DNA of 33,851 nucleotides from a virus. Shown here one piece after another: positions 1 through 33,851 of the stretch. Below the pieces are notes generated by a model, which did not search any database, was not told the DNA's origin, and saw only the letters and a program-made list of their open reading frames with translations. The DNA lies in the IMG/VR virus record IMGVR_UViG_3300044825_002655, positions 1-33,851 of that record; one strand, 5' to 3'. The position numbers and the translations under genes are program-made. How positions within the stretch are numbered: the stretch's first letter is position 1; every line of letters starts with the position of its first letter.

Positions 1-127
1 ACCAGTAGAATAATTTCAACTTCTTCTGGAACAATTGCTGCAAACAGAATTGGTTCTAATTTAGAATTTTATACTCACCCTGATTCTGCTGTTGCTAGCA
101 CACAAAGAATGGTAATTAATTCTGAAG
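1..127. repeat. Terminal overlap, copy 1 (circular contig)
   Basis: The first 127 bases are identical to the last 127 (33725-33851). Joining the two copies keeps one reading frame open, so this is one locus seen twice. A length of exactly 127 is a common assembler k-mer size, so I read it as the assembly overlap of a circular or permuted genome, not a biological terminal repeat. Confidence 0.95.
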
Positions 128-1863
128 GAAACGTTACAATTAACGCCCCAGTGTCTGGCGATGCATTAACTGTTACCGCAGTTGCTGGATCACTAGCTGC
201 TTCATTTGCTGGTAGTAATGCTGGAGGTGTTTCTGTTACTCAACCTAACGGCGGCGCTTCATCGTATCAAGCAGTACAAAGCTCAGTTGATGTGCAACCA
301 GTATATTTTAACGCATTTAAAAACCGTGCTGGTGGTATTATAGTAGCTAACGACGTTATATATCAACTTACTGGATTTGGTTTTGCTGATGCTAATCGTG
401 TAGCAGCTTTGCAACGTATTTTTTCTACAAATATTGGCGCAAATTATGTGTCAGGTGGGTTTGATTGGTGGACAACGTCTACAGCTGGCGCTACCAACCA
501 ACGTATGATTTTAGGTGCCGAAGGAAACGTTACAATAAACGCTCCTGTTTCAGGTATTGCGCTAAATATTGTTGCAGGTGGCGAAACAATCACGGCGGGT
601 GATTTAACTATAACCAGCGGTAATGTTTATTTACCAAATACTACTTCAACGCCTATCGGTGTAGTTTTTCAAGGCGGTAATAGATTTATTCATTCATTTG
701 GTGCTAGTGGTTGTACTTATATAGGTCAAAATGCTGGTTCAATTGCTGTAACTAATACAAGTAATAATACTACCGCAGTTGGTAACAGTGCTTTAACAAG
801 TATTACAACAGGTAATGATAACGTAGCAGTTGGTAACAGTGCTTTAGCATTAGTCACAACAAGTAACAATAACGTTGCTATGGGTACCAGAGCTGCGTCT
901 TATGTAACAGGTGATAATAACACTGCTATAGGTTTTGATGCATTGCGAGGATTTGCGCCAGGCAGTGCAAGTGGCATAAGAAATACAGCTGTAGGTTCAG
1001 TTGCTGGAATATCTAACAATACTGGAAGTGAAAACGTTTACATTGGTTTTTATGCTGGATTAACTACAACTGGTGGCTCTGAAAACGTAGTTGTAGGATC
1101 TCAAGCATTTGTTAATGCTAATGCCTCTCAAAACGTAGTAATTGGTTATCAAGCTGGCTTTGCAAGCACAGGATTCACGGCATGTACTGTTGTTGGTAAG
1201 TTTGCTCTCAACAACACCAACACTGGTTTATATAATTTAATGCTAGGCTATGGTTCTGGTACTAATTTTACTGGTGCTGAATCGTCTAACATTTGTTTGC
1301 ATAGCGATGGCGTATTAGCTGATAGTAATACATTACGAATTGGTCAATCAACTGGTGCTGGTAATAGACAATTAAACAGAGCTTTTATTTGCGGTATAGA
1401 CAATGTCAACGTAGGTTCCGTAGCTAAAGTGTTAACCATGGCTAGCGATCAAATTGGTACAGCTACAATTACAGCAGGTGCTGGTATTAGTGTAACTCCA
1501 GGAGCCAACACGATTACTATTGCAACCACCAACGGTGTTGCATGGACTGAAGTTACTGGTACATCACAAGCTATGGCCGTCGACAACGGATATATTGCAA
1601 GCAATGCTGGTTTAGTTACTTTAACTTTACCTGCGACAGCTGTGGTGGGTGACCGTATTCGTATTGCTGGTAAAGGTGCTGGTGGGTGGAGATGTGGTCA
1701 AAACGCTGGTCAAACAATTAACTTTGGTAACACAGCTACTACGGCTGGTGTTGCTGGATATATTGATAGCACTAACCAATACGATGCTTTAGAGTTATTA
1801 TGTATAACCGCTAATACTACTTGGGTTGCTTTAAGTAGTGTTGGCAACTTAAACGTGGTGTAA
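1..1863 (+). CDS. Tail-fibre protein with YadA-like beta-roll repeats (5' part is at 33575)
   Basis: This is the remainder of the 670-aa fibre. Its first half holds a module (SYQAVQSSVDVQPVYFN...FDWWTTSTAG) shared with the next gene. From about base 720 to 1300 come repeats of the type 'NTAVGNSAL...NNVAVG', the left-handed beta-roll motif known from the heads of trimeric autotransporters such as YadA. A trimeric, receptor-binding fibre is therefore likely. The C-terminus (about 1540-1860, '...LTLPATAVVGDRIRIAGKGAGGW...') resembles a small beta domain common at phage fibre tips. It lacks the C1q-like end of the next two fibre genes. The internal ATG at 109 is not a credible start because the frame stays open across the junction. 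Confidence 0.85.
   Translation, partial: TSRIISTSSGTIAANRIGSNLEFYTHPDSAVASTQRMVINSEGNVTINAPVSGDALTVTAVAGSLAASFAGSNAGGVSVTQPNGGASSYQAVQSSVDVQPVYFNAFKNRAGGIIVANDVIYQLTGFGFADANRVAALQRIFSTNIGANYVSGGFDWWTTSTAGATNQRMILGAEGNVTINAPVSGIALNIVAGGETITAGDLTITSGNVYLPNTTSTPIGVVFQGGNRFIHSFGASGCTYIGQNAGSIAVTNTSNNTTAVGNSALTSITTGNDNVAVGNSALALVTTSNNNVAMGTRAASYVTGDNNTAIGFDALRGFAPGSASGIRNTAVGSVAGISNNTGSENVYIGFYAGLTTTGGSENVVVGSQAFVNANASQNVVIGYQAGFASTGFTACTVVGKFALNNTNTGLYNLMLGYGSGTNFTGAESSNICLHSDGVLADSNTLRIGQSTGAGNRQLNRAFICGIDNVNVGSVAKVLTMASDQIGTATITAGAGISVTPGANTITIATTNGVAWTEVTGTSQAMAVDNGYIASNAGLVTLTLPATAVVGDRIRIAGKGAGGWRCGQNAGQTINFGNTATTAGVAGYIDSTNQYDALELLCITANTTWVALSSVGNLNVV
265..313 (+). repeat. 49-bp identical tract shared by two fibre genes, copy 1
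   Basis: These 49 bases are identical to 2036-2084 in the neighbouring fibre gene, in the same codon frame, while the flanking codons differ. This fits recent recombination or gene conversion between paralogous fibre modules. Confidence 0.85.
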
Positions 1864-1864
1864 T

Positions 1865-3100
1865 ATGCCAATAAGAAATTCAATAAATAATCAAAGCACA
1901 GGGTTTACTGTTAACGCGCCAACTAGTGGCACTGCTTTAACAGTCACTGGCGCAACAGGTTCATTTGCAGCTACCTTTACAGGTACGAATGCTGGTGGAA
2001 TTAGCGTCGATCAATCTAACGGCGGTGCTGGCTCATATCAAGCAGTACAAAGCTCAGTTGATGTGCAACCAGTATATTTTAACGTGTTTAAAAATCGTGC
2101 GGGTGGTGATATCAATGCTGGCGATATTTTGATGCAACATAACGTTTTTGGCTATCGTGGCACAAATCAACTTGCTGCTTCTATGCGATGCTATGCTGAG
2201 ACAGTGGGAGCTACAAGAGCATCAGGAGCATTTGACTGGTTTACAACAAGCACTGCTGGCGTTCTTGCCCAAAGATTGTATTTATCATCAGATGGAGCAG
2301 TTGTTATTAATACTCCAGCCGCGGCACAATCTGCGTTATTTGTTAATGGATTTGGTGCTGCTGGTACATATGGTGCACAGTTCTCGGCAATAGTGCCAGG
2401 GGCTTTATTTGATGGTATTAGAGTTATAAATCCTACAACTACAGCTGGTAGCTCTTGCCAACTTGAATGTAGTGTAAGTAGTCAAGCATTAAGCACTGGT
2501 GGAGATCCATATTTACGGTTTGTAAATTATGGTGTGAACGCTGTAAGTATTGGTTTAGACACCTCAACGCAACAATATGCTATGACAAGTGGATCAGGAG
2601 TTGGTGGTGCAAACAATTTTTTTACTTGGAGTATTGCAAACAACCAAATCAACATGCCATTACAATGTTCTTTTCATGCTTGGGTTAGCACAGCGCAGAA
2701 TAATGTAACAGGTGATGGTGCTGTGCATCTTGTAATATTTCAAACTGAAAGATACGATGTTAGCTCATCATATAATAACGCAACTGGCGTGTTCACAGCA
2801 CCAATAAGCGGTAAATATATGTTTACTAGTGAGGTAATATTTGAGGGTATAACTGCTGGAATGGTTTGGGGATCGCTTGGGTTCTGGGTAAATGGAGGAG
2901 CCTATGTTGGAGGTGTTGCTTATTTAAATTCTGTAAACTTTAGCGCTTTAGGAACTTTCTATAGTCACCCATGTACAGTAATAATGAGTTTAAATGCTGG
3001 TGATACGGTTCAAGTTAGAGTATTTATTAGTGGTGGGGCTAGAGTAGCTGACATAACAGTTCAAACAGCCAGTTTTTTTGCAGGACAACTATTATCTTAA
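1865..3100 (+). CDS. Tail-fibre protein with C1q/TNF-like C-terminal domain
   Basis: This 411-aa protein starts one base after the stop of the preceding fibre. Residues about 20-140 repeat the module found in that fibre. A middle module (TPAAAQSALFVNGFGAAGTYG...TGGDPYLRFVNYG) is shared with the gene at 3409. The last ~130 residues have the pattern of a C1q/TNF jelly roll: 'TGVFTAPISGKYMF', a central strand 'GSLGFWVNGG', a 'LNAGDTVQVRVF' strand and the terminal 'FFAGQLLS'. C1q-like heads are trimeric and are used as recognition domains, so receptor binding is a reasonable inference. The reading frame is intact and the operon context (four consecutive fibre-type genes) supports a surface role. 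Confidence 0.85.
   Translation: MPIRNSINNQSTGFTVNAPTSGTALTVTGATGSFAATFTGTNAGGISVDQSNGGAGSYQAVQSSVDVQPVYFNVFKNRAGGDINAGDILMQHNVFGYRGTNQLAASMRCYAETVGATRASGAFDWFTTSTAGVLAQRLYLSSDGAVVINTPAAAQSALFVNGFGAAGTYGAQFSAIVPGALFDGIRVINPTTTAGSSCQLECSVSSQALSTGGDPYLRFVNYGVNAVSIGLDTSTQQYAMTSGSGVGGANNFFTWSIANNQINMPLQCSFHAWVSTAQNNVTGDGAVHLVIFQTERYDVSSSYNNATGVFTAPISGKYMFTSEVIFEGITAGMVWGSLGFWVNGGAYVGGVAYLNSVNFSALGTFYSHPCTVIMSLNAGDTVQVRVFISGGARVADITVQTASFFAGQLLS
2036..2084 (+). repeat. 49-bp identical tract shared by two fibre genes, copy 2
   Basis: Second copy of the tract at 265-313. It encodes the same peptide segment (YQAVQSSVDVQPVYFN) and gives the two adjacent fibre genes a homologous crossover point. Confidence 0.85.
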
Positions 3101-3110
3101 AGGATAAATT

Positions 3111-3419
3111 ATGAAATTTTTTGTAGACACCAAACAAGTATATGAACTTAATTCTACACAACAAAAAGTTATTCAAGACAATATTAAATCAGATGTTTTT
3201 GTATCTGATATGGAAAGACGTGTTAATTGGGTTATTAGCCATAAATACGATATGTGTTATGACGATTTAATTAAGCGGTGGTTACCAAAACTTAGAGATC
3301 GTTATGATTCATTACCAACCAGTAAAGATGCTCTTGCTGAACTTGTATTTGCTCAACCAGATTATAAACCTATTTGGGATGTTGAAACTTTAATTCCTGG
3401 AGTAGTTAATGAGCAATAG
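3111..3419 (+). CDS. Small fibre-operon protein, family seen next to phage fibre genes
   Basis: This 102-aa protein is preceded by 'aaaggataaattATG'. The N-terminus (MKFFVDTKQVYELNSTQQKVIQDNI) and the motif 'DMERRVNWVISHKYDMCYDDLIKRW' match a small family I recall beside tail-fibre genes in marine and freshwater phages. It is helical and charged with no membrane segment. Its position between two fibre genes suggests a chaperone or minor tail component, but this is inference. Its last bases overlap the start of the next gene (ATGAGCAATAG), so the two are translationally coupled. Confidence 0.75.
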   Translation: MKFFVDTKQVYELNSTQQKVIQDNIKSDVFVSDMERRVNWVISHKYDMCYDDLIKRWLPKLRDRYDSLPTSKDALAELVFAQPDYKPIWDVETLIPGVVNEQ

Positions 3420-5025
3420 ACTTGGCGGAAAACAAGGTACGGCGTATCTTGGTACTAATGCCCAACAACCACCTAATTGGAATTTTTATCCCCATGACCC
3501 GACCATTTACACATATCAAAACTTTAGCTTAGGTGACTTGTGGTTAAACACAGTTACCCAGCAAGCTTTTGTATTGGTTAGCTTGGAGAGAAATACGGTT
3601 ACAAATGAATTTAATGCTATCTGGACTGACTTTACAGGTACTCCCGCTGGTGTTGTAGAATCATTGCAGGCAGCTGACGGAACTGTTGCTTTTCCAGTCA
3701 ATGGTCAGATTGATTTTCCAAACACGGTAATAACTGGTAATACTAATTCAGTAACTAATATTTTAACATCTGCTCAGCCTAATAATGGCGGTAATTTTTT
3801 AATAAATCTAACGCCACAGATAAGTTTAAGAAATGATACTAACGGGGTAGATTCTATAACTTTAGAACAGATATCAGTTTCTGGTGGGGCTTGGAACTCA
3901 ACTTTAAAGTTTTTACGTGCTAATGGAACTATAGCAGCTCCAACAGCTGTATCTAATAATTTTGGATTAGGTTCCTTAAGGTTTTTTGGTTATACAGGTA
4001 GTGGTTATACAGCAGCTCCCTCAGCGGGTATAAAAAGTCTTGTTAAAGGTGTTGTTGTAGACAATCCAAATCCTGCATTAAGTGCCGTACCTGCTTGTCT
4101 AGCTTTTGCTGTTTCTGAAACTCAATTAACAGCGCCGTTTGATTTAAACTCTTTAGATATAAAACTACAAGTTGATCCAGATGGGCAAGTGTATGTTAAA
4201 AATGGTAATTTAGTTGTAAACACTCCTCCAGTTGCAGTCAGTGCACTAACAGTCTATGGGTTTAACACTGCTGGAACTTATGGACAACAAAATATTGCCG
4301 TTACCCCAGGTGCTAAATTTGACGCATTTAGGGCTATTAATAATACAACTACAGCAGGTAGTGGGTGTCAGATTGAAGTTGCTGTAGATTCGCAAGCAGC
4401 TGCTACAGGTGGTGATCCAATACTTACATTTGCGAATTACGGTGGAACTACGCCTAATTATTCAATAGGGCAGGATACCAGTGCCCAACAGTTTGTATTA
4501 AGCAAATCACCAACACTGGGTACAACTAATATAATGACTGTCACGAATAGTAACAATCAAATTAATTATCCTGAACAATGTTCATTTTATGCACTAGTAG
4601 GAACTAATTTAGTAAATGTTACAGGTAATGCTACTGGGGTAACACCACTTTATCACCCACCTTTTACTAATGTAATTCGTAATGTGTCTAATAGTTTTAC
4701 TGGAGCTACTGGCCGATTCGTCGCTCCAATAGGAGGGATGTATTCCTTTAGTACTGAGTTATATATAACTGGTGTAAATAATATAAATTATAGTTTATGT
4801 CAGATTGGTTTTGCGGTTAACGGAAATGGATTTATTCAAGGTTTAGTTAATCCATGGTACAGAACTGATGGTACTTTTGGGTATTGTTCTGTAAATAACA
4901 GTGCAATGTTTCAACTAAATCAAAACGATTATGTTGAAGTTGCATTTCTTGTTTATAATGGAGCGCTAACCGTTGGTGTTACCGCTGGTCCAGGATCATA
5001 TTTTAGCGGGCAATTGCTATCTTAA
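3409..5025 (+). CDS. Tail-fibre protein with C1q/TNF-like C-terminal domain (paralogue)
   Basis: This 538-aa protein starts inside the last codons of the preceding gene. The N-terminal ~80 residues (PHDPTIYTYQNFSLGDLWLNT...FVLVSLERN...IWTDFTG) have the same layout as the N-terminus of the protein at 31182 (GQIWVDQ...YIFIKN...VWVV), probably a shared virion-docking domain. A long beta-rich middle follows. Then comes the 'VSALTVYGFNTAGTYG...TGGDPILTFANYG' module and a C1q-like end ('TGRFVAPIGGMYSF', 'LNQNDYVEVAF', 'SYFSGQLLS'), both paralogous to the gene at 1865. Full length and intact. It is probably a receptor-binding fibre and the last of the fibre set. Confidence 0.85.
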   Translation: MSNRLGGKQGTAYLGTNAQQPPNWNFYPHDPTIYTYQNFSLGDLWLNTVTQQAFVLVSLERNTVTNEFNAIWTDFTGTPAGVVESLQAADGTVAFPVNGQIDFPNTVITGNTNSVTNILTSAQPNNGGNFLINLTPQISLRNDTNGVDSITLEQISVSGGAWNSTLKFLRANGTIAAPTAVSNNFGLGSLRFFGYTGSGYTAAPSAGIKSLVKGVVVDNPNPALSAVPACLAFAVSETQLTAPFDLNSLDIKLQVDPDGQVYVKNGNLVVNTPPVAVSALTVYGFNTAGTYGQQNIAVTPGAKFDAFRAINNTTTAGSGCQIEVAVDSQAAATGGDPILTFANYGGTTPNYSIGQDTSAQQFVLSKSPTLGTTNIMTVTNSNNQINYPEQCSFYALVGTNLVNVTGNATGVTPLYHPPFTNVIRNVSNSFTGATGRFVAPIGGMYSFSTELYITGVNNINYSLCQIGFAVNGNGFIQGLVNPWYRTDGTFGYCSVNNSAMFQLNQNDYVEVAFLVYNGALTVGVTAGPGSYFSGQLLS

Positions 5026-5035
5026 TTAAAGGAAC

Positions 5036-5083
5036 GCTTGATGTTTTATAGTTTTTTGTTAATTCTACTATTAGACATCAAGC
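5036..5083 (+). other. Inverted repeat before the small membrane genes
   Basis: GCTTGATGT (5036-5044) and ACATCAAGC (5075-5083) are a perfect 9-bp inverted repeat around a 30-nt A/T-rich loop, immediately after the last fibre gene. No T-run follows, so it is not a standard terminator. A role in mRNA processing or regulation of the next gene is possible. Confidence 0.45.
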
Positions 5084-5101
5084 AACCTATAAGGAAAAAA
5101 G

Positions 5102-5293
5102 ATGCTCACCATATACAAAATATTAATACTAGTATCGGCTATAGGAACAGGAGTGACTTTGAAACACTTTTGGCCGAACTACCAAGATGACAACCCTGTT
5201 GAAGAATTTGTTGAACAAGTAATACATGCACAAACAGGTGTTGATGTAGACATAACACCTTTTAGCCCAGAAAAAAATGAACAAAAAAAATAG
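5102..5293 (+). CDS. Small single-pass membrane protein
   Basis: This 63-aa protein follows an 'aaggaaaaaag' ribosome site. Residues 4-21 form one hydrophobic segment (YKILILVSAIGTGVTLKHF). An acidic/amphipathic tail follows (NPVEEFVEQVIHAQTGVDVDITPFSPE), a pattern I recall from many short phage proteins of unknown role ('...EE..E.vi...tG.dvDltP.sPE'). The short N-terminus suggests the tail faces the periplasm, but orientation is uncertain. Its 3' end overlaps the next gene by 17 bases. The position between fibre genes and the early module would suit a lysis or envelope function, but nothing in the sequence proves this. Confidence 0.65.
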   Translation: MLTIYKILILVSAIGTGVTLKHFWPNYQDDNPVEEFVEQVIHAQTGVDVDITPFSPEKNEQKK

Positions 5294-5423
5294 GCGTAGT
5301 ATAATCGATGCATTAATTATGCTTATTCTTGTTCTGGTCATCATGAGTCTTATAGCAGGCAGGCTTCAGCTTGCCCTGCTATCCTTTATTTATACATTAT
5401 GCAACGGTTGTCATGACATATAG
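5277..5423 (+). CDS. Very small hydrophobic protein, possible holin
   Basis: This 48-aa frame starts with ATG at 5277 inside the end of the preceding gene and stops (TAG) at 5421-5423, just past the ERF start. It has a basic N-terminus (MNKKNRRS), then two hydrophobic stretches (IIDALIMLILVLVIMSLIAG and LQLALLSFIYTLC), and ends in CNGCHDI. The size, charge and membrane pattern would suit a small holin. There is no clear Shine-Dalgarno site, so expression would depend on coupling to the upstream gene. A terminator-like hairpin (5354-5380) lies inside the frame. Real but unproven. Confidence 0.45.
   Translation: MNKKNRRSIIDALIMLILVLVIMSLIAGRLQLALLSFIYTLCNGCHDI
5354..5380 (+). terminator. Terminator-like hairpin before the first ERF gene
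   Basis: AGCAGG pairs with CCTGCT, then, past one bulged C, CAGGC pairs with GCTTG around the loop TTCA. The following 'atcctttattt' is only weakly T-rich, so termination would be partial. The in-frame TTG at 5371 lies inside this stem, which is one reason for preferring ATG 5413 as the ERF start. Confidence 0.4.
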
Positions 5424-6081
5424 AAGCGACGATATAGACCAACTAATGGCTGACTTCAGCAAAGCTCAAGGCGAATACAAGCCTTTGGTTGCGACACAAG
5501 ACAGCCCCAGCGGTAAATATGCCAACTTACAGAACATATTGACCGCCACTCGAGAAGCATTATCAAAATATAACTTAGCATTTTATCAATATATTGAACT
5601 ACAAGACGAAGGTAACGGCGGCAAACTATTGAAGACGACGTTAGCCCATAAAAGCGGACAATGGATCTGTTCGGTAGATAGAATCATTGCGGGCAAAAAC
5701 CTTCGCCAAACAGGAAATTTATATGAAATTACAAAACGTTTACATGCCTTGTCTATTCTTGGGATTGCACCTAGTGAAAACGACCCTGCTGCTTTTGACG
5801 ACAACAGTGCCGAAATAGCAGAGCAGCAACTGATTGATGAAATCAGAAAGCCTAAAAAGATAGAGCGTGAGATAGATAAAAACGACACCATTAACAAAGA
5901 CCAATACCAAGAGCTTTTGATTGAGCTTGATGGCTTTGAGGCCATAGCCAAGGATATCCTTGAATGCTATTCGATTGAAACGCTTGCTGATTTGCCCCGT
6001 GAAGAGTACCATAAAGCACGTCATAAAATTCTAAAGATCAAAAAAATCCAAGAAGATTATGAAGCTAGGCAAAAGAAATAA
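5413..6081 (+). CDS. erf: ERF-family single-strand annealing protein (first copy)
   Basis: This 222-aa protein belongs to the ERF superfamily, recombinases that bind ssDNA as rings and anneal complementary strands. The N-terminal half fits the family: 'GEYKPLVATQDSPSGKYANLQNILTATREALSKYNL' (20-54), 'TTLAHKSGQWI' (75-85) and 'NLYEITKRLHALSILGIAPSENDPAAFDD' (102-130), the last corresponding to the usual 'TYxxRYaLxxlLGI...DDDxxA' block but without the TY/RY residues. The C-terminal ~60 residues are a small helical domain also present in the second ERF at 6574. I chose ATG 5413 because an in-frame upstream TTG lies in a hairpin. It probably supports phage recombination, and genome circularisation if the ends are redundant. 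Confidence 0.85.
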   Translation: MTYRSDDIDQLMADFSKAQGEYKPLVATQDSPSGKYANLQNILTATREALSKYNLAFYQYIELQDEGNGGKLLKTTLAHKSGQWICSVDRIIAGKNLRQTGNLYEITKRLHALSILGIAPSENDPAAFDDNSAEIAEQQLIDEIRKPKKIEREIDKNDTINKDQYQELLIELDGFEAIAKDILECYSIETLADLPREEYHKARHKILKIKKIQEDYEARQKK

Positions 6082-6163
6082 ATTTGTTATGATGAATGAG
6101 TATTTTTTTATTAACATAATTTATTTAAAATTATTTAATTACTACTGATAAATACAAATAAAC

Positions 6164-6201
6164 TAATTAGCTGTTATTAGCCCCCTAGTAACAGCTAGTT
6201 A
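6164..6201. terminator. Hairpin between convergent genes
   Basis: A 17-bp stem (6164-6180 with 6185-6201, core AGCTGTTA/TAACAGCT, including two G-T pairs) with a CCCC loop separates the ERF gene from the opposing gene and covers that gene's stop codon. T-runs on either side are poor, so it may be a weak bidirectional terminator or a barrier to convergent transcription. Confidence 0.5.
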
Positions 6202-6506
6202 ATAACTTCTTTCTGTTCTGTCTCAACTAACACAGCACCATTCTGTTTAAGCTCTTCAATAAAACTTACATACTGATTGTAGACATTGGTCACAAATTCG
6301 TTACGATCTTGGATGTATTTTATATATGGCATTATTTCATTAAACAACGCATGTATAGCTTTCAAATGACCATTTATTTCATTTACAGCTTCATCACCTT
6401 CCACTGTTTGTCCTCTGAACTTGTTTAGCTTTTCATGCTCGTTTATGTATAGTTGGTACAGCTCTAAAAACTCTTTATCAAATGCTAAAACTTTATCCTT
6501 GAACAT
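6195..6506 (-). CDS. Reverse-strand accessory protein of unknown function
   Basis: This 103-aa helical, acidic protein (MFKDKVLAFDKEFLELYQLYINEHEKL...) is read against the surrounding early genes. Its ribosome site 'aaggaaaagt' sits just before ATG 6506, which supports it as a real gene. No membrane segment, zinc motif or known domain is visible. It is inserted between the two ERF genes, with a hairpin at its 3' end and a palindrome in its divergent 5' region. That self-contained arrangement is typical of a moron. Small acidic helical proteins in such positions are often host-takeover or anti-defence factors, but here that is only a guess. Confidence 0.75.
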   Translation of the reverse strand: MFKDKVLAFDKEFLELYQLYINEHEKLNKFRGQTVEGDEAVNEINGHLKAIHALFNEIMPYIKYIQDRNEFVTNVYNQYVSFIEELKQNGAVLVETEQKEVIN

Positions 6507-6531
6507 ACTTTTCCTTGTTTTTTTTACTACA

Positions 6532-6565
6532 TATGTTATTATTTATTAAGATAACTAATAACATA
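6532..6565. promoter_or_regulatory. Divergent operator-like palindrome
   Basis: TATGTTATTA (6532-6541) and TAATAACATA (6556-6565) are perfect 10-bp inverted arms with a 14-bp centre, placed between the divergent genes starting at 6506 and 6574. The right arm abuts the ribosome site of the second ERF gene. A repressor site shared by both genes is plausible. As RNA it would also fold next to the ERF ribosome site. Confidence 0.55.
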
Positions 6566-6573
6566 AGGATACC

Positions 6574-7224
6574 ATGGAATTTAAAGAGATTCTCAATCTG
6601 TTTCCCTATAGAAGCGAATCTTTAATTAAATATAATGAATCATTTTTAGCAGCTTCACAAGCATTTAACAACCCAGAAAAAAACGCTGAAGCTACAGCAG
6701 CAGGAAATACAAAATATGAATATGCGAAAATCGATAAAATTTACCAAGCAGTGGAAAAATCATTACATAAAAATTCGTTATATATTACCCATCAGGTTAT
6801 TGCTATCGCGGTAGATAAAGAGATATTAATAACGACTATTATGCATACAAGTGGCGAATTTCTGCGTGATATCAGGCATCTTGTCATGGAAAAGCCGGGT
6901 CATCAGAGTAGAGGTATTGCTCAAACCTATAGCCGAAAATATGCGGTGCTTTGTTTATGTGCGTTAGCAACGACTGACGATGATGCGTCGGCGGAAGAAA
7001 AATTTATTGAGCAACAAAAAGCTGAACAAGAAAAAAAATTAACTCAAAAAATAACTGCTGAAGAAGCAGAGGAGATTAAATCTTACTGTGAGAATGAATT
7101 GTATAAGTTAACTGAACAAAAAATTTGCGACAAATATCAAATTAAAAACTTATATCATCTAACCTATGAACAATATGTATCAGTTAAGATGCGTGTTGAT
7201 CAAATAAATAAAGAGCAAAAATGA
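6574..7224 (+). CDS. ERF-family single-strand annealing protein (second copy)
   Basis: This 216-aa protein has a good ribosome site (ataaggatacc). It carries the ERF core 'KYEYAKIDKIYQAVEKSLHKNSL' (47-69), 'ITTIMHTSGEFLRDI' (86-100) and a well-kept 'GIAQTYSRKYAVLCLCALATTDDDASAEE' block (114-142), closer to the usual family signature here than the first copy. The C-terminal ~60 residues (ITAEEAEEIKSYCENELYKLT...YQIKNLYHLTYEQY) align in pattern with the C-terminus of the first ERF, so the two are paralogues. ATGA overlap couples it to the SSB gene, a classic recombination pair. Why one phage keeps two diverged ERF proteins is unclear; mixed rings or division of labour are possible. Confidence 0.82.
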   Translation: MEFKEILNLFPYRSESLIKYNESFLAASQAFNNPEKNAEATAAGNTKYEYAKIDKIYQAVEKSLHKNSLYITHQVIAIAVDKEILITTIMHTSGEFLRDIRHLVMEKPGHQSRGIAQTYSRKYAVLCLCALATTDDDASAEEKFIEQQKAEQEKKLTQKITAEEAEEIKSYCENELYKLTEQKICDKYQIKNLYHLTYEQYVSVKMRVDQINKEQK

Positions 7225-7649
7225 ATATAAACCAAGTTTTTTTATACGGTAATGTTTGTACTGATGTTGAAAAGAAAGTAGCTGGTAGTGTGAATTTGTT
7301 TAAATTCAACTTAGCTGTAGACAATAGTGTGCGTAGATCAAATGGTGAGCTCAAAAAAGATACTTTGTTTATAGGTTGTGTGTGTTTTAACGAAAAGCAA
7401 GCAGGTACTTTAACTAAAGGGTCTAAGGTCTTTGTGGCTGGTAGATTAAAACTAGAAAGCTGGGAGAAGGAAGGCAAAAAGTTCAGCAAACATGTGGTTG
7501 TGTGTGAGATGGTGATGAGCCAAGATGCTTCAACAGCTGTTGAAACTATTCAGTTAAAAGAAGACAATAAAGCTGCAAAATTAGAACAGATGATAAATAA
7601 TATGGCTGTCAAAAAAATACAAGCATTCGATGATGATTTACCGTTTTAG
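7221..7649 (+). CDS. ssb: Single-stranded DNA-binding protein
   Basis: This 142-aa protein has the OB-fold pattern of bacterial SSB: 'MNINQVFLYGNVCTDVE', 'FKFNLAVDNSVRRSNGELKKDTLFIGCVCF', 'GSKVFVAGRLKLESWEKEGKKF'. It ends in the acidic tip DDDLPF (137-142), the conserved tail with which SSB recruits host replication and repair proteins. It overlaps the second ERF gene by ATGA and is probably co-translated with it. It would coat phage ssDNA during replication and load or limit the ERF proteins. Length and motifs are normal for the family. Confidence 0.93.
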   Translation: MNINQVFLYGNVCTDVEKKVAGSVNLFKFNLAVDNSVRRSNGELKKDTLFIGCVCFNEKQAGTLTKGSKVFVAGRLKLESWEKEGKKFSKHVVVCEMVMSQDASTAVETIQLKEDNKAAKLEQMINNMAVKKIQAFDDDLPF

Positions 7650-7657
7650 GAATTGAG

Positions 7658-7897
7658 ATGAACATTACTCCGAAAGCTAAAGAAATATTAGAATTCTTTA
7701 AGCTCCTGCATGAACAGAACAAGTTATTTAAAACATCAGAAATAACAACACAATGCGATTGCACACTTGCTACTGCTCACAAATGGATCAGAGAATTTAA
7801 ATACTCTGGGCTTGTTGAAATAGAATACATCAACGCTACTAAGCGATTTAAAGATGGTATGTATAAAGTAAAAAGTATTGATCTAAAAAAGCTTTAA
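7658..7897 (+). CDS. Small winged-helix DNA-binding protein
   Basis: This 79-aa protein follows the SSB gene by 8 bases with ribosome site 'aggaattgag'. It has a helix-turn-helix/winged-helix pattern: 'AKEILEFFKLLHEQNKLFKTSEITTQCDCTLATAHKWIREFKYSGLVEIEYI', a three-helix core followed by a beta wing. The basic tail (MYKVKSIDLKKL) fits DNA contact. It may be an early transcription regulator or a replication accessory factor. The gene stops directly before a hairpin. Confidence 0.72.
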   Translation: MNITPKAKEILEFFKLLHEQNKLFKTSEITTQCDCTLATAHKWIREFKYSGLVEIEYINATKRFKDGMYKVKSIDLKKL

Positions 7898-7931
7898 AAA
7901 AACTTAGCCGAGGGAGTAGTGCCTCGGCTAA
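7896..7931 (-). terminator. Terminator acting on leftward transcripts
   Basis: TTAGCCGAGG (7904-7913) and CCTCGGCTAA (7922-7931) form a perfect 10-bp stem with an 8-nt loop. Read on the minus strand the stem is followed by G and seven T (7902-7896), a standard intrinsic terminator. It would stop leftward reading from the strong promoter at 10.1 kb. On the plus strand there is no T-run. Confidence 0.7.
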
Positions 7932-7948
7932 TCAAACAGAAAGCAATC

Positions 7949-8125
7949 ATGAAATATCTAATAAGACAGATGAACAGAACTATATTAGATTCAGTTGCCA
8001 TTTTACTATACCACTATAATAAAACTTTAAAAAATTTTAGACAAAAAAAAATCATGTGCTATCTTTTATTCGTTCCCCAACTCACAAAAAACAAACATGA
8101 AGTTTTTTCTATAACATGTCAGTGA
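7949..8125 (+). CDS. Doubtful small basic ORF
   Basis: This is a 58-aa frame from ATG 7949 (MKYLIRQMNRTILDSVAILLYHY...). It is basic with one moderately hydrophobic stretch. The ribosome site is poor (agaaagcaatc), and the composition looks like translated AT-rich leader DNA. A TATAAT -10-like element (8015-8020) lies inside it, so this stretch is more likely the promoter and leader of the replication gene. Confidence 0.2.
   Translation: MKYLIRQMNRTILDSVAILLYHYNKTLKNFRQKKIMCYLLFVPQLTKNKHEVFSITCQ
7995..8020 (+). promoter_or_regulatory. Possible promoter for the replication gene
   Basis: A perfect TATAAT (8015-8020) is preceded by TTGCCA (7995-8000), but the 14-bp spacing is short for sigma70. 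It lies ~210 bp before the initiator gene in the 330-bp gap 7898-8228. The rest of this gap holds a minus-strand terminator hairpin and the SD-containing repeats. Confidence 0.35.
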
Positions 8126-8226
8126 TTAACGTAACGCCTTTTAACTTGGAAATTAACAAATCATTACAGAGATCAATCAGGAGGATCAATAAACCATTAC
8201 AGTTATTAATCAGGAGGATTGATTAA
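8116..8226 (+). CDS. Possible 36-aa leader peptide
   Basis: ATG at 8116 opens 36 codons ending TAA two bases before the next gene's ATG at 8229. Its first codons (MSVIN) are the same as those of the downstream initiator. Its second half is an in-frame 11-codon repeat that contains two ribosome-binding-site cores. There is no clear ribosome site of its own. It may be a translated leader controlling the initiator, or just DNA left by a local duplication. Confidence 0.3.
   Translation: MSVINVTPFNLEINKSLQRSIRRINKPLQLLIRRID
8161..8226 (+). repeat. Tandem 33-bp repeats, each with a strong Shine-Dalgarno core
   Basis: Two copies of a 33-bp unit (8161-8193 and 8194-8226) each contain ATTACAG and, downstream, CAGGAGGAT. 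The second AGGAGG is properly spaced for ATG 8229; the first is not. Two tandem ribosome-loading sites before one start codon are unusual and may set initiator dosage, or the units may be initiator-binding iterons. Confidence 0.7.
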
Positions 8227-8228
8227 TC

Positions 8229-9164
8229 ATGTCAGTTATTAATTTAAATATACAACGACCATCAAAAAAAAGCAACTTTCTTTTCTATTCTGAAAGAGAA
8301 TATGAAAAGTTTTATGGCTGGCCAAAACAGTTAGAAAAAGACAAGTTTTATTGTCAGGGATTTGCGAGAGTAGCTTACAACAAACAAAAACCGATCAGTC
8401 TTGAAAACTTAAAAACTCTTGTCAAAAATTATACTAATTGTGATAAATTAGTTTTTAAATGTTTATTGTCTCTATCGTTAACGGCTAAAAAAAACAACAA
8501 GCCCTTACAAATCAAAAATCAAACATTAGCTAACAACGTAGGTTGTTCGGTATATAGTGTACAAAAAGCAAAAAAGAAATTAATCAACGACAATATACTA
8601 TTTCAAACCCAATCTAATAAATACGCCGTCCCTGTTTATGCATTTTTAGTTGATGCCAAAACCAGAGGTGTTTTATATAATTTGATTACCGAAACTGTAC
8701 CACACATTTTAAAAATCAAAGAACCAGTTAAAGCATTAAAAAAATCTAAGTTTCAAGCCCACAGAGAAGCTGTTAAAGCGGCTAAATTGAAAAGCATAAG
8801 TTATCCACATATCCACAATTTGGTTGATACAGATAAAAGAGAGTCTTTTATTTATTTAAAGAAGTTAGATAGAAAAAAGGATAAAAATTTGGATAAAGAA
8901 ATTCTAAAAAGGTTGAATCCCGACTTTGTGAACAATTTGAAAGCTGAAAATGACCTAAAACAGGAATTTATTCAAAAATCCTCTACATTAAACGATTTAA
9001 ACTTAAGGCATAAGTTAATCGAGAAAGCAAAAAGAATGTATCCTGATTTATCCTTGAGCGATTGTAATAATGATTTTGATTTATGGAGAACTAAGTTTAA
9101 TTACCGGAATACTTGTATCAAAAACAAAATTGACGAATTATTTAAAATTCATGGATTAAGATGA
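8229..9164 (+). CDS. Replication initiator-like protein (O-type)
   Basis: This 311-aa very basic protein. Residues ~90-140 form a winged-helix-like unit ('LQIKNQTLANNVGCSVYSVQKAKKKLINDNILFQTQSNKYAVPVYAF') like the DNA-binding domains of phage and plasmid replication initiators. The C-terminal half is Lys-rich and helical. The gene follows the annealing/SSB genes and contains a perfect DnaA box within its own sequence (8801-8809), resembling lambda, whose origin lies inside gene O. With no polymerase or helicase in the genome, it probably recruits host replication proteins. Assignment rests on domain pattern and context; a transcription regulator is the alternative. Confidence 0.6.
   Translation: MSVINLNIQRPSKKSNFLFYSEREYEKFYGWPKQLEKDKFYCQGFARVAYNKQKPISLENLKTLVKNYTNCDKLVFKCLLSLSLTAKKNNKPLQIKNQTLANNVGCSVYSVQKAKKKLINDNILFQTQSNKYAVPVYAFLVDAKTRGVLYNLITETVPHILKIKEPVKALKKSKFQAHREAVKAAKLKSISYPHIHNLVDTDKRESFIYLKKLDRKKDKNLDKEILKRLNPDFVNNLKAENDLKQEFIQKSSTLNDLNLRHKLIEKAKRMYPDLSLSDCNNDFDLWRTKFNYRNTCIKNKIDELFKIHGLR
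8801..8817 (+). other. Perfect DnaA box plus overlapping degenerate box (candidate origin)
   Basis: TTATCCACA (8801-8809) is the consensus high-affinity DnaA site, followed directly by a second ATCCACA core (8811-8817). It sits within the initiator-like gene, near codon 191, with an A/T-rich stretch after it (8818-8900) that could unwind. Confidence 0.55.
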
Positions 9165-9225
9165 GTGTTTTGTTGCTTAACTTTGCCTGATAATTTTGCT
9201 ATACCCCATAAAAAAGGGAGCAACA

Positions 9226-9807
9226 ATGAATGACGCCCAAAAAGCTTTCGTTTTACAAATAATGACCGATTTTAAGGTAAAAGAACGAAAATTGATTGCT
9301 GAGAGAGAACAAGCAGAGGAGTTAACGAAACAGATAAATTTAGAGCTTGCTTCTTTAAAGCAAAAATTAGATTTATATGAACGAGTAGGTAAAAAAAATT
9401 ATAAAATTAGATTAAACATAGATGCAGCCAAGCTTGTTTTTTACACCGGAGCCACTCGAACCAAAGAGTTCAGACGCATAATTGACTCTTCAGGGGAACA
9501 AAACCTCATTTTAAATATTACATTTGAAAATTTAATTCCAAAGCCACTAGATAAGCCGTTTAAGATTAATGCGGTGTATTATTTTGCGTGTTCAATTTAT
9601 GGAAATAAAAAGCTTTTGCAAGGTGAAACATTTTCTGCGATGACAGTAGTGCCTACCATAAACCAACTTTTTAATTATTTATGGGTTAATTTAGTTCCAA
9701 ACGTATGCAGTCTTGGAAACCTTAAATTGTGTCAAGGGTTTTCAGTTACTAAATGTGTAACTGGTGAACAAACTGACTTTTTAGAAATTATTATTTCTGA
9801 GTTATAG
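9226..9807 (+). CDS. Early-region protein of unknown function
   Basis: This 193-aa protein starts at ATG 9226 after 'aagggagcaaca'. An upstream in-frame start would lack a ribosome site. The N-terminal ~55 residues are a charged coiled coil (FKVKERKLIAEREQAEELTKQINLELASLKQKLDLYERV). The rest is a mixed alpha/beta domain (NYKIRLNIDAAKLVFYTGATRTKEFRRIIDSSGEQNLIL...) that I do not recognise. No membrane segment or catalytic motif is evident. It is the last rightward gene before the reverse-strand gene at 9827 and shares a hairpin with it. Confidence 0.7.
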   Translation: MNDAQKAFVLQIMTDFKVKERKLIAEREQAEELTKQINLELASLKQKLDLYERVGKKNYKIRLNIDAAKLVFYTGATRTKEFRRIIDSSGEQNLILNITFENLIPKPLDKPFKINAVYYFACSIYGNKKLLQGETFSAMTVVPTINQLFNYLWVNLVPNVCSLGNLKLCQGFSVTKCVTGEQTDFLEIIISEL

Positions 9808-9839
9808 GGGGTATGTACCCCCTGTGTTATCCCCTATAA
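9803..9839. terminator. Hairpins between convergent genes
   Basis: GGGGGT/ACCCCC (9807-9812, 9817-9822) makes a tight hairpin over the stop region. TATAGGGG (9803-9810) can alternatively pair with CCCCTATA (9831-9838). No strong T-run is present in either direction, so this may be a convergent-transcription barrier. Confidence 0.5.
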
Positions 9840-10087
9840 GCATATAATTTTGCAAATAAATTTACTTCTCTGTTTAAAGTAAGCATAAACTCTTTATCCG
9901 AGGTGTAAAATTTAGAAACCAATGGTGATAAACCTTGAACAAAACAATTATTTTGTTCGTCATGTTGGTAATAGATATGAAAACTATCAACTTCTTTGCA
10001 TGTATCTAAACTTGGTCGATTGTGATTTAAAACAATTACCCTGATTTCATTTTCATTTGCATATTCAATCTTGTAACTCAATAACAT
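9827..10087 (-). CDS. Reverse-strand accessory protein of unknown function, own promoter
   Basis: This 86-aa protein (MLLSYKIEYANENEIRVIVLNHNRPSLDTCKEVDSFHIYY...) is transcribed against the early block. Its ribosome site is 'aggaaacaaaaac', and a near-consensus promoter with a palindrome lies just upstream (10129-10157). It is a compact alpha/beta protein without a known motif or membrane segment. Own promoter, own operator-like site and a hairpin at the 3' end make it an autonomous cassette, the usual layout of moron genes expressed independently of the lytic programme. Immunity, superinfection exclusion or anti-defence are possible but not shown by sequence. Confidence 0.75.
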   Translation of the reverse strand: MLLSYKIEYANENEIRVIVLNHNRPSLDTCKEVDSFHIYYQHDEQNNCFVQGLSPLVSKFYTSDKEFMLTLNREVNLFAKLYAYRG

Positions 10088-10128
10088 GTTTTTGTTTCCT
10101 GTTTATATAGTTTATCTTATCTTTTTAT

Positions 10129-10157
10129 ATTTTATCTTGATAAATTATAAAAGTCAA
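10129..10157 (-). promoter_or_regulatory. Near-consensus sigma70 promoter for the gene at 9827
   Basis: On the minus strand TTGACT (10157-10152), exactly 17 bp, then TAAAAT (10134-10129). Five of six bases match consensus in each box. The predicted start is near 10122, giving a ~35-nt leader. Confidence 0.8.
10131..10144. promoter_or_regulatory. Operator-like palindrome on the promoter
   Basis: TTTATCTTGATAAA has two perfect 6-bp arms and overlaps the -10 box and spacer of the minus promoter. A further TTTATCTT copy at 10111-10118 lies two helical turns away. This is a good candidate repressor site. Confidence 0.55.
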
Positions 10158-10182
10158 TACTTATGTTTTATTTGTTTAAAAA

Positions 10183-10211
10183 TTGATTTTTCTTGGTAGT
10201 ATGACTATTTT
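10183..10211 (+). promoter_or_regulatory. Possible promoter for the small-terminase operon
   Basis: TTGATT (10183-10188), 17 bp, TATTTT (10206-10211) ahead of the gene at 10231. Both boxes match four of six positions. The start would fall close to the ribosome site, so the leader is very short. Confidence 0.4.
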
Positions 10212-10230
10212 TTAGCAAAAGGAGTAAAAG

Positions 10231-10824
10231 ATGAAGCCAAAAGTTAAAGATAATAATACGAAAGTCCGGTTAAAGGTAAATAAACCCGCTACAGGCAAAG
10301 TGAACTTGCAAACCAAAGGTGACAGTGCTAATAAACTGGTATTAATGCAGATTGAGGAAGAGCTAAATAAGACCCATTTTAATGTTAATGATACTAATGC
10401 AAAGATTGCTCGTTACGCTGAACAAGTGGTATTGATAACAAACAAGATATATGCGGGTGAGATGGAATTGTTTAGTATGCAGAGATTAGCTCATTTATTA
10501 AACGTTTCTAGAGATTATCTTTATGAATTGGCTGCTGGCGATTACCCTAATTCAAAGCTGTTAAAAAAAGCGTTAACAAACTGGCGTTTAAGTGTGGCAG
10601 ATAATTTGATGGTTGGTGGTATCAAGAAGCAATATAGTGAAAGCTTGAGCCGTCATTGGTTACCTTTATTTGATAGTCAAGCGATGGAACATGAAACCGC
10701 CATGGCTATGCTTAAACAACTTGAAACTCCACAACAGCCTATACAGGTCATATTAAACAAACCAAGTGTTACAGGTAAACATAAGCCACAATGTGGCGAT
10801 ACTGAACCAGACGGAGGATTTTAA
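10231..10824 (+). CDS. Probable terminase small subunit
   Basis: This 197-aa protein has an excellent ribosome site (aaaaggagtaaaag). A basic Lys-rich N-terminus precedes a helix-turn-helix 'FSMQRLAHLLNVSRDYLYELAAGDYPNSKLLKKAL' (81-115). Then 'RLSVADNLMVGGIKKQYSESLSRHWLPLF' follows, an arrangement resembling small terminases that recognise the packaging site with an N-terminal HTH and oligomerise through central helices. The C-terminal tail (ETPQQPIQVILNKPSV) also fits that family. It lies on the opposite strand and about 20 kb from the large subunit, which is unusual but known. A transcription regulator is the alternative. Confidence 0.5.
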   Translation: MKPKVKDNNTKVRLKVNKPATGKVNLQTKGDSANKLVLMQIEEELNKTHFNVNDTNAKIARYAEQVVLITNKIYAGEMELFSMQRLAHLLNVSRDYLYELAAGDYPNSKLLKKALTNWRLSVADNLMVGGIKKQYSESLSRHWLPLFDSQAMEHETAMAMLKQLETPQQPIQVILNKPSVTGKHKPQCGDTEPDGGF

Positions 10825-11090
10825 TGTTTGGATTATTAAGAGCTAAAAAAGACCTTCAAAAGTACATGGACTTGCACGATAGCGACATAAAGGTTATATC
10901 ACAGCTCACTACACGTAATCATGAGTTGCAGGCGATCATAGAGCACTTACAAGCGGAACTAGATTACCACAAAGCTAAGCTAGAAACTATTAAGGGAGAA
11001 TTGAACCATGAAAGACATCTTGCTACGTCAACAGATGGAGAACCAAGTAGCAGCCGAACTGTCACCGGTATTAAAAAAGTTAAACGATGA
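10824..11090 (+). CDS. Small coiled-coil protein
   Basis: This 88-aa protein is coupled to the preceding gene by TAATG overlap. Residues ~8-65 form one long amphipathic helix (KKDLQKYMDLHDSDIKVISQLTTRNHELQAIIEHLQAELDYHKAKLETIKGELNHER), likely a coiled-coil dimer, followed by a basic tail (GIKKVKR). The N-terminus (MFGLLRAKKDL) could associate weakly with membrane. The function is unknown. It may partner with the presumed small terminase. Its last 83 bases are shared with the next gene in another frame. Confidence 0.65.
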   Translation: MFGLLRAKKDLQKYMDLHDSDIKVISQLTTRNHELQAIIEHLQAELDYHKAKLETIKGELNHERHLATSTDGEPSSSRTVTGIKKVKR

Positions 11091-11220
11091 GTATAAAGGT
11101 TTCTTTGATATTAAATTTATTACCATTGTTGACCTTGACGGGTTGCCTGATGACATACAACAGTTAAGGGTTATTTGCGGGGCAAAGTCTATACAAAATT
11201 TACCTGATGAAGTAATCTAA
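11008..11220 (+). CDS. Small protein overlapping the coiled-coil gene
   Basis: This 70-aa frame from ATG 11008 has ribosome site 'aagggagaattgaacc' inside the preceding gene and overlaps it by 83 bases in a different frame. The product (MKDILLRQQMENQVAAELSPVLKKLNDEYKGFFDIKFITIVDLDGLPDDIQQLRVICGAK) has a helix then a beta-alpha pattern. A terminator follows, so it is the last gene of the rightward block. A shorter form from ATG 11035 is possible. Confidence 0.65.
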   Translation: MKDILLRQQMENQVAAELSPVLKKLNDEYKGFFDIKFITIVDLDGLPDDIQQLRVICGAKSIQNLPDEVI

Positions 11221-11259
11221 ATTTGTCTTATGTTATCAATTGATTCGGTTTTTTTTTAT

Positions 11260-11295
11260 GCCGCTGGAAGTAATAGACCAGCGGCTTTATTATTT
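11260..11295 (+). terminator. Terminator at the end of the rightward block
   Basis: GCCGCTGG (11260-11267) and CCAGCGGC (11278-11285) form an 8-bp GC-rich stem with a 10-nt loop, followed by TTTATTATTTA. It separates the rightward block from the convergent end of the leftward block. Confidence 0.85.
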
Positions 11296-13978
11296 ATTGA
11301 GCAAAGCTCATTCTTTTCAATGGTTGACGTTCACGTTTTTCTTGTTGAAACAAAACATCATTTATTTGTTCGTTTAATGCTTTCATGGCTGCTAAATTAG
11401 TTTTGCTAGGCATCAACGCAAATTCTACCGATTGCGTAATAAACTGGTTTAATAGCTCCGGTGATTCTGTTTCTAGCAGTTTCATTACGGCTCTTGTTTT
11501 TTCTGCTTCTGCTTTACTTAACTTATATGCTTTTGCGGCAAACTTTACAATTTTTAATGATTTAGGCAAAAATTTATCAATTAAAATATCCTGAACGTTG
11601 TATGCTGCTTCGCCCTTAGCTTTTACATAATCACTTTGAATTTTTTCAGCACCTTGAAATAAATTTGTTAGTGCTTTCTTTTTGTTTCGTATTTTTTCAA
11701 TGTCTAAATTGGCTTTAATGTCAGACACTTCTTTCAGATTGTTTTTGTACTGTCTGTATTGCTCATTAATTGGTTTTACAGCTTCTTTATATTCAGGAGT
11801 AGCAAATTTTTCTATTCCTTCTTCTCTAATAAATTGCCTAGCTTCTAAGTATGGTTTTTTAGTCGTACTGTTTAAGGCTAATTGGTATAAGTTTTTTGAA
11901 TCCTGTACCATTTCCGCAACTGAGATTGGATTTTCTCCCACTTCAAAGGGTTGATATTTTTTAGCATATTCTGTTAATTTAGTCTTAGCCGCCTGCGAAT
12001 ACTCTTTATCAGCTAAGCTTAGTATTTTATTAAATATACTTTGCCTTGTTTCGTTATCAATTAGAATGTTTTTGTTTGCTTCTAACAAAGGCTCAATTGA
12101 ATTGTAAGCAGCTGATAGTTCTTTGCCCTGCTTGTTCAAGGTTGGCATAACACTTTTTAGTTGTTCGCTTAAATCTAAGTTTTGCTTTGCAGTTAGATTT
12201 TTTACTGATTCTATCTTGTCGTTTACAGTTTTTAAAACAGAATTAGCAGCCTTGTTGTTGCTTATGGCATTCGATAATTGTTTGCCATATTGTTGACCTT
12301 TAGCACTACCTAGAATACCGCCAGCTAGTTCACCTACGCCTTGACCTATCTGCTCAGCCTCAGGACTAACTAGTCCACCTAGTTTTCCTAAACTGAAAGA
12401 ACCTAATTGACTTCCAGCGGCACCTAATGCAACAGATGCTATGGTAGCTAACGGGGCAGCGTATGTAGCTAAGCCTAAAGGAATTGCAACGCCTGCCGCT
12501 CTTAATGTTTTAACTAAAGCACTAGGATTATCAATTTGTTCTTGAGTAACGCCTAATTGTCTTAGATATCTTTCAGCTTCTGCATCGGTAGGAATTATTT
12601 TTCTAGCTATCTTTGCTGCTTGTGCAATCTTACCTTCGCCAAGATTATCAAATATTTTAGATAACGGATTACCAAACGCAGTAATAAATGGCTGTACAAC
12701 TTGTGCCGCTTGACCCGCAGTTGCACCTACAAATTGTTTGGTAGCTTCGTCTTGTCCTTTTATTATGTTTAAAGCTTCTTGCTCGCTATAACCTTCACGC
12801 AATAATTCTCTAACTCTGAACTGTGTATCAGCATCTAAGCTCTGAAGTCTTTCAACCCTTTGTTGAATGGTAGCTTGCGGTTGTTCTACTACTTGCGGTG
12901 CAGGTGCTGCTTGTAGTTGCTGTGGTTGTGGTGCTTCAACTACTGGTTGTTGTAATGCTTGTGATGATTCAGGCTGAACAACTTCACCTTGTGGCGTTTG
13001 TGCTGTTTCTACTGGTTTGATGCCTGCAAACTCATTGTAAAAAGGTTGAATCCTTTCTTCTAGCTGTTTGAAAAGCTGTGAAGAAGTTATATTAGGGTTT
13101 TCATTAAACAGATTTAACTTTAGTTCCGCTTTTTTAATTAAGAAATCATTTAGATTTAGTAACGCTTCTATTACCCTATCTGAAGCCGCTGGTGATTGTC
13201 TTAGTAAATCAGGGTATTGACTCATCCAGGCGTTGAATTCTGTTTCGTTTAGCCTTCCACCAAGTTCTTGCTTGATTCCACGTAAGAAACTTGCTGTATC
13301 TTTTTTGGCTGCAACTGCAGCTGGGCTCATAAAGCGATTTACTAAATTGCTGTAAAAACCTTCTGGTAGTTTATCTAACAGCCGGTCTAATGTTGTAATA
13401 TCACCACTAATTTTACGCAAATTTAATAATTTAACATTATCTAATTTGGCTTTGTTGGCAGATTCTAAGTCAGGTTTAATATTCTTTTCAAAAAAAGCTT
13501 CTGATTCTTTTCTTTCAAGCAGCTTCTCTTTTGAAACCGCTCTTTTTTCTGCAGATTCTGCTACACGTTGCTTTTGCTCTAAGGTCTGCCTAGCCAATTC
13601 TTGCTGACCTCTTTGATAAGCTGTAAGAGGTTTCTCCGCTGGCGTAAACAATCCACCCATAGCTTGATCAGGCATGCCTGCAGCTTGCGGGATACCTTGA
13701 GCACCGCCCATTAAGTTTGCAAAACCTTGGCTTGCAAATATTTGTTTTTGGATGTCAGCAGGTTGGCTTAATATATCTGCAGCTAGTTGCTGGTTGCCGC
13801 CTAGCAAGTTTGCTAGACTACCTACTTGTTGTTGTTGCTGCAGTCTTTGTATTCTGTTTGCTGCTAGCTGTTGTAGTCCACCGCCTAAAGCTTGCCCTAA
13901 TGCTGAACCTAAAGAAGCTGATTGACTGCCTATATTTATTGGTGCACCCATAAATGCATTATTTGATGAATCTTCCAT
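11294..13978 (-). CDS. Large internal virion / DNA-ejection protein
   Basis: This 894-aa protein is the last gene of the leftward structural block, where short-tailed phages encode ejection proteins. The N-terminus is Gln/Ala-rich (RLQQQQQVGSLANLLGGNQQLA). A long charged helical region follows, then a Pro/Gln-rich linker (APQPQQLQAAPAPQVVEQPQ, around residue 350) and a hydrophobic Ala/Gly segment (residues ~492-535, VAIPLGLATYAAPLATIASVALGAAG). Another long helical domain completes it. Such proteins leave the particle and build a channel through the cell envelope. No lytic transglycosylase or muramidase motif is evident to me. Start ATG overlaps the preceding stop (TAATG). Confidence 0.75.
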   Translation of the reverse strand: MEDSSNNAFMGAPINIGSQSASLGSALGQALGGGLQQLAANRIQRLQQQQQVGSLANLLGGNQQLAADILSQPADIQKQIFASQGFANLMGGAQGIPQAAGMPDQAMGGLFTPAEKPLTAYQRGQQELARQTLEQKQRVAESAEKRAVSKEKLLERKESEAFFEKNIKPDLESANKAKLDNVKLLNLRKISGDITTLDRLLDKLPEGFYSNLVNRFMSPAAVAAKKDTASFLRGIKQELGGRLNETEFNAWMSQYPDLLRQSPAASDRVIEALLNLNDFLIKKAELKLNLFNENPNITSSQLFKQLEERIQPFYNEFAGIKPVETAQTPQGEVVQPESSQALQQPVVEAPQPQQLQAAPAPQVVEQPQATIQQRVERLQSLDADTQFRVRELLREGYSEQEALNIIKGQDEATKQFVGATAGQAAQVVQPFITAFGNPLSKIFDNLGEGKIAQAAKIARKIIPTDAEAERYLRQLGVTQEQIDNPSALVKTLRAAGVAIPLGLATYAAPLATIASVALGAAGSQLGSFSLGKLGGLVSPEAEQIGQGVGELAGGILGSAKGQQYGKQLSNAISNNKAANSVLKTVNDKIESVKNLTAKQNLDLSEQLKSVMPTLNKQGKELSAAYNSIEPLLEANKNILIDNETRQSIFNKILSLADKEYSQAAKTKLTEYAKKYQPFEVGENPISVAEMVQDSKNLYQLALNSTTKKPYLEARQFIREEGIEKFATPEYKEAVKPINEQYRQYKNNLKEVSDIKANLDIEKIRNKKKALTNLFQGAEKIQSDYVKAKGEAAYNVQDILIDKFLPKSLKIVKFAAKAYKLSKAEAEKTRAVMKLLETESPELLNQFITQSVEFALMPSKTNLAAMKALNEQINDVLFQQEKRERQPLKRMSFAQ

Positions 13979-14643
13979 TAGTAGTTTCCTGCGAATAAAG
14001 GATTAGTAAATGCTGAGCCTGCTGTTAATGCTGGATTCATAAAGCCACCGCCAAAACTTGGTCTATATAATCCTTGGATAGCTCCAAATTGATTAGCTAA
14101 TAATCTATTTCCAAACTCTGTTTGCGGTCTTGTTTCTGGCTTTTTGAACATTCCACCCAAGCCGCCCATTAATGCACCAGCACCACCACCAGTTAGATAA
14201 CCTAAACCAGCTTGAATAGCCATGGGCAATAAAGTTTGGGCAAATCCTTGTTCGCCCGGTGTTTGCATAAACTGAAACTGTGGTTGCAAGCCTCCTAAAA
14301 TCATTTGTAAGGCTTGAGCTTGGTTTTGTAATCCATATTGTGCTTTTGATGCGGCTAGTGCTTCATCGAGTCTTGACCCTGCTTCTCCTAGCTGTTGAGG
14401 CAATGCACTACTTCCTAAATCTCCACTTGCACCCAATAATCTTTCATATAAAGAAGGAATAGTTTTTCTTTGAAACTCTCCCCTAGCTTCTTGGGCTAAT
14501 GGTTCAAAGCCTCTTGTAGGGTTTGCAAATAAATCAAATCCAGATTGTCTTAAAACATCCATCCCTTTCATTTGTCCTTTGCTATATGGACTTAGGGTTC
14601 GAATTTGTGATGGTGTTCCCAGAAAAAATTGTTTGAAATCCAT
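13978..14643 (-). CDS. Internal virion protein, likely ejection partner
   Basis: This 221-aa protein has ribosome site 'aaggataaataaa'. It is Gln/Gly-rich, with a helical middle (residues 85-120) and a glycine-rich hydrophobic stretch 'LLPMAIQAGLGYLTGGGAGALMGGLGGMF' (138-166) that could insert into membrane. The tail is Asn/Phe/Gly-rich (SFGGGFMNPALTAGSAFTNPLFAGNY). Translational overlap (TAATG) with the 894-aa protein indicates balanced production, as for ejection-protein pairs. Role inferred from composition and position. Confidence 0.65.
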   Translation of the reverse strand: MDFKQFFLGTPSQIRTLSPYSKGQMKGMDVLRQSGFDLFANPTRGFEPLAQEARGEFQRKTIPSLYERLLGASGDLGSSALPQQLGEAGSRLDEALAASKAQYGLQNQAQALQMILGGLQPQFQFMQTPGEQGFAQTLLPMAIQAGLGYLTGGGAGALMGGLGGMFKKPETRPQTEFGNRLLANQFGAIQGLYRPSFGGGFMNPALTAGSAFTNPLFAGNY

Positions 14644-14655
14644 TTTATTTATCCT

Positions 14656-15144
14656 TTATGTTTCAAGCCAATTTAACACTATGTACGCAAAATTAAAATT
14701 TACGCCCGTTGTGTTATTAATTACAACATTCACCGCATCAACATAAGCAGTTAGGTTAGCACTAGGTATTGGATAGTAATTACTACCCACTGTATCAGAT
14801 GCAGCACCTACAATTTGGGTAAACTTCCATGTGTTGGTTATAGTCAGCCCATGAGCAACATTAGTTACACCAGCACCCAAAGCACCAAGGTCTATTGTTT
14901 TGCGAATAGCAAACCTAAACGCACTGTTATTGTTAGGCGTAAACCATTGCTGGCTAGACTGTACCGGCTCTAAGATGTAATATCCTGTGTCTTTTAGGTT
15001 CAACGAAAAACACATTAAGTTTAAGTTTTGGTACAAACGCACTAACAGCTCTTTAAATTGCGGAGTATTTGGGTCTATTCTATCTATAGTCCCAGTTTCC
15101 CATATGAAAGTATTGGGAACGTATACGCTTTTATATTCTGGCAT
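14656..15144 (-). CDS. Virion structural protein, small beta-rich
   Basis: This 162-aa protein has start TAATG coupled to the tail protein before it. The pattern (VPNTFIWETGTIDRIDPNTPQFKELLVRLYQNLNLMCFSLNLKDTGYY...GAGVTNVAHGLTIT.TWKFTQIVGA) matches a small family I recall next to the nozzle-like protein in short-tailed phages. The C-terminal half looks like a beta-sandwich ending 'VNFNFAYIVLNWLET'. It is probably a tail or tail-tip component. The specific role is unknown. Confidence 0.7.
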   Translation of the reverse strand: MPEYKSVYVPNTFIWETGTIDRIDPNTPQFKELLVRLYQNLNLMCFSLNLKDTGYYILEPVQSSQQWFTPNNNSAFRFAIRKTIDLGALGAGVTNVAHGLTITNTWKFTQIVGAASDTVGSNYYPIPSANLTAYVDAVNVVINNTTGVNFNFAYIVLNWLET

Positions 15145-17396
15145 TATTGATACCTAAAGCTTGTAGGGTCTGTATATAAAACCATGGCATGTAGTTCAAA
15201 TGGAGAAGCCCAAATTTCTGGTTCACGCATTTGCGCATCATTAAATGTTAATTGTAGTTGCACAACCTCACCTTCACCCATTAAGTAAACAGGATGCCAA
15301 ACTCTTTCTGTGCCTACTTCAAAAGAGTTAGGTTGAGCTTTGGTTTCTAATGTTCCTGTACCTAATAAAGCACCAGTTGCAGCAGATGCATCTAATAAAT
15401 TAATTATGTTATTTGTGCTTGCATAATAGTTAACATCTATTTCACCTTCTGAAGTTGTATTAACTAAAAAATCTACTTTATTTAACGCTGTGTTACGACC
15501 TTTATCACCATAAAAGTTAAACTGTTTAGTTGTAATATTAATTTTTGGTACTCTGTAGAGCTTTCCTGCGCCTGTATATGTATTAAATGGTTCTGTTAAT
15601 GGTGAATAAATTTCAAAAGTATTTTGTGTAGCGTTTTGTACTTGATAAATTTTTAAATTTATAGCTGTATCACCTGTACACTTAGCAATTAATACATAAT
15701 CATTTGTAATAAAATTATGATTGTAGGCAGTAATTGTTCTAGTAATTGTATTAAGTAATGTAACTGCTGTAATGTTTGTGATTGTAATTAAACCTTCTGT
15801 AGCATCAATATCTGTGTCGCAAACAAACGTATAACCTTGTTGATTTCCAGCTACAACATCTCGAAACTTGCTTTGAGTAGATACAGAATCCCAAAGGACT
15901 CCGCTATCCCAAGAAACAGGAGTATCCCAATAGGTTCCACCGCCACCGGCTGCAATTTGTTGATAATAGCCAAATGCTGTTATTGAATCATCAAATAAAG
16001 CCCATGTATTAGAAACATAATTATAAAATAAAACTTGTGCTGGATATGGTTTGCTATAACCATTAAAATTTGTTCCATTAGCGTAAGTCGTTGGTATTGA
16101 CCAATATAACGCCTCAATGAAATAATCGCGTATACCACATACACGTTGAGAAAATTCGTCAGCATCAAGAATACTAAACACTGTTTCAGGTATTTTTTGG
16201 TCAATACGTTCAACGTTTGAACCGTTACATGCGTGAATACCTGTTTGACCTATACCGATTGCAACCCTATCAAATGGTATAATACTAAAAGTAGATTCAG
16301 CACCTAGTTCAGTATTTAGCTGTTGCCATTGAAATGGTCTTATTTCGTTTCCAGTATATGCAAGTTCCCAAGTCGACCTTTCAAAATACACAATAAGCCT
16401 ATCTTTAACGAATTCTGCAGTAACAACTTCTTCAGTAGTATAGGCGTCAATGAATCCACCAGCCCCTGCTTTGTCTTCAAAAGCATCTGTGCCTGTGGCA
16501 TCTCCTAACCTGCTAAATCTACATCTGTTAGGATATTCTTTGTATGTATTTGTTGCTGAATTATATTCTTGAACGTTTAATGCTAACAATCTGTTGTGAA
16601 AGACTACTAAAACACGAGCAGTTTTAATGAATAAATCTGGTACAGAGTTTAACTGTGGAGTAAAATCATTCCAAGTTAAAGTAGATACAACTAAATATCT
16701 CATCCTATTACCAGCATTTACAGAAATAGGTGTAGATAAATCAAAATTTGTTGTAAAAATATATCTTTCTGCTGTTTGTGGAGCTAAATAATTAATACTC
16801 CAAAAGAAGTTAATATCAGTACCTGACCAAGTACTTTGTCCTAAATTTAATCGTGACCAGCCATTAGCGTATAAATAAGCATATTTAGTATCAAAAGCTA
16901 TTAATTGTTCATCGTTGACCGTATCTGACTCTTTTGTTACAAATCCCATGACTGGTAAATGCGGATACCAAAGAATTAATGATAAGGAAAAATCAACACC
17001 AAAAAAAGTTACTGTATTAGCAGATGTAACTTGAGCGTTTGGAGCCGCAGGATTACTTTTTAATAAAGGATTTCCAAACCCTGGAGGTGTTATAGTTGTA
17101 ATTGTATATAAAACATTATTGACTAAAAATGTTTGACCTACTTGTAAATTACTAGGTGTCGTTACAACTGTATTAACACCACCAAACACACCAATTAATG
17201 CTTGCCTAAGTTGGCTTTTTGTAACATCATAATCTGCATCTAAATATTTTGTTCCAAATCGTTTTTTAACCCTTCCTCTAAAAACATAAGCATTTTGTAA
17301 AAAACTAAATGCTTCATTTGGTATTAACCAAGGTTTGACATCTGTACGCAAACCTGAGTTTGCATCATAAGGAGCAATTAAAAATCTATCTGCCAT
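15144..17396 (-). CDS. Large tail protein, nozzle/hub-like
   Basis: This 750-aa beta-rich protein. The N-terminus 'RFLIAPYDANSGLRTDVKPWLIPNEAFSFLQNAYVFRGRVKKRFG' is a well-kept signature in tail proteins of short-tailed phages, followed by repeated strand-turn-strand blades with aromatic residues ('RVLVVFHNRLLALNVQE', 'DRLIVYFERSTWELAYTGNEIRPFQW') that suggest a propeller as in T7/P22 tail nozzles. Around residue 555-600, 'ITRTITAYNHNFITNDYVLIAKCTG...YQVQNATQNTFEIYSPL' resembles the small beta module (FCCH-like) also seen in the protein at 20165. It is flanked by coupled structural genes and was probably built as a hexameric tail hub. Confidence 0.75.
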   Translation of the reverse strand: MADRFLIAPYDANSGLRTDVKPWLIPNEAFSFLQNAYVFRGRVKKRFGTKYLDADYDVTKSQLRQALIGVFGGVNTVVTTPSNLQVGQTFLVNNVLYTITTITPPGFGNPLLKSNPAAPNAQVTSANTVTFFGVDFSLSLILWYPHLPVMGFVTKESDTVNDEQLIAFDTKYAYLYANGWSRLNLGQSTWSGTDINFFWSINYLAPQTAERYIFTTNFDLSTPISVNAGNRMRYLVVSTLTWNDFTPQLNSVPDLFIKTARVLVVFHNRLLALNVQEYNSATNTYKEYPNRCRFSRLGDATGTDAFEDKAGAGGFIDAYTTEEVVTAEFVKDRLIVYFERSTWELAYTGNEIRPFQWQQLNTELGAESTFSIIPFDRVAIGIGQTGIHACNGSNVERIDQKIPETVFSILDADEFSQRVCGIRDYFIEALYWSIPTTYANGTNFNGYSKPYPAQVLFYNYVSNTWALFDDSITAFGYYQQIAAGGGGTYWDTPVSWDSGVLWDSVSTQSKFRDVVAGNQQGYTFVCDTDIDATEGLITITNITAVTLLNTITRTITAYNHNFITNDYVLIAKCTGDTAINLKIYQVQNATQNTFEIYSPLTEPFNTYTGAGKLYRVPKINITTKQFNFYGDKGRNTALNKVDFLVNTTSEGEIDVNYYASTNNIINLLDASAATGALLGTGTLETKAQPNSFEVGTERVWHPVYLMGEGEVVQLQLTFNDAQMREPEIWASPFELHAMVLYTDPTSFRYQ

Positions 17397-17397
17397 G

Positions 17398-18048
17398 TTA
17401 ACAACCTATAGCAAGAATAAAATACTCGTTTACATTACTTACACGACGTCTTAACTTTACATGTGTTAAAACATTGGTAGGGTCATCGGCAACATTGATA
17501 CCTTCAATAAGTTGACCACCACTTAACACGGTTGCTTGAATATGAAATACATAATTAGGAAAAGCTATTGGGTAAGGAAACTGTTGTATTGTAGAAGCAC
17601 TAGCTTGCCATTTTACTTTCATAAATTGCATTAATAAACCATTTGGCAAATAACAATAATTACTTGTTTCAACTTGCACTTGATTAGCACCATTCCCGGT
17701 AGTGTAACTTGTAGCAGCAGCTCCAGCAGCATTTCCTCTTTGTAGAGTTATTGGTATTCTATCACTACCAGCAATTGCAAAAGCCAAACTTTTAAAAATG
17801 TTAATTTCTTGTACGTTTGATGTGCCATTTAAAAACCCATACAAACCTCTTTCTAATGGATTTGCGTAGGTAGGCAAAGCTGTTGTTACTGGAAAAGTTA
17901 TTTTTGCATGTTTGCCGCTATCTCCACCACTTGCAAAAGCTACATGGTCGACAGCAAAATTATTATTAATATTATCGAAGTTGTCTAAAATAGGTTGTCT
18001 TGTGTTGCCTAAATTAGAACCAGGTTGCGGGACTAAATTTAAAGCCAT
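17398..18048 (-). CDS. Tail protein with gp53-like C-terminal domain
   Basis: This 216-aa protein has strong ribosome site 'aaggagatatcatt'. The N-terminal 'GSNLGNTRQPILDNFDNINNNFAVDHVAF' (10-38) is a helix typical of short phage tail-attached proteins, followed by a beta region. The C-terminus 'NYCYLPNGLLMQFMKVKW...FPYPIAFPNYVFHIQATVL' (130-174) resembles the domain known from putative tail-fibre gp53-like proteins ('GY..LPNGL..QWG....FP.aFp'). It is probably a short tail appendage or needle. It is coupled to the 750-aa tail gene by three-base spacing. Confidence 0.65.
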   Translation of the reverse strand: MALNLVPQPGSNLGNTRQPILDNFDNINNNFAVDHVAFASGGDSGKHAKITFPVTTALPTYANPLERGLYGFLNGTSNVQEINIFKSLAFAIAGSDRIPITLQRGNAAGAAATSYTTGNGANQVQVETSNYCYLPNGLLMQFMKVKWQASASTIQQFPYPIAFPNYVFHIQATVLSGGQLIEGINVADDPTNVLTHVKLRRRVSNVNEYFILAIGC

Positions 18049-18060
18049 AATGATATCTCC

Positions 18061-19065
18061 TTAATAAGGCCATCCGCCAGTACCAAACCAGCCAAAGCCA
18101 TAATTTTTACCTTGTGTATATATCGTTACTGTTCTCTCGTTAGCCTGTTGTGTCAATGTAGCACGTAAGCATAAACGTTCTTGCATTTTAAATTCAGGCA
18201 TTATTAATTGAACTGAATCTAAATCCATGCGGTCTTCAAAAATTTTCTTTGCTGCGCCATAAGCTATGTATTGCCACCATTGGCTTAACTTAGGTTCATC
18301 TACATTTAAAAGTTCTGTTGGCCTTATGTCAGCTTCTATGCTTACCGCATATGCTTTATCTGGCACTGGGCGGATAGTAAATTTTTGATCGTAATAAAGC
18401 ATAGCTAAAGGTTTACCTGGTTGATACGCTATGTTTTCTACGATAATAGGTTCTTGTGCTGCTGGAGCTGATGGGAATGTTACAGTAAATGCGCCTGTTA
18501 AATAATTAATTGTACCGACTGCAGCTGGAAATGGAGGCACTGGTGTTGGTAATCTTAAATTACCTGTTGTGTTACTGATTGGTTCATCTATTAAAACCAT
18601 ACTTTGGCCAGCATTGTTTATTGCCGTAAAGATAACGCTTCTTTGGAGCATTGGTCGAGCCACGACAGTACCAGTAAATGTTGTTGCAACGCCATCACCA
18701 AACAAACCAGTTTGAGCAATCGTGTTCGTTTGTGGATAATATCCATAAAATACATCTCTCCATTGTGTGTAAAAACCTTGTATACCTGCTAAATAAATAG
18801 GTGGATGTACAGCAACATATCTATTTTTAAAATTGTATAACGGATTATTTGGATCTGATGATGTTTCATACACATCTACACCTGGTTGAGTGTAAAATGT
18901 TAATACAGTACGTAACGCAGACAATCTTATTTGTTCTGGAAAGTCATACAATACAAACGTATTAACATATTCATTAATTTGTGCGTCAGATATTTGCGCC
19001 GTAGAAGGGCTTCTTGTAAGTCGGCGCACTTTTGTTCGTATAGCGGTTAAACTTGAATCTGGCAT
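18061..19065 (-). CDS. Head-to-tail adaptor-like protein
   Basis: This 334-aa protein has ribosome site 'aaggagttagta'. The N-terminus 'LTAIRTKVRRLTRSPSTAQISDAQINEYVNTFVLYDFPEQIRL' (6-48) is a helical hairpin like that of adaptor proteins that bind the portal ring. A beta-rich insertion (residues 130-215) and a C-terminal helical part follow ('SQWWQYIAYGAAKKIFEDRMDLDSVQLIMPEFKMQERLCLRA'), common in such proteins. It is the first gene after an intrinsic terminator, so it probably starts its own transcript with the tail genes. Adaptor assignment is by pattern and order. Confidence 0.6.
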   Translation of the reverse strand: MPDSSLTAIRTKVRRLTRSPSTAQISDAQINEYVNTFVLYDFPEQIRLSALRTVLTFYTQPGVDVYETSSDPNNPLYNFKNRYVAVHPPIYLAGIQGFYTQWRDVFYGYYPQTNTIAQTGLFGDGVATTFTGTVVARPMLQRSVIFTAINNAGQSMVLIDEPISNTTGNLRLPTPVPPFPAAVGTINYLTGAFTVTFPSAPAAQEPIIVENIAYQPGKPLAMLYYDQKFTIRPVPDKAYAVSIEADIRPTELLNVDEPKLSQWWQYIAYGAAKKIFEDRMDLDSVQLIMPEFKMQERLCLRATLTQQANERTVTIYTQGKNYGFGWFGTGGWPY

Positions 19066-19087
19066 TACTAACTCCTTGATACTAAAA

Positions 19088-19115
19088 TTAATATCAATGT
19101 AGCATACAAGAACAA
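19088..19115 (-). promoter_or_regulatory. Possible promoter for the tail genes
   Basis: Minus strand TTGTTC (19115-19110), 16 bp, TATTAA (19093-19088). It lies between the terminator at 19125 and the adaptor gene, where a new transcript is needed. Confidence 0.4.
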
Positions 19116-19124
19116 GTTATAAAG

Positions 19125-19158
19125 AAAAAACCCTAATCTGCGTACTATCAAATTAGGG
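19125..19158 (-). terminator. Intrinsic terminator after the capsid-accessory genes
   Basis: On the minus strand CCCTAAT (19158-19152) pairs with ATTAGGG (19137-19131), followed by six T (19130-19125). It ends the capsid segment of the leftward block. The rest of the 165-bp gap to 19229 shows nothing else clear. Confidence 0.85.
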
Positions 19159-19229
19159 CTTCGATAAAGGAAGGTTTGCGCCGCACCGAGAACAAATATG
19201 TTCTGATACAAAAACAATTTAGTTTAATT

Positions 19230-19628
19230 TTAATTATAAGGCAATACGTTTTGTGTAGCTTCAGTAAGTATATCATTTACTTCGCCGACTGGTACGACCG
19301 TCGCAGGCGTAGCTCCGATCACTGGGTAGGGAGGAGCCAGGCTAGGAGCAGGCGCAACGAATGGGTCGAAACCAGTCGAATCTACATCGATTGAGAATGT
19401 AGATGAGCTCAGTACTACTATAGGTTGTATCAATCTATTAGCTTGCTGCATACCACAATAGCTAGGAATATTTAATCTGGCAATCAATCCTGTATTATAG
19501 TCATGGTCTCCTGGTACAACACCGTCTAAAGTTGTTGTAACAACCATGGGATTGGAATTAGTAATTGATAGAATATTCATCATCTTGCGCTGAAATGTAG
19601 GAAACTCAACAGCATAATAGTTGGCCAT
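19230..19628 (-). CDS. Beta-rich virion protein, paralogue of the C-terminal part of the protein at 20165
   Basis: This 132-aa protein. Its sequence from residue ~40 (HDYNTGLIARLNIPSYCGMQQANRL...STFSIDVDSTGFDPF...TPATVVPVGEVNDILTEATQN) aligns with the C-terminal third of the 335-aa protein at 20165 (HGYKVGQVVRFIVPS...YGMTEMNNL...TITVDIDSSGFTAF...TPAQVVPIGQN...ILTDATVN). This indicates an ancient duplication of one module, present here alone. The ribosome site is weak (ctataggtattatc). A terminator follows. It is probably a minor head decoration or connector component. Confidence 0.75.
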   Translation of the reverse strand: MANYYAVEFPTFQRKMMNILSITNSNPMVVTTTLDGVVPGDHDYNTGLIARLNIPSYCGMQQANRLIQPIVVLSSSTFSIDVDSTGFDPFVAPAPSLAPPYPVIGATPATVVPVGEVNDILTEATQNVLPYN

Positions 19629-19636
19629 GATAATAC

Positions 19637-20119
19637 CTATAGTTTTGTAACTTCTATGATAGATTTTTGACTTGATTCAATTGGATCTTCATCCATAAAT
19701 TCCAACGAGTGAAAAGCATATCTATGTACTTTACGAGCCATTTGCATACCAGCATCTTTGGAGGCTAAACGACCATCAGCTGTTGCTGCTCTAATACCTT
19801 GCTGACCCATTTCACCAGACAAATGTTTGTATTCTTTATACCAACAGTTTTGGTTTAAATGACGAGCTACACCACGAGGTAAAGTATAACGCTCACCATC
19901 CCATAGTTCGTAGAACTCTAATTCATCGCCAGGATAAGCTTTGTATCCAAAACTTACAGAACCTTTAGACCCGTTTTGGGCTGGGTTTTCTAAGTTTTTG
20001 AATATACCAGTAACCATCTCCCGGTCACGGTCTCTCATTTTTTTAATTTCTTTTTCTAACTGATCACGTGTCATTTTGCGTGTTTCAGCTTGTCCGTTTG
20101 TTATTTCTGGTTTTTTCAT
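19637..20119 (-). CDS. Capsid-cluster protein of unknown function
   Basis: This 160-aa protein has strong ribosome site 'aaaaggagataaa'. A charged helical N-terminus (RKMTRDQLEKEIKKMRDRDREMVTGIFKNLENP) is followed by a beta region 'GSVSFGYKAYPGDELEFYELWDGERYTLPRGVARHLNQNCWYKEYKHL' and a basic helical part. I recall this 'LPRGVARHLN...C.Y..y.H' pattern from proteins next to the coat gene in related short-tailed phages. It is probably a head-completion or structural accessory. No enzyme motif. Confidence 0.65.
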   Translation of the reverse strand: MKKPEITNGQAETRKMTRDQLEKEIKKMRDRDREMVTGIFKNLENPAQNGSKGSVSFGYKAYPGDELEFYELWDGERYTLPRGVARHLNQNCWYKEYKHLSGEMGQQGIRAATADGRLASKDAGMQMARKVHRYAFHSLEFMDEDPIESSQKSIIEVTKL

Positions 20120-20136
20120 TTTATCTCCTTTTTTAA

Positions 20137-20156
20137 AGAGAGGGTTTCCCCTCTCT
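20137..20156 (-). terminator. Intergenic hairpin after the decoration-type gene
   Basis: AGAGAGGG (20137-20144) and CCCTCTCT (20149-20156) form an 8-bp stem with a 4-nt loop. In the minus direction only TTT follows before AAAAAAGGAG, so it may act as a weak terminator or an mRNA-stabilising hairpin. Confidence 0.5.
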
Positions 20157-20164
20157 ATACAACG

Positions 20165-21172
20165 TTAGTTGCTAATGCTAAATGATTTACCAGCTACCCA
20201 GTAAATTACGTCAGCAGCTTGACCAGCTGGACTATTAGCCCCAGCTATCAATTGAATACCAACTAAAGCTTCGTTGACTGTAGCGTCAGTTAAAATATCT
20301 ACGCCTGCGTCAAGAGACTCAGCAGTATTTTGACCGATAGGAACTACCTGCGCAGGAGTGAATCCTGAAGCAGCTAATGCAGTTGTTGGGAATGCAAAAG
20401 CAGTAAATCCGCTTGAATCAATATCAACAGTAATTGTGTTGTTTACTAAGTCGATTGCAAGAATTGTACCTTGTAGGTTGTTCATTTCTGTCATACCGTA
20501 TGAAGTAGCAGAACCAGCAACTGAAGGAACGATAAATCTTACGACTTGGCCAACTTTATAACCATGAGTTACCGTTAATTTAACAACAGCTTGAGCAGCT
20601 TGTGTAATGTTTGAAATATAACGTGCTCTTGGATAGTAAATTGGGTTGTAAGGAATCTTACGGAATGTACCAGCACCGGTTAGAACAATTTGCACCATGT
20701 ATGCTAATTCAAATGAAACGTTAGCATTAATAGTATCAATCGTGAAATCTAAACCGTTAAGTTGTAAACCACCTGTAACATTGTATAAACGTACAATGTC
20801 GCCATCAGCTAAACCAGCTGTGTTACCAGTAGCCACTACTGGAGTAGCAGCAGCACTGACAGATGTTAATGCAACAGATGCGCCTGGTACGTTAACTGAA
20901 GTATCAATTAAATAGAACCCGTTTGGAGCTGCTAAAACACCAGCAGTTAATGGGTCGTTAGCAACAGCACCAAGTTTAGTATAAATAATACCTGTACCTT
21001 GCGCCATTCCTCTTTGGAAGTAATATTGAAAACCTAAGTCAGCAGCAGCTTGAGCAGCAGCTGTATAGTTATAAACATTAATCCAATCTACATCAGAACG
21101 AATATTTAATATTTTATTAGCACCAGTAGAAGTAAATTTACCTTGGTTTGTGCCTGAAAAAACTACGCTCAT
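20165..21172 (-). CDS. Head protein with FCCH-like beta modules
   Basis: This 335-aa protein has ribosome site 'aaggagattaaa' 11 bases after the coat gene. At least two beta modules are visible: 'AGLADGDIVRLYNVTGGLQLNGLDFTIDTINANVSFEL' (~118-156) and 'LTVTHGYKVGQVVRFIVPS...MNNLQGTILAIDLVNNTITVDIDSSGF' (~196-255). Both have the layout of the small domain often annotated FCCH in phage proteins (G-x-V-x-x ... LNG ... F-x-[LV]). The position right after the coat gene suggests a decoration or structural head protein made in quantity. The C-terminal part is paralogous to the protein at 19230. Confidence 0.7.
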   Translation of the reverse strand: MSVVFSGTNQGKFTSTGANKILNIRSDVDWINVYNYTAAAQAAADLGFQYYFQRGMAQGTGIIYTKLGAVANDPLTAGVLAAPNGFYLIDTSVNVPGASVALTSVSAAATPVVATGNTAGLADGDIVRLYNVTGGLQLNGLDFTIDTINANVSFELAYMVQIVLTGAGTFRKIPYNPIYYPRARYISNITQAAQAVVKLTVTHGYKVGQVVRFIVPSVAGSATSYGMTEMNNLQGTILAIDLVNNTITVDIDSSGFTAFAFPTTALAASGFTPAQVVPIGQNTAESLDAGVDILTDATVNEALVGIQLIAGANSPAGQAADVIYWVAGKSFSISN

Positions 21173-21182
21173 TTTAATCTCC

Positions 21183-22130
21183 TTATGAACTTAAAGTGCT
21201 ACGTAGGTTATAAATCCACAAATCGTTTAAGATTCGAGGTACTTCAGCAAACACATAACCAATAGTTACGTTTTGGAAAAGTGGATCTGAAAACACTGGC
21301 GGCCTGTATAAGAACCTTGCTGAGAAGTTATCTTGCTCAACACAAGCCAATGATTCCATACCTTGAATAAACGTATTGTACACGGTGTTGCCTAATGCAG
21401 ATGCATTCGGAACTTTTGAACCTACGCTTGATAGCATAAATCTAACGTTGTTAACTGTTCCCCACTCACTTCTTAGGGTTGAGTTTTGGTTTGGATAATT
21501 CCATTTAGAAATAAATCCGTTAATATTATTTAGATCTTTTGCTAAGTCTGTATGTCCTAAGGCTAAATAAGCATCACGTACAGGGCCAGTTCCAAAGCGG
21601 TCTTCGCCTTGAACGTTGTCTAAAATCATCCAAGCGTCGTTGCTCAATAATGCTTGTGTCACATTATCAATATCTGACAAGCTTAGGTTTGTAGGCAAGT
21701 CACCATTTGTTCCACCTGTACAGTTGATAAATCCTGCTGTTGAAGCAAGCATATCACGTGTTAGTTGGTCTTCTGTCATACGTAATGATAAGCCAAGTAG
21801 CTCAGCTGTTTCATTCAAGACAGGGTCTTGGTTTTGTAGTGTCACCTGTTGGTTGATGGCTACATATTGACCATAGAATGACATGGTAGCATCAATATCA
21901 ACCCTGTTTAATGGGGTAGCAGGTGGTGTAGCACCGGAGGGCCCGAGAGGGACTGGTGCTGTAGGTAATCTATCGTATCTTGCCATACGTAATGTACGGC
22001 CGCCTTTTGCTGGTAAACGTTTTGATAACGCACCCAATTTCATAATTAAATTAGGTGTTCTAACAGATAGTAATACGTCATCAAAAGTTTGTTGCACTGG
22101 CGCAGGTAGCGTTGTAGGAGTAGTTATCAT
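21183..22130 (-). CDS. Major capsid protein (N4 gp56-like family)
   Basis: This 315-aa protein. 'LIMKLGALSKRLPAKGGRTLRMARYDRLPTAPVPLGPSGATPPATPLNRVDIDATMSFYGQYVAINQQVTLQNQDP' (29-105) is the N-terminal pattern of the N4 gp56-type coat proteins (RLP..G...R..RY..L...P..P.G..P....L....i.a....YG.yv.ls...). Size and order (scaffold, coat, decoration) agree. It folds as HK97-type. The ribosome site is 'aggataatagt'. Upstream lies a scaffold-gene terminator and three tandem hairpins, so coat translation or transcription may be separately controlled. Confidence 0.85.
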   Translation of the reverse strand: MITTPTTLPAPVQQTFDDVLLSVRTPNLIMKLGALSKRLPAKGGRTLRMARYDRLPTAPVPLGPSGATPPATPLNRVDIDATMSFYGQYVAINQQVTLQNQDPVLNETAELLGLSLRMTEDQLTRDMLASTAGFINCTGGTNGDLPTNLSLSDIDNVTQALLSNDAWMILDNVQGEDRFGTGPVRDAYLALGHTDLAKDLNNINGFISKWNYPNQNSTLRSEWGTVNNVRFMLSSVGSKVPNASALGNTVYNTFIQGMESLACVEQDNFSARFLYRPPVFSDPLFQNVTIGYVFAEVPRILNDLWIYNLRSTLSS

Positions 22131-22173
22131 ACTATTATCCTGTGCAAAAAAATAAACTTTTATAACTTTGAGC

Positions 22174-22255
22174 TGCCGAGACTCACTACGACGGTTGGGA
22201 TTTGGCGAGAATCAATACGCCTAAGATAGGAGACTGACGAGGTCTAATACGTCAA
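22174..22255 (-). ncRNA. Three tandem hairpins in the capsid gene leader
   Basis: Three 21-nt units (22255-22235, 22223-22203, 22194-22174, read on minus) share the frame G-N-C-G, a 10-nt loop starting TA and ending CT, then C-G-N-C-A. The variable stem pair is A-T, G-C and T-G in the three copies, so pairing is kept while sequence changes. The units lie between the scaffold terminator and the capsid start. Probably an RNA regulatory element or a set of protein-binding sites. I know of no matching described family. Confidence 0.6.
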
Positions 22256-22269
22256 GAATGTTTTAACAC

Positions 22270-22304
22270 AAAAAAAATAGCCTTGCAATATATACAAGGC
22301 TATT
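22270..22304 (-). terminator. Strong intrinsic terminator after the scaffold gene
   Basis: On the minus strand AATAGCCTTG (22304-22295) pairs with CAAGGCTATT (22285-22276), followed by an unbroken T-run to 22270. It separates scaffold from capsid transcription or attenuates it. Confidence 0.9.
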
Positions 22305-22343
22305 AAACTGTAACAGGTCTATAATCAAACAATATTTACAAAA

Positions 22344-23069
22344 CTAACTCCTGTTACGTTTAGCTTCTTCGACTTGGCGTCTAATTTCTGCTTTGCGTTC
22401 TTCTGTTAAAATTCGACGATCATAATCGCCAACTTTAGTAAGAGGTGTGTCTCCTGTCTGTGGAGCCACATTAGCAATAGAACGAGGCTTATTTTTATTT
22501 TGTTCGATACGTTTGTCCACGTCTTCGTATCTATTTTTTTCTGCATAAAAAACACTGTTTTTAATAATGTCGTACGCAGCTTGTCCTTTTTCATATAAAT
22601 CAGGATTACTTATTATTGATTTGTATAAGAACGGTTTGTCCTGTTTGAGCTTTTCTAAGTTTTCAGCACTTACCACACTATCAAAATCATGGTATTTATT
22701 ACGCAACTGCATTTCAATAGTCTGAAGTTGAGTTTGTTGATGTAACTTTTTTAACTCATTTATTTTTTTATTAACCGTTTTGTAAGTCTTTTTTAAATGC
22801 TTACCTTCAGCAAAAGAATCATCATCCAAATCCAAATCATCGTCTTCATCAACTAACTCAATCTTTTGTGATGGTTGATTCGGATTCATATTTTGCTGTA
22901 TCATGCGCTCTAATTCAAGACTGCGACGCTCAGCAGCTTCTAAACGCTCACGCATCATACGCATGTTGTATTCTTTATTTGATTCAATCTTTTCTTCTTG
23001 CTGAGTCTCTTGAATCACAGGGGCTTGAGGTTGCTCAGTATATTGCTCTAAGTTTTCTTCGTTGTACAT
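22344..23069 (-). CDS. Scaffolding protein (probable)
   Basis: This 241-aa highly charged helical protein lies directly upstream of the capsid gene. The N-terminus is Gln/Glu-rich (EENLEQYTEQPQAPVIQETQQEEKIESNKEY), with an acidic cluster 'ELVDEDDDLDLDDDS' (~75-89), long helices (KKTYKTVNKKINELKKLHQQTQLQTIEMQLRNKYHDF) and a basic C-terminal helix (ILTEERKAEIRRQVEEAKRNRS) of the sort that binds coat protein. Composition, size and gene order are those of phage scaffolds. It overlaps the preceding gene by 22 bases. Confidence 0.8.
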   Translation of the reverse strand: MYNEENLEQYTEQPQAPVIQETQQEEKIESNKEYNMRMMRERLEAAERRSLELERMIQQNMNPNQPSQKIELVDEDDDLDLDDDSFAEGKHLKKTYKTVNKKINELKKLHQQTQLQTIEMQLRNKYHDFDSVVSAENLEKLKQDKPFLYKSIISNPDLYEKGQAAYDIIKNSVFYAEKNRYEDVDKRIEQNKNKPRSIANVAPQTGDTPLTKVGDYDRRILTEERKAEIRRQVEEAKRNRS

Positions 23070-23572
23070 ATCTCACTCTCTTTTTGTAATTTGATAACAG
23101 CGTCCTTCAACTCGCCGTTTTCTTTCTTAACCCACGTAAGCAGCTCGCCAGATTCCATTAAAATAACAAATTTTGCTAAAGTAGCACATTCTTTGTCATG
23201 TATATATTGCGCTTGGTTATTGAATATATGCCAATATAACACTTGATCTGGAATGCTCCAAAGATATTCTAATGTATCAGTAGTATGCATAAATTTCCAC
23301 ACAGACTGATTATAAACAGGTGTCGGGCATGAACGCCTAGCAAAAATAAATGTGCGTGGCACGCTGCCAATTTTTTCAAGTCTGGTCATCATCACTATAT
23401 AAAAGTCTTTGTTTCTATATAGCGGTTGTGATTTAGCATTTAATGCTGTCTCATGTAACTGTTTGGCTATGTCTTTTTCTATAACACGGCGATATTCTAT
23501 GACATCATCTTCAACTTCTAAGTTTTTTTTACGATGATCTAAGAGTTCTTGCCCATAAGTTTTTTTAACCAT
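23048..23572 (-). CDS. Conserved phage protein of unknown function
   Basis: This 174-aa protein. The stretch 'FYIVMMTRLEKIGSVPRTFIFARRSCPTPVYNQSVWKFMHTTDTLEYLWSIPDQVLYWHIFNN' is a conserved signature I recall from a protein just upstream of scaffold genes in marine short-tailed phages; its role has not been established to my knowledge. Helical ends, no membrane segment. It overlaps both neighbours by a few bases (23565-23572 and 23048-23069), so it is made in step with the zinc-finger protein and scaffold. It may be virion-associated. Confidence 0.7.
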   Translation of the reverse strand: MVKKTYGQELLDHRKKNLEVEDDVIEYRRVIEKDIAKQLHETALNAKSQPLYRNKDFYIVMMTRLEKIGSVPRTFIFARRSCPTPVYNQSVWKFMHTTDTLEYLWSIPDQVLYWHIFNNQAQYIHDKECATLAKFVILMESGELLTWVKKENGELKDAVIKLQKESEICTTKKT

Positions 23573-23915
23573 TTCTTACTCGCAAAATAATTTTTTTATA
23601 GCTAATTTTGTCATGCAAATTGTATTTATTTAATAAAAATTCAATAGCTTCTGATTCAGTCATATTTAATTTGTTGCGTATAAAAGAAATCGCATCGCCG
23701 TTACTATGGCAAGAAAAACAATAATAAACGCCTCTGGTTATACTGACTGCAAGTTCTGGTGATTCGTTTCGTTGTTTTTCATGAAATGGACAGTAACCAT
23801 AATAAGTACTACCATGCTCGTGCTTTAATTTAACATGTTCACCTATGAGATCTACTAGGTGAACATGTTTTTTTATAGCTGCACAAACATCCTTAAGCTT
23901 TTTCCCTGTGTACAT
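23565..23915 (-). CDS. Orphan primase-type (CHC2) zinc-finger protein
   Basis: This 116-aa protein starts at ATG 23915 after 'agaggtaga'. It is essentially the zinc-binding domain of DnaG-type primases: 'VDLIGEHVKLKHEHGSTYYGYCPFHEKQRNESPELAVSITRGVYYCFSCHSNGDAISFIRNKLNMTESEAIEFL' with zinc ligands C42, H45, C66 and C69. The usual TOPRIM catalytic and helicase-binding domains are absent, and no separate primase catalytic gene is seen in the genome. It sits in the structural operon, not with replication. It may guide or compete with host primase, or bind DNA in the particle. Confidence 0.85.
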   Translation of the reverse strand: MYTGKKLKDVCAAIKKHVHLVDLIGEHVKLKHEHGSTYYGYCPFHEKQRNESPELAVSITRGVYYCFSCHSNGDAISFIRNKLNMTESEAIEFLLNKYNLHDKISYKKIILRVRNG

Positions 23916-23916
23916 T

Positions 23917-24315
23917 CTACCTCTTTTTTGCTGTTTTCTTAGCAATAGATTTTGGTTGGCGAACGAATTGTTTGCCTTGTCTAGTGCCTTCTCTTTTAGC
24001 TCTTGTTGTAGCAGCATATTCTTGAGGCGTCAATGATTTTATTGCCGCTTTGGGTAGATATCTTTCGCCCGTAGCTTTTGGTCCTTGTGTGCTTGGTTTG
24101 CCTGAACGAGTTTGCCATTTTTCACCGGTCCATTTGGACAACGATTTTTGTTTTTTGGTCTTACCGCCAGTATAGCCGCCTCCGGCCTTCTTGTACTCCA
24201 ATGCGACCAGCTGCGCTTTACGAGCCGACCATTGACCCGGCTTGCCGCCTTTACCACTCGCCATAACACGATTTTTAATAGATTCACGCAGTTTTGGATT
24301 AGTATAATTAGCCAT
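23917..24315 (-). CDS. Basic protein of the DUF5872-like family
   Basis: This 132-aa protein. 'NYTNPKLRESIKNRVMASGKGGKPGQWSARKAQLVALEYKKAGGGYTGGKTKKQKSLSKWTGEKWQT' is the signature of the family I know as DUF5872, found in phages and large algal viruses. The C-terminus carries a 'GERYLPKAAIKSLTPQEYAATTRAKREGTRQGKQFV' continuation and a very basic tail (KSIAKKTAKKR). I chose ATG 24315 because the family begins with 'M..Y.(D/N)P.LR'. The upstream start is not supported. High Lys/Arg content suggests DNA or RNA binding, perhaps DNA condensation in the capsid. The stop lies one base before the zinc-finger start. Confidence 0.75.
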   Translation of the reverse strand: MANYTNPKLRESIKNRVMASGKGGKPGQWSARKAQLVALEYKKAGGGYTGGKTKKQKSLSKWTGEKWQTRSGKPSTQGPKATGERYLPKAAIKSLTPQEYAATTRAKREGTRQGKQFVRQPKSIAKKTAKKR

Positions 24316-24319
24316 ATGA

Positions 24320-24631
24320 TCACTTTTTAGCCTTATTACGTTTTGATATTGCCGCTGCTTTTGCTCTGGCATCTGCTTTACTGCTAGCGCCCCATGCCCT
24401 TAAAGATAACAGTAGCCTTGTAGGCTCGCCGTTAGGCTTAAACTCTGGTCCAGGCATATTACCCATACGAGCCAAAAATGACGCTCTGCGTGGGTTGTCG
24501 CCGGATTTTACAGGTGGCCTTAGGTTACTTCCCTGCGCTTTCGCTGACGCTCTGCCTTTGGCATTTAATCCACCACGTGGATTTTTGCCTTCAGCTCTAG
24601 TCCAAGCTGGTGTTTTATAAGATTTTTTCAT
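24320..24631 (-). CDS. Basic protein of the DUF6321-like family
   Basis: This 103-aa protein has ribosome site 'aaggagatggt'. 'NPRGGLNAKGRASAKAQGSNLRPPVKSGDNPRRASFLARMGNMPGPEFKPNGEPTRLLLSLRAWGASSKADARAKAAAISKRNKAKK' matches the family I know as DUF6321 and nearly covers its whole length. It is strongly basic, glycine-rich and lacks hydrophobic segments. It neighbours the DUF5872-like gene, a pairing I have seen in viruses, which suggests a joint role, possibly nucleic-acid binding during packaging. Confidence 0.75.
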   Translation of the reverse strand: MKKSYKTPAWTRAEGKNPRGGLNAKGRASAKAQGSNLRPPVKSGDNPRRASFLARMGNMPGPEFKPNGEPTRLLLSLRAWGASSKADARAKAAAISKRNKAKK

Positions 24632-24640
24632 ACCATCTCC

Positions 24641-25135
24641 TTAACAATTTGATTTATCAAGATAACGAACAAGTAGAGTGCATGCAATGCCAAGTATGGC
24701 AGTAGTAGCACTGCCAGCATAAGCCTTAGTTTTTGGCACAGCTTCTTGTAGCTGCTCTTCTTTTTGTGAGTTTTGGCGCTGTAGTTGTTCTAAAGCGTTG
24801 GTCATGGCATTAAGCACTAGAGTAGACATGCCTGGCTCTACAACGGGGCTAGTATTTATTTGGAGCTCTATTTGCTCTACCGCTGGGTCATGCGCTGGGC
24901 TGGCTGACTTAAATGCAGCTATGGCTTTAGATACAATTTGTTTTTTTGCTATAGGTGGTAGCGGTGAGGTTGGTTGTGGGAAGAGGTTAGGTATAGGTAG
25001 TTCTTTATAGAACTCTGGGTGTGCCTGTGCATATGCAATTTGCTTTTGCATTAGGTCATTTATGTCTACACGAACTTCTTGAGAATGCAGCAAATGAAAT
25101 ATCAAAGCTGCTTTTAGTATACGTATTAATAACAT
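24641..25135 (-). CDS. Envelope protein with N-terminal signal and C-terminal membrane helix
   Basis: This 164-aa protein. ATG 25135 is preferred over 25150 because 'ctagaggttttc' provides its ribosome site. An N-terminal signal-like segment (MLLIRILKAALIFHLLHSQ, 1-19) is followed by a Pro-rich linker (PIPNLFPQPTSPLPP, 47-61), a short coiled coil (MTNALEQLQRQNSQKEEQLQEAV, 111-133) and a C-terminal membrane helix (AGSATTAILGIACTLLVRYL, 140-159). Two anchors with a periplasmic linker recall single-chain spanins, but the lipobox Cys is missing, so this is only a hypothesis. The leader (25137-25250) can hide the ribosome site, pointing to regulated timing, as for lysis or other toxic products. 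Confidence 0.6.
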   Translation of the reverse strand: MLLIRILKAALIFHLLHSQEVRVDINDLMQKQIAYAQAHPEFYKELPIPNLFPQPTSPLPPIAKKQIVSKAIAAFKSASPAHDPAVEQIELQINTSPVVEPGMSTLVLNAMTNALEQLQRQNSQKEEQLQEAVPKTKAYAGSATTAILGIACTLLVRYLDKSNC

Positions 25136-25136
25136 G

Positions 25137-25250
25137 AAAACCTCTAGCATTAAAAAAAACTGTCTTTAATTTACTATATCTTACTTATTATTACAGTTTC
25201 TTAACAACACTAGAGGTCTTAGTAGATCATAGTTGCCTATAATCTACTTA
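25137..25250 (-). promoter_or_regulatory. Structured leader: GNRA hairpin, attenuator-like stem, sequestered ribosome site
   Basis: On the minus strand, first a 12-bp stem with a GCAA tetraloop (25248-25221). Then ACCTCTAG (25217-25210), able to pair with CTAGAGGT (25147-25140), which contains the ribosome site. Nested inside, AAACTGT/ACAGTTT (25199-25193 / 25163-25157) is followed by a T-run (25156-25152). The layout suggests translational masking and possible attenuation. Confidence 0.55.
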
Positions 25251-25284
25251 CTTGGAGGATTTTTGCTAAATTTTTTGTTAAGCT

Positions 25285-25647
25285 TTATTTGCGTTTAGCA
25301 GCTCTACGGGCTTCGGAATAGCCAATCGCCAACGCCTGGCGAACGTTTTTTACCTTTGGGCCTTTTTTGCTACCAGAACGTAATTTTCCTGCAGCAAATT
25401 CCTTCATAACTTTATCTAGCTTTACTTTACCTTTCATCCCAAGCTTTTTACCTACTTTAGGATTAGCAACTTTAGCAACTTTTTTTACTTTGACTGCTTT
25501 CATGTTTTCTTCACATTCACAGTCTTTAGATTTTTTGCCGTATTCTTTTTTTGCAGATATTTTTTTTATTAATTTTTTGTCTTCTGCGGCTTCTTTTTTA
25601 AACATACCAATGTCATCCATTAAATGTTTTTTGACTTCATTATGCAT
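25285..25647 (-). CDS. Lys-rich protein with DUF6496-like C-terminus
   Basis: This 120-aa protein is strongly lysine-rich. Its C-terminus 'DKVMKEFAAGKLRSGSKKGPKVKNVRQALAIGYSEARRAAKRK' fits the small family I know as DUF6496 ('VM.EF..G.L.SGS...KVK...QA.AIG.SEAR'). The middle (KAVKVKKVAKVANPKVGKKLGMKGKVKL) is Lys/Val-rich like histone tails. A cluster 'CECEE' (residues 44-48) interrupts it. It is likely a DNA- or RNA-binding protein of the head region. A GNRA hairpin precedes its ribosome site (aaaaggacgat). Confidence 0.75.
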   Translation of the reverse strand: MHNEVKKHLMDDIGMFKKEAAEDKKLIKKISAKKEYGKKSKDCECEENMKAVKVKKVAKVANPKVGKKLGMKGKVKLDKVMKEFAAGKLRSGSKKGPKVKNVRQALAIGYSEARRAAKRK

Positions 25648-25660
25648 ATCGTCCTTTTAA

Positions 25661-25680
25661 AAGGGAGGTTGCCCTCCCTT
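25661..25680 (-). terminator. GNRA-capped hairpin before the Lys-rich gene
   Basis: AAGGGAGG/CCTCCCTT (25680-25673 with 25668-25661, read on minus) forms an 8-bp stem with a GCAA tetraloop, then TTAAAAGGA, the ribosome site of the next gene. Weak T-run, so partial termination or mRNA protection. Confidence 0.55.
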
Positions 25681-25683
25681 AGT

Positions 25684-25833
25684 TTATTGAGCTGTTGAAC
25701 TATCTCTAAACCATTCGTTTAATCTTTTTGTAGATACTTTTCTTTCATTGCGTTGTTGCAAATCTTTAGGTATCCGTAAAATCTTAAACGCTATTTTCAT
25801 AGCTTTTTTGTTTGGTCGTGGAGCGTTGCACAT
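25684..25833 (-). CDS. Very small basic protein
   Basis: This 49-aa frame starts at ATG 25833, four bases after the preceding stop (TAAAAGCATG), so reinitiation is likely. The product (MCNAPRPNKKAMKIAFKILRIPKDLQQRNERKVSTKRLNEWFRD) is strongly basic with amphipathic helices and one Cys. It falls within a series of basic small genes. Frame and spacing fit a real gene, but the ribosome site is weak. Confidence 0.55.
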   Translation of the reverse strand: MCNAPRPNKKAMKIAFKILRIPKDLQQRNERKVSTKRLNEWFRDSSTAQ

Positions 25834-25837
25834 GCTT

Positions 25838-26077
25838 TTACCACTTTTTAGGTGAAAATGCTTTGTTTAAACCAGAACGATCCATTTTTAATTGGTCTTG
25901 TACACCACCAAATAGATCTTTATATCCACCGCTCATACCATAACCAGCTGATGGGAAATACCTATCAACTACGTTTTGTGGCAATAATGCTGGTGCTGAC
26001 ATATCTTCTGATAACATTGACCCAGCTTGTTTCATTTGTTTTTTTAAATCCATGCTGTCATGATAACGTTTTGCCAT
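25838..26077 (-). CDS. Small conserved protein downstream of portal
   Basis: This 79-aa protein. ATG 26077 has the strong ribosome site 'aaggagcctaac'; the longer upstream frame overlaps the portal gene and has no such site. The pattern 'MKQAGSMLSEDMSAPALLPQNVVDRYFPSAGYGMSGGYKDLFGGVQDQLKMDRSGL' matches a short family I recall next to portal or head genes in several phage groups ('..ED.SA.A.LPQ.V....YP.....'). Function unknown, probably head assembly. Confidence 0.75.
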   Translation of the reverse strand: MAKRYHDSMDLKKQMKQAGSMLSEDMSAPALLPQNVVDRYFPSAGYGMSGGYKDLFGGVQDQLKMDRSGLNKAFSPKKW

Positions 26078-26087
26078 GTTAGGCTCC

Positions 26088-28160
26088 TTAGAAACTGCGG
26101 TTTTCCGCAAGGTTAACACCTCTATCTAACTCAGAACCACTCTGTGCCATAGGAGGATTTTGTTTCTCTATCTTACCCTGTTCTGTTACAGATAAAAGCT
26201 TTTGCAACTCAATTATTTTTTGCAATTGAGTCATATCGATGTTTTCAAGCTCTCTGATAGCTTTAGCAAAGTTGAGTAATGCCATCTGATCATCTTTGAC
26301 AGCAGCGGCTTTACGTTCCTCAGCAAGAGCTTTATTTTCTTCGATACGGCTAAACCTTTCATATCCAAGACCTTGGTCAGCAATTGTCCTAGCTTCAGCC
26401 AATTTAGTCTGAGCTTGTTGGTTTTGCATTGCAGTTTGCAATTGTAACTGTTGCATTTGTGTAGCCATCTGCATTTTTTCCATCATTACCTTAGCTACTT
26501 TGTCTTTATCTTGGATTGTAGCTGCTTCAATTAATGATTCATCAGGTATAGGCACACCCATTTCACGCAACTGTAACAATTGAGCAAACTGCATTTGTTT
26601 TTGTGACTCTGTGTTAAATCCAGCTTCTACCATGCAATGATATTTACCAAACGCTTTGTTGTAGAATAATGCTGCTGGCTCTTCACCTTCTAATATGCTT
26701 CTAACTTTTCCAGGAGTGTAGTTATTTTGCACTACACGCATAATTAATTCACCAAGTAAGTTTTGCGAGTAATCTAACCTATCAAATAACGGCTGTAAAG
26801 TTGTTAAACCAGCACCTTGGCGTAAAGCGGACAGTATGCCTGCTTTGTCGTCCATAGCACTACCAAGCAATTCTTCGTTCACACCTGATACTAGCATTAA
26901 CTCTCTGCTAAATGTGTCTTGTAGCTGAAAGAATGATGGTGGTATTTGTGGTGGTTGAATAGCTTGTATGTCGGTCATAGCCGCTTCTTCTTTGAGGGGA
27001 ATAATGCGTCCCTGTCCAGTTTGGAATAGATGTTTAACATCCACTGGGGCATTCTCCTTGAAGATGAAGCCACTGTTCACCTGACTTTCTAACATGTCCG
27101 CAGAAAGAACTATCCGACGATTTAATAGCGTTTGTGGGTCTCTTAAAGAACGACAGATACCTTGTATACGGCTGTAAAAATAAGGCATCATTGGATTGTA
27201 GTAACCAATTACAGGCACAAATGGGTAGGTGTCTATGTTTAGGTTATTTGGTCCATCATAAAAGACTTTATCTTGTATCATGATAGCCATACGCACTGTA
27301 GGTACATTTTGCTCTATTAATGTTACTTCAGGGTTATTGGCTAAAAATTCATCTATGTCTATTTCTTGGCGTTCCGTTATCTCTAATGTTTCTCCCGTGT
27401 TTTTATCGACAAGTAATTTTTGTTTGCGATAGTCACGGTAATAATATTCATCATATGCTAAGCGATTTTGTTGTGTTTGACCGTATGACTCAGGCATATA
27501 CTGAAAACGTCCGTCACGGCCAGTTCCTGTTGGGTTTCCAGGCAACGCCATGATTTCTTCATATTTATCAGGTATTAAAGCCGCTGCTGCAGAGTGAGAC
27601 AAATAAGAACGTCTCCATACAAATGAACAATCTGATAAATCTGGTTTTCTAAAATATGGGTCAATGAAAAAACTGTTATAAGAACAGTTGTCAACTTTGA
27701 TGTCACCGTTTACTGGGTCTTTGCTGTAGTCCATATAAACTTGTAGTAAGTTCATACCAGCTATACAAGCGCCTTGATGAAACGCATCCGAAATAGTTTC
27801 ATATACACCTTCACGTTTATAGATGTGAAGTAGTATTTTTGTTAATTGGTCAGCTGTTTGTTGGTCGGCATTTTCTAAAGGCACAACAACCGTAGATTTA
27901 CGATTACGTCTTTGAAACCCTGACACCATGTTACATATAGGACGCACACGGTTAAAATAAAAATTACCTCTGTTGTTGTTAGGTAACTGCTGGTTAAGGT
28001 CAGCCATCAAACTGGTATCACCAGCTTCAAGCCGTGTGTCTAAGGTAGCTTCAGTCCAATATACTTGCCAGATAGCCTGATTTGCACTGTAATCACTATC
28101 AATTTTCTTTTTGATAGCTCCATAATCATCAGGTAGATATTCAGGTTGTCGCATTAACAT
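26088..28160 (-). CDS. Portal protein (P22-like)
   Basis: This 690-aa protein has ribosome site 'aggagataagta'. The N-terminus (DYGAIKKKIDSDYSANQAIWQVYWTEATLDTRLEAGD...NNNRGNFYFNRVRPICNMVSGFQRRNRKS) and middle ('PFVPVIGYYNPMMPYFYSRIQGICRSLRDPQTLLNRRIVLSADML') fit the P22-type portal family. The last ~150 residues are a Gln/Glu-rich helical barrel-type region (MMEKMQMATQMQQLQLQTAMQNQQAQTKLAEA). It forms the dodecameric DNA gate of the head. The gene follows a 563-bp noncoding island that may carry its control signals. Intact and full length. Confidence 0.92.
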   Translation of the reverse strand: MLMRQPEYLPDDYGAIKKKIDSDYSANQAIWQVYWTEATLDTRLEAGDTSLMADLNQQLPNNNRGNFYFNRVRPICNMVSGFQRRNRKSTVVVPLENADQQTADQLTKILLHIYKREGVYETISDAFHQGACIAGMNLLQVYMDYSKDPVNGDIKVDNCSYNSFFIDPYFRKPDLSDCSFVWRRSYLSHSAAAALIPDKYEEIMALPGNPTGTGRDGRFQYMPESYGQTQQNRLAYDEYYYRDYRKQKLLVDKNTGETLEITERQEIDIDEFLANNPEVTLIEQNVPTVRMAIMIQDKVFYDGPNNLNIDTYPFVPVIGYYNPMMPYFYSRIQGICRSLRDPQTLLNRRIVLSADMLESQVNSGFIFKENAPVDVKHLFQTGQGRIIPLKEEAAMTDIQAIQPPQIPPSFFQLQDTFSRELMLVSGVNEELLGSAMDDKAGILSALRQGAGLTTLQPLFDRLDYSQNLLGELIMRVVQNNYTPGKVRSILEGEEPAALFYNKAFGKYHCMVEAGFNTESQKQMQFAQLLQLREMGVPIPDESLIEAATIQDKDKVAKVMMEKMQMATQMQQLQLQTAMQNQQAQTKLAEARTIADQGLGYERFSRIEENKALAEERKAAAVKDDQMALLNFAKAIRELENIDMTQLQKIIELQKLLSVTEQGKIEKQNPPMAQSGSELDRGVNLAENRSF

Positions 28161-28256
28161 TACTTATCTCCTAGGAATTTTGTTATTTATAATAGTTTAT
28201 TATTACAAAAAACCATAAGTTAATAAGCTTTACGACATTGCCTAAAATAATTAACT

Positions 28257-28286
28257 ACGATTATTACGACGTCGTTAAATAATCGT
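28257..28286. promoter_or_regulatory. Nested palindrome
   Basis: Outer arms ACGATTATT (28257-28265) and AATAATCGT (28278-28286) flank the perfect 10-bp palindrome ACGACGTCGT (28266-28275). It is a strong candidate protein-binding site ~100 bp before the portal start. Confidence 0.7.
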
Positions 28287-28329
28287 AATTTTTAAAATAA
28301 TTTGACTTTACTTGAATTATGCATTTGAC

Positions 28330-28354
28330 GGCCACGGTGGCCGCCACCGTGGCC
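28330..28354. other. GC-rich perfect hairpin
   Basis: GGCCACGGTGG (28330-28340) and CCACCGTGGCC (28344-28354) are exact 11-bp complements with a 3-nt loop. The composition contrasts with the AT-rich genome. No T-run follows in either direction, so it is not an ordinary terminator. Confidence 0.8.
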
Positions 28355-28370
28355 TTCAAAAAACATGTCT

Positions 28371-28422
28371 ATAAAACAGCCGGTTTTTTTGAGTAACAGC
28401 TACATAAAACAGACGGCTGTTA
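28371..28422. repeat. 33-bp-spaced direct repeat with alternative stems
   Basis: ATAAAACAGCCGG (28371-28383) recurs as ATAAAACAGACGG (28404-28416). ACAGCCG can pair with CGGCTGT (28414-28420), and TAACAGC (28394-28400) with GCTGTTA (28416-28422), two mutually exclusive folds. Confidence 0.55.
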
Positions 28423-28504
28423 TGTACAGTAAGCCCTTGCTATATTAGTTTTGAGGCGTTGTCAAGGCTCTTTTAAAATTTTGTGCGCGTCAAAAGCGCC
28501 GTCA

Positions 28505-28543
28505 AATTACACGCTGCCAGACGACATAAATAATATTTTGAGG
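28505..28543. repeat. 39-bp flanking repeat, copy 1
   Basis: This 39-bp sequence with core TGCCAGACGACATAAATAAT recurs at 28662-28700 with two mismatches. The two direct copies bracket the 12-mer array. Confidence 0.9.
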
Positions 28544-28551
28544 CTCAATGC

Positions 28552-28655
28552 GCGTCAAAAACGCGTCAAAAACGCGGATAAAGCGCAGAGTAAAACGCGG
28601 ATAAAGCGCAGAGTAAAACGCGGAGTAAAACGCGGAGTAAAACGCGGAGTAAAGC
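28552..28655. repeat. Tandem array of 11- to 12-bp units
   Basis: GCGTCAAAAAC twice (28552-28573), a 23-bp compound unit made of GCGGATAAAGC and GCAGAGTAAAAC twice (28574-28619), then GCGGAGTAAAAC twice and GCGGAGTAAAGC once (28620-28655). There are no spacers, so this is an iteron-like array, not CRISPR. Confidence 0.9.
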
Positions 28656-28661
28656 TCCTCC

Positions 28662-28700
28662 AATTATACGTTGCCAGACGACATAAATAATATTTTGAGG
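28662..28700. repeat. 39-bp flanking repeat, copy 2
   Basis: Second copy of the 28505-28543 repeat, 157 bp downstream. It is followed by AGGAGTATTACTCCT (28698-28712), a perfect inverted repeat just after the ankyrin gene's stop. Confidence 0.9.
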
Positions 28701-28723
28701 AGTATTACTCCTTTAATTCCGCT

Positions 28724-29269
28724 TTACTCAGCCCCTTTTTTTAACAAAAGCTCTACAATTTCTTTGTGGCTGCCGTTAATTCGCGCCCACTGTAACGCTG
28801 ACAAGTTGTGATTATTGCGTAACATTATATTTGCATTCTTATCTATGAGCAGCTCGCACAAGTCTTTACGGTCTTTTAGTACTGCATACATCAACAAGGT
28901 ATTAGACATGCTGCCAAAACGTTGATTTACAGCCAGCTCTTTACGTTCTATAAGTTGCTCAACCTCTCCCACGCTGCGACGTAAAAAGTCATCCACAATA
29001 TGAGGCGCTTCTTCTGATATAAAAGGGGCACCATCATGCTCACGTGGGACTTGCCATATTAAGCTACCTCTAAGGCTTGCGGCACTTCTACATAATGAAC
29101 GCTCATCTGTAGGCCATGCGCTTAACCCATTTTCATCGACGCACGCCACAAAAGGAGCAGCCATAGAAAACATATAAGTTTTAGGGCTAGCCTTACCTTT
29201 GGGTCCGGTTGGTGTTTCTGAACCAAATAAAAAAAAAACAAAAAAAGAAAAAAATAATAATAAAAACAT
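28724..29269 (-). CDS. Ankyrin-repeat protein with N-terminal membrane segment
   Basis: This 181-aa protein begins inside the terminase stop (TAATG), so it is translated with it. Residues 1-17 (MFLLLFFSFFVFFLFGS) are a hydrophobic signal or anchor, unusual in having no basic start. A middle of ~70 residues has three Cys. Residues ~91-181 hold ankyrin repeats: a degenerate first (VDDFLRRSVGEVEQLIERKELAVN), then 'NTLLMYAVLKDRKDLCELLIDKNANI' and 'NLSALQWARINGSHKEIVELLLKKGAE'. Ankyrin repeats bind proteins and are rare in phage head operons. A host-cell or eukaryote-directed effector, an envelope-located exclusion factor or a virion component are all possible. Coding sequence is intact. Confidence 0.85.
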   Translation of the reverse strand: MFLLLFFSFFVFFLFGSETPTGPKGKASPKTYMFSMAAPFVACVDENGLSAWPTDERSLCRSAASLRGSLIWQVPREHDGAPFISEEAPHIVDDFLRRSVGEVEQLIERKELAVNQRFGSMSNTLLMYAVLKDRKDLCELLIDKNANIMLRNNHNLSALQWARINGSHKEIVELLLKKGAE

Positions 29270-30639
29270 TATGAATACCTATCGTAATTTGTGTTTCTAA
29301 AAAATCTTGGTAAATCTTGGTTTCCGTATAACGCTTCAGCTTTTTTGCGCTCAAACTCTTCTGAGCTTAGTCCACGATGTCCAGCTTTATGTATTGATAA
29401 ACACATATAACGCAAAGCATCACAGTAGTTTGAGGCCCAATTGTGTAAAGGTTTGTTGAGGTATACAGATTTAGAATCATCCCACACTTTGCGATAATTT
29501 TCCATAGCATTTAACAACGAACGGCATTTTTCTGCATCAATCCAAAACTTGCCAATATGCGTCCAAACGTTTTCAATACCATCTATGATAGGTACTTGGT
29601 CAACCAGCTTGAAACTAATACCAAGTTGACGTGCTTTTTCATATCTGGTTACAGCACCACCGCCCCACTCCCTAACTTTTATATCATGCGGTGCATAATG
29701 GTCACCATATTTGTACGGCTTCTCTTGTATTATTTTTGCGTAATGGTCTAGTCCCAATCCAGTATTACTGTAACAGTCTATTATACGTATTACCGTGCCA
29801 TTACCTATTATCTGAAAGAATATAATACAAGTGTTGTCGTTCACCCCAATATCCCACGCAGTGTATACCAACAAGCCAGGCTCCCAAGACACAGATGTGA
29901 CTTGACCCTTAAGCTTTAAGGCGTCCAGATGCGTACCATAATACGAACCGCTAATACCACGGTCAAAGCTGCATTCATATTCTTGCAAATATAAACCTTC
30001 ATCCATTTGCTCACGTTCTTTTAAGAGCACGTCTTCTGGTATATGTCCTATTTCACTGGCCTTGTGTGTAAATATTTTCCACTCAGGCAACTCTTGAGCT
30101 ATTTTATACAAATGCCACATGTGGTTTTTACCACGTGGTGTTCCGTTGGCTATGCACCACCCACCGTTGGCCGCAAGTATAGGCCGTATAAAACTAAATA
30201 TTTCAGAGGGCATCAAACTGTATTCACTAAGTATTACCGCATAAGGGTTTGTGCCTACTAGAGAAGTATCGTATGAATCACCACCTATGATCTGCAACAC
30301 GCTGTCATTAAAAAAACGTATTTTCATTTCATTTTGGTTCATGCTTGTTACTAATTGTTTTGGTATAAAATCAAGAAATTTAGTACCGTCTATTGTAATT
30401 GCATCCCAAATAGCCTTGCGACCCTGAGCGTAAGTAGGTAATACATAAAACACTAAACAAGGTTTTTTAATACATTGCCGTATAGCAAGGTTCCAGCATA
30501 AAATATCTTTGCCAGCACGACGACTTGCAATATATAATACACGTTTTGATTTGCCCTCTTCAATGGTATCCCACAGCTCTTCTTGATACCATCGCAACTT
30601 GAATTTATCCAATGTGATTTGTATTTCAACATTGCTCAT
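29269..30639 (-). CDS. terL: Terminase large subunit
   Basis: This 456-aa protein is the packaging motor and nuclease. ATPase part: Walker A 'SRRAGKD' (39-45), Walker B 'YAVILSEYS' with catalytic E139, coupling motif 'GTPRGKNH' (166-173). Nuclease part (RNase H fold): 'YTAWDIGVND' with D263, 'HYAPHD' with D319, and 'NYCDALRYM' with D407 as likely metal ligands. Length is normal. The probable small subunit is far away on the other strand. A weak ribosome site 'aagagaaaagta' and the close upstream mini-genes suggest coupled translation. Confidence 0.95.
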   Translation of the reverse strand: MSNVEIQITLDKFKLRWYQEELWDTIEEGKSKRVLYIASRRAGKDILCWNLAIRQCIKKPCLVFYVLPTYAQGRKAIWDAITIDGTKFLDFIPKQLVTSMNQNEMKIRFFNDSVLQIIGGDSYDTSLVGTNPYAVILSEYSLMPSEIFSFIRPILAANGGWCIANGTPRGKNHMWHLYKIAQELPEWKIFTHKASEIGHIPEDVLLKEREQMDEGLYLQEYECSFDRGISGSYYGTHLDALKLKGQVTSVSWEPGLLVYTAWDIGVNDNTCIIFFQIIGNGTVIRIIDCYSNTGLGLDHYAKIIQEKPYKYGDHYAPHDIKVREWGGGAVTRYEKARQLGISFKLVDQVPIIDGIENVWTHIGKFWIDAEKCRSLLNAMENYRKVWDDSKSVYLNKPLHNWASNYCDALRYMCLSIHKAGHRGLSSEEFERKKAEALYGNQDLPRFFRNTNYDRYS

Positions 30640-30651
30640 TACTTTTCTCTT

Positions 30652-30786
30652 TTATTTTTTTATTAAGTCTAGAATTTTATCGCATTTCATTAATAAATTT
30701 AATAAATTTGTATAACTACTATTTACTCTGGCATGAAATAATTCATGCACTACCTTTTCATATTCTTTCTGTTTATTCGTATCCAT
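30652..30786 (-). CDS. Tiny protein before terminase
   Basis: This 44-aa frame from ATG 30786, overlapping the preceding stop (30773-30775) by 14 bases, ends 12 bases before terL. The product (MDTNKQKEYEKVVHELFHARVNSSYTNLLNLLMKCDKILDLIKK) is a helical hairpin type with alternating charge. The ribosome site is weak (ggttgaga). The chain of overlaps from the RHH gene to terL supports real, coupled translation. Confidence 0.55.
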   Translation of the reverse strand: MDTNKQKEYEKVVHELFHARVNSSYTNLLNLLMKCDKILDLIKK

Positions 30787-30925
30787 TCTCAACCCACACT
30801 TCATCCAATAAAATAGTTAAATTATTTAACACTATGTATATTTTTTCTGGGTCTTGTTCAATATTGTAACTTTGCAACTGTTTTACAAGATGTTGATATT
30901 GTAAGTTTTTTTGCTCGTAATCCAT
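30773..30925 (-). CDS. Tiny acidic protein overlapping the RHH gene
   Basis: This 50-aa frame starts at ATG 30925 with an excellent ribosome site (ggaggaag) inside the last codons of the RHH gene, overlapping it by 43 bases in another frame. The product (MDYEQKNLQYQHLVKQLQSYNIEQDPEKIYIVLNNLTILLDEVWVENGYE) is acidic and helical. The ribosome site makes translation very likely. Function unknown, perhaps a packaging or regulator partner. Confidence 0.65.
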   Translation of the reverse strand: MDYEQKNLQYQHLVKQLQSYNIEQDPEKIYIVLNNLTILLDEVWVENGYE

Positions 30926-31071
30926 TCTTCCTCCAATACTTTGTTTCTTTCAAGTTCTGCTACTATTAAATCTTCCATAAGTTTACACACTGTAATGTTT
31001 TTTCTAGCTGCAAATATTTTAAGTGCGACGTGAAGCTCAGGGCTAATTTTAAAATTAATATATTTTGGCAT
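30883..31071 (-). CDS. Ribbon-helix-helix regulator
   Basis: This 62-aa protein from ATG 31071. 'KYINFKISPELHVALKIFAARKNITVCKLMEDLIVAELE' is the ribbon-helix-helix pattern (a short N-terminal strand followed by two helices) of CopG/Arc/ParG-type repressors, followed by a polar tail. An upstream in-frame ATG at 31131 lies at the -35 box of the gene's own promoter, so it is not the start. It stands at the point where the leftward and rightward blocks diverge, next to a 12-bp palindrome, so self-control and control of the main late promoters are reasonable. Confidence 0.75.
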   Translation of the reverse strand: MPKYINFKISPELHVALKIFAARKNITVCKLMEDLIVAELERNKVLEEEWITSKKTYNINIL

Positions 31072-31074
31072 TTG

Positions 31075-31104
31075 TTGTTTTGTATAAAGATATTTAAATA
31101 TAAA
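31075..31104 (+). promoter_or_regulatory. Possible promoter for the rightward fibre block
   Basis: TTGTTT (31075-31080), 18 bp, TATAAA (31099-31104). It overlaps the leftward promoter head-on, so the two could interfere and share the palindrome. Confidence 0.4.
31090..31101. promoter_or_regulatory. Operator-like palindrome at the divergent junction
   Basis: ATATTTAAATAT is a perfect 12-bp palindrome at the predicted start of the leftward transcript and in the spacer of the possible rightward promoter. It is a natural target for the adjacent RHH protein, although an A/T-only palindrome can also arise by chance. Confidence 0.55.
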
Positions 31105-31131
31105 TGTAGCAAAATAGAACCTGTTTGTCAA
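31103..31131 (-). promoter_or_regulatory. Consensus-like promoter for the leftward block
   Basis: On the minus strand a perfect TTGACA (31131-31126), exactly 17 bp, then TACATT (31108-31103). The start is near 31096. It drives the RHH gene and, by extension, terminase and the structural genes. Confidence 0.8.
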
Positions 31132-31181
31132 TTTAAAAAACCATGTGCATGCTTTTATTTAATTTTTATAAAGAGGTAAAT

Positions 31182-31907
31182 ATGCCAAGCAAAGTTAGCA
31201 GAAGCAATACTGTATATGGTTATCCAAACCCACAATTATCAGCTTTTCCAGATCCTATTGTAGCTCAAAGAGCTCCAACAACAGCTGATAAAGCAGTAGT
31301 TGGTCAAATCTGGGTGGACCAAGTAGGACAGTTGTCATATATTTTTATTAAAAATAGCGCTGGTAATTCAGTATGGGTAGTACAAAGCAACAATGGTGGT
31401 GCTGCTGTATTTACATCATTAACTGTAAACGGAGCATCTATTTTTACTGGTAGCATTACTCAAACAGCAGGCAACGTATCAGTTGGTGCCGATGCTGCTG
31501 GGCAAACTATAGCGATCGGTACAGGCGCTGCTGCAAAACTTGTATCAATTGGTTCTGCAACAGCTGGTTCTACTTTAAATTTACGTGCTGCAGCACAAGT
31601 AGAAATAGAATCTAATTTATTATTAGGAACAGCTGGTACCAAAATTATAATGAATGGTGGCTTAGCTACTGATTTCATCGGTACAACCACTTTAGCTGCT
31701 GGTACAGTAACTGTGGCCAACACAAACATAGCTGCAACCGATAGAATTATGCTATCTCGTAGAACAGCTGGTGGTGGCGCAGTAGGATTCTTAACATACG
31801 TAATTAACGCTGGAGCAGATTTTGTAATTACTTCTGTTGATGCACTTGGAGCGCCAGCTGTAACTGATACAGGCGACATTGATTACATTATTGTAAGGCA
31901 AATATAA
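31182..31907 (+). CDS. Fibre/surface protein, N-terminal docking type
   Basis: This 241-aa protein from ATG 31182 (ribosome site 'aaagaggtaaat'; the upstream ATG at 31143 has none). The N-terminal ~75 residues (FPDPIVAQRAPTTADKAVVGQIWVDQVGQLSYIFIKNSAGNSVWVV) are laid out like the N-terminus of the large fibre at 3409. The remainder is a Gly/Ala/Thr-rich beta repeat region (NGASIFTGSITQTAGNVSVGADAAGQTIAIGTGAAAKLVSIGS) and a compact beta end. It is probably a base or collar piece of the fibre system, first gene of the rightward block. Confidence 0.75.
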   Translation: MPSKVSRSNTVYGYPNPQLSAFPDPIVAQRAPTTADKAVVGQIWVDQVGQLSYIFIKNSAGNSVWVVQSNNGGAAVFTSLTVNGASIFTGSITQTAGNVSVGADAAGQTIAIGTGAAAKLVSIGSATAGSTLNLRAAAQVEIESNLLLGTAGTKIIMNGGLATDFIGTTTLAAGTVTVANTNIAATDRIMLSRRTAGGGAVGFLTYVINAGADFVITSVDALGAPAVTDTGDIDYIIVRQI

Positions 31908-31939
31908 TTAAAATTTGTTGTTTCATTTTCTCCTCACGT

Positions 31940-31980
31940 AGCCCTATATAGCTTTCTAAGTTATATGGGGCTATTATTTT
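31940..31980 (+). terminator. Intrinsic terminator after the first fibre gene
   Basis: AGCCCTATATA (31940-31950) pairs with TATATGGGGCT (31962-31972), including one G-T pair, followed by ATTATTTT. It would make the first fibre product more abundant than those downstream. Confidence 0.8.
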
Positions 31981-32002
31981 TATAAATTTGAAAGGACTAG
32001 TT

Positions 32003-32203
32003 ATGGAAACAAAAAATATAGTAGTTGTTGAATGTAAAAAAGATGACCATATTATCTCTTTGCATATACCAGTAGGCATGTCTTGGGGTAGTGTAATTGA
32101 TGGCGCTTATGAGTTATTTATGCGCACTGTAGAAATACACAAACAACAAGCCGAGAAAATGAAACCAGTTGTTGAAGAACCAGTAAAACCTGAAATAGTT
32201 TAA
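32003..32203 (+). CDS. Small protein of the fibre operon
   Basis: This 66-aa protein from ATG 32003 with ribosome site 'aaaggactagtt'. Sequence METKNIVVVECKKDDHIISLHIPVGMSWGSVIDGAYELFMRTVEIHKQQAEKMKPVVEEPVKPEIV: a beta hairpin followed by a helix and a charged Pro/Glu tail. I do not recognise it. The position among virion genes suggests a minor structural or chaperone role. Confidence 0.65.
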   Translation: METKNIVVVECKKDDHIISLHIPVGMSWGSVIDGAYELFMRTVEIHKQQAEKMKPVVEEPVKPEIV

Positions 32204-32212
32204 AGGTATAAT

Positions 32213-32539
32213 ATGGCACAAAATACAGTCAAAGCTATTCCACTAACTACAATACTTAGTGCAGCTTTACCAGCAGCATATCCTGCTGTACCGCAAGTAA
32301 CTTTACCTAACGCAATATTTTTTTTAAGAATAGTTAACAATACAAACCAACATATACACATAAGTTTTGATGGTGTAACTGATCATGAATATGTAATTAA
32401 AGATCAAGTATTTGAAATAAACACACAAACCAATAGTTTACCAAATAATAAAGTCGGTTTGTTTGCTGCTCGTGAGACTATTTTTATTAAAGGTGCAGGC
32501 GGCGGAACAGGTGTGACTATTTCTGGTTATTACTGCTAG
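32213..32539 (+). CDS. Small beta-sandwich virion protein (first of a pair)
   Basis: This 108-aa protein has ribosome site 'aaaggtataat'. 'LPNAIFFLRIVNNTNQHIHISFDGVTDHEYVIKDQVFEINTQTN...FAARETIFIKGAGGGTGVTISGYY' is the layout of a small beta-sandwich often found in phage head or tail surface proteins ('IRILNNTN..I.ISFDG..D'). The next gene has the same layout with different sequence, so they are likely paralogues or interchangeable decoration modules. Intact. Confidence 0.7.
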   Translation: MAQNTVKAIPLTTILSAALPAAYPAVPQVTLPNAIFFLRIVNNTNQHIHISFDGVTDHEYVIKDQVFEINTQTNSLPNNKVGLFAARETIFIKGAGGGTGVTISGYYC

Positions 32540-32547
32540 GAGATAAT

Positions 32548-32895
32548 ATGTTAACAAGTGCAGCAATTATAAAATTTGAAACGTTGCGGTCTATTGCCTT
32601 TGGTGGCATAGGAGCTAATTACTCAGCTGTAGGCGGTGTATTTAATAACCCAATACGTATATTAAAAATTTCTAATGAAACTGATGAGAGTGCATTGATA
32701 TCGTTTAACGGTATCGATGATCAAGATATTGTAGCAGCTAACGGTTTTGTTTTATACGACTTTACAGGTAATGCTTCAGCACAAGCTGGCGTACTTGAAC
32801 TCCAAGCGCAAAAACGCATTTATGTAAAACAAGCTGGAGCAGCTCCTACAAGTGGAAATCTGTATGTAACGGCTATATACGCTAGCACAGTTTAG
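32548..32895 (+). CDS. Small beta-sandwich virion protein (second of a pair)
   Basis: This 115-aa protein has strong ribosome site 'taggagataat'. The core 'NNPIRILKISNETDESALISFNGIDDQDIVAANGFVLYDFTGN...LELQAQKRIYVKQAGAAPTSGNLYVTAIYA' mirrors the preceding gene in strand order and key positions (N-x-T, ISF-G-x-D, I-[FY]-[IV]-K). A surface decoration or fibre-base component is likely. Function inferred from pattern and location. Confidence 0.7.
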   Translation: MLTSAAIIKFETLRSIAFGGIGANYSAVGGVFNNPIRILKISNETDESALISFNGIDDQDIVAANGFVLYDFTGNASAQAGVLELQAQKRIYVKQAGAAPTSGNLYVTAIYASTV

Positions 32896-32903
32896 GAGAG
32901 ACT

Positions 32904-33575
32904 ATGTCACAAAGTGGTATTCTTAACCGTGGGGTGTATCCACCGTTTACGGTTACTGAAAAACTAAGCCCAAGCGCAGGTACAATTCCTGTGACACCTG
33001 ATGGTGCTAATAATATAAATTTGGTAAGTGGTAATAATATTACTACAACAGGCACAGGCCCGCATACAATACAATTTAGTTTAACAGGCACTACCGACCA
33101 TTGTTTACAGGTTGGTAATGCAGCAGGTAGCTTAACGTCTTTGGCGGCAGCTACCGATGGTCAGATACCTATAGGTAGCACAGGAGCTGATCCAGTTATT
33201 GCCAATATAACTGCTGGTACAAATATAACGATTACAAATGGTCCAGGCAGTATTACTATTGCTAGCAGCACATCGTCTATTTTAAATTATACAAATGTTG
33301 CTTTCGCAGCATCGCCATACAATGCACTAATTACAGATCTTTACATATCATGTGATTTAACTGGCGGTGCTATTATAATTAGGCTACCTAATGCGCCAGC
33401 CGTAGGTGAATATTGGATTATAAAAGACAGGCTTGGTTTAGCCAATACAAATAATATTACAGTTACTACTGTTGGGGGCCTTTTAAATATAGATGGTGCG
33501 CCAAGCTATATTATTAATCTAGCCTTTGGTTCTGCTCAATTTATTTTTAACGGTAGTGCTTACGAGGTGTTCTAA
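32904..33575 (+). CDS. Tail-fibre-like protein
   Basis: This 223-aa protein has strong ribosome site 'taggagagact'. Repeats of the type 'NNINLVSGNNITTTGTGPHTIQFSLTGT' and 'ANITAGTNITITNGPGSITIASS' are familiar from phage fibre shafts. The C-terminal ~80 residues 'NALITDLYISCDLTGGAIIIRLPNAPAVGEYWIIKDRLGLANTNNITVTTVGGLLNIDG' form a beta domain frequent at fibre ends. The stop overlaps the ATG of the large YadA-like fibre (TAATG), so the two products are made together. Confidence 0.78.
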   Translation: MSQSGILNRGVYPPFTVTEKLSPSAGTIPVTPDGANNINLVSGNNITTTGTGPHTIQFSLTGTTDHCLQVGNAAGSLTSLAAATDGQIPIGSTGADPVIANITAGTNITITNGPGSITIASSTSSILNYTNVAFAASPYNALITDLYISCDLTGGAIIIRLPNAPAVGEYWIIKDRLGLANTNNITVTTVGGLLNIDGAPSYIINLAFGSAQFIFNGSAYEVF

Positions 33576-33851
33576 TGGCATATAATAGTTTTATAAATAA
33601 ACAAGCTGGTACGCAGTCACCTAAGTTTGAATTTAAAAAAGATAGAGCTAATGCTGCTATCGTATCTGGTGATGGGTTGGGAGAATTTAATTTTCGTGCT
33701 TTTGACGGTACCTCTTACATTGATACCAGTAGAATAATTTCAACTTCTTCTGGAACAATTGCTGCAAACAGAATTGGTTCTAATTTAGAATTTTATACTC
33801 ACCCTGATTCTGCTGTTGCTAGCACACAAAGAATGGTAATTAATTCTGAAG
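33575..33851 (+). CDS. Tail-fibre protein, N-terminal part (continues at base 1)
   Basis: The start ATG overlaps the stop of the preceding gene (TAATG). The first 50 codons, unique to this end, run into the terminal overlap and continue in the same frame at base 1, giving a 670-aa protein that ends at 1863. The N-terminus (MAYNSFINKQ...) is short and polar. It is likely the part that docks to the particle or to the neighbouring fibre protein, but I recognise no attachment domain. The tight coupling to the gene before it suggests the products assemble together. The split is a linearisation artefact, not a broken gene. Confidence 0.9.
   Translation, partial: MAYNSFINKQAGTQSPKFEFKKDRANAAIVSGDGLGEFNFRAFDGTSYIDTSRIISTSSGTIAANRIGSNLEFYTHPDSAVASTQRMVINSE
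33725..33851. repeat. Terminal overlap, copy 2 (circular contig)
   Basis: Exact second copy of bases 1-127. Removing it gives a unique genome length of 33724 bp. Confidence 0.95.

Follow-up and report, generated by a model that had tools for sequence, protein, structure and literature searches.

Introduction

The nearest described motif to the element reported here is STAXI (RF01728; Weinberg et al. 2010), which consists of tandem pseudoknots, usually in three copies, and is of unknown function (PMC2864571). STAXI spans 153 model positions, often carries UUCG tetraloops, and lies near genes for SSB, topoisomerase, antirestriction proteins, and integrase. ToxI RNAs are tandem, compact H-type pseudoknots with a 25-nt core and a 4-bp stem 1; they belong to the gene for the ToxN endoribonuclease, their repeats are processed, and single-stranded flanks bind the toxin (PMC8860590). 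In phages T4, T2, and RB69, a single-copy pseudoknot in the leader of the SSB gene, gene 32, lies 67 nt before the start codon and functions in autoregulation by gp32, and the message is very stable, in T4 the most stable mRNA (PMC3014915). In papA and other host genes, usually one simple hairpin at the extreme 5′ end limits access by RppH and RNase E, both of which require single-stranded 5′ ends, and such 5′ structure blocks both enzymes and stabilizes mRNAs (PMC3997798). Finally, the putRNAs of HK022, two stem-loops of about 70 nt just after the promoter in early phage transcripts, bind RNA polymerase (PMC9378689).

We analyzed a viral DNA record of 33,851 bases (the window, meaning this whole stretch) in which three short units, each a candidate pseudoknot, precede a major capsid gene. 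Like STAXI, with its two or three pseudoknots, the arrays are repeats, containing one to eight units with a mode of three, but each unit is only about 23 nt and the arrays head capsid genes. The likeness to gene 32 lies in a pseudoknot in a phage mRNA leader, but the coat arrays are tandem, differ in sequence, and precede a capsid gene; no unit was found near the SSB gene of the window (7221-7649). In contrast to ToxI, the gene after the window array encodes an N4-gp56 capsid protein, not a ToxN-family protein, and linkers can be about 1 nt. Candidate pseudoknot arrays on phage coat mRNAs differ likewise from the papA-type hairpins and the putRNA stem-loops.

An Rfam search of the window and eight other array loci gave no family match at gathering score; matches at lax thresholds, which we rejected, lay on the terminator or far below the cut-off, with none on the units. 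Run against the window record and six relatives, the STAXI model gave nothing even at E ≤ 10, and an F plasmid stretch used for comparison contained no STAXI instance. Searches of open-licence papers returned no description of this tandem coat-leader element. Compared with that literature, the array is a real, conserved, and apparently undescribed RNA element.

Results

Three units with two interleaved stems lie in the coat-gene leader

The array is flanked on its 5′ side by the terminator of the scaffold-position gene and on its 3′ side by the coat ATG (22130), as placed by the initial annotation. The features of the locus, all on the minus strand, are listed below.

22344..23069, minus strand: acidic gene in scaffold position, no family match
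22276..22304, minus strand: intrinsic terminator of the scaffold-position gene, 3′ arm includes the −35 box
22260..22288, minus strand: probable sigma70-type promoter; −35 TTGCAA at 22288-22283, 17 nt, −10 TAAAAC at 22265-22260
22253-22170, minus strand: whole array, three units
22231..22253, minus strand: candidate pseudoknot unit 1, GACG-TATT-[AGAC]-CT-CGTC-A-[GTCT]; exact pattern match, covarying stem-2 register
22253-22250 with 22239-22236 (stem 1) and 22245-22242 with 22234-22231 (stem 2, AGAC/GTCT), minus strand: stems of unit 1
22199..22221, minus strand: candidate pseudoknot unit 2, GGCG-TATT-[GATT]-CT-CGCC-A-[AATC]; exact pattern match, covarying register
22170..22192, minus strand: candidate pseudoknot unit 3, GTCG-TAGT-[GAGT]-CT-CGGC-A-[GCTC]; exact pattern match, covarying register
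21183..22130, minus strand: major capsid gene, N4-gp56 family (TIGR04387); profile match E 7e-38, 130.7 bits, cut-off 60

The pattern GNCGTANNNNNNCTCGNC has exactly three matches in the record, all on the minus strand, and 100 dinucleotide shuffles gave none. These matches (22253-22236, 22221-22204, and 22192-22175) start 32 and then 29 nt apart along the coat-gene strand, in agreement with the three units and the 29-/32-nt spacing of the initial annotation; its variable stem pair (A-T, G-C, T-G) and its kept loop ends (TA..CT) were also confirmed in all three. With the pattern present only three times, a repeat dispersed through the genome was ruled out, and a descriptor scan of the rest of the window gave matches at background level only.

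Each unit had been described as a plain hairpin. Stem 1 of that fold stands, but the hairpin is incomplete, as the 10-nt loop also pairs 3′ of the stem: AGAC with GTCT in unit 1, GATT with AATC in unit 2 (22213-22210 with 22202-22199), and GAGT with GCTC in unit 3 (22184-22181 with 22173-22170). The partner bases lie just 3′ of stem 1 plus one unpaired A, and the register of this second stem is identical in units 1-3; when random tails of the same composition were substituted, all three units shared a register by chance in 167 of 400,000 trials. Stems 1 and 2 interleave in the arrangement of an H-type pseudoknot. Because the loop pairs with bases 3′ of the stem, each unit is most simply read as a compact 23-nt H-type pseudoknot, with the consensus GNCG-UANN-[NNNN]-YU-CGNC-A-[N'N'N'N'], an S1 of 4 bp, an L1 of about 4 nt (UANN), an S2 of 3-6 bp, an L2 of 2-3 nt, and an L3 of 1-2 nt. 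Unit 3 contains one U-G pair in each stem.

Both stems covary in relatives

A coat-protein scan of 2.9 million viral contigs found 481 relatives, of which 80 were kept, and similar arrays were present in the leaders of the kept relatives down to about 62% coat identity. For covariation analysis, units were picked on the sequence core alone, ignoring the outer stem-1 pairs and all of stem 2, which gave 234 units from 95 leaders and a non-redundant subset of 72 units. First, the outer stem-1 pairs were Watson-Crick in 212/234 and 218/234 units, compared with maxima of 147 and 131 in 2000 permutations, and the stem-2 core pairs were Watson-Crick in 195, 196, and 184 of the 234, compared with maxima of 127, 119, and 115 in 2000 permutations. 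Second, the same pairs beat all 2000 permutations in the non-redundant 72 units, and pairing in the core-picked units fell to 25-34% when registers were slid. Third, for 33 diverse units, a pair counter scored 84% of cells as paired versus 30-45% in slid registers, and the covariation score was 0.529 versus 0.185 ± 0.024, a value reached by 0 of 500 shuffles; such shuffles leave relatedness in, an effect reduced in part by the use of non-redundant units and by the slid control. The CGUA and YUCG segments of the core were nearly invariant across relatives.

Selection on an RNA fold, which the initial annotation had proposed from the three window units, is strongly supported by these results, with the amendment that it acts on a second, interleaved stem as well and not on plain hairpins, and the units are conserved ahead of relatives' coat genes. 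Plain hairpins were rejected as incomplete because the second stem covaries. Among the stem-2 core cells that were not Watson-Crick, G-U outnumbered A-C by 29 to 10, which favors RNA of the coat sense as the active form. A DNA operator for a dimeric protein was rejected, because the arms are free to change as long as they still pair and the surplus of G-U favors RNA; a plus-strand fold, being on the wrong strand, was also rejected. From the covariation, we infer that both stems form together as a pseudoknot, and RNA is the probable active form of the array. The anatomy of the unit is well supported, whereas the function proposed below is a reasoned hypothesis. This family of units shows very clear covariation that is invisible to ordinary nested folding.

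Weak single stems and replaced cores

The single stems are weak, at about −3.5 and −2.3 kcal/mol. Ordinary nested folding of the window leader was no better than that of shuffles (z 0.38), and in units 1 and 2 of the window a generic pseudoknot energy scan favored different pairings. With so short an L3, the pseudoknot geometry is tight. Covariation of both stems, together with a linker of only 1-2 nt between their 3′ strands, could instead reflect two mutually exclusive hairpins acting as a small switch or kinetic folding element, but the fixed register, the steady length of loop 1 (mostly 3-4 nt in relatives' units, regardless of stem-2 length), and the weakness of the single stems argue for joint formation, and ToxI provides a natural pseudoknot of 25 nt with a 4-bp stem 1 (PMC8860590). 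We therefore consider exclusive hairpins unlikely and retain the pseudoknot as the simplest description.

The leaders of two relatives, L056 and L058, lack the CGUA/UCG core and contain two tandem pseudoknots built from other letters, TAGACC..[TTTAGG]..GGTCTA.[CCTAAA] and GGACC..[TTTAGG]..GGTCC..[CCTAAG] or close variants, with a score that 0 of 60 shuffles reached. Retention of the topology with another core is expected if shape outweighs protein-specific sequence. The leader of L049 (2400-2630) carries different tandem repeats, with GCAAC..GTTGC hairpins, ahead of its coat gene; these are possibly another replacement structure, and a generic pseudoknot scan of this leader found nothing above shuffles.

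Array size, spacing, and gene context

Among 128 distinct coat-gene leaders gathered from relatives and later loci, a strict descriptor found at least one unit in 100 and no recognizable unit in 28. The 100 leaders contained one unit in 14 cases, two in 27, three in 45, four in 12, five in 1, and eight in 1. Spacing peaked at 24-26 nt, so that units commonly abut, separated by about 1 nt; in L181, seven pattern matches occur at an exact 24-nt spacing, with eight units by descriptor. This packing bears on the idea that the array acts as a decoy, drawing off a ToxN-like type III toxin of the host or some other RNA-binding defense protein. ToxI antitoxins are likewise tandem compact pseudoknots, but ToxI requires single-stranded flanks and repeat processing (PMC8860590), and the units, besides being so closely packed, precede a capsid gene rather than a toxin gene; a decoy is accordingly very improbable.

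Gene-blind scans, in which five degenerate patterns were run against all 2.9 million viral contigs, gave 154 matches, of which 137 were ahead of a capsid gene: 131 preceded an N4-gp56 coat gene (123 in tandem) and 6 preceded a gene of a second capsid family. The best profile for this second family is NF033394, below its cut-off, and there was no TIGR04387 match. A protein search yielded 12 loci of the second family, most of which have units in the gap that separates the coat start from the stop codon of the preceding gene; these arrays directly follow that stop codon and have no obvious promoter. The 17 non-capsid matches included three truncated coat starts (L097, L224, and L240) and one fragment of a scaffold-coat operon (L177); apart from L218, described below, the others, mostly single copies inside coding sequence, were judged to be chance. 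When 20 relatives were searched whole, clustered units occurred at one place per genome, and stray matches were isolated. L126, L157, and L177 are scaffold-coat operons, and where scaffold and coat genes abut (e.g., L157) the unit is ahead of the scaffold gene, so the unit marks the start of the capsid transcript. Linkage of the array to capsid transcripts is near-exclusive.

The array ends a median of about 54-55 nt before the coat ATG, comparable to the position of the gene 32 pseudoknot at −67 (PMC3014915). By analogy with gp32, excess coat, scaffold, or another phage protein could bind the pseudoknots cooperatively and stop coat synthesis, and the near-invariant CGUA/YUCG core and the tandem copies, which suit cooperative binding, are what such a translational-feedback operator might look like. 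However, one core heads the capsid genes of two families, each with only one profile match, the core is replaceable while the topology stays (L056 and L058), the number of units varies from 1 to 8, and the unit shifts to the scaffold gene where scaffold and coat abut. Feedback by coat or scaffold protein is weakened because the unit is shared by two unjoined coat families and because the same topology occurs with a different core. We regard feedback as improbable, though worth keeping in view, and as less likely than the 5′-terminal clamp discussed below.

Ribosomal protein S1 prefers pseudoknots. If the array recruited S1, the 30S subunit, or another host factor, it might act as a translation enhancer or ribosome standby site that raises coat synthesis, a reading in keeping with the fact that it always heads the gene for the most abundant structural protein and with its sharing by two capsid families, suggestive of a host partner. 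The median distance of 54 nt between array and ATG counts against this role, which we consider somewhat less probable than feedback.

Several observations concern the wider distribution and the hosts. On the minus strand of L218, around 5752, one or two similar units lie ahead of a scaffold-like gene in a locus with a third kind of capsid-like gene; these may be real and represent a possible further spread of the element. Cultured phages and prophages with N4-gp56 coats (Pseudoalteromonas Y3, StenR_269, Page, API480, two plasmid prophages, and others) had no units when inspected by eye, and their scaffold-coat gaps were short or unrelated. The coat genes of many relatives (L087, L098, L110, L128, L132, L145, and L157) are interrupted by insertions, often after about 11 codons (later in L157), which encode LAGLIDADG or other endonuclease-like ORFs and resemble self-splicing introns; among the four searched, none of Rfam's intron models passed its cut-off. 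Five contigs of 2.1-2.4 kb (L029, L035, L047, L056, and L058) start 102-237 nt 5′ of the coat start and all end near the end of the gene after coat, as if assembled from RNA transcripts. The coat relatives L184, L188, and L189 (also L183, L185-L187, and L190) in the genome collection come from metagenome bins, of which three of eight are Chlamydiota (Simkaniaceae, Parachlamydiaceae); the hosts could be environmental chlamydiae, with binning error possible. In the window, an ankyrin-repeat protein encoded at 28724-29269 on the minus strand, adjoining the terminase gene, is weakly like ankyrin effectors of intracellular bacteria and would fit a host living inside cells. Upstream of the portal gene, 28502-28700 contains two 42-base repeats (93% identical) flanking short GCGGAGTAAAAC repeats. 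The record ends are identical over 127 bases (1-127 = 33725-33851), which makes it probable that the record is a complete genome, either circularly closed or terminally redundant.

Promoters place the first unit at the predicted transcript start

Sigma70 transcripts normally begin about 7 nt after the −10 box. Of the leaders that had two or more units and sufficient upstream sequence (92 in all), 57 contained a recognizable promoter of the type TTG..N16-18..TANNNT, compared with about 14 at any distance in shuffled upstream sequences. In 45 of these 57 promoter-bearing arrays, a gap of 6-7 nt separates the −10 box from the first unit, with a spacer that is almost always 18 nt, and these 45 fit an element with structure at or within a few nucleotides of the predicted start. 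Given the usual sigma70 start, the RNA should begin at or very near the outermost base of stem 1, and the first pseudoknot thus probably opens the coat mRNA from its initial base. The −10 box in the window ends 6 nt 5′ of unit 1, but its promoter boxes match the consensus weakly, whereas relatives' promoters are strong, and a simple promoter scan of the window did not call the candidate at 22260..22288.

A position just downstream of a promoter is also that of HK022 putL, and the effect of put reaches over 10 kb (PMC9378689). The window coat gene is the first of a long gene run that contains a terminator-like site at 19162-19127, as might be expected if nascent RNA from the array modified RNA polymerase for read-through of downstream terminators. 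Put RNA, however, spans about 70 nt and consists of two stem-loops, with no pseudoknot described (PMC9378689), the arrays vary in copy number from 1 to 8, and those of the second family lack an adjacent promoter. A put-like antiterminator is therefore quite unlikely, if a little less so than a decoy.

Discussion

Structure at the first transcribed base, repeated, and on the capsid transcripts of two families best fits protection of the 5′ end. We give about an even chance to a model in which the array is a 5′-terminal pseudoknot clamp that stabilizes the coat mRNA. The transcript would start no more than a base or two from the first unit's stem, so that the triphosphate end and the leader would be held in structure, and enzymes that attack single-stranded 5′ ends (of the RppH/RNase E or RNase J type) could not start decay. 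The coat mRNA would then stay long-lived and highly translated, and multiple units would give redundancy. Stabilization as the effect of the array is suggested by analogy with the papA-type and gene 32 leaders.

The occurrence of the same arrays in a second capsid family that the N4-gp56 profile does not match supports a clamp. Several observations count against it. First, the near-invariance of CGUA and YUCG exceeds mechanical need, unless these bases make tertiary contacts. Second, the second-family arrays lack an obvious promoter. Third, the single stems are weak, nested folding gave a z of 0.38, and the energy scan preferred other pairings in window units 1 and 2. Finally, 28 of the 128 leaders have no unit.

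Phages need hundreds of coat subunits per virion, and how the coat mRNA is favored is poorly known outside a few model phages. On the sequence evidence, the case is evenly balanced that these tandem 23-nt pseudoknots, which would form the 5′ end of capsid transcripts in at least two capsid families and keep their topology where the core is replaced, represent a widespread and hitherto undescribed class of cis-acting RNA in phages, with 'cap-like' protection or prioritizing of coat mRNA. If the 5′ clamp is correct, it would be a defined, portable element in which unit number may set mRNA lifetime. The array may explain why these uncultured phages retain a promoter and leader of their own for the capsid genes, and it probably protects or adjusts the viral message in heaviest use.
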